Source: Ruminococcus difficilis
GTDB lineage: Bacteria; Bacillota_A; Clostridia; Oscillospirales; Acutalibacteraceae
Length of the DNA: 64,000 nt
Direction of reading: 5' to 3'
Assembly: GCF_016680995.1 (NCBI RefSeq)
Contig: NZ_JAEQMG010000040.1
Location: 62,001 to 126,000, forward strand
In this document: piece after piece, positions 1 through 64,000 of the stretch
Numbering within the stretch: position 1 is the stretch's first letter
How the letters are laid out: each line of letters starts with the position of its first letter
Program-made: the position numbers and the translations under genes
The notes under the pieces: generated by a model
Database searches by the model: none
The model's input: only the letters and a program-made list of their open reading frames with translations
Told to the model about the DNA's origin: nothing

Positions 1-2682
1 GTTGCCAACGGCGCTCAGACGGGAAAAATCGTCTACAATGCAACTAACCCTTCCACATCCGACGCGTTCCGGTTTGATTCCGATTCCTCTCAGCTGATCG
101 TTACCACCTATAAGGTAACCGCTGCGGGTACCGGTGAAGTCAAGAACGCTCTTCGCAACCTCGCGGTTGCCGATACCGATCTGACCAGAATCATCTTTGA
201 GGGTCAGCTCCAGGAAGGCAAGTCCATCGCGGGCAAAGCGACCTTTACCGATCCCACACCCACTATCGACCATGCTGAGGTTCGCATCCATAATCTCGAC
301 GGTTCTGTTGAGACCCAGTCCTTCAACATCGGCGATACTTTCAATGTATACACCACCCTCGACGCTTCTTCCGTCAACGACGGTCTGATGTCTTCCGTCA
401 ACGGTACTCAGCGCTATACCACCTCTGTCCTGTCGTTAGCTGACTCCGTAGACGCGGACGGCTATCTCACCGATACCGCTAAGGTATTCCCCGTGATGGG
501 CGACAGCGCGATCGGCACCGCGAAGGATTCCGGTACCGTTAAGTACGCGGGCTCCTCCGTAGGCGGTTTCCTGTTCAATTCTCTCAGATCTCAGCTGATT
601 GTTACCACTTATCGCGTCACCGCTAACGGTTATGCCGATATCACCAACAAGCTGAACGTACTCGCCGCGGCGGATGAGGATATCACCCGTATCGTATTCA
701 ACGGCGAGACTCAGGCGGGCAAGACCTATTCCATGCTCGGCTCCTTCACTACCGACGGCCCGATCCCGACCCTGCCTCCCACTCAGCCCCCCACAGAGCC
801 TTCCGACAAGCTCAAGGTCACCATCGTGAACCCCGATAACACCACTGTTGTCAAGGAGTTCAACAAGAATGATACCTTCACCGTATATACCGTTCTCAAC
901 GCAGGCACCACCATCGCCAGCGTAGACGGCACCCAGACTTATCCCACCGCATCTCTCCAGCTGACCGATCAGGTCACCGGCGAGTATCACGAGATCGTCA
1001 ACACCACAGCGATGTTCCCGATCCTCGGCGACGAGGCAGTTGCGGCTGTTAACAACGGCGCTATCAAGTTCAACGCTTCCAGAGGCGCGATCGGCGGCGG
1101 CTATGCGTTCAACACCGCTACCTCTCAGCTGATCGTTACCAACTATAAGGTTCTCGCTACCGGCGAAGCTACGATCAAGACTACCCTCAAGACCCTGATC
1201 AAGGACGACGAGGCTGCGACCAAGATCGTATACAACGACCAGACTCAGCCCGGTCAGAGCTATACCATCTCCGGTACCTTTACCGATCCCGGCGCTCCCG
1301 TGATCCCGACCGAAGCTCCCACCGAGCCTCCCGTAAAGCCGACTGAGCCCCAGCCCGATAACAAGGCTACCGTTACCATCATCGGCATCGACGGCACCTC
1401 CAAGGTCAAGACCTTCAACGTCGGTGATGAGTTCACCGTATACACCACCCTCAACACCTCTTCCGCTGCTCCCACCGGCGTCGCTTCCATCGACGCGACC
1501 CAGTCCTTCACCAAGGGCATCCTGCAGTCTACCGACGAGGTTGACGATCTCTTTGTTGTCACCGACAGCGAGGCGATGTTCCCCGTTCTGGGCGCCGCGA
1601 CTGTCGCGAAGATCGATCCCGAGCTCGCCACCAACAAGTTCAACGCTTCCACCCCGCAGATCGGCAAGGGCTTCAAGTTTGAGACCGACGATTCTCTGCT
1701 GGCTGTTACCCACTATAAGGTCACTGCCGCGGGTAACGCAGAGGTCAGAACCGCTCTGAATATGCTGGCAGCTTCTGACAGCAGCCTCACCCGTATCGTC
1801 AACAAGGGCGTCTTACAGCCCGGCTTCACACTCGGCGGTTACTCTTCGTTCTATGAGCCCGGCAAGCCCGAGCCTACAGAAGCTCCGACAGAAGCTCCGA
1901 CAGAAGCTCCGACCACACCCGCGACCGAGCCTCAGCCCGGCCAGACTGCCAACGTTACCATCTACGGTGTCGACGGCACCTCTCAGGTCAAGACCTTTAA
2001 CGTAGGCGAAAGCTTCACCGTATATACCACCCTCAATACTGCTGACGCAACCCCCGGCGGCGTTGCTTCCATCAGCGCTTCTCAGACCTTCACCAAGAGC
2101 ATCCTGCAGTCTACCGACGCGGTTGACGAGCTCAAGGTTGTCGTCGATACCGAAGCAATGTTCCCGATTCTCGGAAACGCCTCTGTCGCGAAGATCGACG
2201 ACGGTCTGAACAAGTTCAACGCATCTACTCCGCAGATCAACAAGGGCTTTAAGTTCGACAACGACAACGCACTGCTGGCTGTGACTCATTACACCGTCAC
2301 CGCTGCCGGCGACGCTGAGGTCAGAACCACTCTGGATATGCTGGCTTCCGCTGACGCCGACCTTACCCGTATCGTTGACAACGGCGTGGTACAGCCCGGC
2401 TTCACTGTCGGCGGTATCGCATCCTTCACCGATCCCTCCGAGCCTGCTGAGACCTATCTGCTCGGCGATGCTGACAACAATGGTACTGTCGATACAAATG
2501 ACGTTGTTATTATCCAGCGTTATATCGCGAAGCAGTCCGTACCCAACAGAGAGATCGTAAAGAGAAACGGCGATGTTGACAGAGACGGCGAACTCGTCAT
2601 CCTCGATGCTACCAACATCCAGCGTAAGCTCGCCAGAATGTCCGTACCGTATCCGATCGGTCAGTATGTACCTGTTCAGTGA
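1..2682 (+). CDS. Repeat-containing dockerin protein (5' end missing)
   Basis: The frame is open from base 1, so the start lies outside the window; an in-frame ATG at 388 is internal. The visible 893 residues hold about five copies of a ~165-residue beta-rich repeat (the first partial), each with a 'FN[VI]G(D/E)xFTVYTTL' strand, an 'AMFPxLG' motif and a 'LxVTxYKVTAxG' strand. Pro/Thr/Glu linkers separate the later copies. The layout recalls cohesin modules, but this is inference. The C-terminus is a type I dockerin with two Ca-binding loops (GDADNNGTVDTND and GDVDRDGELVILD), which dock onto cohesins in cellulosome- or amylosome-like complexes. The protein is presumably exported, but the signal peptide is not visible. 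A strong terminator follows at 2731. Confidence 0.85.
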   Translation, partial: VANGAQTGKIVYNATNPSTSDAFRFDSDSSQLIVTTYKVTAAGTGEVKNALRNLAVADTDLTRIIFEGQLQEGKSIAGKATFTDPTPTIDHAEVRIHNLDGSVETQSFNIGDTFNVYTTLDASSVNDGLMSSVNGTQRYTTSVLSLADSVDADGYLTDTAKVFPVMGDSAIGTAKDSGTVKYAGSSVGGFLFNSLRSQLIVTTYRVTANGYADITNKLNVLAAADEDITRIVFNGETQAGKTYSMLGSFTTDGPIPTLPPTQPPTEPSDKLKVTIVNPDNTTVVKEFNKNDTFTVYTVLNAGTTIASVDGTQTYPTASLQLTDQVTGEYHEIVNTTAMFPILGDEAVAAVNNGAIKFNASRGAIGGGYAFNTATSQLIVTNYKVLATGEATIKTTLKTLIKDDEAATKIVYNDQTQPGQSYTISGTFTDPGAPVIPTEAPTEPPVKPTEPQPDNKATVTIIGIDGTSKVKTFNVGDEFTVYTTLNTSSAAPTGVASIDATQSFTKGILQSTDEVDDLFVVTDSEAMFPVLGAATVAKIDPELATNKFNASTPQIGKGFKFETDDSLLAVTHYKVTAAGNAEVRTALNMLAASDSSLTRIVNKGVLQPGFTLGGYSSFYEPGKPEPTEAPTEAPTEAPTTPATEPQPGQTANVTIYGVDGTSQVKTFNVGESFTVYTTLNTADATPGGVASISASQTFTKSILQSTDAVDELKVVVDTEAMFPILGNASVAKIDDGLNKFNASTPQINKGFKFDNDNALLAVTHYTVTAAGDAEVRTTLDMLASADADLTRIVDNGVVQPGFTVGGIASFTDPSEPAETYLLGDADNNGTVDTNDVVIIQRYIAKQSVPNREIVKRNGDVDRDGELVILDATNIQRKLARMSVPYPIGQYVPVQ
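1876..1911 (+). repeat. Three tandem 12-bp units in a linker
   Basis: The 12-base unit ACAGAAGCTCCG occurs three times in a row and encodes the (T-E-A-P) linker between two modules of the dockerin protein. Being in multiples of three, copy-number change here would only change linker length. Confidence 0.9.
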
Positions 2683-2730
2683 TCCTACAGCCATAACGAG
2701 CTGTTGATCGAACACAGATCAATGATCATC

Positions 2731-2764
2731 AACTCCCCCGTCACCCGGCGGGGGAGTTTTTGCG
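2731..2764 (+). terminator. Rho-independent terminator of the dockerin gene
   Basis: A 10-bp GC-rich stem (2731-2740 with 2749-2758) with an 8-base loop is followed by a run of T. It lies 48 bases after the stop codon at 2680-2682. Confidence 0.9.
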
Positions 2765-2864
2765 TTCAGTCGGCATGAATACCGTGGACAGAACAGATGC
2801 ACTTAACAGTATCGTACGCCATCATCGGGCGTCACTACTTGCATTTTAGGGTTCGGTGTGATAC

Positions 2865-2870
2865 TATAAT
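2865..2870 (+). promoter_or_regulatory. Candidate -10 box upstream of 2903
   Basis: A TATAAT lies 33 bases before the ATG at 2903. A TTGCAT at 2839 is 20 bases upstream, longer than the usual 16-18, so the -35 assignment is uncertain. The ribosome site AGGAGG is at 2891-2896. Confidence 0.4.
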
Positions 2871-2902
2871 CCTGTTATCGAGTTTGTTGAAGGAGGTCGC
2901 AC

Positions 2903-4054
2903 ATGATCAATATCAATCAACAAGCGCTCCTTGAACTGCTCAAGGCGTCGCTCTTTGATACCGAACCGTCATTTCCCGAGGGAGTTGACTGGGACGCCGT
3001 ACTGCAGGAGGCGAAGGATCAGACGGTCGTCGCGCTGGCGGCGCCTCACGTCCCCTCGCAGGAGTCGGGAAAATGGCAGGTTCCGGTCGCACAGAATACA
3101 GCGATCTTTTTAAATCTTCTCAATGAGCAGACAAAGCTCATTCAGCTTTGTCAGGCAGCCGATATTCCTCTGGTTATCCTCAAAGGCTTTGCCGCCGCCA
3201 TGTACTATCCCGCTCCGTTGAGGCGCTCAATGGGCGACGTTGATTTTTTGGTGCCGCCTGAGTACTTTGAACAAGCGCGTGCGCTCATGGAAGAAAACGA
3301 ATATGAATTTCATTCCGATCATGGTACCGATCGGGATTACAGCTACACAAAGCGCGGTGTTGTGTTGGAGCTTCACCATCGTTACAGCGACGAGAAATGG
3401 GATATCGATCCCCTGATCCTCAAGAGCTTTCCCGCTATCGGCACCCGCGAACTGTTCCATCATCAATTTCCTGTTTTGCCCGAGATGGTCAACGGGCTGA
3501 TCCTGCTCGATCATGTGCGTCACCATTTACAGGGCGGGTTGGGCATCCGTCAGATCATCGACTGGATGATGTTTGTCCATGCGCATCTGAGTGACGAAAA
3601 CTGGAAAAGCAGTTTTTCGGAGCTTGCGCGACAAGCAGGTCTGGAGACCCTTGCCGTCACCATGACAAGCATGTGCAAGCAGTATTTCGGGCTGCCCGAT
3701 CTTATCACATGGTGTGATTCCGCCGATGAAGCGACAACGCGGGAATTGCTCGAAGCCGTACTGAATTACGGAAATTTCGGCAGTAAACTGACGGAGGAGA
3801 TTCAGCCCTCGGAGTATATCACCATCAGCGCCCGCCGAATGGGACTGTTTCGCTTTTTGCAAACAAGAGGCGAAGAGAACTGGAAGAACAGCCAAAACCA
3901 TCCCTTCCTGCGGCATTTTGCGTGGATGTATCAGATCTATCGCTATATTACTCGCGGAACCGCCGCGCTTTTCCGCGGTGAAAACATCGCAAAGGGAATG
4001 TCGTCGGGAACGGAAAAGTATGATCTATTAGAACGACTCGGGCTGAACCGTTAA
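2903..4054 (+). CDS. Nucleotidyltransferase family protein (PF14907-like)
   Basis: A 383-residue protein with the signature 'VILKGFAAAMYYP' followed by 'RSMGDVDFLV' near residues 90-115. This is the G-x-D-x-D metal-binding centre of the uncharacterised nucleotidyltransferases (NTP_transf_5, PF14907). Such proteins often sit in polysaccharide or peptide-modification clusters, but substrates are mostly unknown. AGGAGG at 2891 sets the ATG. It is the first gene of a three-gene unit with a VanZ-like gene and a paralogue at 4611 that shares the same motif block. Function beyond probable nucleotidyl transfer is not claimed. Confidence 0.75.
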   Translation: MININQQALLELLKASLFDTEPSFPEGVDWDAVLQEAKDQTVVALAAPHVPSQESGKWQVPVAQNTAIFLNLLNEQTKLIQLCQAADIPLVILKGFAAAMYYPAPLRRSMGDVDFLVPPEYFEQARALMEENEYEFHSDHGTDRDYSYTKRGVVLELHHRYSDEKWDIDPLILKSFPAIGTRELFHHQFPVLPEMVNGLILLDHVRHHLQGGLGIRQIIDWMMFVHAHLSDENWKSSFSELARQAGLETLAVTMTSMCKQYFGLPDLITWCDSADEATTRELLEAVLNYGNFGSKLTEEIQPSEYITISARRMGLFRFLQTRGEENWKNSQNHPFLRHFAWMYQIYRYITRGTAALFRGENIAKGMSSGTEKYDLLERLGLNR

Positions 4055-4068
4055 ATGAAAGACCGTGT

Positions 4069-4611
4069 ATGATACATTCCTTTTTCCACCAAGTATATGT
4101 TTCCGATCTATCTGCTATTATGACAGCCATGCTGATCCTGCTGATCGCATGGTCGGTTTTCGGTGCGCTGTTTTATAAAAGAATGCGTCTGATCGGAACG
4201 ATAGTATTAATCATAACACTTGTCGTTATTCTATACATGACCGTCATTTCGCGCGGTGAATCATCCGCCGGGCATGGTTTTATCCCTTTTTCATCCTTTC
4301 AGAGGGCGATCGAACAGCCTGAGATGTATCGCTCCATGCTGATGAATATATTCTTGTTTGAGCCGCTCGGATTAGCCTTACCCTTCGTCATCAAGGGTAG
4401 TACCGCCAAAAGGATCCTGCTGACGATCGCGATCGGTTTTATGTTTTCCGTTGCGATAGAAGCCCTACAGTATTTCTTCACCTTGGGTATGGCGGAGGCG
4501 GATGATGTTATCTGCAACACAGTGGGTACGGCGCTCGGAAGTTGTGCGTATTTATTGACTCTGTTATGGCGCAAGTTGTTTTCAAAACACAGAGGAAGGA
4601 GAAAAGCCTGA
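4069..4611 (+). CDS. VanZ-like membrane protein
   Basis: A 180-residue protein with about four to five membrane segments. The block 'MLMNIFLFEPLGLALPF', the 'SVAIEALQYF' helix and 'EADDVICNTVGTALG' are typical of the VanZ family, membrane proteins of poorly known function named for a teicoplanin-resistance accessory gene. It starts 14 bases after the preceding nucleotidyltransferase gene and its stop overlaps the next ATG (TGATG at 4609), so the three genes are probably co-translated. A close paralogue lies at 19099-19632 in the glycan island. Confidence 0.8.
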   Translation: MIHSFFHQVYVSDLSAIMTAMLILLIAWSVFGALFYKRMRLIGTIVLIITLVVILYMTVISRGESSAGHGFIPFSSFQRAIEQPEMYRSMLMNIFLFEPLGLALPFVIKGSTAKRILLTIAIGFMFSVAIEALQYFFTLGMAEADDVICNTVGTALGSCAYLLTLLWRKLFSKHRGRRKA

Positions 4612-5846
4612 TGAACAAAGTCCAGCGACTTTTATTACAAGTGATCGGAGCCGCCTTATTCGGCAGGGATTTGCCCGCGGTCGACGCGCGATATATCGAA
4701 CCGCTGCTCAAAGAAGGCAAAGCGCAGGCGGTTTACTCTCTTCTCTTCAACGCTCTTGATAAACAGATCAAAAATGAGCTTAGTGCTGAAAAATATGATC
4801 AATACAGCGAAATGAATCTGATGCACGCGATAGCCTGCACCCGTAATTTTGACGAGCACGGAGAACTGCATGAGCTGATGACAGGCGGGCAGATACCATA
4901 TGTCGTAATCAAGGGATTGGCTTCCGCGCGGTATTATCCCGAACCCTCCCTGCGCAATATGGGCGATGTGGATTTTTTGGTGGATCCGTCCGATATGTCA
5001 AGAGCGGGAAACGTCTTGGAACAGGCAGGCTTTGCGGTCGATCACGGCGACGAGGATGACGGCATCCATGTTGCCTATACCCGCCCTCCTATGAGCATCT
5101 GGGAAATGCACCGAAGCGTTAACGGCGTGCCTTCGGGTGAGGTCGGCAAAGCGATTCAAGCGGAGCTGGATCGGACGATTGAAACAGCTGAGGAAACAAC
5201 CTGCGAAGGGATCCTCTGCCGTATGCCCGACCGCTTTCATCACGGTTTGATCATGCTGCTGCACACCGCTTCGCATATGACGAGCGAGGGCGTCGGATTG
5301 CGCCATCTGTGTGATTGGTCGGTATTTGCATCCTCGTTGAGTGACGCAGAGTTCCGCGGACTATTTGAAAAGAAGCTCAAAAACTTCGGGCTCTGGAAAT
5401 TCGCGCAGGCGCTGACGCTTCTCGGGGTCAACTATTTCGGAGCGCCAAAACGCGTCTGGGCAATTGAGGCGCTCGAACGCAGGCTGATCACCGCCGAACA
5501 GCTCGAAAGTCTGATGAACGATATTCTCAGCGGCGGGAACTTCGGAACAAAGGATATGAACCGCTACCGTGAGATCAAGTACATCTCCGACCGAGGCGAG
5601 TATACCGTCAGCTCCGACGGCATCATCAAGCAAGGTTTCAAAACGATGAACAAAAAGGTCTGCGCGGATTTTCGAACGATCGAAAAGCACAAATTCCTGA
5701 TGCCGATCGGCTATATTGCCGAGGGTGGAAAGTACATCGGACTTCTCTTATCCGGCAAGCGCAAAGCGTCCGGTACAAGACAAATGCTCCGGGAGGCGGC
5801 ACAAAGAAAAAAGGTCTACAACAGCCTGCATTTGTTTGAAAAATGA
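4611..5846 (+). CDS. Nucleotidyltransferase family protein, paralogue of 2903-4054
   Basis: A 411-residue protein. The open frame begins further upstream at 4542, but the ATG at 4611 has AGGAAGGAG at 4593-4601 and overlaps the VanZ stop, so it is preferred. It carries 'VVIKGLASARYYPEPSLRNM' and then a GDVDFLV motif near residues 98-125, matching the PF14907 nucleotidyltransferase centre seen in the 2903 gene. Both copies also share C-terminal elements ('NYFGAP', 'GGNFGTK'). They probably act on related substrates. A terminator follows at 5864. Confidence 0.75.
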   Translation: MNKVQRLLLQVIGAALFGRDLPAVDARYIEPLLKEGKAQAVYSLLFNALDKQIKNELSAEKYDQYSEMNLMHAIACTRNFDEHGELHELMTGGQIPYVVIKGLASARYYPEPSLRNMGDVDFLVDPSDMSRAGNVLEQAGFAVDHGDEDDGIHVAYTRPPMSIWEMHRSVNGVPSGEVGKAIQAELDRTIETAEETTCEGILCRMPDRFHHGLIMLLHTASHMTSEGVGLRHLCDWSVFASSLSDAEFRGLFEKKLKNFGLWKFAQALTLLGVNYFGAPKRVWAIEALERRLITAEQLESLMNDILSGGNFGTKDMNRYREIKYISDRGEYTVSSDGIIKQGFKTMNKKVCADFRTIEKHKFLMPIGYIAEGGKYIGLLLSGKRKASGTRQMLREAAQRKKVYNSLHLFEK

Positions 5847-5863
5847 ATACAGCATATTCGAAT

Positions 5864-5900
5864 GCTCTCGATTTCTTGGAAATCGGGAGCTTTGTTTTTT
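5864..5900 (+). terminator. Rho-independent terminator
   Basis: A 12-bp stem with one G-T pair (5864-5875 with 5879-5890), a 3-base loop, then TTTGTTTTTT. It closes the nucleotidyltransferase/VanZ unit before spoVAD. Confidence 0.9.
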
Positions 5901-5962
5901 CAGCATGATATCCGCCGAAATGTCAATACTATTAAGGTATCTGTGACTAAAGGAGTATTACC

Positions 5963-7063
5963 ATGAAAAATATCGACGGAAATCTCATTTTTGACCATGC
6001 GCCGCGTATCGCAAGCTACGCCTCGGCGGTCGGAAAAAAAGAGGGTGAGGGACCCTTGCGTGATTGGTTTGACCGAATCATCCGCGACAGCTACGCCGGC
6101 AAGGATACGTTCGAGCAGGCGGAAAGCGAGCTGATGACCACTGCCGTTCGAATCGCGCTGAACAAGGGCGATTACACGCAGGAGGATATTGACCTCGCCT
6201 GCTGCGGCGATCTGCTCAACCAGTGTGTCGCGAGCAGCTTTGCGATGCGATCCTACGCGATCCCTTACGCGGGCGTATACGGCGCGTGCTCCACGATGGC
6301 GCTGTCGATGATCCTGTCGGCAACGGCGATCGAAAGCGGCGCGGCAAGGCGAGCCGTCTGCGCGGCGTCCTCTCACTATTGCACGGCAGAGCGCCAGTAC
6401 CGTTTCCCGCTCGAATACGGCTCCCAGCGCCCGCCGACAGCCCAGTGGACGGTCACCGGCTCGGGCGCCTGTGTTTTAGAGGAAAGAAGCAGAATTACCC
6501 CGAACACAAAAACAGCGGCTCACCAAACGACATTGGAGCGCCTTGATTCGGACGATTCTGCTTTCCCGAAGAGGGATAAGCGGCCGCACCCGATCTATCT
6601 TCACTCCGCCCGTCTCGGACGGATCATCGACTTCCGAATCACCGACCAGAACAACATGGGCGCCGCCATGGCGCCTGCCGCGGCGGACACCATTTACCGC
6701 TATCTCAGCGCCTCCGAGAGCGAGGTGCAGGATTATGACATGATCTTCACCGGCGACCTCGGGCGCGTTGGCTCGCGATTACTGCGTGATCTGCTCAGCG
6801 AAAAAGGCGTCGAGCTCGGCGAGCACCACAGCGACTGCGGCGTGATGATCTTTGACGAGGATCAGGACGTCCACGCCGGCGGATCGGGCTGCGGATGCTG
6901 TGCCTCGGTGCTGTGCGGCTATATCCTCGACAAAATGCGCGACGGTACCTTCCGCAATATCCTCTTCGTCCCGACAGGCGCATTACTCAGCCCCACCACC
7001 GTCATGCAAAAGCAAAGCATCCCCTCCATCGCCCACCTGATCAACATCCGAACAAACGCATAA
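5963..7063 (+). CDS. spoVAD: Stage V sporulation protein AD
   Basis: A 366-residue protein with a thiolase-like fold. The stretches 'GVYGACSTMALS' and 'CAASSHYCTAERQYRFPLEY' followed by 'QRPPTAQWTVTGSGAC' are hallmarks of SpoVAD, which binds dipicolinic acid and helps move it from the mother cell into the forespore through the SpoVA channel. The length is near the usual 335-345, with an insertion around residues 175-205 (rich in T, K and charged residues). AAAGGAG at 5949 sets the ATG. The other spoVA genes are not adjacent, so it is either a lone copy or separated from the main spoVA operon. It marks the organism as a spore former. Confidence 0.92.
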   Translation: MKNIDGNLIFDHAPRIASYASAVGKKEGEGPLRDWFDRIIRDSYAGKDTFEQAESELMTTAVRIALNKGDYTQEDIDLACCGDLLNQCVASSFAMRSYAIPYAGVYGACSTMALSMILSATAIESGAARRAVCAASSHYCTAERQYRFPLEYGSQRPPTAQWTVTGSGACVLEERSRITPNTKTAAHQTTLERLDSDDSAFPKRDKRPHPIYLHSARLGRIIDFRITDQNNMGAAMAPAAADTIYRYLSASESEVQDYDMIFTGDLGRVGSRLLRDLLSEKGVELGEHHSDCGVMIFDEDQDVHAGGSGCGCCASVLCGYILDKMRDGTFRNILFVPTGALLSPTTVMQKQSIPSIAHLINIRTNA

Positions 7064-7134
7064 GTGATCTGTGAATCATCTGGCAGGCGGCGATAGAAGT
7101 CAGTCAAAAATCATTGAAAAAAGTGAAAGAATCA

Positions 7135-7162
7135 TTGACAATCCACGACAATCGGTTATAAT
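7135..7162 (+). promoter_or_regulatory. Promoter of the tracrRNA
   Basis: TTGACA (7135-7140), a 16-base spacer and TATAAT (7157-7162) form a near-consensus vegetative promoter. The expected start, about 7 bases downstream, coincides with the first base of the anti-repeat at 7171. Confidence 0.88.
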
Positions 7163-7170
7163 AGAATTAA

Positions 7171-7262
7171 ATTGTATCATACCAAGAACAATTAGGTTAC
7201 TATGATAAGGTAGTATACCGCAAAGCTCTGATGCCTCATCGACGGATGAGGCATTATCTTTA
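7171..7262 (+). ncRNA. tracrRNA of the type II-C CRISPR-Cas system
   Basis: Bases 7171-7206 match the CRISPR repeat of the downstream array at roughly 28 of 36 positions, in the orientation that pairs with crRNA from the minus strand. They are followed by the II-C tracrRNA tail: AAGG, a short 'TAGTATACCG' nexus, 'CAAAGCTCTGATGCC' and a terminal hairpin (ATGCCTCATC ... GATGAGGCAT, 7231-7254) leading into ATTATCTTTA. The tail resembles the recalled Neisseria and Geobacillus tracrRNAs. The RNA guides repeat processing by RNase III and assembly with Cas9. An ATG at 7231, in frame with cas9, lies inside this RNA and is not the cas9 start. Confidence 0.9.
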
Positions 7263-7281
7263 TCTGTTACAGGAGGACGTC

Positions 7282-10200
7282 ATGAAGTATATCATCGGTC
7301 TGGACATGGGTATCACGTCGGTTGGCTTTTCGACAATGATGCTGGATGAACAAGATGAACCATGCAGGATCCTGCGGATGGGTTCCCGTATCTTTGAAGC
7401 AGCAGAACACCCCAAGGACGGTTCATCACTTGCGGCGCCTCGCCGAGAGAACCGCTCCATGCGCCGCAGACTTCGCAGAAAGCGCCATAGAAAAGAGCGG
7501 ATCAGATCGTTGATCGTGAATAACGGCGTCATGACTGCGGAGCAGATCGACAACATTTATGACGCGAAAAATCAGTTGTCTGATATCTATCAGGTTCGAA
7601 CTGAAGCGCTGGACAGACGTTTGAGCACAGAAGAATTCGTCCGATTATTGATCCATTTATCGCAGCGCAGGGGTTTCAAATCCAATCGTAAGGTCGACGC
7701 GCAGGAGAAAAAGTCCGAGGCGGGCAAGCTGCTCAACGCGGTCAGCGCCAATCATCAGCTGATGCTCGAGAAGGGTTATCGCACTGTCGGTGAGATGCTG
7801 TATCGGGATGAAAAATTCTCGGCGTATAAGCGTAACAAGGCGGATGATTATTCCAACACCTTTGCACGCTCCGAATACGAGGATGAGATCAGGGCGATCT
7901 TTCGCGCACAGCAGGAGTTGGGCAATCCCCATGCTACGGATAAACTCATGGAAGATTACCTCGCGATCTATCTCTCTCAGCGTTCGTTTGACGAAGGCCC
8001 CGGCGGTAAAAGCCCCTACGCAGGGAACCAGATCGAAAAGATGATCGGCAAATGCACCTTGGAGCCGAACGAAAAACGCGCCGCAAAAGCGTCTTATTCC
8101 TTTGAATATTTTAACTTGCTGTCAAAGGTGAACAGCATCAAGATCGTATGTGACGGTGAAAAACGCGCCTTGAATGACGCTGAGCGTCAGACCGTGATCC
8201 AACTGGCATTTTCCAAGAACGCGATCAACTATACATCGATCCGCAAAGCGCTTCACATGACGGACAGCGAGCGCTTCAACATCTCTTACAGTCAGTCGGA
8301 TAAAACGGCGGATGAAATCGAGAAAAAGACGAAGTTCACTTATCTGACGGCGTTTCATACGTTCAAGAAAGCCTACGGAAACGCCTATGTCAACTGGCAG
8401 ACTGAAAAGAAAAACCGCCTTGCCTATGCGCTGACAGCTTATCGTAACGACAGCTCGATCGTCGATTACTTATCGGAAAACGGCTTTGACAAGGCGGAAA
8501 CAGAAATCGCGCTGACGCTTCCGACCTTTACAAAGTGGGGCAATCTTTCCGAAAAAGCCCTTAACAAGATCATCCCTTATCTGGAGCAGGGGATGCTTTA
8601 TCATGACGCTTGTACTGCCGCGGGATACAATTTTAAGGCGGATGATACGGAAAAGCGAATGTATCTGCCCGCGCACGAAAAAGAAGCGCCCGAACTGGAG
8701 GATATCAAGAATCCTGTCGTGCGCCGTGCAATCTCCCAGACGATCAAGGTCGTCAACGCCCTGATCCGCGAGAGGGGAGAGAGCCCCTGCTTTGTCAACA
8801 TCGAGCTGGCGCGTGAACTGAGCAAGAACAAAGCGGACAGAAACAAAATCGAAAAGAGCCAAAAGGAGAATCAGGCGAACAACGACAGGATCATGGAGCG
8901 ACTGAAAAACGAATTCGGTCTGCTCAGTCCCACAGGGCAGGATCTGGTCAAGCTCAAGCTCTGGGAGGAGCAGGACGGCAAATGTCCCTATTCGCTCAAG
9001 CCCATTCGGATCGAGCGGCTGTTTGAGCCGGGATATACCGATATCGACCACATCATCCCGTATTCCCTCTGCTTTGACGATACCTATAACAACAAGGTGC
9101 TGGTCATGTCGTCTGAGAACCGCCAAAAGAGCAACCGTATTCCGATGCAGTACCTCGAGGGCAAACGACGCGACGATTTCCGCGTTTGGGTAGAAAACTC
9201 CCACCTGCGCTACAGAAAGAAGCAGAATCTCTTGAAAGAAACGCTGACCGAGGATGATCTGTCCGGCTTCAAAAAGCGCAATTTGCAGGACACCCAGTAT
9301 CTATCCTCATTCATGCTGAAATATCTCAAAAAGTATTTGGCGCTTTCTCCCAACAGCACCGGTCGCAAAAACGCCATCCAAGCTGTCAAGGGTTCTGCCA
9401 CCGCATATATGCGCAAGCGCTGGGGCATCCAAAAGATCCGCGAAAACGGCGACATCCATCACGCGGTGGACGCTGTCGTGATCGCGTGCGTGACGAGCGG
9501 AATGACACAAAGGATATCTCAGTACGCAAAGTATAAAGAAACCAAGTATCAGAACCCCGACACCGGCGCCTACTTTGACGTTGATAAACGCACCGGTGAG
9601 GTGATCGACCGCTTTCCGACGCCGTATCAATGGTTCAGGGACGAGCTGTTGATGCGCTGTTCCGACGATCCCTCGCGCGTCCTTCATGAAAAGCCCCTGC
9701 CGAACTACGCGACGGATGAACAGGTCGCTCCGATATTCGTGTCGCGTATGCCGAAGCATAAAGCAAAAGGCTCCGCGCATAAAGAAACCATCCGTAAGCC
9801 CTATAAGCAGGATGGTCAAAAGTACACGATATCCAAGGCGCCGCTCAACACGCTCAAGCTCAAAAACGGTGAGATCGAAAACTACTTCAACCCCGGCAGC
9901 GATACCCTGCTGTATGACGCGCTGAAGGAGCGTTTGGTCGCTTTCGGCGGCGACGCGAAGAAAGCGTTTGAAGCGCCGTTCCACAAGCCCAAGAGCGACG
10001 GTACGCCCGGACCTGTAGTCAAAAAGGTCAAGCTCATCGATAAGGCGACCATTACCGTACCGGTACAGCGGAATACCGCCGTAGCGGATAACGGCTCGAT
10101 GGTGCGCGTAGATGTGTTCTATGTAGAGGGAGAGGGCTACTATCTGGTGCCGATCTATGTGGCGGATACGGTCGGCAGGATACTGCCGAACAGGGCAATC

Positions 10201-10545
10201 GTTGCATACAAACCGCATGATGAATGGAAAGAGATGAATGAGGACGACTTTGTCTTTTCGCTGTATCCCAATGATTTGGTGAGGATCAGATTCAGTAAGG
10301 AAATGAAGTTCTCTCTTTCGCGGAAGGACAGCACGCTTCCCGATGAAAGAGTGATGCAGGAAGGGCTGTTCTACTATCGCGGAACCAATATTTCTACAGG
10401 CGCTATTGGTATCATCAATCATGACAACACTTATGTGATCCGTGGTTTAGGCGTCAAGCGACTTCCGCTGATGGAAAAGTATCAGGTCGATGTTCTCGGT
10501 AACATATCAAAAATCGGAAAAGAAAAGAGAATGAGGTTCAAATGA
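7282..10545 (+). CDS. cas9: CRISPR-associated endonuclease Cas9, type II-C
   Basis: A compact Cas9 of 1087 residues. AGGAGG at 7271 sets the ATG at 7282 instead of the upstream in-frame ATG at 7231. RuvC-I is 'IIGLDMGITSVGF' with Asp8. An Arg-rich bridge helix follows around residues 47-80. RuvC-II is 'VNIELARELS' with Glu508. The HNH motif 'DIDHIIPYS' has His590, and RuvC-III 'IHHAVDAVV' has His727 and Asp730. All catalytic residues are intact. The C-terminal region ('FVSRMPKHKAKGSAHKETIR', and later 'EKYQVDVLGNI') closely resembles recalled Geobacillus stearothermophilus Cas9. It cuts double-stranded DNA using the crRNA:tracrRNA duplex. The gene is followed by a broken cas1 and an array, with no cas2. 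Confidence 0.97.
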   Translation: MKYIIGLDMGITSVGFSTMMLDEQDEPCRILRMGSRIFEAAEHPKDGSSLAAPRRENRSMRRRLRRKRHRKERIRSLIVNNGVMTAEQIDNIYDAKNQLSDIYQVRTEALDRRLSTEEFVRLLIHLSQRRGFKSNRKVDAQEKKSEAGKLLNAVSANHQLMLEKGYRTVGEMLYRDEKFSAYKRNKADDYSNTFARSEYEDEIRAIFRAQQELGNPHATDKLMEDYLAIYLSQRSFDEGPGGKSPYAGNQIEKMIGKCTLEPNEKRAAKASYSFEYFNLLSKVNSIKIVCDGEKRALNDAERQTVIQLAFSKNAINYTSIRKALHMTDSERFNISYSQSDKTADEIEKKTKFTYLTAFHTFKKAYGNAYVNWQTEKKNRLAYALTAYRNDSSIVDYLSENGFDKAETEIALTLPTFTKWGNLSEKALNKIIPYLEQGMLYHDACTAAGYNFKADDTEKRMYLPAHEKEAPELEDIKNPVVRRAISQTIKVVNALIRERGESPCFVNIELARELSKNKADRNKIEKSQKENQANNDRIMERLKNEFGLLSPTGQDLVKLKLWEEQDGKCPYSLKPIRIERLFEPGYTDIDHIIPYSLCFDDTYNNKVLVMSSENRQKSNRIPMQYLEGKRRDDFRVWVENSHLRYRKKQNLLKETLTEDDLSGFKKRNLQDTQYLSSFMLKYLKKYLALSPNSTGRKNAIQAVKGSATAYMRKRWGIQKIRENGDIHHAVDAVVIACVTSGMTQRISQYAKYKETKYQNPDTGAYFDVDKRTGEVIDRFPTPYQWFRDELLMRCSDDPSRVLHEKPLPNYATDEQVAPIFVSRMPKHKAKGSAHKETIRKPYKQDGQKYTISKAPLNTLKLKNGEIENYFNPGSDTLLYDALKERLVAFGGDAKKAFEAPFHKPKSDGTPGPVVKKVKLIDKATITVPVQRNTAVADNGSMVRVDVFYVEGEGYYLVPIYVADTVGRILPNRAIVAYKPHDEWKEMNEDDFVFSLYPNDLVRIRFSKEMKFSLSRKDSTLPDERVMQEGLFYYRGTNISTGAIGIINHDNTYVIRGLGVKRLPLMEKYQVDVLGNISKIGKEKRMRFK

Positions 10546-10546
10546 G

Positions 10547-10672
10547 ATGGGCTATTGCGTTATTTTCCTTGCGAATCCGGTGAAGCTGAGTGTAAAAAAC
10601 GAGCAGCTGATCATCGGAAATCGTGTGACCGAAGAGGAGCATGACGTCTTTGAACAATTATCTATTTTTTGA
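10547..10672 (+). pseudogene. cas1: Truncated cas1 (N-terminal 41 codons)
   Basis: One base after the cas9 stop a short frame reads 'MGYCVIFLANPVKLSVKNEQ' then 'LIIGNRVTEEEHDV' and stops at 10670. The 'KLSVKNEQLII' strand is what the N-terminus of type II Cas1 looks like (K-L-x-x-x-x-x-x-L-V-I), and cas1 is expected immediately after cas9 in II-C operons. The usual ~300 residues are cut to 41; the metal-binding C-terminal domain and all of cas2 are missing. A deletion between here and the array is the simplest explanation. Spacer acquisition is therefore predicted to be lost unless supplied in trans. Confidence 0.72.
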
Positions 10673-10717
10673 AAATCATAAAATTTGATATGTGATTTGT
10701 CTGAATATTTGTACGAC

Positions 10718-10756
10718 AAAAATCCCGATAAACGTACTGTTTATCGGGATTTTTGC
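10718..10756 (+). terminator. Strong bidirectional hairpin terminator after cas9
   Basis: A perfect 16-bp inverted repeat (10718-10733 with 10739-10754) with a 5-base loop, flanked by A-run and T-run, can terminate transcription from either side: the cas9 transcript from the left and the pre-crRNA from the right. Confidence 0.88.
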
Positions 10757-10765
10757 GTCCCCCAT

Positions 10766-10878
10766 CATCCCATGCGCTCCTTCGGAGTGCATGGGATGCT
10801 CAGCCATCGCCCATTGTCGCAAAGCGACAAACCGGGCGGGCATATAAATTTGTATCATAACCGGATACGGTTATGATA
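10766..10878. repeat. Cluster of three hairpins between cas1 remnant and array
   Basis: This stretch has no gene. It holds a 15-bp stem with a 3-base loop (10766-10780 / 10784-10798, one G-T pair), a 7-bp stem (10814-10820 / 10824-10830) and an 11-bp perfect stem with loop GATA (10853-10863 / 10868-10878). The last one runs into the first repeat of the CRISPR array. They may be scars of the deletion that removed cas1-cas2, or processing and termination elements for the pre-crRNA. Confidence 0.6.
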
Positions 10879-11366
10879 TCATACCAAGAAAAATTAGGGA
10901 ACTACAACTTAACAAGCTGATACATCAATTTGACGGTCATTATACCATACCAAGAAAAATTAGGGAACTACAACGATATATCTCGCTTCGCGGTAAAGCC
11001 TGCGAATTATACCATACCAAGAAAAATTAGGGAACTACAACTTAGTTACCATACTGAAAGAGTATAAATTATACCATACCAAGAAAAAATAGGGAACTAC
11101 AACTTCTTTACCTTAACGGGCGCGGGCTTATTTATTATACCATACCAAAAAAATTAGGGAACTACAACTCCCGAAAGTATAAGGAAACCCGATTATTAAT
11201 TATACCATACCAAGAAAAATTAGGGAACTACAACATGAGTAGACGGCGCCTTCGGCGTGTTTCTATTATACCATACTAAGAAAAATTAGGGAACTACAAC
11301 TACTTGATAAGTAGGACATTATTACGTCATATTATACTATACCGAGAAAAAATAGGGAACTTAAAC
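10873..11366 (-). CRISPR. CRISPR array, 8 repeats and 7 spacers, type II-C
   Basis: Repeats of 36 bases start at 10873, 10939, 11006, 11068, 11134 (35 bases, one A lost), 11199, 11265 and 11331. Spacers are 30, 31, 26, 30, 30, 30 and 30 bases. The crRNA strand is minus: there the repeat begins GTTGTAGTTCCC and ends TGGTATAAT, the II-C pattern. The 11331 repeat is the most degenerate (about six changes); 10873, 11068, 11134 and 11265 have one or two. The TGnTATAAT end is an extended -10 element, so each repeat can start transcription into the next spacer, as known for Neisseria. The array ends 22 bases from the nfo stop, leaving no room for a long leader there. Confidence 0.97.
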
Positions 11367-11388
11367 CGGATGATGGACAACATATTCA

Positions 11389-12213
11389 TTACCATCCTTT
11401 CACCATCCCGATCTCCGCTATGTAGCCGGCGTCATCGTTGGGCGTTTCGAGGATGAACGGCTTGTTTTGCAGAGCCGGGTGAAGGGCGATCCGCTTCATC
11501 GCCTCCATGCCGATACAGCCCTGACCGAGCTTTTCATGCCGATCCTTATGCGAGCCGCAGGGATTCTTACTGTCGTTGAAGTGGACTGCGCGCAGTCTGT
11601 CTAAACCGATCACATCATCGAAGTGATGCAGTACGCCGTCGAGATCATTCGCGATGTCATACCCCGCGTCCCAGACATGGCAGGTGTCGAAGCATACGCC
11701 GACCTTATCCTTCAGCTCCACGCGGTCGATGATCGCTTTGAGTTCCTCAAAGCTCCTGCCCATCTCCGTACCCTTGCCCGCCATCGTTTCGAGCAGGACG
11801 GTCGTGCGCATTTCGGGGAAGAGGACGCTGTTGAGCGCCTGTGCGATCAGCTCGATCCCTTTCTCAGCGCCCTGACCCGTGTGCGCGCCGGGGTGAAAAT
11901 TGTAGTATTGATGCGGAAAGAATTCCATCCTTTGGATATCCTGTTCGAGCATATCCAGCCCGTTGAGGCGGGTGGATTCCTTCGCGGCGCACAGGTTCAT
12001 CGTGTAGCTGCCGTGAGCGACGAGCTTGCCGAAATGCTGTTCCGCGAGCAGGTTGTTCAGCGCCGACGCGTCCTCCGGGATGATATCCTTCGATCTGCCG
12101 CCGCGCGGATTGCGGGTGAAATAGGAAAAGGTGTTGCCGCCGAACTCGCACATGGTCCTGCCCATCGCCTCATAGCCGTTGGTCACACTCAGGTGACATC
12201 CGATGTATATCAT
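11389..12213 (-). CDS. nfo: Deoxyribonuclease IV (AP endonuclease)
   Basis: A 274-residue TIM-barrel enzyme of the Nfo/EndoIV family that cuts DNA at abasic sites in base excision repair. Visible metal ligands and signatures are 'IGCHLSV' (residues 4-10), 'VAHGSYTMNL', 'YNFHPGAHTG', 'VLLETMAGKG', 'VGVCFDTCHVWDAGYD' and 'AVHFNDSKNPCGSHKDRHE', which together supply the three-zinc site. The length matches the family. The ribosome site AGGAGA precedes the ATG at 12213 on the minus strand. Its transcription runs toward the CRISPR array, so read-through could add to crRNA expression. Base excision repair of spore DNA is a plausible role. Confidence 0.93.
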   Translation of the reverse strand: MIYIGCHLSVTNGYEAMGRTMCEFGGNTFSYFTRNPRGGRSKDIIPEDASALNNLLAEQHFGKLVAHGSYTMNLCAAKESTRLNGLDMLEQDIQRMEFFPHQYYNFHPGAHTGQGAEKGIELIAQALNSVLFPEMRTTVLLETMAGKGTEMGRSFEELKAIIDRVELKDKVGVCFDTCHVWDAGYDIANDLDGVLHHFDDVIGLDRLRAVHFNDSKNPCGSHKDRHEKLGQGCIGMEAMKRIALHPALQNKPFILETPNDDAGYIAEIGMVKGW

Positions 12214-12267
12214 AGCGTTCTCCTGTCAGGTTGATAGGACAATCATACCATAAAATCGACAAAAAGT

Positions 12268-12514
12268 CACCCCTCTATGTCAGACAATGTCATTAAGTTA
12301 AGAAATAGTATCTCGCTGACGCTCGATCAATTAATACAATTCCGCAGTGGCGCTAAGCCAATCACAGATAAATCTGCTCTTGGAGCGCTGTTGCATGGGA
12401 GTTGTATACCAAATCAAAAGATTTGGACAACTCCTCATCAGTCGCCAACGGGCGACAGCTCCTTTTACCAAAAGGAGCCTTTTTAATTTAATGATATTGT
12501 CAGATAGAGGGGTG
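12268..12514. mobile_element. MITE-like non-autonomous element
   Basis: The 247-bp segment has inverted ends of about 31-33 bp: CACCCCTCTAT at 12268 and its complement ending at 12514, with a further matching block (GACAATrTCATTAArTTAA) after a 2-base difference. AAGT lies directly outside both ends (12264-12267 and 12515-12518), a possible 4-bp target duplication. The inside has no credible gene but contains hairpins, including a terminator-like stem (12458-12466 / 12470-12478, then T-run). It sits between nfo and the 3' end of spoVT. Confidence 0.68.
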
Positions 12515-12528
12515 AAGTGTAACGCGCG

Positions 12529-12981
12529 TTATTCTTCCATTTGCTTGCCGAGGAACGCGGCGGCGGATTGCGCGAGCTTGAGCTCCGTGTCGGTGGGGAT
12601 CTGCACGCGATCTCCCTTGAGCATCACGACCGCGCCGGTGACGTCGCCCGCGGCGATGATGGGGTAGATGACCGCGGCGGCGTGCTCCACGCCCTCCACC
12701 GTCTGCACCTCGTCCACCGAGTTCGAGTGCGCGCTGTAACTGCGGCGATTCTCCATATAATTCTCGAGGATCGGTGTGATCCGCCGCTCCAAAAACTCCC
12801 GCTTGCTCACGCCTGCCGCGGCGATCACATGGTCACGGTCACAGATGAGCGTCGGCATCGCGCTGATGCGCGACAGCACATCCGCATACTGCGCCGCAAA
12901 CTCCGACAGCTCGCCCACCGGTGAATATTTCTTAAAGATGACCTCGCCATCCGTAGCAGTGTAAATCTCCAGCGGGTCACC
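12529..12981 (-). pseudogene. spoVT: spoVT C-terminal 150 codons, interrupted by the recombinase element
   Basis: On the minus strand the segment reads 'GDPLEIYTATDGEVIFKKYS' then 'PVGELSEFA', 'LICDRDHVIAAAGVSK' and ends 'AAFLGKQMEE'. This follows recalled Bacillus SpoVT from Gly31 through the GAF-like domain to its natural end. The first 30 residues, most of the AbrB-type DNA-binding fold, are replaced by recombinase sequence. SpoVT is a forespore regulator made under sigma G. In this configuration it cannot be an ordinary regulator. No copy of the missing N-terminus was found elsewhere in the window. Confidence 0.85.
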
Positions 12982-14694
12982 GTCACTGATAACATTGACA
13001 TCATAAACCTTGTCCGCTCCATATCTATGAGGCTGAACGATCGTGGTCGATAAGCTATTTATGATGCCTTGCTTAAAATTTGCGGCGTCCTCATAATCCT
13101 CGGGAAGAGTGCCGCATTTCAGCAGACTGTCGATATCCGCCTTGAGTTTGACTTCCACATGATCCTCGTACACGATGATCTTGTCGATGATCAGTTGCAG
13201 ATCGTTACGGTCAAGTTTCTCTTTTTTCAAGATATCGTCAAAGACCTCTAACGCGAGCTTCGCGACACGGTTGACGCGAATGATCGTATTTCTGCGATTG
13301 ATAGTCAGATCGATCTGGTTTTGGATACCGGCGATCTGTTTTGCAAGCTCATCCTCAACTTCGTCATAGGTTTCTTCCAGTATTTCTTCCCGCTCGGGAT
13401 GCTTCATGATATCGCGGACACGCTGACGCTTGGCGACTTTCATTTCTTCCTGTAAATCGGCGAGGACTTCCTCCAGGTTGACCTCTGCGCGGTTGGTTTC
13501 ATCGATATCGGTTTGCTCTTTGCGTAGATCGGCGTTGAGCTGTTCGATCATCTCGGATGAATTGTCCCTGACCATTTTGATGTACAGTTTCAGGATCTCA
13601 TCGAGCTTTTGCACGCGGATGTGATGGCTGGTACAGCCTTTCAGACCACGTCGATGATACGTTCCGCAGTGGTACGCGTCTCTCAGATCCGGACGGCTCA
13701 ACGCAAACATCGGACTGCCGCAGTCGCCGCATTCCAGAAATCCCGAGTAAACATTATCGTATTTCTTTTGACCGCGATAATTATTCTTAGAGCGGCTTTC
13801 GAGCAGCTCCTTGACGTTAGCAAATTCGCGGTAGCTGATGATTTCCTGATGATGACGTTCGATGACGATATGATCGCTCACGTCGCATTTGACATCTTTT
13901 CCGTTGATTTTTTTGCGTGTATATTTGCTCGAGCGCATCGTACCGATATAGAAATCGTTTTTCAGAATTCCTTCAACAGTAGCGATCGCCCATGACGCCT
14001 TGACCTCGCGCTTGTATTCCTTGCCTTCTGCCTCTTTACGCTGGCGCTCCGACATACGCGGAGTGGGGATGCCTTCATCGGTCAGGTAGTTGGCAATCTT
14101 CTTGTAACCCCAGCCGTCCTGATACAGCTTGAAGATGGTGCGAACGATCTCGGCTTCCGTCGGCACTATTTCATATTTCTGATGATCGTTGATAATGTAT
14201 CCATAAGGCGCGGCGCAGATCCACTTACCGTCCTTTTGCTTACGTTTTACAACAGCTTTTACCTTCTTCGATGTGTCGGTAACCGGGATCTCGTTGAGAA
14301 AAAAGAGTATTTGAATCTTCGTCCAGTCGTCATTGTTTGGGTAGTCGATGTTATCGCCGATGGAGATGATACGGATGCCGTTATCACGCAAGTCTTCCAA
14401 CTCCATCAACCCACGGCTGTTGCGGCGGGAGAATCGCGACAGGTCCTTAACGATCAGAATATCGAGTTTATGGCTAAAGAGCAACTTTCGCATTTGCTGA
14501 TAGCCCTCGCGCTGCTCAAAGGTGTAACCCGAGCGATCGCGATCCTCAAAGAGAGTCAGTGTGCTGCCCGGAAACTTTTCCTTCACAAACGCCTCGATAA
14601 TCGCCTTCTGATTCTCAATAGAAGTGTTATCACAATTCAGATCCTCGTCGTCCGAGATTCGGCAGTAGCCCGCGATGTCAAATTTTTCTATCAA
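12529..14694 (-). CDS. Serine recombinase fused in frame to the C-terminus of SpoVT
   Basis: Translation starts at TTG 14694 behind GAGAGGTGAG. Residues 1-150 are a resolvase catalytic domain: 'YCRIS' with nucleophile Ser14, 'DRDRSGYTF' and 'VKDLSRFSRR'. Residues ~160-240 are the Recombinase DNA-binding domain ('APYGYI...EAEIVRTIFKLY'), ~310-350 a zinc ribbon (LECGDCGSPM and later Cys residues), then a coiled coil and the usual C-terminal strand domain to about residue 535. Residues 572-721 are not recombinase: they match SpoVT from its residue 31 to the end. This looks like an integrated element whose recombinase gene crosses the att junction into host spoVT. Excision would restore spoVT. 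Whether the tail harms recombinase activity is unknown. Confidence 0.85.
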   Translation of the reverse strand: MIEKFDIAGYCRISDDEDLNCDNTSIENQKAIIEAFVKEKFPGSTLTLFEDRDRSGYTFEQREGYQQMRKLLFSHKLDILIVKDLSRFSRRNSRGLMELEDLRDNGIRIISIGDNIDYPNNDDWTKIQILFFLNEIPVTDTSKKVKAVVKRKQKDGKWICAAPYGYIINDHQKYEIVPTEAEIVRTIFKLYQDGWGYKKIANYLTDEGIPTPRMSERQRKEAEGKEYKREVKASWAIATVEGILKNDFYIGTMRSSKYTRKKINGKDVKCDVSDHIVIERHHQEIISYREFANVKELLESRSKNNYRGQKKYDNVYSGFLECGDCGSPMFALSRPDLRDAYHCGTYHRRGLKGCTSHHIRVQKLDEILKLYIKMVRDNSSEMIEQLNADLRKEQTDIDETNRAEVNLEEVLADLQEEMKVAKRQRVRDIMKHPEREEILEETYDEVEDELAKQIAGIQNQIDLTINRRNTIIRVNRVAKLALEVFDDILKKEKLDRNDLQLIIDKIIVYEDHVEVKLKADIDSLLKCGTLPEDYEDAANFKQGIINSLSTTIVQPHRYGADKVYDVNVISDGDPLEIYTATDGEVIFKKYSPVGELSEFAAQYADVLSRISAMPTLICDRDHVIAAAGVSKREFLERRITPILENYMENRRSYSAHSNSVDEVQTVEGVEHAAAVIYPIIAAGDVTGAVVMLKGDRVQIPTDTELKLAQSAAAFLGKQMEE

Positions 14695-14880
14695 TATAAC
14701 TCACCTCTCTTGTGATTGATTACAGATAATATTGTAACACGCTAAAAGAGAAAAATCAAGACTATTTTTATAATTTGTTGATATTATTTTGCGGAGATGA
14801 TCCTATTGACCAATTTTTGATATACACAGGGAACCAAGCTTTTGTTTAAGAAACATAAAATAGTATTAGGAATAAACGTA

Positions 14881-14909
14881 TTGACAAAAATAACATAAAG
14901 AAGTATAAT
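14881..14909 (+). promoter_or_regulatory. Consensus promoter of the choline (lic) operon
   Basis: TTGACA (14881-14886), a 17-base spacer and TATAAT (14904-14909) match the vegetative consensus exactly, 31 bases before the GTG start at 14940. Confidence 0.92.
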
Positions 14910-14939
14910 TGTTCACGAGTTTGAAATAAAGGTGATTTC

Positions 14940-16700
14940 GTGAACGCTTCTGATTTTGAGATATTGAAACAAATTATACTCTACAAAACAGGTAATCAAC
15001 GCGAGCTATCTCGTATTACTGGGTATTCATTAGGTCGCATCAACAAATCCATTGCTATCCTAAAAAGCAATTGGTATCTGGATAACCATTTGAGACTAAC
15101 AAAAAAAGCCGAAGAACTGGTATCAGCAACAAAACCAAGATCGGCTGTCATTCTTGCTGCAGGATATGGTTTGAGAATGATTCCGTTATGTCGAGACATT
15201 CCAAAAGCATTGTTAGAAGTTAAGGGAGCTCCCCTAATTGAACGACTTATTGAACAATTACATGACGCAGATGTTTATGATATTTCAATTGTTGTCGGCT
15301 ATAAAAAAGAACAGTTTGAATACTTAATAGATAAGTACAATGTTCAATTGATTGTCAACAAAGATTATCATTCTATGAACAATCTGCACTCGTTATGTTT
15401 AGCTATAAAAAAAATAAAAAACAGTTATATTGTTCCCTGTGATATTTGGTGCGAAAATAATCCGTTCAGCAAAATAGAGTTATATCCTTGGTATATGGTA
15501 ACCGACAATAATGTTCCGAAGAGTCACATTAAAGCTAATCGAAGCAATGAATTGATTAAGATTGCCGATGATGAAAACGGAAATCGAGAAATTGGAATTG
15601 CATATATCACTGAAGATAAAGCTGAAATTATCAAAGAAAACATGATAACACTCAAAAAATCAGATGTTTATCAAAATGCTTTTTGGGAAAAAGCTACGTT
15701 ATCTGGTAAAAAGTTGATTCTTGATGCAAAAATAGTACCGGATAAAGCAGTCTATGAAATCAATACCTATGACGATTTGATCCATTGCGACATGGAATCG
15801 AGTAGTCTGGAATCTGAATACATCAATATTATCTGTGAATCTCTTCATGCTGAGAAAAGTGAAATCTATAACATTGAGTCGTTAAAAGCCGGTATGACGA
15901 ATCGGTCATTTCTTTTTAATTGCGCTGGACATAAATATATCTTTCGTATTCCCGGTGAAGGAACTGATAAACTGATCAACCGACGTGAAGAATACGATGT
16001 TTATCAGCAAATCAAGGACAAAGGGATTTGTGATGAAGTCATATACATGAATCCCGAAAATGGCTATAAGATCACTAAATTTATTGAAGGCTCTAGAAAC
16101 TGTGATGCTTATAATGAAACGGACATTAAGGCATGTATGGAATTTCTAAAAGCTTTTCATCAGTTAAAACTGACTGTTAAACATGAGTTTGATTTGTTTG
16201 GTCAGATCGAATACTATGAGGGATTACGTGGTGATCAATCTGCCTATCTTGATTACACAACTGTCAAAAATCATGTTTTTGAACTAAAAGATTTTATCGA
16301 AAATCTAAGTAAGGAGCATTGCCTTACTCACATTGACGCAGTTCCGGATAACTTTATATTTACCGGTAACGATATCCATTTGATCGATTGGGAATATGCC
16401 GCAATGCAGGATCCCCATGTTGATATCGCAATGTTTGCGATTTACTCATTGTACGATAAAGAACAGACTGATTCTTTGATTGATATCTATTTTGAAGGGA
16501 AATGCGATATTGAAACCAGAGCAAAAATATATGCTTATGTAGCTATTTGCGGATTGTTATGGTCAAACTGGTGCGAATACAAACGCAATCTCGGTGTCGA
16601 GTTCGGTGAGTATTCGCTTCGCCAATATCGTTACGCAAAGGACTATTACAAATATGCGAAAGAACTGATCAATCAGTGCTCCGATGAGGAGGTCATGTAA
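14940..16700 (+). CDS. Winged-helix / LicC-type cytidylyltransferase / LicA-type choline kinase fusion
   Basis: A 586-residue protein with GTG start behind AAAGGTGAT. Residues 2-60 form a MarR-like winged helix ('RELSRITGYSLGRINKSIAI'). Residues 66-280 are a nucleotidyltransferase with 'VILAAGYGLRMIPL' and 'PKALLEVKGAPL'. Residues 295-586 are a LicA/choline-kinase fold with 'LTHIDAVPDNFIF' (Brenner HxDxxxxN loop) and 'IDWEYA' (metal-binding Asp). One chain could therefore phosphorylate choline, activate it with CTP and possibly regulate its own operon. It heads an operon with a second LicC-like enzyme and a choline-type transporter. The substrate could instead be ethanolamine or another amino alcohol. 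Confidence 0.85.
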   Translation: MNASDFEILKQIILYKTGNQRELSRITGYSLGRINKSIAILKSNWYLDNHLRLTKKAEELVSATKPRSAVILAAGYGLRMIPLCRDIPKALLEVKGAPLIERLIEQLHDADVYDISIVVGYKKEQFEYLIDKYNVQLIVNKDYHSMNNLHSLCLAIKKIKNSYIVPCDIWCENNPFSKIELYPWYMVTDNNVPKSHIKANRSNELIKIADDENGNREIGIAYITEDKAEIIKENMITLKKSDVYQNAFWEKATLSGKKLILDAKIVPDKAVYEINTYDDLIHCDMESSSLESEYINIICESLHAEKSEIYNIESLKAGMTNRSFLFNCAGHKYIFRIPGEGTDKLINRREEYDVYQQIKDKGICDEVIYMNPENGYKITKFIEGSRNCDAYNETDIKACMEFLKAFHQLKLTVKHEFDLFGQIEYYEGLRGDQSAYLDYTTVKNHVFELKDFIENLSKEHCLTHIDAVPDNFIFTGNDIHLIDWEYAAMQDPHVDIAMFAIYSLYDKEQTDSLIDIYFEGKCDIETRAKIYAYVAICGLLWSNWCEYKRNLGVEFGEYSLRQYRYAKDYYKYAKELINQCSDEEVM

Positions 16701-16702
16701 TA

Positions 16703-17455
16703 ATGTCAGAAACGTATAAGGTTAAACGCGCTATTATTATGGCGGCGGGCGTTGGAAAAAGGATGAATCCGTTAACGCTGACAACACCGAAGCCTTTGAT
16801 CAAAGTGAACGGAGTGCCGATGATTGATACTGTAATCAAAGGGTTACATGACAATGGAATATCAGAGATTTATGTTGTCGTCGGACATTTGAAAGAACAG
16901 TTCTATGAATGGTCGAAAAAATATAAAGGTATAACTATCATTGAGAATCCTTATTATAATACCTGCAACAATATCTCGTCACTTTATGTTGCAAGAGATT
17001 ATCTTGAAGACTGTATCATTATGGACGGAGATCAAATCATCTATAACTCCGATATCCTATCTCCTTCTTTCACGCATTCGGGTTATAATGCCGTTTGGTG
17101 TGAAGACCATACTGATGAATGGTTAATGAAAGTTGAAAACGAGATAGTTAAGTCTTGTTCCCGAACAGGTGGATCAAGCGGATGGCAATTATTCTCTGTT
17201 TCTCGTTGGACTGCCGCTGACGGAATTAGACTGAGAAAACAGATCGAATATGAATTTGAACACGGGAACACGCAGATCTATTGGGATGATGTTCCGATGT
17301 TCTGCTATTTCGATGAATACACTTTAGGCATACGGGCCATGCGAAAATCCGACATTATTGAAATCGATAGTTTGGAAGAATTGGCTGCAATTGATCAAAA
17401 CTATCGTTATTATATAAAAACGAATAATAAAACGGAGGGTAAGACCAATGAATAA
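16703..17455 (+). CDS. licC: LicC-like CTP:phosphocholine cytidylyltransferase
   Basis: A 250-residue nucleotidyltransferase with 'IIMAAGVGKRMNPLT', 'PKPLIKVNGVPMID' and 'IIMDGDQI', the NTP- and metal-binding signatures of the sugar-nucleotide/LicC fold. 'YYNTCNNISSLY' is the conserved N-x-x-S loop typical of LicC. It would make CDP-choline from phosphocholine and CTP. The ribosome site GAGGAGG lies at the end of the preceding gene, 2 bases separate the two, and its own end overlaps the transporter start. The operon thus has two nucleotidyltransferases, this one and the domain in the upstream fusion. Confidence 0.82.
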   Translation: MSETYKVKRAIIMAAGVGKRMNPLTLTTPKPLIKVNGVPMIDTVIKGLHDNGISEIYVVVGHLKEQFYEWSKKYKGITIIENPYYNTCNNISSLYVARDYLEDCIIMDGDQIIYNSDILSPSFTHSGYNAVWCEDHTDEWLMKVENEIVKSCSRTGGSSGWQLFSVSRWTAADGIRLRKQIEYEFEHGNTQIYWDDVPMFCYFDEYTLGIRAMRKSDIIEIDSLEELAAIDQNYRYYIKTNNKTEGKTNE

Positions 17456-18986
17456 CAAAACAAAGGAAAAGGGAAGAATAGACTGGCTGATTACGCTGGT
17501 TCCGTTTATCTTGATCGTAGGAGTAGCGTTACTGCTTTTTATCTTTCCTGAAGGTTCAAACGAAGTTATCAGTAAAGTAAGATTCTTCTTCGGAGATACA
17601 CTCGGTAGTTATTATTTGATTATCGGATTGGGAGTTTTGCTTGTTGCTCTCTTCCTATCCTTTTCAAAGTATGGCAATATCGTTTTAGGCGGTCCAAACG
17701 AGAAACCCAAGTATAACTTCTTTACGTGGGGTTCGATGATGTTTACTTGCGGACTCGCTGCCGACATACTGTTCTATTCATTTGCCGAATGGACGATGTA
17801 TGCGTCGAATCCGCATATTGCCGAAATGGGCGGAAGCATCACAGAATGGGCAGGAGTTTTCCCGCTGTTCCATTGGAGCTTTATTCCCTGGGCATTCTAC
17901 CTTGTATTAGCGGTTGCCTTTGGATTTATGGTGCATTGTCGCAAAAGAAATCGTCAGAGATACTCTGAAGCCTGCCTGCCGGTAATAGGCGAGAAAAACG
18001 CTCATGGTTTACTCGGACGTATCATTGACTTGTTTGCTCTTTTCGCACTTCTTGCAGGAACAGCTACCACTTTCTCGGTTGCAACTCCTCTTATGGCAGA
18101 AATCATGGTATCGCTGTTTGGAATAACCTTAAGCCGTACAACGGTCACGATCATTATTCTGTTGATCACCTGTGCAGTATATACATATGCAGTTTTACAT
18201 GGGTTTAAGGGCATTTCTTTCTTAGCTAAACTCTGTATTTACATCTTTTTCGGGTTGCAAATTGTCGTTCTGCTGATCGGCGGACAAGGTCGTTTTATTA
18301 TTGAAAACGGTATTCAGTCATTGGGCAAAATGGTTCAGAATTTTGTTGGACTCAGCACGTATGCGGATCCGACAAGAACAAACAATTTCCCACAGGATTG
18401 GACGATCTACTACTGGGCATATTGGATGGTATGGTGTATTGCAGCACCATTCTTTATCGGAAACATCAGCCGTGGCAGAACAATCAAACAAACAATTCTT
18501 GGCGGATTTGTTTTCGGCGTCGGCTCCACGATCAGCTCGTTCGTTATTCTCGGCAACTACGGTTTAGGCGTCCAAACCGTAGGTACACAGGATTTCATTG
18601 CACAGTATAATGAAAGCGGAGACCTGTATGCCTTGATTATCAATATCATCAAATCAATGCCTGCCGGAACCTTTATTCTGATCATCACAATGATTTGTAT
18701 GATCCTATTCTATGCAACGAGCTTCGATTCAATTGCATATACAGCGGCTTGCTATAGTTATAAGAAACTCGGCGAAGATGAAAAGCCGAATATCATGATT
18801 ACCTTGTTATGGTGTGTACTGTTGATCGTTCTTCCTATCGCGCTTGTATTCTCTGAAAGTTCAATGAACAATATCCAGAGTATCAGTATTATCAGCGCAT
18901 TCCCGATCGGAATCATTATGATATTGATGATATGGAGTTTCTTCAAGGACGCAAAGAAGTATATGAAAGAAAAACAGGAGAAATAA
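17448..18986 (+). CDS. BCCT family transporter (choline/betaine/carnitine type)
   Basis: A 512-residue membrane protein with about 12 transmembrane helices. The block 'FTCGLAADILFYSFAEWTMY' and later 'DWTIYYWAYWMVWCIAAPFF' with 'ISRGRTIKQ' are BCCT signatures (aromatic substrate box and the R-G-R-T-I-x-E/Q loop). BCCT carriers take up choline, glycine betaine or carnitine. Overlapping by 8 bases with the cytidylyltransferase gene, it most likely imports choline for CDP-choline synthesis, replacing the DMT-type LicB permease of Streptococcus and Haemophilus. A hairpin at 19002 ends the operon. Confidence 0.9.
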   Translation: MNNKTKEKGRIDWLITLVPFILIVGVALLLFIFPEGSNEVISKVRFFFGDTLGSYYLIIGLGVLLVALFLSFSKYGNIVLGGPNEKPKYNFFTWGSMMFTCGLAADILFYSFAEWTMYASNPHIAEMGGSITEWAGVFPLFHWSFIPWAFYLVLAVAFGFMVHCRKRNRQRYSEACLPVIGEKNAHGLLGRIIDLFALFALLAGTATTFSVATPLMAEIMVSLFGITLSRTTVTIIILLITCAVYTYAVLHGFKGISFLAKLCIYIFFGLQIVVLLIGGQGRFIIENGIQSLGKMVQNFVGLSTYADPTRTNNFPQDWTIYYWAYWMVWCIAAPFFIGNISRGRTIKQTILGGFVFGVGSTISSFVILGNYGLGVQTVGTQDFIAQYNESGDLYALIINIIKSMPAGTFILIITMICMILFYATSFDSIAYTAACYSYKKLGEDEKPNIMITLLWCVLLIVLPIALVFSESSMNNIQSISIISAFPIGIIMILMIWSFFKDAKKYMKEKQEK

Positions 18987-19001
18987 TAGATTTTAGTCTA
19001 T

Positions 19002-19041
19002 ATAACGTCGCACAAGTATCTTTGTGCGACGTTATTGTTAT
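19002..19041 (+). terminator. Hairpin terminator of the lic operon
   Basis: A perfect 14-bp stem (19002-19015 / 19022-19035) with a 6-base loop, 15 bases after the transporter stop. The T-rich tail (TGTTAT) is weak. Confidence 0.75.
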
Positions 19042-19042
19042 C

Positions 19043-19071
19043 GTGACAAATTCTTCCGTGTATGATATAAT
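19043..19071 (+). promoter_or_regulatory. Promoter before the second VanZ gene
   Basis: GTGACA (19043-19048), a 17-base spacer and TATAAT (19066-19071) lie 28 bases before the ATG at 19099. Confidence 0.8.
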
Positions 19072-19098
19072 ACTTGCGAAATTTTTTGGAGGTTGCCA

Positions 19099-19632
19099 AT
19101 GGATAGCTTTCTCGTCAGAATCTATGTAGCGAATATTTCAACTATCCTCATTGCCATACCGGTTTTGATATTAGTATGGTCGGTTATCGGTGCGGCATTT
19201 TACAAATATATGCGGATCATCGGTGCGATATTGGCTGTAATAGCGCTGGGAGCGATCCTGTATGCTACCGTTTTGTCTCGCGGTGGGAGCAGCAAAGATG
19301 TTTATCTGATTCCCTTCTCGACCTTTGAACGCGCGAAGATTCAGCCGGAGTTTTACCGATCCATGCTGATGAATGTGTTTTTGTTTGTTCCATTGGGATT
19401 ATCCCTGCCGTTTGTATACAGCGGCACTACAGGAAAACGAATCCTCTTTACGGTATTGACGGGTCTGTTGTTATCTGTTACTATTGAAGCCATCCAGTAT
19501 TTCGTTCACCTTGGCATGACCGAAACCGATGATGTGATATGCAATACTCTTGGTACAGCAATTGGCAGCTGCGCATATCTGTTAACACTATTATGGAGAA
19601 AGATTTTCATACGGATAAAACACTTGACATAG
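19099..19632 (+). CDS. VanZ-like membrane protein, paralogue of 4069-4611
   Basis: A 177-residue protein. The frame could open two codons earlier at TTG 19093, but GGAGG at 19088-19092 favours the ATG at 19099. It has four to five membrane segments and the same VanZ blocks as the 4069 gene: 'MLMNVFLFVPLGLSLPF', 'VTIEAIQYF', 'TETDDVICNTLGTAIGSCAY'. Near-identity of the C-terminal third ('GSCAYLLTLLWRK' in both) indicates a fairly recent duplication. VanZ-like proteins are often found beside surface glycan genes; the biochemical role is not settled. Confidence 0.82.
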   Translation: MDSFLVRIYVANISTILIAIPVLILVWSVIGAAFYKYMRIIGAILAVIALGAILYATVLSRGGSSKDVYLIPFSTFERAKIQPEFYRSMLMNVFLFVPLGLSLPFVYSGTTGKRILFTVLTGLLLSVTIEAIQYFVHLGMTETDDVICNTLGTAIGSCAYLLTLLWRKIFIRIKHLT

Positions 19633-19644
19633 CAAGGAGAAAGG

Positions 19645-20695
19645 ATGAAAATGCTTGACAGACAGAGACTGAACTACGTTGATATATGTAAAGCATTAGG
19701 AATCATACTGGTTGTATTAGGACATACATATTCTATTTCCGAAACCTTATACATAATAATCTATTCCTTTCACATGCCTTTGTTCTTTATCTTATCAGGG
19801 TTTGTCTATAATAAGGAAAAAGAATCACAGTATAGGATTTAAGCGCTTTGCATTAAATCAAGCGAAAAACTACTTAATTCCATATTATGTGTTTTATATC
19901 ATTAATTTATGTATAGAGGTCTTCAGAAGAATCGTTCTAAGCAAACAAGGAGTTGACGGCGAATACTTCGTCACGAAGATTAAAGGAATAATACTCTGCT
20001 ACAGCAACACTGATAATATGCCGAATTGTTCCCCAATCTGGTTTTTGTTTTGTCTATTTATTGCTATTATTGCCTTTTGGTGGATACTAAAGCTGGATTT
20101 CAGGTTTAATTGGATTCCGATAGTTATCTGTTTGATATCTAATTATTTTGTCTTGCCATATTGCGTAGATCGTACTAGTTTTCCTTTTAAATTCCCTACA
20201 TTTTTAGTTGCTATCGTCTTTTTGTATGTAGGATATTGTTTAAGAAGATTGGCAGATAGGAATTTGTTTCAAAGTCCATGGTTTGTTATAGCTTCACTAT
20301 TTGCTCTTGTTGCCGGATTGCTTATAGAGTTTCTTACCAAGAACGAAGTCGGCATGAATGAAAATGAATATGGAAACTATTTAGTTTTTATCATTGTTTC
20401 TGTACTGGTTTCGGTAGGAACAATAACGATTATTAGTAAGTTGACTTTTATTCATAATAACAGATTCTTCATATGGTTAGGTCGAAACACTATATACATC
20501 ATTGGATTCAATTATCTTTGCCGGGATATTGCAACCGAGCTATATTACTACATACCGGTTATTAGAAAAATACAGATACATTGGATGTCAGCCTTTATTC
20601 TAACATTTGGATTATGTTTGTTGTGTATTGTAATATGTACGAAAACAAGGAAGCTATTTGTTGACTTGTTTAAACAGGGTCAACATGCTTCATAA
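19645..20695 (+). pseudogene. Acyltransferase family 3, frameshifted
   Basis: Two frames together make one membrane-bound O-acyltransferase (PF01757). The first (19645-19842) reads 'NYVDICKALGIILVVLGHTY' with 'HMPLFFILSGFVYNK', the N-terminal signature with the catalytic His. The second, shifted relative to the first, continues from about 19835 ('GFKRFALNQAKNYLIPYYVF') through eight or so membrane helices to 20695. Joined, the protein is about 350 residues, the family norm. The change lies near the A-run at 19816-19821. It is a real mutation or a sequencing error. If active it would add an acyl group to the glycan. AAGGAG at 19634 sets the start. Confidence 0.8.
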
Positions 20696-20792
20696 TAAGG
20701 GATGTTTGATAAGCGCGGACCATGGTAAACTTCCCGTATCTGTAGAAATAATACATACAATTACTACTTATATTATTATATGGTAATCCTTC

Positions 20793-20832
20793 CTCCCAAA
20801 GCAGCTTAAGTGTTGCCTTGGGAGTTTTTATT
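20793..20832 (+). terminator. Terminator before the main glycan operon
   Basis: The stem CTCCCAA (20793-20799) pairs with TTGGGAG (20818-20824), with partial pairing inside, and is followed by TTTTTATTATATTTTT. It lies in the 322-base gap 20696-21017, which otherwise holds only the promoter at 20896 and no gene. Confidence 0.75.
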
Positions 20833-20895
20833 ATATTTTTACATAATTTACAAGAACTACCGATATTTGCTGTATGATTGTTTTTCGTCAAAAAA

Positions 20896-20924
20896 TTGAC
20901 ATTATTATTGTTTTGTAGTATTAT
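20896..20924 (+). promoter_or_regulatory. Promoter of the main polysaccharide operon
   Basis: TTGACA (20896-20901), a 17-base spacer and TATTAT (20919-20924) lie about 94 bases before the priming transferase ATG. The long leader between them is AT-rich then G-rich (GGGGGTTAGGGG at about 21000) with no clear riboswitch. Confidence 0.78.
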
Positions 20925-21017
20925 ATATAAGATAAAATGGATTACTATGAGTTATTGTGCCATTTCGATGAATAAAGCATAGAAAACGAGCCGCTTTAGG
21001 GGGTTAGGGGTCGGATC

Positions 21018-21728
21018 ATGGAGAATAATAAACAATCAAAAACATATCCGAAACCTAAGTATGACGGATTTTATAACAAAGTGATAAAGCGGATCATCGG
21101 ACTATTGATTGCAGGAATTGCCCTGCTGATATTATGGCCCTTTTATTTGATCATCGCACTGGCGATTGCAATCGAGGATGGCTTCCCAGTCATTTATCGC
21201 GCACAGCGAGGTGGCTATAAGGGCAAAACATTCCGTATCAGCAAGTTCCGCACGATGGTCAAGAATGCGGACAAGATCGGCGGAGGCACGACCGCGCTTA
21301 ACGATCCTCGCATCACAAAAGTCGGTAACTTCTTAAGAAAAACAAAGTTGGATGAGATCCCTCAGATTTGGCAGGTCTTTATCGGAAAGATGAGCTTTGT
21401 CGGTCCGCGGCCCGAGCTGATGCAATATGTCAATCAGTATGAGGGCGAGGAAAAGGATATCCTCAAGGTGCGACCCGGTATCACAGACTATAGTTCTGTT
21501 GAATTCATCAATCTGGATGAGATTGTCGGGGGCGATAATGCCGACGAGATGTACGAGAAGTATGTATTGAAGAAGAAAAACGCGTTGCGCATTAAATACG
21601 CGCATACGGTATCTTTCAAGACAGATACATACATATTGTTCAAGACTGTTTTTGAAGTAATTAAAAAAGCTTTCCGTTTTGTCTTTAAAAAGCCAAGCAA
21701 GGAAACGACCGCTGCTTCTAACAACTAA
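21018..21728 (+). CDS. Priming sugar-phosphate transferase (PF02397)
   Basis: A 236-residue enzyme that transfers a sugar-1-phosphate from UDP-sugar to undecaprenyl phosphate and so starts the repeat unit. One N-terminal hydrophobic hairpin (residues 30-50) precedes the catalytic part with 'YRAQRGGYKGKTFRISKFRT', 'KTKLDEIPQIWQV', 'GKMSFVGPRPEL' and 'VRPGITDYSSVEF'. These are the bacterial sugar transferase signatures. The length corresponds to the short, catalytic-only form (WcaJ C-terminal domain/PglC-like). It is the first gene behind the promoter at 20896. Confidence 0.93.
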   Translation: MENNKQSKTYPKPKYDGFYNKVIKRIIGLLIAGIALLILWPFYLIIALAIAIEDGFPVIYRAQRGGYKGKTFRISKFRTMVKNADKIGGGTTALNDPRITKVGNFLRKTKLDEIPQIWQVFIGKMSFVGPRPELMQYVNQYEGEEKDILKVRPGITDYSSVEFINLDEIVGGDNADEMYEKYVLKKKNALRIKYAHTVSFKTDTYILFKTVFEVIKKAFRFVFKKPSKETTAASNN

Positions 21729-21747
21729 TGAAACATAGAGGAATTTG

Positions 21748-22686
21748 ATGGAATACAGTAAGATTAAAAATACCGATTTAAATGTATCGAGAATATGTAT
21801 GGGCGGTTGTCCGATGGGCGGCTACGGTTGGGGAGCTGTTCAGGAAGCAGAGCTGATCGATGCGGTACAAACTGCGCTCGATAACGGCATCAACTTTTTT
21901 GATACGGCTGATACCTACGGCTTAGGTCAGTCGGAGATCACACTTGGCAAAGCGCTGGGAGATCGTCGAAAGGAAGCTGTGATCGCGACAAAATTCGGCG
22001 TTCGTGTCGGAAACGGAAAAACCTTCTATGATAATAGTCCCGAATACATTGAACAGGCGCTCGACGCCAGTTTAAAAAGATTGGGCACAGATTATATCGA
22101 TCTTTATCAGGTCCACTATCGTGATGGTGTTACTCCCATTTCTGTAGTAGCGGAAACATTGGAGAGAATGAAAGAAGCAGGCAAGATCCGCTATTACGGA
22201 CTTTCCAATATATCTATGAAGGACTATGAAGAACTTGCTCCATATAAGGGACAGTTCGTATCCTTTCAGGATGAATACAGCTTGGCTTGCCGCAAGAACG
22301 AGAGCGATATGCTTGATCTGTCGGACAAACTGAGCATGACCCCTCTGACATGGGGGAGCCTCGGTCAGGGAATTCTGACAGGCAAATATGATAAAACCAA
22401 TGTCAATTTTGATTCGAGCGACAGACGAAGCCGTGATATCTATGTGAACTTCCATGGCGAAAAGCTACTCAAGAATCTTGAAATCGTAGAGACGATGAGA
22501 CCGATCGCCGCAGCACATAACAAGTCGGTAGCGGCTGTCGCAATCAGATTTATCCTCGACCATATTCCAGATTCCGTCGTCCTGTGCGGCGCAAAGCGTC
22601 CCGTACAGATACTCTCCAATGCTGAGGGTAGCGACTGGAAGCTTGGTGAAGAAGAACTTAATTTGTTAGTTAAGATATCCGAATAA
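21748..22686 (+). CDS. Aldo/keto reductase
   Basis: A 312-residue protein (ATG 21748, behind AGAGGA; a TTG one codon earlier is possible). 'GINFFDTADTYGLGQSE' with catalytic Asp and Tyr, 'VIATKFGVR' with Lys, and 'YIDLYQVHYRDG' with His form the AKR tetrad. The NADPH-binding 'LCGAKRPVQI' is near the C-terminus. It is followed 21 bases later by a split transketolase. In a glycan locus it could reduce a sugar or polyol precursor to an unusual activated sugar; the actual substrate cannot be read from sequence. Confidence 0.88.
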   Translation: MEYSKIKNTDLNVSRICMGGCPMGGYGWGAVQEAELIDAVQTALDNGINFFDTADTYGLGQSEITLGKALGDRRKEAVIATKFGVRVGNGKTFYDNSPEYIEQALDASLKRLGTDYIDLYQVHYRDGVTPISVVAETLERMKEAGKIRYYGLSNISMKDYEELAPYKGQFVSFQDEYSLACRKNESDMLDLSDKLSMTPLTWGSLGQGILTGKYDKTNVNFDSSDRRSRDIYVNFHGEKLLKNLEIVETMRPIAAAHNKSVAAVAIRFILDHIPDSVVLCGAKRPVQILSNAEGSDWKLGEEELNLLVKISE

Positions 22687-22707
22687 AAGATTAATGGAGC
22701 AAAAAGC

Positions 22708-23643
22708 ATGACCAGTGAACAACTTGCGTGGCTGATACGCCGGCACGGTGTTGAGATGACAGCGTTGTCGGGCGGCAGTCACATCGGCGCGATATTGTCC
22801 GTAGCGGACATTATGGGCGTCCTGTACACAGACATCTTAAAATTTGATAAGGACGATCCCGAGTGGGACGGCAGAGATCGTTTCATTCTTTCCAAAGGAC
22901 ATTCCGGCGCATCCGTTTATGCGGCGCTCGCCGAGAACGGATTCTTCTCTGTGGAAGAACTCAAAACGCATTATGCCGACGGCAGTCGCCTTTCCGGTCA
23001 TGTATCCCACCATTTGCCCGGTGTAGACTTTTCCACCGGCTCTCTCGGACACGGCTTGTCCGTTGCGGCAGGACGCGCTCTTGCAGCAAAGCAGGATGGT
23101 AAAGAATTCCGCTCCTTCGTCGTTCTCGGCGATGGAGAGTGCAATGAGGGATCTGTATGGGAAGCCGCTGAATTTGCCAATCATTTCAAGCTCGACAATC
23201 TGGTCGCTATCGTTGACCACAACCATATGCAGAGCTTGGATTACTGTAATAACACGTTGGAAGTGAATATGGAGAAGCGCTGGAAAGGCTTCGACTGGAA
23301 TGTGATCGTTGTTGACGGTCATGACCATGACGCCCTGAGAACGGCGCTGACCGATACCTCCAACCCCGAGCACAAGCCCACCGTTGTGATCGCAAATACA
23401 GTTAAAGGCAAGGGGATCTCCTTCATGCAGAACGATATTCTCTGGCATTATCGTTTCCCGCATGAGGGTTGGGAATACAACTGTGCGGTGAATGAACTGC
23501 ATCAGATTATGCCCGAGGGTGTAGTCGATCCCTATACTCCCGACGGATGCCCCGAGATGGTTCCTGATCCGGACGGCTTGAAGCATACGGTTTCGGAGAC
23601 CTATCATCCCACATACTACACGAGGGAGGTTGAGGAACGATGA
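22708..23643 (+). CDS. Transketolase, N-terminal subunit
   Basis: A 311-residue thiamine-diphosphate subunit. 'SGGSHIGAILSVADIM', 'DRFILSKGHSGASVYAAL', 'GSLGHGLSVAAGRALA' and the ThDP/Mg motif 'GDGECNEGSVWEAAEFAN' are all present. It overlaps the C-terminal subunit by ATGA (23640-23643). Split transketolases of this type accompany surface polysaccharide genes and are thought to make or rearrange sugar precursors by moving a two-carbon unit; a housekeeping pentose-phosphate role is less likely here. Confidence 0.93.
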   Translation: MTSEQLAWLIRRHGVEMTALSGGSHIGAILSVADIMGVLYTDILKFDKDDPEWDGRDRFILSKGHSGASVYAALAENGFFSVEELKTHYADGSRLSGHVSHHLPGVDFSTGSLGHGLSVAAGRALAAKQDGKEFRSFVVLGDGECNEGSVWEAAEFANHFKLDNLVAIVDHNHMQSLDYCNNTLEVNMEKRWKGFDWNVIVVDGHDHDALRTALTDTSNPEHKPTVVIANTVKGKGISFMQNDILWHYRFPHEGWEYNCAVNELHQIMPEGVVDPYTPDGCPEMVPDPDGLKHTVSETYHPTYYTREVEER

Positions 23644-24572
23644 GAGATTCTGTGATTCGTACTTTGATCGAACTCGGTCAGCAGGATAAGAGCTTGAAGC
23701 TCGTTACCGGAGACCTCGGCTTCGGTGTTTTGAAGCCGTTTTGGGAGGCTCTCCCGAACCAGTTTGTCAACGCGGGTATCGCCGAGCAGAATATGACCGG
23801 CGTTGCTGCAGGTATGGCGCTGGAAGGTAATAAGGTATTCACCTATTCGATCGGTAATTTCCCGACGCTGCGTTGTCTGGAACAGATCCGCAACGACTGC
23901 GCTTACCATAACGCCAATGTGAATGTGATTTGTGTCGGCGGTGGCTATGTTTACGGCTCGCTCGGCATGAGTCATCATGCAACTGAAGATATTGCTGTAT
24001 TAAGAGCGTTGCCCGATGTCACCGTCATTTGCCCCGGTGATCCGACCGAGGCAGAATTGGCAGTCAAGAAGATCGCAAACACTCAGGGCACCTGCTATCT
24101 GCGTCTCGGCAGAGGCGGTGAAAAGCGCGTGAACCGTGTCATCAATGAGTTTGAGATCGGTAAAGCCTATAAGCTCAGAGATGCAGGAGATAAGGCGGTA
24201 AAGGTTGCCGTATTCTCAACAGGAGCGATTCTGGAAGAAACATCAATCGCTTGTGACTCATTAGAGGAACAGGGGATTGGCGTGGAGCAGTACAGCTTCC
24301 CGACAGTAAAACCGATCGATAAAGAGGTCATCAATGACTGTGCTAAGAGATTCGACCATATCTTTACGGTCGAAGAGCACAATATCGTCGGCGGCTTCGG
24401 CAGCGCTGTTGCGGAAGTCCTCTCCGAGCTCGGCACCGGTGCAAAGCTCCACAGAATCGGCATCAATGATTTTTATTGCATCGAGGTCGGTTCTCAAAAA
24501 TACCTCAGAAAGCAAGTCGGCATCAACGCCGATGGCATTATCAATAAAGTAAAGGAAGTCATTAATGGCTAA
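23640..24572 (+). CDS. Transketolase, C-terminal subunit
   Basis: A 310-residue partner of the preceding gene, with the pyrimidine-binding domain ('VNAGIAEQNMTGVAAGMALE', catalytic Glu) and the C-terminal transketolase domain ('VFSTGAILEE', 'VEEHNIVGGFGSAVAEVLSE'). It would complete the active site of a heterotetrameric transketolase. The ATGA overlap implies coupled translation and 1:1 output. Its end overlaps the next glycosyltransferase by 8 bases. Confidence 0.93.
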   Translation: MRDSVIRTLIELGQQDKSLKLVTGDLGFGVLKPFWEALPNQFVNAGIAEQNMTGVAAGMALEGNKVFTYSIGNFPTLRCLEQIRNDCAYHNANVNVICVGGGYVYGSLGMSHHATEDIAVLRALPDVTVICPGDPTEAELAVKKIANTQGTCYLRLGRGGEKRVNRVINEFEIGKAYKLRDAGDKAVKVAVFSTGAILEETSIACDSLEEQGIGVEQYSFPTVKPIDKEVINDCAKRFDHIFTVEEHNIVGGFGSAVAEVLSELGTGAKLHRIGINDFYCIEVGSQKYLRKQVGINADGIINKVKEVING

Positions 24573-25686
24573 GCGTATTCTCGTTACATCAACGGATTTG
24601 ATGATGGTGCAGTTTCTTTTACCGCACATCATGAATCTGTCCGAAAACGGATATGAGGTGGAAATCGCCTGTTCCGTTGTCGGAGGAAGAATTGATGAGA
24701 TCAGAGAAAAATTAAATGGCTATGTAAAAAAGATCCATACTGTACGGTTAGTTCGCAGTCCCGTGAATCCTATTAACTTCAAGGGTTACGGTGACGTTAA
24801 GGAGATCATCAATAACGGTCACTACGATATCATTTGGACGAATGAACCGGTTATGGGTGTGACAGTACGTTTGGCTGCTCGCAAAGTACGTAAGAACGGA
24901 ACAAAAGTCATGTATATGGTGCATGGATTCCATTTTTACAAGGGCGCTCCGCTTTTGAACTGGATGGTTTATTATCCAATCGAAAAGATGATGGCAAACA
25001 AGGCCGATCTGATCACAACCATCAACCGCGAGGATTACAAGAGGGCACAGACATTCACTGTGCCGCGAGTAGAATATATTCACGGGATCGGTATCAATAC
25101 CGAGCGTTTGACAAAAAGCGAAAACGCAATCGATATCCGAGAAGAGTTAGGGTTGAGCTCTGATGACTTCATTGTAATCTCTGTCGGAGAGCTGAATAAA
25201 AACAAGAATCAGAAGGTCATCATCAAAGCAATTGCTCAGTTGAATGATTCTAAGATTCATTACATCCTGTGCGGAAAAGGTGATCAGTTGGAGAACCTTC
25301 AAAGCCAGGTCAAGGAAAACGGTTTAGAAGGCAAGGTTCATTTTCTCGGCTACAGAAAAGATGTGGTCGATATTACCAGTCAGGCGGATGTTTTCGCAAT
25401 GCCGTCAAAAAGAGAAGGACTTCCGGTCGCTTCTCTCGAGGCGATGTATTGCGGCCTTCCGTTGGTGAATTCCAATATCAGAGGCCTTGAGGATGTGACT
25501 GAAAACGGGAAATCGGGATATACTTGTGATCCCGATGACGTGGACGCCTTTGCTGAAGGAGTCAGGAAGTTAAAGGAAAACGATTCTTTCAGAGAAGAAG
25601 CTTCATCAAACAACCTTGAGACAGTGAAGAAGTATTGTGTTTCCGAAACAAAAAAAGAAGTTGAAAGTATTATAGCATCATTGTAA
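24565..25686 (+). CDS. Glycosyltransferase family 4
   Basis: A 373-residue GT-B retaining transferase. The C-terminal nucleotide-sugar site is clear: 'VISVGELNKNKNQKVIIKAI', 'ILCGKGDQLENL' and 'KREGLPVASLEAMYCGLP' (E-x7-E motif). The N-terminal domain carries 'YMVHGFHFYKGAP', seen in capsule GT4 enzymes. It adds one sugar to the lipid-linked repeat unit at the cytoplasmic face. Donor and linkage are unknown. Confidence 0.9.
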   Translation: MAKRILVTSTDLMMVQFLLPHIMNLSENGYEVEIACSVVGGRIDEIREKLNGYVKKIHTVRLVRSPVNPINFKGYGDVKEIINNGHYDIIWTNEPVMGVTVRLAARKVRKNGTKVMYMVHGFHFYKGAPLLNWMVYYPIEKMMANKADLITTINREDYKRAQTFTVPRVEYIHGIGINTERLTKSENAIDIREELGLSSDDFIVISVGELNKNKNQKVIIKAIAQLNDSKIHYILCGKGDQLENLQSQVKENGLEGKVHFLGYRKDVVDITSQADVFAMPSKREGLPVASLEAMYCGLPLVNSNIRGLEDVTENGKSGYTCDPDDVDAFAEGVRKLKENDSFREEASSNNLETVKKYCVSETKKEVESIIASL

Positions 25687-25697
25687 AGTGGGTAATT

Positions 25698-26798
25698 ATG
25701 ACTGGATATCTTTTTGTAATCCTATGGGTTGGATTATGTGCATTCCTTTCAAAATATGTTTTTGTAAAAAGAAAAGAATTGGTATGCGGCGTTGAAGAAG
25801 AGCGCTATTCGTGGTTAACTGCATTTATTGTTTTCCTTCCTCTGATTATAGTTGCAGGAAGCCGAGGAAGAGTGTTTGATACAACTGCTTATATTAGATG
25901 GTTTACGAAAACACTTCCAAACAGTTTCAGTGAAGCTTTTTCTATACTCGGAACAGATGAGAAAGACAAAGGTTTTTATATCTTCTCAACATTAATTAAG
26001 AGTATTTTTGGTGATGATTTTCATGTTTATTTGATGATCATTTCGGCAATACAAGGTCTAATAATACTATCTATTTACAGAAAGTATTCGATTAATTATG
26101 TGTTAAGTGTTTTCTTGTTTGTTGCATCAGTAGATTATATCGGTTGGATGTTTAACGGAACGCGCCAGTTTTTGGCTGTTACAATTGTTTTTGCAGCAAC
26201 TCCTCTTATCCTAAAGAAAAAATACTTCCCTTTGCTTTGTATCATTTTGTTAGCATTCACTATGCACAGATCAGCATTGATAATGATACCGATCATTCTT
26301 ATTTGTCAAGGAAAAGCATTCAATAAGCGCACTATCATCTTTATTGTTGCTATTCTATTAGCTGTAGCATTTTTGGGTTCATTTACAAATCTTTTAGATA
26401 ACATATTATCGGATACAGATTATTCAGATTATTCAGATGAATCTCAATATGGTGGAAGTACAAACTTTATTAAGGCAATTGTTTTTTCAATACCGTTTAT
26501 TATAGCGGTTATTGGTAGAAAAAAAATGCGAGAAGAAGACAATCCAATAATCAATTTCAGCGCCAATATGTCTATCATAACGTCCGGATTGTATGTCTTG
26601 GCAGCGGTTTTACCTGCAGGTGTATTGTTTGGCAGATTACCAATCTATGCAAGTATATACAATTATATTCTCCTTCCATGGGAGGTTGAAAAGGTCTTTT
26701 CGGAAAAAACAAAACCCATTGTATATAGCGCATTGATTATTGGTTATTTAGCATATTATTACTACCAGACAAATATTAAGGTTTCTATTCTGTTTTAA
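25698..26798 (+). CDS. EpsG-family polysaccharide polymerase
   Basis: A 366-residue membrane protein with about ten helices. 'GSRGRVFDTTAYIRWF' and later 'MFNGTRQFLAVTIVFA' with 'FTMHRSALIMIP' match the EpsG family (PF14897), considered the Wzy-type polymerase that joins repeat units on the outer membrane face of the cytoplasmic membrane. A Wzx flippase (41660) in the same cluster supports a Wzx/Wzy pathway. Confidence 0.88.
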   Translation: MTGYLFVILWVGLCAFLSKYVFVKRKELVCGVEEERYSWLTAFIVFLPLIIVAGSRGRVFDTTAYIRWFTKTLPNSFSEAFSILGTDEKDKGFYIFSTLIKSIFGDDFHVYLMIISAIQGLIILSIYRKYSINYVLSVFLFVASVDYIGWMFNGTRQFLAVTIVFAATPLILKKKYFPLLCIILLAFTMHRSALIMIPIILICQGKAFNKRTIIFIVAILLAVAFLGSFTNLLDNILSDTDYSDYSDESQYGGSTNFIKAIVFSIPFIIAVIGRKKMREEDNPIINFSANMSIITSGLYVLAAVLPAGVLFGRLPIYASIYNYILLPWEVEKVFSEKTKPIVYSALIIGYLAYYYYQTNIKVSILF

Positions 26799-26839
26799 CG
26801 TTGCGGACTGATAAGTATTAATCGTTTTATGGTGTATTT

Positions 26840-27697
26840 ATGGATAATGTATTAAGAAAAGTTCAATTAACTGAGTTGGAATCATTAAAGGTTATAGATG
26901 ATTTTTGCCAAAAAAACGATATAAGTTATTCTTTATATGCGGGTACATTAATAGGTGCTGCCAGACATCAAGGGTTTATCCCCTGGGATGATGATTTAGA
27001 TATTTGCATGAGCAGAGACAACTATAATAAGTTTATCAAGCTGTGGGAGCAAAATCCTCCGGATGGATATATTCTGCAAAACAAAGAAAACGCACCGCTT
27101 TTTCCTTCTTCGTTCACAAAAATCAGGAAGGACCATACGACTTTTTTACATGATGAAATAGATCGTGGTAGGTTTCATACAGGTATTTTCGTGGATGTAT
27201 TCCCGATTGATCGTGTGCCAAAGAATACTTTTAGCAGAATGCTGTTTTATTGGCGTTACATGCAATATCATTTGTTGACCAGAGAATATATTCCTCCGGA
27301 ATCCGGCTTTATGATACGTACGATTGCTCGGATTCTTCTCAAGTTAAATAAGCCTGAAAACCGGCAACAGAAGCGCCAGATTTTATTACAACAGATTACA
27401 AAGTATAATGATGATGTTCAACTGGATAGAGTTGGTGCAGAAGTCATCTGGTCAATGAAAATAAATCTTCCGCCGGATTTGATGGATGAATACACATATT
27501 TACAATTTGAAGATAGAGAATTCATGTGTTTCAAACAGTGGGATGAGTACTTACGAAGAATCTATGGTGATTATATGCAGTTTCCGCCGAAGGAAGAGCG
27601 TAATTGGACTCACCATCCCATTATCATTGATTTTGAGCACAACCTTGAAGAAATCACCGATGATACTGAAGGTACTGTCAGATTTCAGAATCAATAA
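26840..27697 (+). CDS. licD: LicD family phosphotransferase
   Basis: A 285-residue protein with the LicD core: 'SYSLYAGTLIGAARHQGFIP' and then 'WDDDLDICMSRDNY' near residues 30-65, the metal-binding DDD(L/I)D motif. LicD enzymes transfer phosphocholine from CDP-choline to teichoic acid, LPS or polysaccharide sugars. The choline operon at 14940-18986 would provide the donor, so this is the expected final step. Related proteins can also move other phospho-alcohols. Confidence 0.9.
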   Translation: MDNVLRKVQLTELESLKVIDDFCQKNDISYSLYAGTLIGAARHQGFIPWDDDLDICMSRDNYNKFIKLWEQNPPDGYILQNKENAPLFPSSFTKIRKDHTTFLHDEIDRGRFHTGIFVDVFPIDRVPKNTFSRMLFYWRYMQYHLLTREYIPPESGFMIRTIARILLKLNKPENRQQKRQILLQQITKYNDDVQLDRVGAEVIWSMKINLPPDLMDEYTYLQFEDREFMCFKQWDEYLRRIYGDYMQFPPKEERNWTHHPIIIDFEHNLEEITDDTEGTVRFQNQ

Positions 27698-27723
27698 ACT
27701 ACATCCTTGTCGTGGAGTTATAT

Positions 27724-28692
27724 ATGAATAAACCAATCTTAATCACCTCCCTTGATTTTGAGTTGTTCTGGGGTATGCAGGATGGCTGGAAATTAGAGGA
27801 ATATCAAGAGAATATTTTAGGCGGACGGAAGGCGATACCGAAGCTACTGAAGCTTTTTCAAAAGCACGGCATCCACACCACTTGGGCGACGGTCGGCTTT
27901 ATGTTTGCAGACAACTACGAGGATGTACAGCAGTACTTTCCTGAGAAATCACTGTTGCCTTCTTATGATAATGAGAAGCTTTCGTCTTATCGTTGCTTTG
28001 CCGAAATAGGCAAAAATGAGGAAGAAGCTCCTTGCTTCTATGCACCGTCATTGATCCGACAGGTCAGCGAGGCCGATGGACAGGAGATCGGTACACATAC
28101 GTTTTCTCACTATTATTGTCGCGAAAACGGTCAGACGATCGAGCAGTTTGAGGCTGATATAAAAGCCGCTGTTGCTATTGCGAAAGCGAAAGGCTTTCAT
28201 GTTGAATCGCTTGTTTTGCCGAGAAATCAAAGTGTTCCGGAATACACGAAAGTATTGTCAGAGCTCGGAATCGAGACATATCGTGACGAGGAAAACGATT
28301 GGATCCATACCAAGGTCAAAATCAACGCAATAAAACGTATTTTACGTTTGATGGACGTTTATTTCCCGCTTACCGGTCAGGGCGGCTACCTGCCTAAAAA
28401 AGAGCATGGCGTCTGGAATCTTACCGGCTCCAGGATGTACAAGCCCTATTTTAAACCTCTCGGATTCTTGGAGGGTATGAAGGTCAGAAGAATCAAGAAG
28501 CAGATGCTCCACGCCGCCAAGAATAATCTTGTTTTCCATTTATGGTGGCATCCGCATAACATTGGCGTGCGTACCGATTACCATTTGAAGCAACTCGAAG
28601 ATATATTCAGTTACTATGACGAGTTGAAAGAGAAATACGGTATGCAGAGCATGAACATGAGAGAAGCTACAGAGTATTTTTTCGAAAGATAA
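27724..28692 (+). CDS. Polysaccharide deacetylase family protein
   Basis: A 322-residue cytoplasmic protein (ATG 27724; GTGGAG at 27712 is its ribosome site, not an earlier start). 'ITSLDFELFWG' supplies the first Asp, 'EIGTHTFSHYYC' the H-x3-H metal site, and 'LVLPRNQSVPEY' the Arg motif of the NodB/CE4 fold. No signal peptide is visible, so it would act on a nucleotide- or lipid-linked intermediate. Proteins of this form often sit beside LicD and FkbH-like genes. Confidence 0.83.
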   Translation: MNKPILITSLDFELFWGMQDGWKLEEYQENILGGRKAIPKLLKLFQKHGIHTTWATVGFMFADNYEDVQQYFPEKSLLPSYDNEKLSSYRCFAEIGKNEEEAPCFYAPSLIRQVSEADGQEIGTHTFSHYYCRENGQTIEQFEADIKAAVAIAKAKGFHVESLVLPRNQSVPEYTKVLSELGIETYRDEENDWIHTKVKINAIKRILRLMDVYFPLTGQGGYLPKKEHGVWNLTGSRMYKPYFKPLGFLEGMKVRRIKKQMLHAAKNNLVFHLWWHPHNIGVRTDYHLKQLEDIFSYYDELKEKYGMQSMNMREATEYFFER

Positions 28693-28708
28693 CTAAGGAG
28701 ATATTCAA

Positions 28709-30478
28709 ATGTATCAGTTTTATTATGCGGACGCTGCGAAGGTCAAGAAACAGCCCCGCTATGATAAAAGTGTAACAAGTGAATATGAGATAACCGCGGT
28801 CAGGCCTACTATGTGGGAGGAGCATTGTTTAGAGTGTTCCGCTCCGGTATGCTTTGGCAACTGTGTGCATTTTATTCCTCGCAGCGACGGCAGATGTATG
28901 CGTTTTGAAAACGGTATTTGTGTCCAACCCAATGACAAGGGTTGTTGCGGTCAAAGTGCCCGCGTCAAGTTCCGCAAATGGGCGAACATGATGACGATCA
29001 TCTACCCCGCAATGCTGGATAAAGCGGAGTATCGGGCGTTGACCGAAAAGAACCAGAAGCTCGGTAAAAAGCTGCAGGGGATCGCGGATTCCAAAATGCC
29101 GGTCAAGGTAAAATGGGAATCTATCCGGACGACAGAGTTTCTGCGAAGAAGAAAGCTCAGAGGTCTTTCGGGTGAGGATAATCATCCGGACGCGTTTATC
29201 TTCCATGGCTACAGCTTTGAAGAAAAAGCGTTCAATCTAATACTGGAAATCTATGATGACCACACTACGGTATTTAAATCGTCCTTACGGCTGGAACCGG
29301 GTGAGAATTTGATTATCCTTGATGATTCCAAGATGACAAAAGCCTGTGCCACTGCGAATTATTTAGTAAAGATCTATCCCGAAAACGATCTGGAAGCGGA
29401 AATAGACATTCTTTGGTGTGATTTTGTCAAAGGACATCGCATCGTTTCCGATACACCTGCTTCCAAGGTGAAATGTGTTGTATGGGATTTAGATAACACT
29501 GTTTGGAGCGGTACGCTGATCGAAACGGATAATCCCGATGAATTGCAGTTAAATGACGGGATCATCGATACGATAAAGGCATTGGATGAACGCGGTATCA
29601 TTCAATCGATCGCCAGCAAGAACGATTATGATTTGGCATGGCCGATCGTTGAGAAGCTGGGTATCTCGGATTACTTCATCTATCCGCAGATCCATTGGAA
29701 TGCAAAAAGCGGCTCTTTGGAGCAGATCGCAAAGAGCCTGAATATCGGCATAGATACCTTCGCGCTGATCGATGATTCAGCATTCGAGAGAAATCAGGTA
29801 CAGTCCGCTCTTCCGCAAGTCAGAGTTTATGACGTTACGGATGTTTCGAAACTCCTCAGCAGGGCTGAATTTGATGTACTTATCACTGATGAGAGCAAGA
29901 ATCGCCGTGCGATGTATAAGGCAGAAGAAAAGCGCAATCAGTTGATGCAGTCTGCAGATAACGGCGATACGATCGATTTCCTCAGGAAATGCCATTTGAG
30001 CATCGAACTGTTTGAACCTCAGACCGAGGATGAAAAGCTGCGTTGTTATGAGCTGTTGGTGCGTACTAATCAGTTGAACCTTTCCGGTAAAAAGTATACA
30101 CCGGAAGAATATGAGGATGTCCTCGCAAGGGAGAATCACACCAATTTTGCTTTCTCCTGCAAGGATGACTTCGGCTCCTACGGTATCGTAGGTTTCGGCC
30201 AGTATAGAGTCGAAAATCAGCAGTTGATATTCACAGAGTTTGCAATGTCTTGCCGCGTGGCGGGAAAGTATGTAGAGAGCGCACTTTTCAGTTCTTTGTT
30301 GGAGAAAGAGAACTGCGCACAGGGATTGTTCTCTGTCAGTAAAACAAAGAAGAATATTCTGCTTCGGAATACATTGCAAAGTATTGGGTTTGAGATAGAG
30401 AATCAAGACTCGAATATGATTCAATTTAGGTTTAGCCTTGATCTTTTGAATAAAGATATTGTGGGAGTATTGTTGTGA
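28709..30478 (+). CDS. FkbH-like HAD phosphatase/acyltransferase with Cys-rich N-terminus
   Basis: A 589-residue protein. Residues ~35-80 hold a Cys cluster ('CLECSAPVCFGNC', 'CMRFENGICVQPNDKGCCG'), probably a metal-binding module. Residues ~250-400 are a HAD-IIIC domain with 'VVWDLDNTVWSGTL' (nucleophile Asp), 'IASKND' and 'FALIDDSAFER'. The C-terminal ~150 residues are GNAT-like ('LLVRTNQLNLSGKKY', 'YGIVGFGQY'). FkbH proteins load glyceryl units from 1,3-bisphosphoglycerate onto an acyl carrier protein. No ACP gene is seen nearby. Its likely job is adding a small acyl or alkyl decoration; the substrate is open. It overlaps the next GTG by GTGA. Confidence 0.8.
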   Translation: MYQFYYADAAKVKKQPRYDKSVTSEYEITAVRPTMWEEHCLECSAPVCFGNCVHFIPRSDGRCMRFENGICVQPNDKGCCGQSARVKFRKWANMMTIIYPAMLDKAEYRALTEKNQKLGKKLQGIADSKMPVKVKWESIRTTEFLRRRKLRGLSGEDNHPDAFIFHGYSFEEKAFNLILEIYDDHTTVFKSSLRLEPGENLIILDDSKMTKACATANYLVKIYPENDLEAEIDILWCDFVKGHRIVSDTPASKVKCVVWDLDNTVWSGTLIETDNPDELQLNDGIIDTIKALDERGIIQSIASKNDYDLAWPIVEKLGISDYFIYPQIHWNAKSGSLEQIAKSLNIGIDTFALIDDSAFERNQVQSALPQVRVYDVTDVSKLLSRAEFDVLITDESKNRRAMYKAEEKRNQLMQSADNGDTIDFLRKCHLSIELFEPQTEDEKLRCYELLVRTNQLNLSGKKYTPEEYEDVLARENHTNFAFSCKDDFGSYGIVGFGQYRVENQQLIFTEFAMSCRVAGKYVESALFSSLLEKENCAQGLFSVSKTKKNILLRNTLQSIGFEIENQDSNMIQFRFSLDLLNKDIVGVLL

Positions 30479-31443
30479 TTAAATATAGCTTTATTATTCC
30501 GGTTTATAATGTTAAAAAGTATTTAAAGCAATGCATAGATAGCATTTTATCTCAAACATATCACAATTATGAAATCATACTAGTTGATGATGGTTCTTCA
30601 GATGGAAGTGAACTGATGTGTGACGAGTATGCGCAAACTCATGAATGTGTGACTTCTGTCCATCAGAAGAATGCCGGAGCATCAGTTGCGAGAAACAACG
30701 GGATCAATTACGCAAAGGGTGAATATATACTTTTTTTGGATAGCGATGATTATTGGAGGTTAAATGACGGTTTAGAAAGAATAGATACATTAGCTAAAAA
30801 CCATCCAGATATTATATATTTTACCTCAAAAACTTATAGTGAGTTTAGTGATAAATGGTCTGATGATAGATATGATTATCCTGATGAGATGAATCATCTT
30901 AGCCCAATGGAATCACTCGAATATATGGTGAAAAATGATTGCTTGAATTTTCATACAGCCAAAAGAGCATATCGCAAGCAGTTTTTGGTAGAGAACAATT
31001 TGTTTTTTAAGCCTAATATTCGTACTGAAGATGTGGAAGTTGGCTATAGAATAGTAAATTGCCTACCAACTTATCAATTTTTAAATGAAAAGATATATGT
31101 ATATAGGCAGAGAGAAGGATCTGTTACTCGAACGATAGGCTATAACCATTTACGAGAATTTGCTGAGATTATTTGTGCATACGCAGAATTCAGCTATGTT
31201 AATGAACGAGTAAAAGAATTAATGCTCAGCTATACAGCCTATCAGTATGCACTTTTTTTGGCACACATCTCAGCTCGAAAAGATAAAGAATCCAAAGAGT
31301 TGTGTAAATCGATGAGGAAGTATACATATCTCTTTCACTATCGTGATTATCCACGAACAAAAAAGATTGCTCAATTATATTCTGTTTTTGGATACCACTT
31401 AACAAAGACAGCACTTCGATATTATTTAAAAATGAGGCTATAA
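30475..31443 (+). CDS. Glycosyltransferase family 2
   Basis: A 322-residue inverting GT-A enzyme with a GTG start overlapping the previous stop (GTGA). The N-terminus has 'FIIPVYNVKKYLKQCIDSIL', 'EIILVDDGSSDGS', 'NAGASVARNNGI' and the DxD motif 'FLDSDD'. The ~110-residue C-terminal part is typical of capsule GT2 proteins. TAATG at 31441 couples it to the next gene. Donor sugar unknown. Confidence 0.9.
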   Translation: MIKYSFIIPVYNVKKYLKQCIDSILSQTYHNYEIILVDDGSSDGSELMCDEYAQTHECVTSVHQKNAGASVARNNGINYAKGEYILFLDSDDYWRLNDGLERIDTLAKNHPDIIYFTSKTYSEFSDKWSDDRYDYPDEMNHLSPMESLEYMVKNDCLNFHTAKRAYRKQFLVENNLFFKPNIRTEDVEVGYRIVNCLPTYQFLNEKIYVYRQREGSVTRTIGYNHLREFAEIICAYAEFSYVNERVKELMLSYTAYQYALFLAHISARKDKESKELCKSMRKYTYLFHYRDYPRTKKIAQLYSVFGYHLTKTALRYYLKMRL

Positions 31444-32327
31444 TGTGTTTATTAACTGTTTTTACACCTGCATATAACAGGGCAGATTTATTGCTTGTTG
31501 CTTATAAGGCACTTCAAAGGCAAACCTCAAAAGATTTCAGATGGTTGATTATTGATGATGGCTCTACCGACAATACCGGTGAATTAGTCGCTGAATGGAT
31601 CCGGCAGGAAAAGGAGTTTTCCATCTCATATTATTATAAAGAGAACGGGGGCCTTCATACAGCGTATAATGCGGCTATTGAAAGACTCGAAACGGAATTA
31701 GCTGTATGCGTGGATTCGGATGATTACCTGCCGGACGATGCTGTGGAAAGAATTACATCGTTTTGGAAAAAGAATGGTTCTGATGAATTTGCAGGAATAG
31801 CCGGTTTGGATTATGATACAAACGGCAATAAAATCGGAGATCCATTTCCTGACCAAAAATCAATCAACCTAGTAGATTTGGCAATTGGTAAGTATCATAT
31901 TCACACGGGTGATATAAAACTGGTTGTACGTTCAGATTTATATCAATCGGTCGCACCAATGGGATCTTTTGAAGGCGAAAAGTTTTTTAATCCTAATTAT
32001 TTGCATATGGAAATCTCAAAGAATTATGATTTTCTTGTGTTGAACGAATGCTTGTGCGTAGTCAATTATCAGCCACAGGGAATGTCCAGTAATATGTTTC
32101 GTCAGTATTATGACAGTCCTCAGAGTTATGCCGAATTACGAAAGCAGCACTTGAGCTTTAAAGGGATCGGATTAAAGTATAAATTCAAGGAATATGTCCA
32201 TTATGTTTCTTCGTGTTGTCTGGCAAAAAAAGGATGTGGGCTAAAAAACAAGAACTGGCCGTTATTTATTTGCGCATGTCCTTTTGGAGTACTGCTGAGC
32301 ATAGTGATAGCAATAAAGAATAAATAA
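31443..32327 (+). CDS. Glycosyltransferase family 2
   Basis: A 294-residue GT-A enzyme with 'VFTPAYNRADLLLVAYKAL', 'WLIIDDGSTDNTGEL', 'NGGLHTAYNAAI' and 'CVDSDDYLPDDA' (DxD). It belongs to the same subfamily as the 39534 gene (both begin '[VL]FTPxYNRA'). The ATG overlaps the stop of the previous GT2 gene. Donor sugar unknown. Confidence 0.9.
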   Translation: MCLLTVFTPAYNRADLLLVAYKALQRQTSKDFRWLIIDDGSTDNTGELVAEWIRQEKEFSISYYYKENGGLHTAYNAAIERLETELAVCVDSDDYLPDDAVERITSFWKKNGSDEFAGIAGLDYDTNGNKIGDPFPDQKSINLVDLAIGKYHIHTGDIKLVVRSDLYQSVAPMGSFEGEKFFNPNYLHMEISKNYDFLVLNECLCVVNYQPQGMSSNMFRQYYDSPQSYAELRKQHLSFKGIGLKYKFKEYVHYVSSCCLAKKGCGLKNKNWPLFICACPFGVLLSIVIAIKNK

Positions 32328-32346
32328 TTATATAAAGGTATTAGCG

Positions 32347-33270
32347 ATGGAGAGTATTTATATTTCAGGAAAAAAAACAAAGATAAAGAATAACAAGATT
32401 AATAGGTTCGTTTTTGGAAAGAGAATTGTGAAAAGAGATACTATGTATCTATATTTTGCTGAGAAAAATATAGTTAATTTGAATGCGTGGGTTAATCCAG
32501 AAAGAACAGTCAATAATGTTGGAGATTATTTATCGTTAGTTGTCGTTAACTATATGTGTAAGCAATTTGGCGTTTCATTGGAAGAAAGAGTGAGAAAGAC
32601 ACATCATCTATATTCTATAGGATCTATTCTATTAGGGTATCAGGATGCTACTATATGGGGTTCCGGCATTATTTCAGATTATAGCAGTTTAAGCAAAAAG
32701 AAACTTGTTGGGATGTTTCACAGATTAAGGCACTCTCTTGATATACGTGCAGTTAGAGGACCGGAAACATTAAGAATCCTTAAGGAAATGGGGTATGATA
32801 GGCTTATCAAGAACAAATGTTCTGGGGGGGGGCTGCCACTTGGTGACCCTGCCGTGTTGATGCCTTTAATATATCCTAAAGTTTCTATGCATAAATGGAA
32901 ATACAAAGTAGTTCCTCATTATTCACGGTATAAGTCATATGATAAAGAAGATCGAATAGATACATATCAGTCTGACTGGAGAGTATTAATTGAAAGTATT
33001 TTAGAAGCAGATTTAATTATTAGCTCTTCTTTACATGGCATAATTATAGCTGAGTCATATGGAATCCCAGCAATAATGTTGAGTGATACCCCTATGGAAG
33101 ATATTACAAAATATAAAGATTGGTACTATTCTACTGGCAGATATGATTTTCCTATTGCAAATAGTGTGGAAGAAGCTTTGACGATTACACCTTCAAAACT
33201 TGATCCCAAGGTGTTAAAAAAGATGCAAAATGAATTAATAGAATCCTTTCCAAGGGATTTATGGAAATGA
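32347..33270 (+). CDS. Polysaccharide pyruvyl transferase family protein with G9 tract
   Basis: A 307-residue member of PF04230. 'NVGDYLSLVVVNYMCK', 'ATIWGSGII', 'AVRGPETLRILKEMG', 'GDPAVLMPLIY' and 'SSSLHGIIIAESYGIPA' are the family blocks. It would transfer pyruvate from phosphoenolpyruvate to a sugar as a ketal. Nine consecutive G (32824-32832) encode Gly-Gly-Gly inside an otherwise AT-rich gene, just before the GDPA motif. Loss or gain of one G would truncate the protein, so on/off switching is plausible. In this sequence the frame is intact. Confidence 0.88.
   Translation: MESIYISGKKTKIKNNKINRFVFGKRIVKRDTMYLYFAEKNIVNLNAWVNPERTVNNVGDYLSLVVVNYMCKQFGVSLEERVRKTHHLYSIGSILLGYQDATIWGSGIISDYSSLSKKKLVGMFHRLRHSLDIRAVRGPETLRILKEMGYDRLIKNKCSGGGLPLGDPAVLMPLIYPKVSMHKWKYKVVPHYSRYKSYDKEDRIDTYQSDWRVLIESILEADLIISSSLHGIIIAESYGIPAIMLSDTPMEDITKYKDWYYSTGRYDFPIANSVEEALTITPSKLDPKVLKKMQNELIESFPRDLWK
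32824..32832 (+). repeat. Poly-G tract (9 G) inside the pyruvyltransferase gene
   Basis: Nine G in a row, in frame as three glycine codons, about 160 codons into the gene. It is the only such tract I noticed in the island, in a low-GC context, and is of the length known to slip during replication in phase-variable genes. Confidence 0.9.
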
Positions 33271-33277
33271 AAAAAAG

Positions 33278-34390
33278 ATGAAAAAAGTGTTATTTGTCAT
33301 TCATGATCTAGGGCAAGGTGGAGCAGAAAAGGTCTTGGTCAACCTTGTCAATAATTTGAATCGAGAGACGTTTGATATCACTGTCTTATCATTATTTGGC
33401 GGTGGAGTCAATGAACCGTATTTAAAAAATCATATTCATTATTTCGTTTGCTATAAGCGTGCGATAAGAGGAAATTCAAAAATAATGAAGCTTTTTTCTC
33501 CACGTTTCTTATATTGCCGTTATATTAAAGAACATTATGATATCATCGTTTCATATTTGGAAGGACCTTCTGCAAGAATTGTGTCAGGATGTTCAGATTC
33601 AAATGTAAAATTGATTAATTGGATCCATTGTAAGCTTGATACCAAAGAAGAAGTGTCAGGTTCTTTTAGAAGCTTCGAGGAAGCAAAAAAGTGTTATGAA
33701 AGATTTGATAGGACTATTTGCGTATCCGAATGGGTGATGAATTACTTTAAGAAAACTTTGGATTATAAAAAGCCGATTGAGGTGCTGTATAATACCATAG
33801 AGACTGATGAAATCATTGAAAAGTCAACAGAGGAGATTACAGACTTTTCCTTTGAAGGTCCATGTATACATCTTTGCTCGGTTGGAAAGATCGCGACAGT
33901 TAAAGGGTTTGATAGACTGGCAAGGATTCATAAGCGTCTTTTGGAAAACGGTCTGAAACACAAGTTTTTGATTCTCGGCGTAGGCCCGGAACAGCCAAAG
34001 ATTGAAACATATTTAAAAAAGCATCAATTGCAGGATTCGTTTGTTTTCTTAGGATACCAGACTAACCCGTATAAATATGTTGCAAAGTGTGATTTGTATG
34101 TTTGTTCTTCGCTCAGTGAAGGATTCAGCACCGCTGTAACGGAAGCACTTGTAGTAGGAACGCCTGTAGTGACTACGTTATGCTCGGGTATGCAAGAGAT
34201 ACTGGGAAAACATGACGAATATGGAATAGTGACTGATAATAACGAAGATTCGTTATATGAGGGAATTAAAAGATTATTGGATACTCCTGAGCTGCTAGCG
34301 CATTACAAAAAGCAAGCAGAAATCAGAGGAAAGTATTTCAGTACTGAAAATACAGTCAAAGCAGTAGAAGAGATGTTATTAAGTTTGTAG
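33278..34390 (+). CDS. Glycosyltransferase family 4
   Basis: A 370-residue GT-B enzyme. 'VIHDLGQGGAEKVLVNLVN' is the GT4 N-terminal glycine loop. 'CSVGKIATVKGFDRLARIH', 'LILGVGPEQPKI' and 'SSLSEGFSTAVTEALVVGTP' (E-x7-E) form the nucleotide-sugar site. It starts 7 bases after the pyruvyltransferase stop. Donor unknown. Confidence 0.92.
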   Translation: MKKVLFVIHDLGQGGAEKVLVNLVNNLNRETFDITVLSLFGGGVNEPYLKNHIHYFVCYKRAIRGNSKIMKLFSPRFLYCRYIKEHYDIIVSYLEGPSARIVSGCSDSNVKLINWIHCKLDTKEEVSGSFRSFEEAKKCYERFDRTICVSEWVMNYFKKTLDYKKPIEVLYNTIETDEIIEKSTEEITDFSFEGPCIHLCSVGKIATVKGFDRLARIHKRLLENGLKHKFLILGVGPEQPKIETYLKKHQLQDSFVFLGYQTNPYKYVAKCDLYVCSSLSEGFSTAVTEALVVGTPVVTTLCSGMQEILGKHDEYGIVTDNNEDSLYEGIKRLLDTPELLAHYKKQAEIRGKYFSTENTVKAVEEMLLSL

Positions 34391-34437
34391 CAGAATTGTT
34401 TTTGTTTATCCGATTTTTATGAAACAGTGAGGGAATT

Positions 34438-34980
34438 ATGAGTTTTTTGAAAGAACTACTTTATCGCTTCCGCGGTGAGTATACAACAGAAAAACAGATT
34501 TCAATGGGAATGAAGGTCGGGAAAAATTTCAACCGACTTCATGGTACAATCCTTGACCCGGGACACTGTTGGCTGATAGAGATTGGCGATGATGTTACGA
34601 TGGCGCCCAGAGTTCACATTCTCTGTCATGATGCAAGTACAAAGACTTTTCTGAATTATACAAAAGTCGGACGAGTTACGATAGGGGACAGAGTATTCAT
34701 TGGAGCGGAATCTGTTGTTTTACCCGGTGTTACGATCGGTAATGATGTGATTATAGGAGCAAACAGTACCGTTACACATGATATTCCCTCTAATTCTGTA
34801 GCGGTTGGTTCTCCTGCGAGAGTGATTTGCTCGTTAGATGAGTATCTGGAGAAAGAAAGCAAACGAATGAAAGACTCTCCTGTATACGATGATTCATATA
34901 CTTTACGAAAAGATGTTTCTATGGAGCTTCGCATGAAGCAAAGGAAAGAACTTGATGGGAAAATAGGATATATTGATTGA
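34438..34980 (+). CDS. Hexapeptide-repeat acetyltransferase
   Basis: A 180-residue left-handed beta-helix acyltransferase (maltose/galactoside O-acetyltransferase type). 'GDDVTMAPRVHILCHDAS' carries the catalytic His. The repeats 'IGDRVFIGAESVVLPGVTIG' and 'NDVIIGANSTVTHDIPSNSV' follow, and 'VAVGSPARVI' is the usual end of the helix. It would O-acetylate a sugar of the glycan from acetyl-CoA. It overlaps the next open frame. Confidence 0.9.
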   Translation: MSFLKELLYRFRGEYTTEKQISMGMKVGKNFNRLHGTILDPGHCWLIEIGDDVTMAPRVHILCHDASTKTFLNYTKVGRVTIGDRVFIGAESVVLPGVTIGNDVIIGANSTVTHDIPSNSVAVGSPARVICSLDEYLEKESKRMKDSPVYDDSYTLRKDVSMELRMKQRKELDGKIGYID

Positions 34981-34996
34981 TTGCGGGGATAGTTCT

Positions 34997-36220
34997 ATGA
35001 AGGTTTTAGTTATTGTTGGAGACTGCTTAACAGTCAACTCATCAGCTAATTTGTGCCATCTGGCATATATTAGCGGATTAGTCGATTGTGGGTATCAAGT
35101 AACTATTGTGAGTGCAGATAGCGATAATTATTCTCATGATAGATCTATGACTATTCCGAGCGGAACAAAGAATTACTTTTACGATGGAATAACACTATAT
35201 GAGAAACTCTCAAAGAAGAAATCGGATAATGTTCCAGGTTTATCCATAGAAACAGAATCCGACATCAAAAATGATACGGTTTCTATTCGTTCAAAAGTGA
35301 TTAACGCGATTAAATCAGGTATTATTTCTTTATATGGTCCTCATGGAGTTTACTCAAAAATCGTAAAAACTGCACAGCAATTCAGGTCGGATGAAGAATA
35401 TGATTATGTTTTATCTATTTCCACACCTCCTTCAGGTCATCTTCTTGCACATAATTTACTGAAAGCAAAGCATATTAAGGCGAAGCAATGGATCCAAATA
35501 TGGGAAGATCCGTGGTTTGGTGATGCATATGGCTTTAATGGTAAAAAAAGTATATTCCAAGAAGAAAAGAGATTGTTATCTTTTGCTGAAAAGGTGTGTT
35601 ATGTGAGTCCTCTGACTATGAAAAACAGGCAGAGGTTATTTCCAGAGTCAGCGGACAAGATGTATTGGCAGCCGTTGCCATATTACTATAAAAACGACAC
35701 TGATAATTGTTTTGATTTTGATACGAACCATTATGGTTATTTTGGAGATTATGGACCTTCCTCCAGAGATTTATCATCATTTTATAAAGTGGCGGTAGAA
35801 TGTGAGATTCCTGTAAGCATATGCGGTAATCCTAACAATTTGTTTCCTTCTACTAAGACGGTACAGATTTATTCGAGACTACCGTTGAATGAGTTAAGAC
35901 CTATTGAAGATAAGACAAATGTATTAGTTTTCCTTTGTAATCGAAAGGGTGGACAAATACCCGGTAAAATATATCAGTATTCTGCAACAAATAAAACAAT
36001 TCTCTTTATACTTGACGGTACAGACGAAGAGAAGCAAGTACTAAAAGAATACTTCCAAAAATTCAATCGGTATGTATTCTGTGAAAACACTGTTGAAGAT
36101 ATTACCAGAGCGATCAAAGATATTGAAAGCGGAAATATCGGGGATGTCGTTAATAAACCGATTGAGGCGTTCAATCCGAAAGAAACGGTCAGAAAAATAC
36201 TTGCCTGTGAGAATGGATAA
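34997..36220 (+). CDS. Glycosyltransferase, GT-B fold
   Basis: A 407-residue protein; the ATG at 34997 behind GGGGAT is chosen over an in-frame ATG at 34973 that overlaps the acetyltransferase gene. 'VLVIVGDCLTVNSSANLCHL' resembles the GT4 N-terminus, and 'YVSPLTMKNRQRLFP', 'GYFGDYGPSSRDLSSFYKVA' and 'GGQIPGKIYQYSATNKTIL' resemble the C-terminal donor site of capsule transferases. The E-x7-E motif is not obvious, so family placement is tentative. Its TAATG end overlaps the next GT2. Confidence 0.72.
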   Translation: MKVLVIVGDCLTVNSSANLCHLAYISGLVDCGYQVTIVSADSDNYSHDRSMTIPSGTKNYFYDGITLYEKLSKKKSDNVPGLSIETESDIKNDTVSIRSKVINAIKSGIISLYGPHGVYSKIVKTAQQFRSDEEYDYVLSISTPPSGHLLAHNLLKAKHIKAKQWIQIWEDPWFGDAYGFNGKKSIFQEEKRLLSFAEKVCYVSPLTMKNRQRLFPESADKMYWQPLPYYYKNDTDNCFDFDTNHYGYFGDYGPSSRDLSSFYKVAVECEIPVSICGNPNNLFPSTKTVQIYSRLPLNELRPIEDKTNVLVFLCNRKGGQIPGKIYQYSATNKTILFILDGTDEEKQVLKEYFQKFNRYVFCENTVEDITRAIKDIESGNIGDVVNKPIEAFNPKETVRKILACENG

Positions 36221-37191
36221 TGAAGTGTGAAAAATCATTGATCAGTATTATTGTTCCAATTTATAATGTTGAAGCATATCTTGATAAATGTGTTGCAAGT
36301 TTGATCCAACAGACCTATTGCCATCTGGAAATCATTCTGGTTGATGATGGTTCTCTTGATGATTGTCCGCAGATGTGTGATGATTGGGCAAAAAAGGACA
36401 GTCGGATCAAAGTGATCCATAAGCAAAACGGTGGTCTTTCCGATGCCAGAAATGCAGGCATGTCTGTTGCAACAGGAGAGTGGATCGCGTTTATCGATTC
36501 TGATGACTGGATAGAGAATGACGCTTTTGAAAAGATATATCTGAGGAGTCAGGCGGACAAAAGCGATGTTGTTTCATGCGGCGTCAAATGGGTAAAAGAG
36601 GACGATACACTAATCAATGAAGTAACTGTCAGTCAAGAAGAAGTACTTGATACTAAGTCTGCGATGAGAGAGATCATCGTTGACGGAAAACTGAAACAGC
36701 ACGTATGGAATAAACTGTATAAGCGTAGCCTGATAGCTGATATACCTTTTGAAAAAGGAAAGTATCACGAGGATGTTTTTTGGTCATATCAGGTGTTCGG
36801 CAGAGCGAAAAAGGTTTCGCTTATGACGGAGTCTTTCTATCATTATATACAGCGTTCTGACAGCATAATGGGAGAGAGTTATTCTCCGAAGCGTTTAGAC
36901 GCACTGGATGCGATGTATCAACGATGTGAATATGTAAAAGAAATCATTCCCAACTTGTATGGAGAAGCATCACTTGGTTACATCAATAGCTGTATGTATC
37001 ATCTTCAATGTGCGTTGTTAGCAAAACAACCATCGAATGTTTTACAAAATATTGTAGATAGAATTCCTTACTGTAATAAAAAAACGGTTATTAGTTCTGC
37101 AAGTAAAAAGCAAAGAATTTGGTTAAATCTTTTTTTCCGTTTTCCGGTCATGACTGCACAACTGCGAAACAAACTAAAAGTTGGTATATAA
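36220..37191 (+). CDS. Glycosyltransferase family 2
   Basis: A 323-residue GT-A enzyme with 'SIIVPIYNVEAYLDKCVASL', 'EIILVDDGSLDDCPQMCDDW', 'NGGLSDARNAGMSVATGEW' and 'FIDSDDWI' (DxD). It resembles capsule GT2 enzymes such as CpsI/EpsJ. It starts within the TAA of the previous gene and ends directly before the epimerase ATG. Confidence 0.92.
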   Translation: MKCEKSLISIIVPIYNVEAYLDKCVASLIQQTYCHLEIILVDDGSLDDCPQMCDDWAKKDSRIKVIHKQNGGLSDARNAGMSVATGEWIAFIDSDDWIENDAFEKIYLRSQADKSDVVSCGVKWVKEDDTLINEVTVSQEEVLDTKSAMREIIVDGKLKQHVWNKLYKRSLIADIPFEKGKYHEDVFWSYQVFGRAKKVSLMTESFYHYIQRSDSIMGESYSPKRLDALDAMYQRCEYVKEIIPNLYGEASLGYINSCMYHLQCALLAKQPSNVLQNIVDRIPYCNKKTVISSASKKQRIWLNLFFRFPVMTAQLRNKLKVGI

Positions 37192-38283
37192 ATGAAAAAA
37201 GTCTTAGTAGTATTTGGTACGCGCCCCGAGGCGATCAAAATGTGTCCTCTGGTCAACGAACTGAAAACAAGAGAAAATATTATTACAAAGGTCTGTGTGA
37301 CGGGTCAGCATCGTCAGATGCTCGATCAGGTTCTCGAGATTTTCAAAGTAGTGCCTGACTATGACCTTTCCATCATGAAGGACAAGCAGACACTCTTTGA
37401 CATCACGACCAATATTTTGAATGGAATCAGAGAAATACTGGAAGCCGAAAAGCCGGATGTTGTTTTGGTTCACGGTGATACCTCCACTACTTTTGTAACA
37501 GCGCTTGCCTGTTTCTATTTGCAAATCCCGGTCGGTCATATTGAGGCGGGACTCCGTACATACAATATCTACTCGCCTTATCCGGAAGAATTCAACCGCG
37601 AAGCGGTAGGAATTATCTCGCAGTACAACTTTGCTCCTACTGAGGTGTCAAAGCAGAATCTGTTGAGAGAAGGAAAGAAACCCGAAACGGTATTCGTTAC
37701 TGGCAATACGGTAATAGACGCTCTGAAAACAACCGTCAGGGATGACTATCATCATCCGGAATTGGATTGGGCAGATAATAGCAGACTGATTTTGTTGACC
37801 GCGCACCGCAGAGAGAATCTCGGAGCGCCTATGCATAGCATGTTCCGCGCCATTCGACGAATCGTCGATGAAACGCCCGATGTCAAGGTGATCTATCCGA
37901 TTCATATGAATCCGGTAGTTCGTCAGGCAGCTGATGAGGAGCTCGGAAACGACGATCGAATCCGTATTATAGAGCCTCTGGATGTGTTGGATTTCCATAA
38001 CTTTATGGCAAGAAGCTACTTAATCTTGACCGACAGCGGCGGGATTCAAGAAGAAGCTCCTTCTCTCGGAAAGCCAGTGCTCGTAATGCGTGATACTACC
38101 GAGCGTCCCGAAGGTATTGAGGCAGGCACACTGAAACTTGTCGGAACAAGTGAAGAAGTGATTTACAGAGAGTTCAAGCGACTCCTAGATGATAAAGAAG
38201 AATATGAAAAAATGAGCAAAGCCTCGAACCCATACGGAGATGGCTTTGCTTGCAAGAGAATTGCGGATACATTACAGCAATAA
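37192..38283 (+). CDS. wecB: UDP-N-acetylglucosamine 2-epimerase
   Basis: A 363-residue enzyme interconverting UDP-GlcNAc and UDP-ManNAc. 'VFGTRPEAIKMCPLVNEL', 'VLVHGDTSTTFVTALACFY', 'GHIEAGLRTYN', 'PYPEEFNREAV', 'TAHRRENLG' and 'DSGGIQEEAPSLGKP' cover the family's catalytic and nucleotide-binding residues, at the usual length. It supplies UDP-ManNAc for the repeat unit. Confidence 0.96.
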   Translation: MKKVLVVFGTRPEAIKMCPLVNELKTRENIITKVCVTGQHRQMLDQVLEIFKVVPDYDLSIMKDKQTLFDITTNILNGIREILEAEKPDVVLVHGDTSTTFVTALACFYLQIPVGHIEAGLRTYNIYSPYPEEFNREAVGIISQYNFAPTEVSKQNLLREGKKPETVFVTGNTVIDALKTTVRDDYHHPELDWADNSRLILLTAHRRENLGAPMHSMFRAIRRIVDETPDVKVIYPIHMNPVVRQAADEELGNDDRIRIIEPLDVLDFHNFMARSYLILTDSGGIQEEAPSLGKPVLVMRDTTERPEGIEAGTLKLVGTSEEVIYREFKRLLDDKEEYEKMSKASNPYGDGFACKRIADTLQQ

Positions 38284-38303
38284 ATAGATAGGATTGATAG
38301 CAA

Positions 38304-39509
38304 ATGAAAATTGCAGTTGCCGGGACAGGATATGTCGGTTTGTCAAATGCGATCCTGTTAGCACAGCATCATACGGTGTGTGCAATTGATATAGTCAAAG
38401 AAAAGGTCGATTTGATAAACGATCGAAAGTCTCCGATTATTGATAAGGAAATCGAAGAGTATTTGGCTGAACGTACATTAAACCTTGAGGCTACGACGGA
38501 TGCTGAATACGCGTATAAAGATGCCGATTATATCATTATTGCCACACCTACAAATTATGATTCACAGACGAATTATTTTGATACTTCATCAGTTGAGTCT
38601 GTCATTCATCAAGCTGGACAAATCAACCCCGACGCCGTAATTATCATTAAGTCCACGGTGCCTGTAGGATATTCGGAACAAATCAGAAAGAAGCATCCTG
38701 ATCAAAAAATCCTCTTCAGTCCAGAATTTTTGCGAGAGGGCAGGGCATTGTTTGATAATTTATATCCGTCAAGAATCATTGTCGGCGCTTCTGACGATCT
38801 GACTGCGGAGGCAAAGCTATTTGCAGAACTATTAAAAGAGGGTGCCGTAAAGGAAGGCGTTTCGGTATTGATAACAAATACTACTGAGGCGGAAGCTGTC
38901 AAGTTGTTTGCAAATACATATTTGGCATTACGTGTCAGCTTTTTTAATGAACTGGATACATACGCAGAGCTCCATGGACTCAACTCGAAACAGATTATTC
39001 AGGGCGTATGCTTAGATCCTCGCATAGGTGATTTTTATAATAACCCTTCCTTTGGATACGGCGGTTATTGTTTGCCTAAGGATACCAAACAATTACTTGC
39101 AAACTACAAAGATGTTCCGGAGAACTTGATTGAAGCAATCGTTGAATCCAACAGAACAAGAAAGGATTTTATTGCGGAACGCGTTTTGACAAAAGCGGGA
39201 TATGATTTCAACGCCAGTAAAAACCAGAAAGTTGTCGTGGGGATATACAGGCTTACTATGAAATCAAACTCTGATAATTTCCGCCAGTCCTCTATTCAGG
39301 GCGTGATGAAAAGACTTAAATCTTATGGAGCCGAGATCATCATTTATGAACCGACACTTCATGAGAGCTTGTTCTTCAATAATCGAGTAATAACTTCATT
39401 AGATGAGTTTATCAATATGAGTGATGTTATTATAGCGAATCGCTATTCCGAGGAACTGGATTCATGTGTTGATAAAGTATACACAAGAGACATTTTTAAG
39501 AGAGATTAA
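38304..39509 (+). CDS. ugd: UDP-glucose 6-dehydrogenase
   Basis: A 401-residue NAD-dependent dehydrogenase close in sequence to recalled E. coli Ugd: '[19 protein letters not shown]', '[20 protein letters not shown]', '[20 protein letters not shown]', '[20 protein letters not shown]' and the catalytic Cys in '[20 protein letters not shown]'. It oxidises UDP-glucose to UDP-glucuronate. Because a 2-epimerase precedes it, oxidation of UDP-ManNAc was considered, but the short Ugd-type spacing and sequence fit UDP-glucose better. An acidic uronic sugar in the glycan is predicted. Confidence 0.93.
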
Positions 39510-39533
39510 TATAAATACAGGAAGTTAGCTTAT

Positions 39534-40454
39534 ATGGCATATCAGTATAAAATTACTTTGTTTACCCCTACCTATAATAGAGCGTACATCATTAATCGTT
39601 TATATGAATCGATCCGGCGTCAAACCTTCAGAGACTTTGAATGGATAGTATATGACGATGGTTCTACAGATAATACCGAAGAATTAGTACAACAGTGGAT
39701 CAATGATAAGAACGATTTTCCTATCCGTTTTTATAAAGGAAAAAACGGAGGTAAATGTCGTGCAACCAATCGTGCGCTCGAAGTTGCTGATGGGGAGATA
39801 TTTTTTACGATTGACTCTGATGACTTTTTGACAGACGACGCATGCGAAAAGATCAATGGTTGGATGGAATCTATTCGTGGATTAAAGGACTATTGCGGTA
39901 TTGTTGCAAACAGAGGTCAGACTCCGACAGAGACCCGCAATACAACATGGCGTGATGATCCGAACTGCCCATGGTATCAAAAACCGTATCGGGACGCAAC
40001 GTTTCTCGAGCGTTATCCCGAGGCAACAGAATACCCAATCGACGGTGAAAGAGCAGAGGTATTCTGGACAGACATATTCAAACAGTATCCTTATCCGGAA
40101 TTTGAAGGGGAAAACTTTATTACACCATGTATTCCTTGGAATCGCATGGCGCATGACGGATACAAGATTCGCGTGTTTGAGGATATTATATGGATTTGGG
40201 AGTATCTAGAGGATGGATTAACAATCAAAGGTGCGTTTAATCGGTTTTACAATAATCCACAAGGCTATTTTTTATCACATATAGAAAAGGCTGAATTCCT
40301 CAAGTATCCTCTAAAAAAGAGGATTAAAATGTATTATAATTTTTATTGTGATTTTCATGATAAATTAACCCTAAAACAGATTGCGGAATATTCAAATACC
40401 CCTATATTGTATTACCAAGTATTCAAATTGTATTATTCAGTAAGACACAGATAA
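39534..40454 (+). CDS. Glycosyltransferase family 2
   Basis: A 306-residue GT-A enzyme with 'LFTPTYNRAYIINRLYESI', 'EWIVYDDGSTDNTEELVQQW', 'NGGKCRATNRALEVADGEIF' and 'TIDSDDFLTDDA' (DxD). It is related to the 31443 gene. Donor unknown. Confidence 0.9.
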   Translation: MAYQYKITLFTPTYNRAYIINRLYESIRRQTFRDFEWIVYDDGSTDNTEELVQQWINDKNDFPIRFYKGKNGGKCRATNRALEVADGEIFFTIDSDDFLTDDACEKINGWMESIRGLKDYCGIVANRGQTPTETRNTTWRDDPNCPWYQKPYRDATFLERYPEATEYPIDGERAEVFWTDIFKQYPYPEFEGENFITPCIPWNRMAHDGYKIRVFEDIIWIWEYLEDGLTIKGAFNRFYNNPQGYFLSHIEKAEFLKYPLKKRIKMYYNFYCDFHDKLTLKQIAEYSNTPILYYQVFKLYYSVRHR

Positions 40455-40463
40455 GGTGATTGC

Positions 40464-41651
40464 GTGCGAAATATTATTATTACCGGGGGAGAGCTTTTTA
40501 ACAAAGGAGCTCAGGCAATGGTATTCATTACAGTAGATGAGTTAAAGAAAAGGTACCCGGATCATAAAATATACTTGCTCTCTGAACTGGATCTAAGACG
40601 TCCGAAAGAGGAAAGAGATATTTACACTTTTGATTTTACAGGGTGGTATCCAGTCAAATATGCACGAGCGCAGAGTAATTACTTTTTACGGCAAATGTGT
40701 AAATTACGAAATACACGAGAGTATAATGAAGCTTATGAATTGTACAGCAACTGTGATTTGATGGTTGATATAAGCGGTTTTGCTTTAGGATCAAATTGGA
40801 GTTATGAAACATGTACATTGTATCTGGATCACTTAGAGTTTGCCAAGGAGTTTGATATTCCGGTATACATAATGCCACAGTCATTTGGACCGTTCAACTT
40901 CAAAGGAGAAAATGCTAAAGAGTTGGATGAACGTATTCGGCGTTTGATGCCAACGGCCAAAATAGTTTGTGCAAGAGAACAGGAAGGACTTGATCTTTTA
41001 GCTAACCATTATCATCTTAACAATGTCATTCAGAAAGTCGATTTGGTATTGAATAATAAAAGCATCGATTTATGTCACATCTACAAAAATGAATCTGAAA
41101 GAAACCAATTTTCGATTCTGGAAAAATCAATCGGAATTATACCTAATAGTATGATTGAAACGGTTTGTGAAAAAAGCAAAATCTTTAAACTATACGAGAC
41201 AATTATTCAGTTTTTGATTAATGAGGGCTATTTTGTTTATATAGTAGGTCATGCTGAAAGTGATCTTGAATTGTGTAATGATATCAAAAATATATTCGAT
41301 AACGATAGAGTAGTTTTGATAGATAAAGATTTAAGTTGCTTAGAGTTTAATGATTTAGTTTCAAAGTTTAAATTCGTTATTGCATCAAGATTCCATTCTA
41401 TTGTTCATGCGTATAAGAATTGTGTTCCATGTATTGCCTTAGGTTGGGCGCAAAAGTATCAGAGTTTATTGAGCCTTTTTCATCAAGAAAAGTATGCTTT
41501 TGATTTTAGCAAAGGTTTTTCGACCGAAATAATAATAAAAAGGTTACAACTACTTGAAAATGACTTAGTTAATGAGGTAATAACGATTTCTGAATCCTTA
41601 AAAGAGATTCAGTTGGATAATGTTTTTGATGTTTTACCCGAAAAGTTATAG
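40464..41651 (+). CDS. Polysaccharide pyruvyl transferase family protein
   Basis: A 395-residue PF04230 protein with a GTG start behind AAGGTGA. 'IITGGELFNKGAQAMVFITV', 'DISGFALGSNWS', 'YIMPQSFGPFNFKG', 'CAREQEGLDLL' and 'VIASRFHSIVHAYKNCVPCI' are the family landmarks. It is the second pyruvyltransferase of the island and of a longer subtype, commonly found next to FrhB-domain iron-sulfur proteins such as the 43195 gene. Confidence 0.9.
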   Translation: MRNIIITGGELFNKGAQAMVFITVDELKKRYPDHKIYLLSELDLRRPKEERDIYTFDFTGWYPVKYARAQSNYFLRQMCKLRNTREYNEAYELYSNCDLMVDISGFALGSNWSYETCTLYLDHLEFAKEFDIPVYIMPQSFGPFNFKGENAKELDERIRRLMPTAKIVCAREQEGLDLLANHYHLNNVIQKVDLVLNNKSIDLCHIYKNESERNQFSILEKSIGIIPNSMIETVCEKSKIFKLYETIIQFLINEGYFVYIVGHAESDLELCNDIKNIFDNDRVVLIDKDLSCLEFNDLVSKFKFVIASRFHSIVHAYKNCVPCIALGWAQKYQSLLSLFHQEKYAFDFSKGFSTEIIIKRLQLLENDLVNEVITISESLKEIQLDNVFDVLPEKL

Positions 41652-41659
41652 AGGAATTT

Positions 41660-43183
41660 ATGAAAATAGCACGCACAAAAAATACTGTTCGTAATATTGT
41701 ATTTGGAACTATTTTACGAATCGTAAATATTGTTTTACCGTTCGTTTCCAGAACTGTTATACTATATGTCCTTGGTACTCAGTACTTGGGACTAAGTAGT
41801 TTGTTTAGCTCAATTTTGAGTTTTTTAAGTTTGGCAGAGCTTGGTGTAGGCGGAGCAATGGTGTATACAATGTATAAGCCTATTGCTGAAAATGACACTG
41901 ATACTATCAGAGCGCTTCTGAATCTTTATAAAAAGATTTACCGTATCATTGGTACTGTGATTCTGGTGCTTGGATTATGTCTATTACCTTTTTTGACCAA
42001 AATCATTCATGGAGATATTCCCGAAGATACAAATATATACATATTATATATGATATACTTAATTAATGCTGTATTAAGTTATTGGCTTTTTGCCTATAAA
42101 AATGCATTGATGCAGGCGTATCAAAGAACTGATCTTGACAGTAAAATAGCGCTATTTATTACACCTGTTTCTTATATTGTGATGTTGGGTTGTTTGTTCC
42201 TTACTCGCAATTACTATTTTTATATTATTTGGTTGCCGATCTTTACAATATTAACTAATATCCTAAGATGCGTAGTTGTCAATAAACAGTTTCCCGGATT
42301 GGAGCCAAAAGGAGATGTTAGTAAAGAGCTCAAGAAGTCTATCACTAAAAAAGTTACTGCTTTGATTGGCACAAAACTCAATACTGTGGTGCTGAACGCA
42401 GCAGATAACATAGTAATGTCCGCTTTCTTGGGGTTAACAGTGATTGCTATTTATGGCAATTATTATTACATTATGAGTTCAATCATCGGTTTTCTTGGAA
42501 TTTGTTATTCCGCAATGACGGCAGGTTTAGGCAATAGCTTGCAGACTGAAACTCTTGATAAGAATTATAAAGATTTTGAAAAGTTTTCATTTATCAATTC
42601 GTGGTTAGTAGGATGGTGCACAGTTTGTTTGGTGTGCTTATATCAACCATTTATGCGTATTTGGGTGCAGGATGAAGAGCTAATGTTCCCATTTGTACTG
42701 GTACTTGAGTTTGCGTTGTACTTTTATGTCTATCAAATTCGAAAGATTCCCATTACATATAAGGATGCCGGGGGCATTTGGTGGGAGGATAGATTTCGTC
42801 CATATGTTTGTATGATTGTAAACATTGTGTTGAATATTTGGTTAGTGCAGGTGATTGGAGTTTCGGGCATTATTCTTTCTACTGTTTTTTCATTATTTAT
42901 ATCTATCCCTTGGGAAAACTACACAATATTTAAATTCATTTTCCATTGCAGCAGCAAAAAGTATTATTTCAAGATGACAATATTCTTTATTACGATGGCT
43001 GTAGGAGGATTCATTACATATTGGCTCTGTAGTTTATTCAGCAACGGAATACCACAACTGTTTGCTAGAATGGGAATATGCTTAGTCGTACCAAACGTAG
43101 TATTCATATTGTTTAACTTCAAAAGAGAAGAGTTCAAAGGAACTATTATTTTAGCGAAAAGTATTCTGAAAAGAGAAATGTAA
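41660..43183 (+). CDS. Wzx-type oligosaccharide flippase
   Basis: A 507-residue membrane protein with 12 or more helices of the MATE-like/MOP flippase superfamily. 'NIVFGTILRIVNIVLPFVSR', 'YLGLSSLFSSILSFLSLAEL' and 'GVGGAMVYTMYKPIAENDT' are the typical N-terminal Wzx region. It flips lipid-linked repeat units to the outer side of the membrane for polymerisation by the EpsG-type protein. AGAGGAA precedes the ATG. Confidence 0.92.
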   Translation: MKIARTKNTVRNIVFGTILRIVNIVLPFVSRTVILYVLGTQYLGLSSLFSSILSFLSLAELGVGGAMVYTMYKPIAENDTDTIRALLNLYKKIYRIIGTVILVLGLCLLPFLTKIIHGDIPEDTNIYILYMIYLINAVLSYWLFAYKNALMQAYQRTDLDSKIALFITPVSYIVMLGCLFLTRNYYFYIIWLPIFTILTNILRCVVVNKQFPGLEPKGDVSKELKKSITKKVTALIGTKLNTVVLNAADNIVMSAFLGLTVIAIYGNYYYIMSSIIGFLGICYSAMTAGLGNSLQTETLDKNYKDFEKFSFINSWLVGWCTVCLVCLYQPFMRIWVQDEELMFPFVLVLEFALYFYVYQIRKIPITYKDAGGIWWEDRFRPYVCMIVNIVLNIWLVQVIGVSGIILSTVFSLFISIPWENYTIFKFIFHCSSKKYYFKMTIFFITMAVGGFITYWLCSLFSNGIPQLFARMGICLVVPNVVFILFNFKREEFKGTIILAKSILKREM

Positions 43184-43194
43184 AAGAGGTTTTT

Positions 43195-44490
43195 ATGGAC
43201 AAGAACAATGTTAATATAACAAAGAAAACAGGATTATGTTGTTCTTGCGGCATATGTAAAAATGTTTGTCCGAAGAAGTGTATCAATTATATAAGGGAAA
43301 AGGGAATGTATGTTCCTGTAATTGATAATGACAGTTGTATTCATTGCGGAATTTGCACAGAGGTTTGTCCAGCAATTCATGAAACATATGAGCATAATGA
43401 GCCTAAACAAGCTGTGATAGGCGAAGTGTTGGGATCATATAATGCATGGAGTAAAGATCCTGAAATAAGACATGTATCAGCTTCCGGCGGATGCATATCG
43501 ACCATTGTATCAGAGTTGCTTAATAAGAGAGTTTATGATGTAGCCTTTATGGTAAATGCATATTCATATGAGAAACAATTGACAACTGTACCAATTATTG
43601 ATGTAACGGATATTAAAAACAGCACTCTGCCTAAATCCAGATATCTTCCTGTTTCCCACGAAAACGCTGTATCGTATATGATCGAGAATAGGGAGAAACG
43701 AGTGATTCTAATTGGGACTTCTTGTGCTTTGAGGGGGCTCAGAAAGGTTATATCCCGGTTTCGACTAAACTTAGAGAATTATCTTTTTCTTGGTTTATTC
43801 TGTGATAAAGTATTTAATTATAATGTATATGATTATTTGACAGATCACTATTCAGAAAATAAAACATTATCATCGCTTCACTTTAAGAACAAGGAAAGTG
43901 GTGGATGGCCCGGAAATATGAAATTATTCTTTAGCGATGGTTCCTACGATTATTTAGATAAAAGTATTCGCACCGAGTTGAAAGACTATTTTATGCCGGA
44001 GAGATGTCTTTATTGTATTGATAAGTTGAATGTTTCAGCGGATATTGCATTTGGTGACAATTATACGGATCAAAACTCATCTAAACTAGGAAGCAACTCG
44101 GTAATAATTAGGACAAATCAAGGAAAACAAGCGTGGGATTTATGGTTATTAGTTTTGGAGTATGAACCGGTAAGTCTTGACAAAATAATAAAAGCACAGT
44201 ATCTGGATGGGAGATTATTAAATCAATACTACAGTTATATTAAAACTGTGGAGATAGAAAAGAAACAACATCTAAGAATTAACAATCAAGATGATCTTTC
44301 CTATGAACTGTCTCCCAAGGATTATCTGTATTCTTATTTTGAATTAAAAAAGGTCATTGATATTGGAGCAAATTATTGTGATAATCCCCAAAAAGCTGTA
44401 AAAAAGATTACAGATAATATGAAAAAAAGGGGGAGAATCCTTAGAAGGCTAAAAAGGTATTATTATACTATTTTTCGAAACTATACATAA
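43195..44490 (+). CDS. Iron-sulfur protein with FrhB-like (F420 hydrogenase beta) domain
   Basis: A 431-residue protein. Two 4Fe-4S clusters are bound by 'CCSCGICKNVCPKKC' and 'CIHCGICTEVCP' (residues 16-65). The rest is the FrhB/FdhB-like domain: 'SASGGCISTIVSELL', 'LIGTSCALRGLRK', 'GLFCDKVF' and 'MPERCLYCIDKLNVSADIAF' with further Cys. Such proteins accompany pyruvyltransferases in capsule clusters; they are presumed flavin-dependent redox enzymes acting on a nucleotide sugar or cofactor, with no settled reaction. Confidence 0.87.
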   Translation: MDKNNVNITKKTGLCCSCGICKNVCPKKCINYIREKGMYVPVIDNDSCIHCGICTEVCPAIHETYEHNEPKQAVIGEVLGSYNAWSKDPEIRHVSASGGCISTIVSELLNKRVYDVAFMVNAYSYEKQLTTVPIIDVTDIKNSTLPKSRYLPVSHENAVSYMIENREKRVILIGTSCALRGLRKVISRFRLNLENYLFLGLFCDKVFNYNVYDYLTDHYSENKTLSSLHFKNKESGGWPGNMKLFFSDGSYDYLDKSIRTELKDYFMPERCLYCIDKLNVSADIAFGDNYTDQNSSKLGSNSVIIRTNQGKQAWDLWLLVLEYEPVSLDKIIKAQYLDGRLLNQYYSYIKTVEIEKKQHLRINNQDDLSYELSPKDYLYSYFELKKVIDIGANYCDNPQKAVKKITDNMKKRGRILRRLKRYYYTIFRNYT

Positions 44491-44512
44491 TACTAAATGA
44501 GGAGTATAACTT

Positions 44513-45168
44513 ATGATTCCGTTTAATGCCCCCCTTTTGTTGGGCAACGAGGAGAGAATCATTAAACAAGAAATTGAAAACCATAAAATATGCTGTGATG
44601 GTGAGTTTACGAAAAAATGTAATCAAAAGATCGAAGAGATGACGGATACAAAAAAAGCGTTGATCACAACATCCGGTACATTTGCGTTAGAAATGGCAGC
44701 TATTCTCTGTGATATCCAACCTAGTGATGAGGTAATTATGCAGTCATACACATTTGTATTGACTGCAAACGCTTTTGTGCTTCGAGGTGCGAAGATCGTA
44801 TTTATAATTATCTGACCGGATACGATGAAGCGCTGATTGAAGACGCAATTACCAATAAAACTAAAGCGATTATTACCCGATATTCCAGAAGGTTGTATAT
44901 ATTATGCTCATGTGTTTTATATCAAAGTAAAAGATATTGAAGAACAAACAGAATTGATAAACTATCTGAAGGATAATGGAATCAGCATCTTATTCCCTAT
45001 ATCCTATTGCATCCTTCTCCTGCAGGAAAGAAGTTAGGACGTTCACATGACAAGGATAGATATACGATTAAGGAAAGTGAACGGTTGCTCAGATTGCCAA
45101 TGTATTATGGGTTGAGGGATGAGGGTATTCATTTGATAGTGTCAACAATCACGAATTTTTACCGTTGA
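44513..45168 (+). pseudogene. Decayed DegT/WecE-type sugar aminotransferase
   Basis: The first 100 codons read 'MIPFNAPLLLGNEERIIKQE' and 'ALITTSGTFALEMAAILCDI' like a WecE/RffA-type aminotransferase, then the frame breaks near 44800. Fragments in other frames follow: 'EDAITNKTKAI', then after a large internal gap 'YYAHVFYIKVKD' and the C-terminal 'ERLLRLPMYYGLRDEGIHLI' ending at 45166. About 160 codons, including the PLP-lysine region, are gone. An intact relative is at 55462-56592. It is dead unless the assembly is wrong. Confidence 0.87.
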
Positions 45169-45180
45169 GAGAGGTATTCG

Positions 45181-46770
45181 ATGAAAAAAATAGGTAATTT
45201 TGTTGTTAGAACAATAGATTATGTTTTTGTTGCTTGGCTAACAATTATTCTTTTAGCGTCGGTAGTTTGTTTCTCTGAGACGATAAGTACAGGTGTTATC
45301 AAGTATATTTTGATAGCAATCATACTAATTGGAATAACGTTATTTGTAATGTTTGGAGAACGTATCTTCAATAAGCTCCGTAGTCTTTTGAGGAAGATAA
45401 GCAGTATTTCAGTAGGGAAAATGGCATTATTCTTATTTTTGTTTGTCGTTATCTCAAAAATATTCTTTGTGTTTTTGTTTAATAATGATGCGGACAAGAC
45501 TATTGACATGCGATTATATAAGTCGTTTGCAACGCAAATCGCAAATAACGGGATCATTACTGAGAACACAGTTCCTGCCTCAATGTATAAATACCAAGTC
45601 ATTTATGGACTGTTTTTATCTCCTGTTGTTAAGATATTCGGAAACGACTCGAGAGCGCTAACTGCTTATTTATCGATCCTTTTTGCAATAGCTGTAGTAT
45701 TGTTGTTTGATATTATCAGAGTTTATACAGGAAAGACTAAGGCATTTGTAGGACTCCTTTTGTTTAATATTCTTCCGGTGGGATTGTTTGAAACACAGCT
45801 TTTGATTCATGAGACTCCTTTATTATTCTTTTATATCCTATCGTTTTGGCTGTTATTGAAATCTTTAAACCATAACTATCATATAGTACTTAGGCTCATA
45901 ACTTTGTTGCTTTCTGCGATACTAATTGCATTTGGCAACAAAATAAACCAAGGCGGAACAGTTGTAATAATATCTTATTGCATTTTTGCGCTTGCGCTAT
46001 TTTGCAAAGATAGAATAACCGCAAAGAGAGTTATATGGTTTTTAACAACAGTTTGTTGCTATGCGCTATGCTTTGTAGTGATTTCCGGTATATGTACGTC
46101 ATATGTAAACAGTGTTGTCAAGCCTTCAGAAACGGATAGTGTTTTGATTGAACATTCAACTGAGAATAGATTAACACTCGGGTGGGGGCTGTATTTAGGA
46201 ACAAATATAGAGCATGCCGGACACTGGAACAAAGAAGACCATGAGACATATCAAAAGTATACCGAGTTTGATAATCAAGAGGACGCCTTAGATTATCAAA
46301 AAGAAATAATTAATGAACGCGTTCAGGTTTTTGTTGACAAACCATGGATTATACCGGGTCATCTGTTTAGAAAAATAAAAGGTTTATGGGGCGGATTGTT
46401 CCTACCTTTTGCATACGAAGAAGGTAATTCGATTAACTCCTTTGTGCTACATGGATTACACGGATTGATTTATAAAGCGATTTGCGCGATTGGATATTTA
46501 TCATTTATCCTATTATGTACAGTAATCCTTTTCTCACATAAAAGGCATAAGAATTGTGATATTAATTCATTCTATTCTCCGATCTCGCAATTCAAGATGA
46601 TGATTATTGGATTAACTTCTGTGTTGTTTTTATTTGAAGTAATGCCAAAGTATGTCAGCCATATGCAAATTGTCATGTTTACAATAGGAATTATCTGTGT
46701 TGATGGCTTTATAGATAATTCAAAAAGAATTCATGATCGTGTTTTGCGTAAGAAGATAGAAAAAGAATGA
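45181..46770 (+). CDS. Multi-pass membrane glycosyltransferase-like protein (GT-C fold)
   Basis: A 529-residue protein with about 11 membrane helices. An early extracytoplasmic loop carries acidic residues ('NNDADKTIDMRLY') as in GT-C enzymes that use polyprenyl-phosphate sugars (GT39/GT83 type). A soluble stretch (residues ~325-390) lies between helices near the end. Together with the GtrB-like transferase at 48894 it could attach a sugar side group outside the cell. Exact family not recognised. Confidence 0.65.
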   Translation: MKKIGNFVVRTIDYVFVAWLTIILLASVVCFSETISTGVIKYILIAIILIGITLFVMFGERIFNKLRSLLRKISSISVGKMALFLFLFVVISKIFFVFLFNNDADKTIDMRLYKSFATQIANNGIITENTVPASMYKYQVIYGLFLSPVVKIFGNDSRALTAYLSILFAIAVVLLFDIIRVYTGKTKAFVGLLLFNILPVGLFETQLLIHETPLLFFYILSFWLLLKSLNHNYHIVLRLITLLLSAILIAFGNKINQGGTVVIISYCIFALALFCKDRITAKRVIWFLTTVCCYALCFVVISGICTSYVNSVVKPSETDSVLIEHSTENRLTLGWGLYLGTNIEHAGHWNKEDHETYQKYTEFDNQEDALDYQKEIINERVQVFVDKPWIIPGHLFRKIKGLWGGLFLPFAYEEGNSINSFVLHGLHGLIYKAICAIGYLSFILLCTVILFSHKRHKNCDINSFYSPISQFKMMIIGLTSVLFLFEVMPKYVSHMQIVMFTIGIICVDGFIDNSKRIHDRVLRKKIEKE

Positions 46771-46868
46771 TGTTTGATAAGCATCAAATCAATGAATCCT
46801 TTTTAGCCAACTGGAAAACGCAGCAACGTTATTGATGAAAACAAATTTTATTAATTAAGGAAGAGTTT

Positions 46869-48722
46869 ATGACGATTTCATCCTCCCACCGACAGACAAT
46901 GATAGACAAGCTTGCTAAGAAAGCATTAGTAATTGCTATCGTTTTTGCTGTATTAACTATTCTATTATGTATAGTGATAAATAACTTTCAATTCTATTAT
47001 TCTACAAACGATGATTATACTATAAGTTCTATTCTGGCAAAAGGTGAAAACGGATCCCTCTATATCAATTATCTGTTTACTTCTTTTCTATGTGTTATTT
47101 ATCGCTTTATCCCATCAGTTAATTGGTTTGTAGTAATTCAGATTGTACTTAATACTTTTGGGTTAATTTGCATTAATTATGTGATGATAAAAAGATTTAA
47201 TAGATTACTAGCAATTGGATTTATCTTAAGTTATTCTATCCTGTTTATCAATCAGGCTGTTTCTATCATTCAGTGGACTCAGACTGCGACGATACAAATC
47301 ACAGCAGGATTCTTACTGTTGTTTTATGCATTACTTTGGAATCGTAAAGGTTCTTGGTCTGCTTTGCAGATGGTAACAAGCGCTGCATTGGTATTGCTCG
47401 GGACATTGGTTCGTTTTTCTTCCTTATACCCAGTGTTGATAATCTTTGTTGCCAGCCTAATCCTATGGAGATTTGTTACCATATTAAAGGGCAATAAAAA
47501 GAATTATAAAGATATTATTAGAAAAGCATGCAAAGATGTACTGATAATAGTCTTGATTTGTTGTATATGTTTTTTGTCCAATGTACTTTCTAATTCTTTG
47601 GCGTTTAGTGATAAAGAATGGCAGGATTATAGAAAGTATAATCATGCTCGAAGCAACGTGGTGGATTATTATCACGCTCCTTATGAAGGGAATGAAGAAT
47701 TCTATAACTCAATAGGAATCTATTCTGAAAACGATTTAAAAGTAGGTGTTTTTTCAACAGATAATACATTTTTCAGTACAAGCAAATTAAATAGCATTAG
47801 TGAGTATTCTAAGTCTGCTGGATATGGCAATAGATTCATCATAACCGAATTTTTATCCAAGCTATCCGGAATTCGAATCTATTTCATGCTGGGCTTATGT
47901 GTGGTATTGGTAGGATTAGCAATAGTACTACTTAAATTCAGAAATAAGATTAAACCGATTTTTCCAATATTACTGATAGCATTATTCATAGCGTATTTTA
48001 TTGTTTTCAAATTCGATTATACTTTTATTCTAGCTCTACCTATATTGACATATATTTTGGTTACTGGATTTGTTTGCAACAGATATCATTTTATCTGTCT
48101 AAGCGTTCTTTCTGTTTTGTGTTTATCATTAATAGTTGTGATGAACTTTATTAGACTAAATTTCAGAGTTGCATTTAACATTTTCTTTCCGACGATAATT
48201 CTACTATATTGCTTCTTTGATATTGAGAATATTAGAAATAATCTGAACAAAGATAATGCAATAAAACGTTTTGGAGCAATAGGATTTGCAATCGTTTTAG
48301 TAGTAAACTTTTATACTTGTGCTGTTATATCTGGTGCTGAACAAAATAGGATTAACGAGCATACTGATGTTTCAGAATACATTAGTAGTAACGAAGGAAC
48401 ACTTTTTGTTAGCGAAAAGGTGGAGATTTGCCCTAAATATAATACTCCACTTATTTCTCCATACCCCAGACATGACAATTTGATTTCGTTCGGGTGGAAA
48501 GTTGGTTCTCCCGAATACCAGTCTATTCTTAAGCAATATAATGCAGTTAATCTGTTTCAAGCTATGGTTGACAATCCAAGAATAAAAATTATAATTAAAG
48601 ACACAGAGAAGACGGTATATGAGAATTATTTTAATTCACATTATAATGATAAAGTTGTTTTTATAAAGGAAGAAGATTTTAATGGGGTATCTGTATTTGC
48701 TGTATGTACTAGAGAAGAATAA
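46869..48722 (+). CDS. Large membrane protein, probable GT-C glycosyltransferase
   Basis: A 617-residue protein with roughly 11-12 hydrophobic helices and a C-terminal ~110-residue soluble domain (after residue 500). 'YYSTNDDYTISSILAKGENG' in the first outside loop contains adjacent acidic residues like the catalytic region of GT-C enzymes. I do not recognise the family. It lies between another GT-C-like gene and a GtrB-like gene. Confidence 0.6.
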   Translation: MTISSSHRQTMIDKLAKKALVIAIVFAVLTILLCIVINNFQFYYSTNDDYTISSILAKGENGSLYINYLFTSFLCVIYRFIPSVNWFVVIQIVLNTFGLICINYVMIKRFNRLLAIGFILSYSILFINQAVSIIQWTQTATIQITAGFLLLFYALLWNRKGSWSALQMVTSAALVLLGTLVRFSSLYPVLIIFVASLILWRFVTILKGNKKNYKDIIRKACKDVLIIVLICCICFLSNVLSNSLAFSDKEWQDYRKYNHARSNVVDYYHAPYEGNEEFYNSIGIYSENDLKVGVFSTDNTFFSTSKLNSISEYSKSAGYGNRFIITEFLSKLSGIRIYFMLGLCVVLVGLAIVLLKFRNKIKPIFPILLIALFIAYFIVFKFDYTFILALPILTYILVTGFVCNRYHFICLSVLSVLCLSLIVVMNFIRLNFRVAFNIFFPTIILLYCFFDIENIRNNLNKDNAIKRFGAIGFAIVLVVNFYTCAVISGAEQNRINEHTDVSEYISSNEGTLFVSEKVEICPKYNTPLISPYPRHDNLISFGWKVGSPEYQSILKQYNAVNLFQAMVDNPRIKIIIKDTEKTVYENYFNSHYNDKVVFIKEEDFNGVSVFAVCTREE

Positions 48723-48893
48723 ACCTTTGAAAGTTTAGTTTGATTGAAAAAGTGTGTCTTTCTTGTTTTGTGTCTTTGTATACTTGTAGTATTTCCTCCG
48801 CCATTAATAACAGAATTATTTGAATTTGCGGTAAGGAAGTGGCGCGATAAATTGGTATTATTACTAACGAAATAGCTGGTGATAGAATTGGAT

Positions 48894-49835
48894 ATGATTT
48901 CATTTGTAATCCCTTGTTATGGATCAGAAAAAACAATTGAATATGTTATCGATGAAATCATAAGCGTAGTCTCAATGAAGACGAATTATGATTATGAGGT
49001 CATTACTGTAAATGATTCTTCACCGGATAAAGTATTATCCGTTTTGAAAGACATAGCAGAAAAGAATCACAAAGTTAAAGTAATTGATCTTGCAAAAAAC
49101 TTTGGCAAGCATTCTGCGTTAATGGCGGGTTTTTCGGTTGCTAAAGGTGATTACATTGTTTGTTTGGATGATGACGGACAATGCCCGATGGATCGATTGT
49201 GGGATTTGATGGAACCACTAATCAATGATGAAGCTGATTATTCTATGGCTGATTATCCTGAAAAGAAACAATCAGGCTTTAAAAACTTTGGGAGTTCAGT
49301 AAATTCATTAATGTCCCGTGTTTTGTTAAAGAAACCAAAGGAGATCCATTTTTCGAATTTTTGCGCTATGAAACGCTATATCATAGATGAAATTCTAAAA
49401 TATGAGAATCCATATCCTTATCTGGAAGGGCTTGTATTAAGAACAACAAACAGGATTAAAACTGTTCAAATGGAAGAAAGAGATCGATTTGCAGGGAAAG
49501 GTAATTTTGGTTTTATCAAATCGCTTTCTTTATGGATCAATGGATTTACGGCATTTTCTGTTGTACCACTTAGAGCGTCTTCGTTGTTAGGCGTGCTTTG
49601 TGCTATTATAGGTTTTATATATGGATTGATTGTAGTTATACGAAAGATATCATTGCCTGATATTAGCGTTGGATGGAGTTCAACTATAGCAATAATTTTG
49701 TTTATGGGTGGCGTCATCATGTTAATCTTAGGTTTAATAGGTGAATATATTGGACGAATCTATATAAGCCTTAATAATTCACCGCAGTATGTAATAAGAA
49801 GTTCGATAAATCTTGATGAGGATAAAGATGAATAA
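48894..49835 (+). CDS. GtrB/DPM1-like polyprenyl-phosphate glycosyltransferase
   Basis: A 313-residue protein starting at ATG 48894 ('MISFVIPCYGSEKTIEYVID'); a GTG at 48879 is an alternative. It has 'EVITVNDSSPDKVLSVL', 'LAKNFGKHSALMAGFSVAKG' and 'VCLDDDGQCPMD', the DPM1/GtrB subgroup of GT2, plus two C-terminal membrane helices. It would make undecaprenyl-phosphate-sugar at the cytoplasmic face. The SMR-like pair (50481, 50827) could flip it and a GT-C protein use it. Confidence 0.86.
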   Translation: MISFVIPCYGSEKTIEYVIDEIISVVSMKTNYDYEVITVNDSSPDKVLSVLKDIAEKNHKVKVIDLAKNFGKHSALMAGFSVAKGDYIVCLDDDGQCPMDRLWDLMEPLINDEADYSMADYPEKKQSGFKNFGSSVNSLMSRVLLKKPKEIHFSNFCAMKRYIIDEILKYENPYPYLEGLVLRTTNRIKTVQMEERDRFAGKGNFGFIKSLSLWINGFTAFSVVPLRASSLLGVLCAIIGFIYGLIVVIRKISLPDISVGWSSTIAIILFMGGVIMLILGLIGEYIGRIYISLNNSPQYVIRSSINLDEDKDE

Positions 49836-50484
49836 TGTTATCTTTGGCGCCGGACAGAGAGCACGAGAAATTAGATTCTTACTTCAGAATGAACAAAGTA
49901 TATCAACAGATTGTTTTGTTATTGATAAGGAGTATATTATCACAAAGCAACTGGATTCTTGCCCTGTTATATCGACAGAAGATTTCCTTGCTTCTTTTAG
50001 TCCTGAGGATACCCAGTTGTACTTGGGAGTAGGTATGCCAAAAATGAATAGAATCAGAGAAAGATTATATTCATTGTTTAAAGAGAATGGATTTAGTTTT
50101 CAGAGTTTTATCAGTAAATATGCAAATGTTTACTGTGATAATATCGGAGAAGGGACAACTGTATTTGCCGGAGTGAATATCGGTCCCAGAGTAAAAATAG
50201 GACTATGTAATCATTTTGAAATGGGTGTTACCATCAGCCATGATTGTCAGATCGGGAATTTCAACTTTTTTGCACCGGGATGCACACTATGTGGAGATAT
50301 TCAAATTGGGCAAGGAAATTTCTTGGGTGCTAATTGTACGTTACGTAATTCTATCCATATTTCCGATTATGTTTTAGTTGGCGCCGGTGCATATGTGGAC
50401 AGAGACGTGGCATCTGCTAAAGTCATTGTTCCTTCACGTAGTGTAGAGCTTATTGATAAAGATAGTGAGTTTTTTATGAGATGA
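49828..50484 (+). CDS. PglD-like sugar O/N-acyltransferase
   Basis: A 218-residue protein (ATG 49828 behind GATGAGG). The N-terminal half is a small Rossmann-like domain ('VIFGAGQRAREIRFLL') and the C-terminal half a left-handed beta-helix with 'GVTISHDCQIGNFNFFAPGC' (catalytic His), as in PglD and NeuD enzymes that acetylate a nucleotide sugar amino or hydroxyl group. It could act on the aminosugar predicted from the 55462 aminotransferase. It overlaps genes on both sides. Confidence 0.86.
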   Translation: MNNVIFGAGQRAREIRFLLQNEQSISTDCFVIDKEYIITKQLDSCPVISTEDFLASFSPEDTQLYLGVGMPKMNRIRERLYSLFKENGFSFQSFISKYANVYCDNIGEGTTVFAGVNIGPRVKIGLCNHFEMGVTISHDCQIGNFNFFAPGCTLCGDIQIGQGNFLGANCTLRNSIHISDYVLVGAGAYVDRDVASAKVIVPSRSVELIDKDSEFFMR

Positions 50485-50834
50485 ACAGTAAGACAAATGT
50501 AGCAAAGTATTTGTTATATCTACATATCCTTTTAGCTGTATATTCCCTCAGTGGCGTATGCTCCAAGATGGCTGCTCAAAATGAATTCCTTTCATTTTGG
50601 TGGCTGTTCTGGTATGCGCTGGTGATCCTCAATCTCGGCGTTTACGCTATTGTTTGGCAGCAGATCATAAAGCATTTGCCGCTGAATACTGCCTATGCCA
50701 ATAAAGCGGTGACGATCGCCTGGGGAATTCTTTGGGGAGCGTTGTTCTTCCACGAGACCATTAAGTGGAACATGATAGTCGGAGCGCTGATCGTGATTAT
50801 CGGTGTGATAGTGGTGGTGAGAGCAGATGAATGA
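50481..50834 (+). CDS. SMR/ArnE-like small membrane protein
   Basis: A 117-residue protein with four membrane helices ending in an EamA-like pattern ('VTIAWGILWGALFFHETI' and 'IVGALIVIIGVIVVV'). It pairs with the adjacent gene at 50827. Such two-gene sets resemble ArnE/ArnF, which flip undecaprenyl-phosphate-aminosugar across the membrane. It overlaps the preceding acyltransferase (ATGA) and the partner by 8 bases. Confidence 0.82.
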   Translation: MNSKTNVAKYLLYLHILLAVYSLSGVCSKMAAQNEFLSFWWLFWYALVILNLGVYAIVWQQIIKHLPLNTAYANKAVTIAWGILWGALFFHETIKWNMIVGALIVIIGVIVVVRADE

Positions 50835-51171
50835 GAAGATTTTGTTTTCACTGATATTTGTATTCGGCGTATTTATCTCGTCGGTATCGCAAATTATCCT
50901 CAAAAAGGCGGCTCAAAAGGAATATCCGAATAAGATCAGAGAATATCTGAATGCCAGAGTCATCTTTGCATACATCATTTTCTTCGGCGCGACACTTTGC
51001 TCGATTTGGGCTTATACAGTTATTCCTCTATCCTTGGGACCGATCCTGGAGTCCGCGGGATACATCTTTGTAGCGGTCCTCAGTTGGCTGTTTCTCAAAG
51101 AAAAGATCACCAAGAAAAAGATGCTGGGGCTTTCCATCATCATTATCGGTATCATAATTTATTCGTTGTAA
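50827..51171 (+). CDS. SMR/ArnF-like small membrane protein
   Basis: A 114-residue protein with four membrane helices: '[18 protein letters not shown]', '[19 protein letters not shown]' and '[15 protein letters not shown]'. It is the likely second half of a heterodimeric small-multidrug-resistance-fold flippase with the 50481 protein. Confidence 0.84.
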
Positions 51172-51181
51172 TGAGGTTTTT

Positions 51182-52060
51182 ATGAAAGGTATCATTCTTG
51201 CCGGAGGGCGTGGAACAAGATTATATCCAATGACAGTAGCGGTATCAAAGCAACTGCTGCCGGTATACGACAAGCCGATGATCTATTATCCGCTGTCGAT
51301 GCTGCTGCTCGCCGGGATAAACGAAATACTGATTATTTCAACGCCCGATGATACACCGCTGTATGAGCGATTACTCGGCGACGGTTCGAGGATCGGCGTA
51401 TCGATTACATACAAGGTGCAGGACTCGCCTCGTGGGCTTGCTGATGCATTCATTCTCGGTGCGGATTTCATTGGCGACGACAGCGTATGCCTGATTCTCG
51501 GCGACAATATCTTCTACGGTCAGAATATGACGCTTACCTTGCAGAATGCTATCCGCGATCTCGACGGAGCAACGGTTTTCGGATACCTCGTCAAGAATCC
51601 GAAGGAATTCGGCGTCGTCGAATTCGACGAGAATCACAATGTCATTTCCATCGAAGAAAAGCCCGAGAAGCCAAAGTCAAACTTTGTTGTTCCCGGACTG
51701 TATTTCTATGATAATCAGGTCGTTGAGATCGCGAAGAACGTCAAACCTTCAGTGCGCGGAGAGATCGAGATTACCTCGGTCAACAACGCATATCTTGAGA
51801 AGGGTAAGTTGAAGGTCAGCTTGCTCGGACGCGGTATCGCATGGCTTGATACCGGTACGCCGCAGGGCTTGTTGAATGCTGCCGAATATGTAGAAGCGGT
51901 GCAGTCCAGACAGGGCTACTATGTTTCCTGCATTGAAGAGATCGCATGGCGTCGTGGCTTTATCACCGCAGAGCAATTATTGAAGCTCGGTAAGGAATTG
52001 CAAACCACCGACTACGGGAAATACATCATTTCGTTAGCCGAGGAGGTTATGAATCAATGA
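51182..52060 (+). CDS. rmlA: Glucose-1-phosphate thymidylyltransferase
   Basis: A 292-residue enzyme: '[20 protein letters not shown]', '[20 protein letters not shown]', '[14 protein letters not shown]' and '[20 protein letters not shown]' are the RmlA signatures. It makes dTDP-glucose. It overlaps rmlB by 4 bases. In this locus the product goes to a 2,3-dehydratase branch, because rmlC and rmlD are not found. Confidence 0.97.
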
Positions 52061-53076
52061 CAATTATCGTGACAGGCGGCGCCGGTTTTATCGGCTCCAA
52101 CTTCATTTTCCATATGCTGAAAGAGCATCCGGATTATCGCATTATTTGTTTAGACAAACTGACTTATGCAGGTAATTTGAGTACACTGAAATCTGTGATG
52201 GACAATCCGAATTTCAGATTTGTGAAAGCAGATATCTGCGACAGAGAAGCGGTTTACAAGCTCTTTGAAGAAGAGTATCCTGATATGGTGGTGAACTTCG
52301 CTGCAGAAAGCCATGTCGATCGCTCGATCGAGAATCCTGAGATCTTTTTACAGACCAATATTCTTGGTACACAGGTATTGATGGACGCATGCCGCAGATA
52401 CGGTATTCAGCGTTACCATCAGGTGAGTACCGATGAGGTCTACGGTGATTTGCCGCTTGACAGACCTGATCTCTTCTTCACCGAAGAAACACCGATCCAT
52501 ACCAGCAGTCCCTACAGCTCGTCAAAGGCGGGCGCGGATTTATTGGTGCTCGCGTACCACCGTACTTATGGATTGCCTGTGACTGTGAGTCGTTGCTCTA
52601 ACAATTACGGACCTTATCACTTCCCTGAGAAGTTGATTCCGTTGATGATCGCGAACGCTCTTGCGGATAAGCCTTTGCCCGTTTACGGCAAGGGCGAAAA
52701 TGTTCGCGATTGGCTCTATGTTGAGGATCATTGCAAAGCGATCGATCTGATTATTCATAATGGCAGAGTCGGCGAGGTCTACAACGTTGGCGGTCATAAT
52801 GAAATGGCAAATATCGATATTGTGAAGTTGATTTGTAAAGAGCTCGGTAAACCAGAGAGTTTGATCACATATGTTACCGATCGCAAGGGTCATGATCTGC
52901 GCTATGCAATCGATCCGACGAAGATCCATAACGAACTCGGATGGCTACCGGAAACAAAGTTTGAGGATGGCATCAAAAAGACGATCCAGTGGTATCTCGA
53001 TAACAAAGACTGGTGGCAGGAGATCATCAGCGGTGAGTATCAGAATTATTATGAGAAGATGTATGGGAATAGATAA
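52057..53076 (+). CDS. rmlB: dTDP-glucose 4,6-dehydratase
   Basis: A 339-residue short-chain dehydrogenase/reductase: '[17 protein letters not shown]' (NAD loop), '[17 protein letters not shown]', '[10 protein letters not shown]' and '[20 protein letters not shown]' (Tyr-x3-Lys). It converts dTDP-glucose to dTDP-4-keto-6-deoxyglucose, the substrate for the next gene. The following start lies 14 bases inside its end. Confidence 0.97.
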
Positions 53077-54433
53077 CTTGATTCTCCAATCATGGAATAA
53101 GAATGTAGTTAGTATTCATGATACTGATGATTTACTTGATTGGGTAAATGACAGAAACAAAAATACTATAGTTAATATTAGAAAAACTGACATAAATAAA
53201 AGTACAGTTTGGTTTTATGATAATAATAGTGGATTGATTAGAAACCAAAATAATAGTTTCTTTCAAATCACAGGAATTCGAATAACTGATAACGATACCA
53301 GTATAGCAGAGCAGCCCATTATCCTTCAGACGGAAATCGGCTATCTTGGTATTATTTGCAAGGTTATTAATGGCGTTTTGCATTTTTTGATGCAATCTAA
53401 AATAGAGCCGGGAAACATTAACTGTGTACAGATTTCACCGACTATTCAAGCGACAAAAAGCAACTTTACACAAAAACACGGCGGGGCAAAGCCAAAGTAC
53501 TTAGAGTATTTTCTAAATGCCAATAAATACAAGATTCTATTTGATCAGATTCAATCGGAACAGTCCTCCAGATTTCTTGGAAAACGCAATAGGAATATTA
53601 TTATTCTGGTGAACGAGGATGTGCCTGAGTCAGCTACACATAAGTGGATGACATTGTATCAAATCAAGCAGCTTATGAAGATACCGAATTTGGTTAATAT
53701 GGATACGCGTACTGTTCTTTCCAGTCTTCCGATTATCATTGGTGATGGAAAAGATGTTGAACAATTTTTTGAAGATAAAGATTTGTTTCGTTCCATGTTT
53801 AATTCTAATGACTACGAGTTGCCTGATTTATATCATTACATCAATGATTATAAGATGTTTCATGAACAGAAACATGAGCTGGTACCTTTGTACAGCTTGA
53901 ATAATTGGGATTATAATCAAGATAAAGAATTCATCTGTAAACAACCCTATAGCTTTAGATTGATTCACTGCGATATCGAAATTGAAGGTAGAGAGGTGCG
54001 TCATTGGGATCAACCGTTGTTTGAAGCGATGGGGCGAGCCATGTTTGGGTTGCTTACGTGCATAGATAATAGTGTAAGGAAATATCTGGTTAAAGCTAAA
54101 CCGGAAATCGGTGCATTCGATAGGATTGAATTTGGTCCTTCTGTACAGAGAGAGGCAGTATCCGATGATCCAATAGATCCGGTATATTCATTGTTCAAAG
54201 AAAAATTGGCTATGAACGATGGCGTTTTGTTTAATAACGTTCTTTCTGAAGAGGGAGGACGTTTCTATCATGAAGAAAATGATAATATAATAATTCAAAT
54301 AAACAAGGATGAATTGAGAGAATTACCGGATGGATATTTTTGGGTAACTTACAGAACTCTCAATTCATTAATTCAGATTAATAACACAGTAAATATACAA
54401 TTAAGAAATCTCATATCTCTGTTAGAAATATGA
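53063..54433 (+). CDS. NDP-hexose 2,3-dehydratase
   Basis: A 456-residue protein; ATG 53063 overlaps the rmlB end, although the open frame runs further upstream. 'QPIILQTEIGYLGIICK', 'GVLHFLMQSKIEPGNIN', 'QISPTIQATKSNFTQKHGG' and in the second half 'FGPSVQREA' and 'GREVRHWDQPLFEA' are the hallmarks of TylX3/EryBVI/SpnO-type dehydratases, which have two related halves. They remove the 2-hydroxyl from dTDP-4-keto-6-deoxyglucose, giving the 3,4-diketo intermediate of 2-deoxysugars, usually found in antibiotic clusters. Followed by a ketoreductase and an aminotransferase. Confidence 0.9.
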   Translation: MGIDNLILQSWNKNVVSIHDTDDLLDWVNDRNKNTIVNIRKTDINKSTVWFYDNNSGLIRNQNNSFFQITGIRITDNDTSIAEQPIILQTEIGYLGIICKVINGVLHFLMQSKIEPGNINCVQISPTIQATKSNFTQKHGGAKPKYLEYFLNANKYKILFDQIQSEQSSRFLGKRNRNIIILVNEDVPESATHKWMTLYQIKQLMKIPNLVNMDTRTVLSSLPIIIGDGKDVEQFFEDKDLFRSMFNSNDYELPDLYHYINDYKMFHEQKHELVPLYSLNNWDYNQDKEFICKQPYSFRLIHCDIEIEGREVRHWDQPLFEAMGRAMFGLLTCIDNSVRKYLVKAKPEIGAFDRIEFGPSVQREAVSDDPIDPVYSLFKEKLAMNDGVLFNNVLSEEGGRFYHEENDNIIIQINKDELRELPDGYFWVTYRTLNSLIQINNTVNIQLRNLISLLEI

Positions 54434-54448
54434 AGAGGAGATGAAAGT

Positions 54449-55465
54449 TTGAGTAAGATTCGCATTGGTGTAATCTGTCCTTCTGAGATTGCATTTAGAC
54501 GCTTTATGCCCGCTCTCAATGAAGTTGAGGAATTTGAGTTTTCCGGCGTTGCGATTGCAGCCGCTAATGAGTGGAATGGCGAATACAGTGATTCTATTCT
54601 TGAATCTGAATTGATGAAAGCGCAAGGATTCATTGAGAATTATGGCGGAAAAATCTTTATGAGTTATTCTTCTTTAATTGAAGATGAAAGTATTGATGCG
54701 GTTTATCTACCGTTACCTCCGGCATTACATTATCGGTGGGGTATGAAGGCTTTAGAGAACAACAAGCACCTGTTCATTGAAAAACCTTCGACTACTTCCG
54801 CTGAAGATACTGAGTCTTTAATATCTCTTGCTGAGAGTAAAGATTTAGCAATTCATGAAAACTATATGTTTGTATATCACAAACAAATCACTGAGATTAT
54901 GAGAATAATTGAATCAGGTGAAATCGGTGATGTCAGACTATATAGAATTGCTTTTGGATTTCCTCGAAGATCAATTAATGATTTTAGGTATAATAAAGAA
55001 CTTGGTGGCGGTACATTACTAGATAACGGTGGCTATACTGTAAAACTTGCATCAATTCTATTAGGCGAGACAGCACGAATTGTTTGTTCTAATCTGAATT
55101 ACATAGAAGATTTTAAGGTTGACATCTTTGGTACAGCAACAATGATAAATGATTCGGGGTTAACAGCTCAGCTTTCATTTGGTATGGATAACTGCTATAA
55201 ATGTGATCTGGAAGTTTGGGGCAGTAAAGGGAATTTGTTTACAAACCGGATTTTTACTGCACCTGCAGGATTCACCCCCAAATTGGTCAAAAAAGTCAAT
55301 AATGATCCGGATATTTTGCTTAATCTTCCCGAAGACTCATCTTTTGAAAAATCTATCCGAGAGTTTTTGCAATGTATTTCATTGAAAGATAAGAGAGTAT
55401 CTGCGTATAAAAGCATTTTAAAACAAGCAAGACTAATAGATAATATAAGGGAGATTAATCAATGA
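54449..55465 (+). CDS. Gfo/Idh/MocA oxidoreductase, probable NDP-sugar 3-ketoreductase
   Basis: A 338-residue protein with a TTG start behind GAGGAG (54436-54441). 'IRIGVICPSEIAFRRFMPAL' is the Rossmann start, 'AVYLPLPPALHYRWGMKAL', 'LFIEKPSTTSAED' (the E-K-P motif) and 'GGGTLLDNGGYTVKLASILL' identify the Gfo/Idh family. Next to a 2,3-dehydratase it is best read as the 3-ketoreductase (TylC1/SpnN/EryBII role) giving dTDP-4-keto-2,6-dideoxyhexose. ATGA overlap with the aminotransferase. Confidence 0.86.
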   Translation: MSKIRIGVICPSEIAFRRFMPALNEVEEFEFSGVAIAAANEWNGEYSDSILESELMKAQGFIENYGGKIFMSYSSLIEDESIDAVYLPLPPALHYRWGMKALENNKHLFIEKPSTTSAEDTESLISLAESKDLAIHENYMFVYHKQITEIMRIIESGEIGDVRLYRIAFGFPRRSINDFRYNKELGGGTLLDNGGYTVKLASILLGETARIVCSNLNYIEDFKVDIFGTATMINDSGLTAQLSFGMDNCYKCDLEVWGSKGNLFTNRIFTAPAGFTPKLVKKVNNDPDILLNLPEDSSFEKSIREFLQCISLKDKRVSAYKSILKQARLIDNIREINQ

Positions 55466-56592
55466 TTCCGTTTAACAAAGCTTCAATTACAAAACTCGAA
55501 GAGGAATATTTAATAGATGCATTACATCATAGTAAACTTTCTGGCGATGGCAAATATACGATGAAAGTATATGAGATGTTGAAGCAACGCTTTGACTTCG
55601 ATAATGTATTATTGACAACTTCCGGTACAACTGCTCTGGAAATGTCTGCATTACTTATTGATCTTCAGCCGGACGATGAGGTTATAGTCCCTTCGTTTAC
55701 TTTTTCGTCTACTGTAAATGCGTTTTTGTTAAGGAGAGCAAGACCGATTTTTTGTGATATTAGGCAAGATACGTTAAATATGGATGAATCACTGATCGAA
55801 GGATTAATCACACCTAAAACGAAGGCCATTTACTGTGTCGATTATGCAGGTGTGCCATGTGAAATGGACACAATTAATCGTATTGCGGAAAAATATGGCT
55901 TGTTTGTTATAGAGGATGCAGCTCAGTCTATCGGTTCAAAGTATAAGGGTAGATTTGCAGGTTCATTGGCGGAGTTTGGATGCTTCTCTTTTCATGAAAC
56001 GAAAAACTATGTTATGGGTGAGGGTGGTGCTATCGTACTTAACAATGATAAGTATTTAGATCGTGCTGAAATCATTCGAGAAAAGGGAACGAATCGTCGC
56101 CAGGTTTTAAAGGGATGGGTAGACAAATATACATGGCATGATATCGGATCATCTTTTTTGCCCTCTGATTTGTTAGCGGCTGTTCTGACTGCTCAATTAG
56201 AGCGCTTTGATGAAATAATGGAGAAGCGTTTATTAATCTGGAATACATATCACGAGGGATTGAAGGAATTAGATGAAGAAGGGTACTTGCGAAGAACTGT
56301 TGTTCCTGATACCGTTCAACACAATGGTCATATGTACAATATCCTCTTGCCTTCGGATAAAGTGAGAACAGGTTTGGTTGATAGTCTTAAGAGTGAAGGT
56401 ATTATGGCGTACATATGTTATGTTCCGCTTCATTCAGCACCTATGGGTCAGAAGTTGGGGTATCATCCAGAGAATTGTCCAATAACGGAGGACTATGGTT
56501 CCAGAGTTCTTAGACTGCCATTATTTGCGGATATGACTAAGGAGGATGCTCTTTTTGTAATTGATAGAATTACCAGGATATTAAAGAGATAA
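55462..56592 (+). CDS. DegT/DnrJ/EryC1-type sugar aminotransferase (WecE-like)
   Basis: A 376-residue PLP enzyme: 'MIPFNKASITKLEEEYLIDA', 'LLTTSGTTALEMSALLIDLQ', 'FVIEDAAQSIGSKYKGRFAG', 'CFSFHETKNYVMGEGGAIV' with the PLP-binding Lys, and 'HMYNILLPSDKVRTGLV'. The WecE/RffA subgroup aminates the 4-keto group of dTDP-sugars. With the preceding genes the product would be dTDP-4-amino-2,4,6-trideoxyhexose (inference). It is the last gene of the main cluster and the intact relative of the broken copy at 44513. Confidence 0.92.
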   Translation: MIPFNKASITKLEEEYLIDALHHSKLSGDGKYTMKVYEMLKQRFDFDNVLLTTSGTTALEMSALLIDLQPDDEVIVPSFTFSSTVNAFLLRRARPIFCDIRQDTLNMDESLIEGLITPKTKAIYCVDYAGVPCEMDTINRIAEKYGLFVIEDAAQSIGSKYKGRFAGSLAEFGCFSFHETKNYVMGEGGAIVLNNDKYLDRAEIIREKGTNRRQVLKGWVDKYTWHDIGSSFLPSDLLAAVLTAQLERFDEIMEKRLLIWNTYHEGLKELDEEGYLRRTVVPDTVQHNGHMYNILLPSDKVRTGLVDSLKSEGIMAYICYVPLHSAPMGQKLGYHPENCPITEDYGSRVLRLPLFADMTKEDALFVIDRITRILKR

Positions 56593-56890
56593 TAGTTTAA
56601 ATCGAGAATTAGTATTATTGTTTTATTATATAGTACAATGGCTCTATGAATATGCTTTAGACAGTTTAAGGGATATGATGGGCGTTAAGGTTCTTAAACA
56701 GAGCTTTAATGAAAAGACTCTTTTTAGATAAATGCTCTGAATTCTAGATATAATCATTGCATTTCATAATGGACTATGATAATATAGCTATATAAACATT
56801 ATAATCAGTTAACTAGAATAGAGATTTCAATTATAGGTGTTATAATGTGTAATAAACAAGATCGAGATTCAAAAAAAGGTAATTAGTAAT
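56593..56890. other. AT-rich gap between glycan cluster and defence gene
   Basis: No convincing gene. A frame at about 56643-56731 reads 'YALDSLRDMMGVKVLKQS' without a ribosome site and may be a remnant. An extended -10 (TGTTATAAT, 56838-56846) lies 45 bases before the deaminase ATG. Confidence 0.5.
56838..56846 (+). promoter_or_regulatory. Extended -10 element before the deaminase gene
   Basis: TG-T-TATAAT forms an extended -10; no good -35 is seen. The transcript would start about 40 bases before the ATG at 56891. Confidence 0.55.
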
Positions 56891-58348
56891 ATGGTTGGTT
56901 CTGAAATTGTTCTTGGATTAATAACTACTGTTGGAACTGATACTGAAAATGTTATCAGGTATATGAAGGAACATCTGAATAAATTTTTATATAATGTTGA
57001 AGTGATTAATGTATCATCTGAAATCCTATCGACATTCTCCGAAGGGAACGGTGAACTAAACTTCACTACAGAGTATGACCGTATTAAATACTTTATGGAT
57101 TTAGGCAATGACGTAAGGGAAAGAACTAATGATGCAAGTATCATTATGAAAGGTGTAGTAGCTTATATCCTTAGCCAAAGGGATTCTGTTGATAATCCCT
57201 CACCAAGAGAGCGAACAGCATATATTATTAAGTCAATTAAACATCCTGACGAAGCAGATTATCTGAAACAAGTGTATGGTGATGGCTTCCATTTGATTGG
57301 TATCACAAGCAATATTTGTAATAGAAAAAACTATTTGACGAATGTTAAGAATATGGAATCGTCTCAAGCACTTGAATTAATGACGAGAGATTCAGATGAA
57401 ATCAACGACTTAGGTCAGCATACTCAGGATGCATTTCAAAACTCTGATTACTTTATTAATGTGGGAGCAAATACAAATGACATTCAAAATTCTGTTTTTC
57501 GATTAATTGATTTGCTTTTTGGCAATCCTTTTATTACACCGACATTTGAAGAATATGCAATGTTTATGGCTTATGCTGCTTCAATGAGATCTGCTGATTT
57601 ATCTCGACAAATTGGAGCCGTGATAACCAGAGATAATGAAATATTATCTTCTGGAGTAAATGATTGTCCCCGATATAAAGGAGGATTATACTGGCAGATA
57701 CATGATCAAAATTGTTATTATGATGAAAAAAATGGGCGTGATTATATGCTTGGATTTGATTCGAACAAAAAAGAACAGAATGAGATTATAGATAAGATAC
57801 TTTTGAATTTGGGTGTTGAAAATACACCAGACAATAAAAAAAGAATAAAAAGATCCGGAATAGGAGCATTAACAGAATACGGAAGGGTAGTTCACGCTGA
57901 AATGGAGGCTATCCTTTCATGTGCTAGAAATAGCATTTCTAGTAAAGATGCCACAATGTATGCCACTACTTTTCCTTGCCACAACTGCGCAAAGCATATT
58001 ATTGCGGCAGGAATAAAAAAGGTAGTATATATTGAGCCTTACCCTAAAAGCAAGGCTATAAAATTTTATAAGCGTGAAATATCGACCGAATTAGAAGATG
58101 TAGGGGAAAAAGTTGTTTTTATCCCCTTTTCCGGAGTAGGACCTCGTAGATACATTGATTTATTTGCTATGACTTCAAGCAAATGGGGTCAAAAGATTAG
58201 AAAAGATGAAGATGGTAATAAAGTTGAGTGGGACAGAACCAAAGCAAAAATCCGGAATCCAATGAATCCATTGTCATATCTTGATTATGAAAAAGTTGCC
58301 TATTTATCATATTATGATGAGATTAAAGGAGAGGATAATAATGGCTAG
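56891..58348 (+). CDS. Anti-phage dCTP deaminase-like protein
   Basis: A 485-residue two-part protein. The N-terminal ~220 residues start 'EIVLGLITTVGTDTENVIRY' and resemble the P-loop-kinase-like domain of defence dCTP deaminases, though a full Walker A is not obvious. Residues ~225-450 are a deoxycytidylate-deaminase fold with zinc ligands in 'RVVHAEMEAIL' (His335, catalytic Glu337) and 'TFPCHNCAKHI' (Cys363, Cys366). 'SADLSRQIGAVIT' and 'GVNDCPRYKGGLYW' agree with the dCMP-deaminase family. Defence members destroy dCTP during phage infection. It stands apart from the glycan operon with its own promoter, and a small gene overlaps its end. Confidence 0.86.
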   Translation: MVGSEIVLGLITTVGTDTENVIRYMKEHLNKFLYNVEVINVSSEILSTFSEGNGELNFTTEYDRIKYFMDLGNDVRERTNDASIIMKGVVAYILSQRDSVDNPSPRERTAYIIKSIKHPDEADYLKQVYGDGFHLIGITSNICNRKNYLTNVKNMESSQALELMTRDSDEINDLGQHTQDAFQNSDYFINVGANTNDIQNSVFRLIDLLFGNPFITPTFEEYAMFMAYAASMRSADLSRQIGAVITRDNEILSSGVNDCPRYKGGLYWQIHDQNCYYDEKNGRDYMLGFDSNKKEQNEIIDKILLNLGVENTPDNKKRIKRSGIGALTEYGRVVHAEMEAILSCARNSISSKDATMYATTFPCHNCAKHIIAAGIKKVVYIEPYPKSKAIKFYKREISTELEDVGEKVVFIPFSGVGPRRYIDLFAMTSSKWGQKIRKDEDGNKVEWDRTKAKIRNPMNPLSYLDYEKVAYLSYYDEIKGEDNNG

Positions 58349-58514
58349 TCGCTCTAGAATAAATATGAATGAAACACACACAATAATTATTGAAAAAAGA
58401 GTTACAAAAGATAGTTATGAAAAAATAACTAATAGTACAAAAAGTTGGCCGCAATGGAAAAAAAATATATGTAATAATGAACTTATTATTTCTGTTAGAT
58501 CTAAAAAGATTTAA
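58341..58514 (+). CDS. Small basic protein overlapping the deaminase end
   Basis: A 57-residue frame (ATG 58341) with AAAGGAGAGG at 58325-58334 and an 8-base overlap with the deaminase stop, so it is probably translated by coupling. It is rich in Lys, Asn and Ser, with no recognised domain. A role with the deaminase (inhibitor or sensor) is possible but unproven. Confidence 0.55.
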   Translation: MASRSRINMNETHTIIIEKRVTKDSYEKITNSTKSWPQWKKNICNNELIISVRSKKI

Positions 58515-58628
58515 ATTTTCAAAAATAAAAACGGAACTGTTATATATTTGAATAATATTATATGTAATAATGCTTTTTAACTGTATGGTGGAAGTAAACG
58601 GAGATATAAAAGCTATGCTCACATTAAT

Positions 58629-58684
58629 GCAAGTGCCAAATGAGACAGATAGACATCCGCCACAGACATCGGTTTGGCACTGTT
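58629..58684. repeat. Inverted repeat in the gap 58515-58816
   Basis: AGTGCCAAA (58632-58640) pairs with TTTGGCACT (58673-58681) across 32 bases, with GCA/TGC extending it. The gap otherwise contains only the terminator at 58774; a 30-codon frame at 58640 has no ribosome site. Confidence 0.55.
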
Positions 58685-58773
58685 GCAGAAGGAGATTATT
58701 TAGTAATAATCTATTCTGTTAAGGAAGCATGATGAGAGGCACGATTCACAAATTATAATATCGAATGAAATTA

Positions 58774-58818
58774 GACCCAGTCTCAGGGAGTTTGCTCTCT
58801 GAGGCTGGGTCACTTTTT
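58774..58818 (+). terminator. Rho-independent terminator between convergent genes
   Basis: A long stem (GACCCAG at 58774 with CTGGGTC at 58805, and most of the bases between also paired around a TTTG loop) is followed by CACTTTTTAA. It ends rightward transcripts from the deaminase unit; the convergent XRE gene stops right beside it. Confidence 0.88.
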
Positions 58819-59311
58819 AATATGCAGTTAGCAGTGATTCTACGCTGTATGATTCAAAATCCTGAAATAAATGATTCAGTGTTTCATTGATAGTCTCTAT
58901 GTTTGTGTTCCAGTTCTTAACCATATCCTTGAACTTGAGATAGTCGATGATAAAATCATAGATTGGCGTTCCGGAGATGAGATGATCCTCGGCCAAATTC
59001 AAGAAAGATTCATCAGTGATCGTATCGATCACTCTGGTTGTAAAGAGTAAATAGTCTTTTGTAGACGAAGCTGACGTTTCCGTTGCATTTTCTTCACTTA
59101 ATCCGCAAAGCCAGTCTAATGAGACATTCAATGCGGAAGCAAGAGCATAAGCAGAGGATAGATTTGGCTTTTTTGTTGATGATTCATAACCGCTGATGCT
59201 GAGAGGAGATACTCCTGATTGTTCAGACAGTCCTTTTTGTGATAGTTCGGCTTTGATTCTGGCGGCTTTGAGTCTTTCTGAAAAGACAGCAGACGAAAAT
59301 TCTGATTTCAT
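58817..59311 (-). CDS. XRE-family transcriptional regulator
   Basis: A 164-residue protein with an N-terminal helix-turn-helix: 'FSERLKAARIKAELSQKGLS' then 'EQSGVSPLSISGYESSTKKP' and 'LASALNVSLDWLCGLSE' (residues 10-75), the Cro/cI type. The C-terminal ~85 residues are helical and unrecognised. It is read leftward, opposite to the predicted RNA at 59617. Two near-identical 20-bp palindromes at 59444 and 59467 lie upstream and overlap its likely promoter (-10 TATAAT at 59418-59423 on the minus strand), pointing to self-repression. Confidence 0.9.
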   Translation of the reverse strand: MKSEFSSAVFSERLKAARIKAELSQKGLSEQSGVSPLSISGYESSTKKPNLSSAYALASALNVSLDWLCGLSEENATETSASSTKDYLLFTTRVIDTITDESFLNLAEDHLISGTPIYDFIIDYLKFKDMVKNWNTNIETINETLNHLFQDFESYSVESLLTAY

Positions 59312-59443
59312 TTTTCTCCCTTTTCCTTTCTCAAATAGTATGTCCCGGTATTCGACATAGTGCTGGTGATACCGGTAAACTATTTCCTATGGTGGTTGTA
59401 AGAATTGTTGCTTTGAAATTATAAAAAAATATATTATTTTCAG

Positions 59444-59486
59444 TACTACTCTATAGAGAAGTAAAGTACTACTCTATAGAGTAGTA
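59444..59486. promoter_or_regulatory. Tandem 20-bp palindromic operators
   Basis: Box 2 (59467-59486) is the perfect palindrome TACTACTCTATAGAGTAGTA. Box 1 (59444-59463) is the same with one mismatch. They are 23 bp apart, about two helix turns, so dimers would bind one face. They lie just upstream of the leftward promoter of the XRE gene, the likely ligand. A related palindrome occurs at 62898. Confidence 0.82.
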
Positions 59487-59604
59487 TATATATTATAATA
59501 TTTATAAATAGCAATGTCAATAATAATTATCTAAATAATAAAAGTTCTGAAATTGTTATAAAATAATATAAAAGTTGTTGACAAACATATGATTGTTATG
59601 ATAG

Positions 59605-59755
59605 TATAATAGAAAAGAAAACGCCGCGTAGGGTACGGCAATACCTTACGCGGCTTGAACTGAAAACCTGGACGGAATTACAGCTCATGGGATAATTATA
59701 CATGATTCTCCTTAAGCTGTAAAGGTGTTTTTGCAGTTTAAGGAGAATTTTTTTG
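59605..59755 (+). ncRNA. Predicted structured RNA with strong terminator
   Basis: A TATAAT (59605-59610; TTGACA at 59578 is 21 bases upstream) predicts a start near 59617. The RNA would contain a 13-bp GC-rich hairpin (59623-59635 / 59642-59654), a ~50-base central stretch, and a ~19-bp terminator stem (59705-59723 / 59730-59748) followed by six T. There is no ORF inside. Another hairpin (59761-59768 / 59779-59786) follows. It could be an independent small RNA or an attenuator for the 59863 gene. I do not recognise the class. Confidence 0.6.
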
Positions 59756-59862
59756 AAAAAATGTAAGCTTTACAAGACGCTTACATCTATTCTAATCATG
59801 GAAAAACACGGTCGCTATGGATCTTAACAGCGGCTAAATAAAATGAATATAGGAGGATAACT

Positions 59863-60030
59863 ATGTTTAGAAAATATGATCAAATTGATAGGGCTCAAAT
59901 CAGTCCTCAGGATATTGAGAAAATGACTCGCTTTATAAAGAAAACCTATGAGGATGGCACCTGTGAAAAAGTTGCGCGCATAATCGAGAAGAGAATGCGT
60001 ATCACCTCTGATACATTTTTTGAGGATTAG
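59863..60030 (+). CDS. Small protein, 55 residues, unknown function
   Basis: ATG 59863 has a strong ribosome site (AGGAGG at 59851). The product is charged and probably all-helical ('SPQDIEKMTRFIKKTYEDGT', 'EKVARIIEKRM'). No family recognised. It follows the predicted RNA at 59605 and precedes another small gene at 60185; together they look like accessory-element cargo. Confidence 0.65.
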   Translation: MFRKYDQIDRAQISPQDIEKMTRFIKKTYEDGTCEKVARIIEKRMRITSDTFFED

Positions 60031-60184
60031 GCGATTCTGAAAAGGATGAGACAAAGATTATTGCAGAGTCTGTTTATTCAGATATCGATAAACATATTGA
60101 TAAGTTATTTCTGCAATGCTATTTTATAATGTTTACCATCTAATTTCATGCCAACACTATTGATAGAAACGGGAGGTAGGCTGT

Positions 60185-60454
60185 ATGAAATGTGAAATAA
60201 TGATTGAGAAGAAGCTTGTCTGTATTTGGCTCAACCGGAATGAGTCTGCTGCGCCTGAGGTGCCGGCGTTGCTCAAGCCGATATACCAAAAGTATAAAGC
60301 TATTAATTATACGGTAGTCGTATTTCGATCAGGAAGTCAGAATTTGCTTAAGTTATCAAGTGAGCTGTTAAGGTACAACCGTCGTCTGTTTGCAGAAAGA
60401 GAAGAAGAAAGCGCCGGGAAAAAAGACCCTACTCGGGAGAATCAATCGGGATAG
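60185..60454 (+). CDS. Small hypothetical protein, 89 residues
   Basis: ATG 60185 behind GGGAGG. Residues 1-70 look like a small alpha/beta fold ('CEIMIEKKLVCIWLNRNE', 'AINYTVVVFRSGSQNLLKLS', 'LLRYNRRLFAERE'), then a polar tail. The pattern resembles small proteins carried on clostridial integrative elements, but I cannot name a family. Confidence 0.65.
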   Translation: MKCEIMIEKKLVCIWLNRNESAAPEVPALLKPIYQKYKAINYTVVVFRSGSQNLLKLSSELLRYNRRLFAEREEESAGKKDPTRENQSG

Positions 60455-60890
60455 GCATTAATGGTAATACGGAGAACCGGAGAATTGCATAAAGCTCAAT
60501 AAATCTTTTTTGAGCTTTACTCAAAGATCATTGTTTGTATCAAAGAGCAATTAATTATTTCTTATTCCATTGCTATTGGTCGATAGAAAACGGCTTGAAC
60601 AGTGAGCTTTTACCGTGTCTCAAAAATCCCCCCTCTTAAAAAGTGACGTATCAACATGTTTTCAATATCCCTGATAGACCGTCAAAAAGATCATCCTTTC
60701 ATGCGACCCATTTCCCTTCAATATAGAGAATAAAGGGATCGTAACGCTATTGCCGGACAGCCTTAATACAAGCAGATTCAGTCCGGTGTGCTAATGCTTG
60801 ATTTATCGGCGAATAATAAATGACAATACGCCTCCTATGAGTAAGAGCTTATTTCTTACATAGGAGGCGTATCTTTTCGTTTTATGTTTT
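60455..60890. other. Gap without a gene
   Basis: No credible coding frame. A 14-bp stem with an inner 5-bp helix (60826-60839 / 60859-60872) at the right end probably ends the leftward gene 60891-62690 and could also stop rightward transcripts, since CTTTTCGTTTT follows on the plus strand. Confidence 0.6.
60826..60880 (-). terminator. Hairpin terminator of the transglutaminase-dockerin gene
   Basis: A perfect 14-bp stem with an additional inner pairing (GTAAG/CTTAC) lies 18 bases beyond the stop of the leftward gene. The T-rich tail on the minus strand is weak, so it is moderately supported. Confidence 0.65.
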
Positions 60891-62690
60891 TTATATCGGT
60901 TCTCCGATTTTGCAGTTGACGTTGATATTGCTCAGCCATTTTTGGATGAGCGTTGCGTCCATGATCGTGATCTCTGAATCGCGGTTCACATCGGCAAAAT
61001 CGGCACTGACGGTGCAGGGTGTATTGATTCCTGCCTCGTGGCGCAGAATGTACGTTGAGTCCGCAACGGTGACATCTTCGCTGCGGTCTACATCACCGAG
61101 CAAAGTCTTGATCTCGACAAAGGTCATTCCGTTTTCTTTAGCGTATGTTTCAGCGGCAGTACCCTTGAAGCCGCGTACAATGAACTTCTCGTTATCGGTA
61201 TCACCGTAGATGTCCTGATTGACATAGTACGCAAACGCGTATTCGCCGATCGAGGTAACGGACGCGGGGATAGTGATTTCCTTGAGCGTTCCGCAGTAGA
61301 TGAACGCGCCTTCACCGATGGAGGTAACGGTATCGGGAATAACGATACGCTTGACTCTTTTGGTTCGCTCAAGACAGTAGTCGATACAGAAATTGTCGCC
61401 GATCGATACGACCGGTTGATCGTTGATCTCACTCGGGATCTCAAAGGTATCCGTCAGATTGTCGGGGACGTCGTCGTATTGATAGACCTCAACACCCTCA
61501 TTCCTGTTGCGGATCGAAAACAGAGAATCTCTCTTTTCAATAGAATAGTAGCGCGGCGCATCCATATTGTAGCCGGCTTCCACCTGGTAGTAGTCCGTGC
61601 CGTCATAGACCATCGCGTTGGCGTGGCCGTAGCCTGCGCCGGAATCCTTATTACCGTTTCTCCACCAGCTTTGCAGACCGATCATCTGCGCCATTTGTAC
61701 GATCGTGGAGGTAGAAGCCCAGCAGTCGCCGCCTCCCGTAACGACCATACCGACGGCGTTGCTATAGCGGTAATCGTATTCTCTGTTTGCGACAAACCGC
61801 GCGATCGCGTCGATCTTCTCATAGGTCGTCATGGATGATGTGATGTTTTGATCGAGATACTCGCGCATCACATTCTCGGTATACTTTTTTGCATAATTAA
61901 CGGCGTTGATATGATACAGCTCAGTCTTTCCGCCCGAGGATACAGTGACATATCCGCCGTTTTCCGAGACCGTCTCTTCGATCTGATCCGGTTCTCTGCC
62001 TTGAATAGGGGAGGAGTAGCCGACGTTCCCGTAATAGTACCAGGTCCTTTTGGCAAGTGTCGCTACGCCGTTTTCAACGGTCACATCCCACGGATCGAGT
62101 GAACGGATCTGCGGATTGGTCATGCCGCTCGTCGGGAAACGATAACTCTGAGGATAATCGGAAGGAAGGGAAATATAACTGCTGTAGTCGCTGTTCAGAT
62201 AATACAGATCGACATTCTTCGCGTATACATCGGCATAATCCACAACGTTGACACGGATATAATAGGTACGATTCTTGGCGGCGACTTTGATCTCTCCTCC
62301 CGCAAAACTGTATTCAGAAGTAATGTCGGTAGGAGTCTTATCCTCCAAAGGCTCCGGATAGGAGTTGTAGCCGTACCAGTAGGTATAGGTGACGGCGGGG
62401 GTGATCAAGCCGCTCTCAGATACCGAGACGCCCTTCGGATCCAGCGATGTAAAGGTTGGATCAACAAGACCGTCGGTGTTGATCTGATAGCTCTGCGGAT
62501 ACGAATCCGGAATCGACATGTAGGATGTCGCCCAAACCTCGATCGCATACAGAGTGACATACTCTGTTGTCGCGGATGTGGGTGCCGGGTCAACTTCTGC
62601 CGCATGACCCGGCATCGCAAATGACAGGATGAGGGTCAGGATCAAAATGATCGAAACGGAAAACGATAATGGTTTGGTTTTTGCTTTCAT
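60891..62690 (-). CDS. Secreted transglutaminase-like protein with BspA repeats and dockerin
   Basis: A 599-residue exported protein. Residues 1-30 are a signal peptide (Lys-rich start, hydrophobic core, 'MPGHAA'). Two related ~105-residue beta modules follow (each with 'YPQSY' and 'SLDP'). Residues ~270-385 are a transglutaminase-like core with 'GGGDCWASTS' (Cys), 'GHANAMVYDG' (His) and 'DYYQVEAG'. Residues ~410-500 carry BspA-type leucine-rich repeats ('IPDTVTSIGEGAFIYCGTLK', 'IPASVTSIGEYAFAYY'). The C-terminus is a type I dockerin with two loops (GDVDRSEDVTVAD, ADVNRDSEITIMD). AAGGAG precedes the ATG. It probably works as a cysteine peptidase or crosslinker on a cohesin scaffold. Confidence 0.88.
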   Translation of the reverse strand: MKAKTKPLSFSVSIILILTLILSFAMPGHAAEVDPAPTSATTEYVTLYAIEVWATSYMSIPDSYPQSYQINTDGLVDPTFTSLDPKGVSVSESGLITPAVTYTYWYGYNSYPEPLEDKTPTDITSEYSFAGGEIKVAAKNRTYYIRVNVVDYADVYAKNVDLYYLNSDYSSYISLPSDYPQSYRFPTSGMTNPQIRSLDPWDVTVENGVATLAKRTWYYYGNVGYSSPIQGREPDQIEETVSENGGYVTVSSGGKTELYHINAVNYAKKYTENVMREYLDQNITSSMTTYEKIDAIARFVANREYDYRYSNAVGMVVTGGGDCWASTSTIVQMAQMIGLQSWWRNGNKDSGAGYGHANAMVYDGTDYYQVEAGYNMDAPRYYSIEKRDSLFSIRNRNEGVEVYQYDDVPDNLTDTFEIPSEINDQPVVSIGDNFCIDYCLERTKRVKRIVIPDTVTSIGEGAFIYCGTLKEITIPASVTSIGEYAFAYYVNQDIYGDTDNEKFIVRGFKGTAAETYAKENGMTFVEIKTLLGDVDRSEDVTVADSTYILRHEAGINTPCTVSADFADVNRDSEITIMDATLIQKWLSNINVNCKIGEPI

Positions 62691-62897
62691 CTAATTCTCC
62701 TTTTCTTGATCTGTATGTTCACGGACAAAAAGCAGTACGGGAATATGCAGACTATTTAGTATAAATATATCATATACTTATTCTCTGTAAATTGCAAGAC
62801 TGAGATAATCACGGGAGGAAGAGAGCCTATGATTGCCTTTTGTGTAAGGCATATATTCATCCATACTGCTGATTTAATTATTCATACAGGTTGATAC

Positions 62898-62917
62898 TAT
62901 ACTCCTATAGGAGTATA
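62898..62917. promoter_or_regulatory. 20-bp palindrome related to the 59.4 kb operators
   Basis: TATACTCCTATAGGAGTATA is a perfect palindrome with the same TACT-CTATAG-AGTA skeleton as the two boxes at 59444-59486. It probably binds the same or a sister XRE regulator. Confidence 0.65.
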
Positions 62918-63093
62918 TAGTAAAGTCATATGAAAAACTATTCCTCTGGGAATAGCTTGAGAAAAGAGGGTACAGGATGATACGATGCAATTATTATGGT
63001 ACAAAGGACATTATCAAAAAGCCTTAATTTGATTATGGAAGACAAGATTACGATTATGATCGCGGCTGCTTCTACTGAACCGATTCCATCAAC

Positions 63094-63255
63094 ATGGTGC
63101 GGGCTGAGTATGTAATTAAGCTGGCAAAGGCGCTGTATTGTGAGCCTGAGGAGTTACTGGAGAGGGTAAGTAGTATAAAGAAGTCATCGTTGTATTTTCC
63201 CAGGTGTAGTATGTATGCAATCGCTCCGCAATATCTTTTTGGTGTTACGGAGTAA
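63094..63255 (+). pseudogene. Remnant of an XRE-type regulator
   Basis: A frame with 'VRAEYVIKLAKALYCEPEEL' looks like the last helices of a Cro/cI helix-turn-helix (K-x-A-K-A-L-x-C-x-x-x-E-L-L). The preceding sequence has stops in the same frame and no start with a ribosome site. It lies just after the palindrome at 62898, as expected for a former regulator gene with its operator. Confidence 0.4.
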
Positions 63256-63349
63256 AGCATCTGTTTAAGGTTACTAAAGAAAAGAGAAATTCAGGGCTAA
63301 AAGTGAAACTCTTAAACAGTAACCTCACCACACTATTTGTTAAAAAGAG

Positions 63350-63386
63350 GCAGTCGTGCTTTATTGGGCGCGGCTGCTGTTTTTTG
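63350..63386 (+). terminator. Rho-independent terminator
   Basis: A 10-bp stem (63350-63359 / 63368-63377, with some G-T pairs) and an 8-base loop are followed by TGTTTTTTG. It sits after the regulator remnant. Confidence 0.8.
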
Positions 63387-63609
63387 ACAGTATGCTCTTG
63401 GCAATGAATCCTTTCTAATCTTCGAAATAAATGAGCTGAACTGCTTGTCATAATTAATAATGATGGATTTACAAAACAGTTTAAGTTTTTCTGTGTATTA
63501 TGTACAGAGAACACGTGTATATTTCTACATTACAATAGTAGAAATATGTGGAACGCCGTCGAAATTGATGGTAAAATAGAATATATATTTATACAAAGAA
63601 GGAAGAATT

Positions 63610-64000
63610 ATGTGCAAAATATCTGAAATAATTAATTTGAATAATCGCCTACATACTTCAAGCGGACATACGATAGATGATCCTTATTTGGAACAACGCT
63701 TTAAACAATCGGTTGAGTGGTACATACGAAAAGCTAAACAGGTGAAGTTTATTTACTTTCTTTTAAGTATTATCGGGATAGTTGTTCCTGCAACAATTCC
63801 GATAATTAATAGTGTATTATGTTATAGCGAAAAAACAAGATTGATCGTAAATTGTCTGTCTTTTGTTACATCTGTATCAGCGGCATTATTATCATTAATA
63901 AAAGCCAAGGAGAAGTGGCTCCATTTTAGATGTGTTGCTGAGCTACTGCAGTCTGAATTGAGTCTTTACGCAGAAGGTGTCGGACGCTATCGTGATAAAT
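63610..64000 (+). CDS. DUF4231/SLATT-like two-helix membrane protein (3' end missing)
   Basis: The frame runs from ATG 63610 (GAAGGAAG at 63598) off the end of the window; 130 residues are visible. Two membrane helices ('FIYFLLSIIGIVVPATIPII' and 'LIVNCLSFVTSVSAALLSLI') are followed by 'KAKEKWLHFRCVAELLQSEL' and 'YAEGVGRYRD', the DUF4231/SLATT signature. SLATT proteins are predicted pore-forming effectors in nucleotide-signalling defence systems, or occur alone. The partner, if any, would lie to the right. Confidence 0.72.
   Translation, partial: MCKISEIINLNNRLHTSSGHTIDDPYLEQRFKQSVEWYIRKAKQVKFIYFLLSIIGIVVPATIPIINSVLCYSEKTRLIVNCLSFVTSVSAALLSLIKAKEKWLHFRCVAELLQSELSLYAEGVGRYRDK

Follow-up and report, generated by a model that had tools for sequence, protein, structure and literature searches.

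We describe a mobile island that, as judged from sequence comparison, inserts repeatedly at one exact spot of the sporulation gene spoVT in gut and rumen bacteria. At one end of the island, the gene of a large serine recombinase (LSR) reads without a stop through the attachment site into the host gene. We consider it moderately probable that this island, integrated by the LSR at spoVT codons 31-32, is kept during growth and excised in some sporulating cells, which would restore SpoVT. The island was identified in a stretch of 64,000 nucleotides (hereafter, the window) and compared with those of related genomes, in which an LSR element interrupts spoVT at the same short conserved site, as a preliminary description of this DNA had claimed for the window.

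The recombinase gene continues in frame into spoVT

The window contains an ORF of 721 aa with a TTG start (12529-14694, minus strand), in which the ORF call, Pfam and NCBIfam identify an LSR followed in frame by SpoVT residues 31-180. The recombinase part (residues 1-571; 12982-14694, minus strand) was delimited with Pfam, an alignment and a structure model, and the 3′ part of the host spoVT (codons 31-180 and the stop; 12529-12981, minus strand) with Pfam and by comparison with relatives. The junction is thus located at 12982/12981, between codons 571 and 572 of the fusion ORF, at SpoVT residue 31. In the fusion protein, Pfam detected the domains Resolvase (residues 7-158), Recombinase (178-301), Zn_ribbon_recom (316-369) and SpoVT_C (595-720, 142 bits for a cut-off of 27.5). 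With the NCBIfam model spore_V_T, residues 569-720 aligned with model positions 27-180 at 148.5 bits, below the whole-protein cut-off of 235.9, and model positions 1-26 were without counterpart. The ORF, Pfam and this alignment bear out the passage from LSR to SpoVT residue 31 noted in the preliminary description, and the unmatched positions 1-26 the absence of the N-terminal 30 or so residues of SpoVT that it had also reported.

The fusion protein possesses the features of the LSR class: a Resolvase N-terminal domain, a recombinase domain, a Zn ribbon and a long coiled coil, long helices being present between residues 361 and 490 of the structure model. In an alignment of 23 proteins, Y10, R12, I13, S14 and D16 were invariant, and S14, which we take from its motif to be the catalytic serine, sits in this invariant block. 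The structure model had a mean pLDDT of 67.6, with values below 50 for residues 533-610 and low values for the SpoVT part; the residues from about 533 are modeled as a low-confidence linker in the recombinase part. The fusion is not due to chance, because the relative L055 possesses an uninterrupted spoVT with a C-half that differs from that of the window by 13 synonymous changes and one non-synonymous change. Downstream of spoVT, a host gene for an AP endonuclease/TIM barrel protein (11389-12213, minus strand), found as the same neighbor in G001, marks the host side of the junction. This side of spoVT also contains a spoVAD gene (5963-7063, plus strand), as would be expected if the host forms spores.

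The 5′ half of spoVT lies at the far end of the island in relatives

The spoVT 5′ half was not found within the 64-kb window, as had been noted before. A genome scan retained 80 loci, comprising fusions and intact genes. Of 22 examined loci with the SpoVT part only, 21 showed an uninterrupted spoVT with a full N-terminus across the site, and L069 diverged upstream. The comparison with spoVT of relatives, proposed in the preliminary description as a check, thus revealed empty sites, for example in L055. When 20 fusion-bearing relatives were searched with the intact SpoVT protein, the 5′ half was recovered in 16 genomes (residues 1 to 33-41, 19 pieces in all) and was not found in four. Both halves were on one contig in nine genomes, and in all nine the 5′ piece was upstream on the same strand, at a distance from about 15 kb (G006) to 87 kb (G012); the distance was 56 kb in G001, which has a recombinase part with 92% identity to that of the window. 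The genome of Ruminococcus bromii 5AMG is among those with a split spoVT. The N-pieces read (18 of the 19) consist of SpoVT up to residue 31-32 followed by an element-encoded tail, the whole piece being exactly 58 aa long in 15 of the 18 and the tail of G018b being out of line with the others.

Two further arrangements were observed. Three genomes (G004, G012 and G018; L176, L177, L180-L183) carry two spoVT N-halves and one C-half each. In five others (G063, G077, G235, G159 and G107; L196, L197, L198, L199 and L200, respectively), a complete spoVT is preceded, at a distance of 0.9-11.5 kb, by an orphan ORF made of the spoVT N-half and tail, and the interval gave no recombinase match. In G107 and G159, the sequences just 5′ of both start codons, that of the orphan N-half and that of the complete spoVT, are alike.

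Attachment sites predict a reciprocal exchange of C-termini

To define the attachment sites, both element ends were compared, 18 of the 19 N-halves being used in the att, tail and join analyses (G016 was left out). The element ends examined had GGYGACC in common, with exceptions in G014 (GGAGACC / GGCGATC) and in G012, where one N-half without a partner has GGCAACC. The shared core of the window is GGTGACC, on the attR side (12975-12981, minus strand). The third core base differs between the two ends of one element in several genomes, and G014 also differs just right of GA; because the differences of G014 leave no other place for it, the crossover is presumed to be this 2-bp GA (12977-12978, minus strand), which lies on the axis of the attP palindrome. 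Of the att core put forward in the preliminary description, the short conserved site at the junction was retained, and the longer sequence proved to be mostly host attB arm.

The element-derived att arm GTCAATGTTATCAGTGAC (12982-12999, minus strand) forms the attP inverted repeat with the far-end right arm of relatives (GTCACTGACAACATTGAC in G001). When attP was rebuilt from both ends (GTCAATGTTATCAGTGAC-GGTGACCA-GTCACTGACAACATTGAC in G001), an inverted repeat on one axis was obtained for 15 of 15 elements, with 13-16 of 20 positions paired, compared to a mean of 9.6 in letter shuffles, of which 29 of 3000 reached 13. When the host-side arms were joined in silico, each of the 15 genomes yielded a spoVT without internal stop, 179-181 aa long, the first listed N-half being used for the three genomes with two. 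Precise excision would thus be predicted to restore a full-length spoVT.

Since the reading frame of the recombinase crosses attP, integration exchanges C-termini: the N-terminal part of SpoVT gains an element-encoded tail and the recombinase the C-terminal domain of SpoVT. The integrated state thus has spoVT divided into SpoVT(1-31)-tail, usually of 58 aa in all, and LSR-SpoVT(31-180). From the joins and the rebuilt attP, it follows that a circle-borne LSR would have a tail of its own, of about 27 aa, at its end. The part of the tail beyond the att arm shows constraint at the protein level, with pN/pS values of 0.30 (8 sequences, 28 non-independent pairs), 0.11 (3 sequences) and 0.11 (2 sequences), for groups set by eye on the tail sequence, which lowers pN. 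This test covered 13 of 15 sequences, G007 and G014 falling outside the groups; G015, G017 and G018 were left out.

Such a constraint, together with two open ORFs and a promoter-like sequence in front of the recombinase, might suggest that the split pieces are functional as such: SpoVT(1-31)-tail would be a small protein that binds DNA, LSR-SpoVT_C would combine two functions, and excision would be unneeded. We regard this explanation as improbable. The AbrB-type domain extends past SpoVT residue 31, and as the tail is not derived from SpoVT, the domain loses the part beyond this residue. Moreover, the tail would be conserved in any case, since on the circle it forms the end of the recombinase itself, and the SpoVT part of the fusion is modeled at low confidence behind a disordered linker.

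Fusions form a family in which the two parts have different histories

A search with residues 535-720 (E ≤ 0.001, 5705 candidates), with length limits that shut out ordinary SpoVT, found 3498 proteins matching the junction/SpoVT region. In the best 120 of these 3498, precomputed Pfam assignments gave SpoVT_C in 120/120 and a recombinase domain also in 119/120, and the motif GDPLEI was present at the junction in 120/120. With one architecture prevailing in the best 120, the fusion is therefore a family and not an oddity. This family-wide fusion and the predicted reciprocal exchange of C-termini are points beyond the preliminary description.

The number of similar proteins and the dominance of one architecture in the best 120 could also be expected from a stable recombinase-SpoVT fusion protein, inherited vertically. 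However, the identities of the recombinase and SpoVT parts were only loosely related (Spearman 0.42 for 38 fused loci, the pairs being non-independent). L010 and L012 have recombinases 97.7% identical and SpoVT parts 70.7% identical, and the window and L006 have SpoVT parts 96.7% identical and recombinases 55.5% identical. This comparison included 38 of the 40 loci tried, and no partial-fusion loci; L023, in which a junction variant was missed by the motif though the fusion is present, and L041, the one of 40 fused loci with a frameshift at the junction, were left out. As the recombinase and SpoVT parts have different histories, the element is therefore mobile, and the discordance is what the sequences of an integrating element, taking whichever SpoVT the host has, would be expected to show. 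In addition, the 5′ halves lie at the far end of the element and near relatives have empty sites. A stable fusion gene was thus ruled out on the discordant identities, and we give it a negligible probability. The preliminary description had also considered an intact spoVT elsewhere in combination with a stable fusion; a second full-length spoVT was present in 0 of the 20 fusion genomes and, as presented above, the histories of the two parts are separate.

Regarding the age of the insertions, the SpoVT part of the window is nearer to that of the empty L055 (dS 0.13) than to that of the filled L001 (dS 0.43), and the recombinases of L001 and L002 (dS 0.12) are younger than the divergence of their spoVT (0.38). 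The open state of the halves may merely reflect recent insertion. We did not retain dN/dS of the two halves as a demonstration that they function once the island has inserted, the insertions being too young to part before from after.

The island carries a possibly exchangeable cargo and a candidate directionality factor

The element of the window extends from 12982 to beyond 64000. A scan of 22 of the ORFs between 14940 and 56592 revealed there a surface-glycan cargo with a choline branch (14940-56592, plus strand), comprising genes for a choline kinase/nucleotidyltransferase, a BCCT transporter, LicD and glycosyltransferases as well as sugar-nucleotide genes. It is followed by a gene for an HTH_3 regulator (58817-59311, minus strand), with a homologue in the G019 element, and by a backbone (59770-62811) common with the 56-kb element of G001 at 86.5% DNA identity. 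The G001 element is matched by window positions 52753-53077, 59770-62811 and 62891-63097, and its recombinase and host flank match at the other side. The earlier proposal of an element of more than 50 kb with the glycan genes inside agrees with the G001 5′ half at 56 kb and with a common backbone on both sides of the cargo. At the place corresponding to the glycan cargo, G001 keeps a short truncated remnant of a dTDP-glucose dehydratase gene, which suggests that this cargo moves as a unit, by exchange or by loss.

A small ORF of 89 aa (KLVCIWL...YNRRLFAERE; 60185-60454, plus strand), without Pfam match, recurs near the recombinase in other elements. The distance between the two is about 45 kb here, with the glycan cargo between them; in other elements it is at most about 1.3 kb and can be as little as a few hundred bases. 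Among six elements compared, every one had the recombinase, and the five with the far end available each had the SpoVT-N-tail ORF; homologues of the small ORF were found in four of six (the window and three of the five others). G006 and G007 have a common short ORF at the same place, alike by eye and not linked to it by search. We propose the small ORF as a candidate directionality factor or accessory protein.

The cargo of other elements, as assessed on 10 chosen ORFs, includes type I restriction-modification (G007, G014 and G019) and Cas9 with an AbiLi-like protein (G001); RecQ and HipA_C proteins are also encoded in the G001 element. No relaxase or mobilization gene was found among 25 chosen ORFs of the window element. 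In MT839487.1, a Mob_Pre gene is located near a recombinase 69% identical to that of L001, so some relatives are probably mobilizable.

Upstream of the recombinase, we identified a candidate vegetative sigma-A type promoter (TTGATT-17-TACAAT; 14731-14759, minus strand) from its box score and its recurrence. The match by itself is weak, because its score of 10 is inside the range of shuffled sequence, as are the best scores of most recombinases; the sigma-A assignment consequently rests on analogy and on the recurrence of the TACAAT box 5′ of 18 of the 21 recombinases examined. Overlapping this region (14725-14736, minus strand), and 5′ of most recombinases examined, a recurrent TACAATATTATC / TACAATGTTGTC sequence resembles the attP arm CAATGTTATC. 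By this likeness, the recombinase may bind its own promoter.

Proposed excision during sporulation and possible parasitic insertion

In the mechanism that we propose, the LSR would integrate a circle into spoVT by attP x attB recombination, with crossover at GA within GGTGACC. In growing cells, SpoVT would not be needed and the island would be retained. During sporulation, excision in at least some cells, aided by an element-encoded directionality factor for which the small ORF at 60185-60454 is the candidate, would restore SpoVT for late forespore gene expression. The importance of spoVT here is taken from C. difficile, in which SpoVT is needed for heat-resistant spores, a mutant having given none, and in which both sigma-F and sigma-G are required for its expression (PMC3789822). 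SpoVT acts in the forespore, and the spore inherits the forespore genome; the island must therefore leave early, re-integrate on germination or vanish from some spores. Its patchy occurrence is as expected if gain and loss are frequent.

A different explanation is a parasitic insertion without programmed excision, for which spoVT would be a convenient conserved attB. Sporulation would then be defective or delayed until chance loss of the island, in populations that manage without efficient sporulation. We hold this explanation to be possible but rather unlikely. The absence of the excised form from the collections searched is in its favor: the attP pattern was found in 0 of 161 genomes and in 0 viral contigs, and a search for LSR-tail proteins found none, although this search was weak because just one candidate shared words, and none scored. 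Two viral contigs had the tail-only pattern, and the frames examined there contained no SpoVT sequence; 208 plasmid records had a match, all under 60% identity. Parasitism would also agree with insertions that appear young and scattered, and with the five genomes in which an orphan N-half accompanies an intact spoVT and no recombinase was found between the two, which looks like restoration of the gene by another route. Against it, both halves were uninterrupted in 15 of 15 joins, and 21 of 100 sampled genomes of the genus of G001 have a split spoVT; 62 of the 100 have an intact gene (G235 with an extra N-piece), 11 a full fusion, five a C-half from near the junction in a shorter open frame, five an N-piece only, four other partial matches and 13 no match. 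In 150 genomes of the family of G014, a match was found in 128, and the genes were mostly intact among the matches listed.

Sporulation genes of carriers gave results on both sides. For SpoIVA, the family cut-off was exceeded in all 25 split genomes tested, which argues against parasitism, and in 23 of 25 intact genomes, the other two having pieces only. By contrast, among the matches listed, a sigma-G match covering at least 225 model positions was rarer in split genomes (18/25) than in intact ones (24/25; Fisher p 0.049), a point in favor of parasitism; the curated sigma-G cut-off was reached in 0 of these 50 genomes and in only one control genome. This sigma-G difference is the main result against the view that all carriers sporulate, and sporulation may have been lost in some of them. 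The shortfall is partly explained by sigG itself being split in some genomes: this holds for at least four of the seven exceptions with split spoVT, sigG being in two pieces in G231 and G242, while the piece present in G003 and in G249 stops at that very site.

In the genus of G001, sigG is split at the codons for YGVP, with both halves in G231 (L191/L192) and G242 (L189/L190), and one half in at least five others: G003 (L193, 6134-7923), G257 (L204, 928-4334), G249 (L194), G206 (L205) and G190 (L206). In G003, a different serine recombinase (476 aa), with 21% identity to a spoVT-type one where aligned, abuts the sigG N-half, and a recombinase 71% identical to it is located about 1.5 kb upstream of the sigG C-half in G257. 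No recombinase was found in the stretches read around the split sigG loci of G231, G242, G249, G206 and G190.

Comparison with known gene-intervening elements

A close likeness is to the gin element in gerE of Bacillus cereus ATCC10987, also a non-phage-like island that splits a sporulation gene, with serine recombinases and an excision that restores the gene (PMC5595907). A short sequence is common to both ends of gin (CATCTCAAA), as for the core of the spoVT island. However, gerE is a mother-cell gene, sporulation-specific excision was demonstrated for gin whereas we infer it here, and the sections of that report considered here describe no recombinase fused in frame to the target, as found in the spoVT island. 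For the skin element in sigK of C. difficile, excision likewise restores a sporulation gene, and the LSR is constitutively expressed from a sigma-A type promoter, a candidate for which is present here, with a mother-cell specific directionality factor as the regulated part (PMC5025042). The target of skin is a mother-cell gene and its directionality factor is known, whereas here the target is a forespore gene and the factor a candidate. SP-beta in spsM (PMC4191935) and yin in yabG (PMC10747680) are also mobile elements in sporulation genes, but differ in being prophages or prophage-like and in their targets.

Of the skin- and gin-type traits, the relatives of the spoVT island present both gene parts (16 of 20 genomes), a common core at the ends and in silico restoration (15 of 15). 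They depart from the usual mother-cell target, SpoVT being of the forespore line (PMC3789822). Known gene-intervening elements almost all target mother-cell genes; the mother-cell genome dies, so that excision there is free of cost to the element (PMC6957869). In gut and rumen bacteria, however, a widespread family targets the gene of the forespore regulator SpoVT and another type of element targets sigG, and the mother-cell argument can therefore not be the whole story. In the open-access papers searched, we found no report of spoVT or sigG split in this way, and the main text of an LSR survey (PMC10083194) mentions neither SpoVT nor AbrB. The spoVT island, with the excision proposed here, would stand apart from the known sporulation gene-intervening elements by its target in the forespore, by the reciprocal exchange in frame and by its scale.

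The predicted exchange of C-termini has two kinds of parallels. Mycobacteriophages with attP inside the repressor gene exhibit integration-dependent immunity. There, as here, integration alters the C-terminus of an element protein, but with tyrosine integrases and a repressor instead of a recombinase and a host regulator. In an engineered fusion of a directionality factor with an integrase, attL x attR recombination was efficient and attP x attB recombination reduced (PMC5737554); the fused domain thus changes the direction of recombination, in an artificial construct, whereas here integration itself swaps the C-terminus. A bolder reading, which we put forward as speculative and consider unlikely, is that the LSR of the circle, with its own tail of about 27 aa, would integrate, and that the SpoVT C-terminal domain acquired from the host would serve the integrated LSR as a directionality or signal-sensing module, so that the domain of late forespore expression would also govern excision. 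Taken together with the element that splits sigG, such a system would mirror, in the forespore line, the logic of skin in the mother cell, the island surviving by re-integration. The family provides many natural recombinase-host-domain fusions for asking whether C-terminal exchange controls the direction of recombination, and its cargo (type I restriction-modification, Cas9 and surface glycans) ties phage defence and the cell surface to a sporulation locus.

As a separate observation, a Cas9 gene (1104 aa; 7231-10545, plus strand) is located on the host side near spoVT in the window, where the alignment with the G001 flank is gapped, and the Cas9 inside the spoVT island of G001 is a different one (1318 aa).
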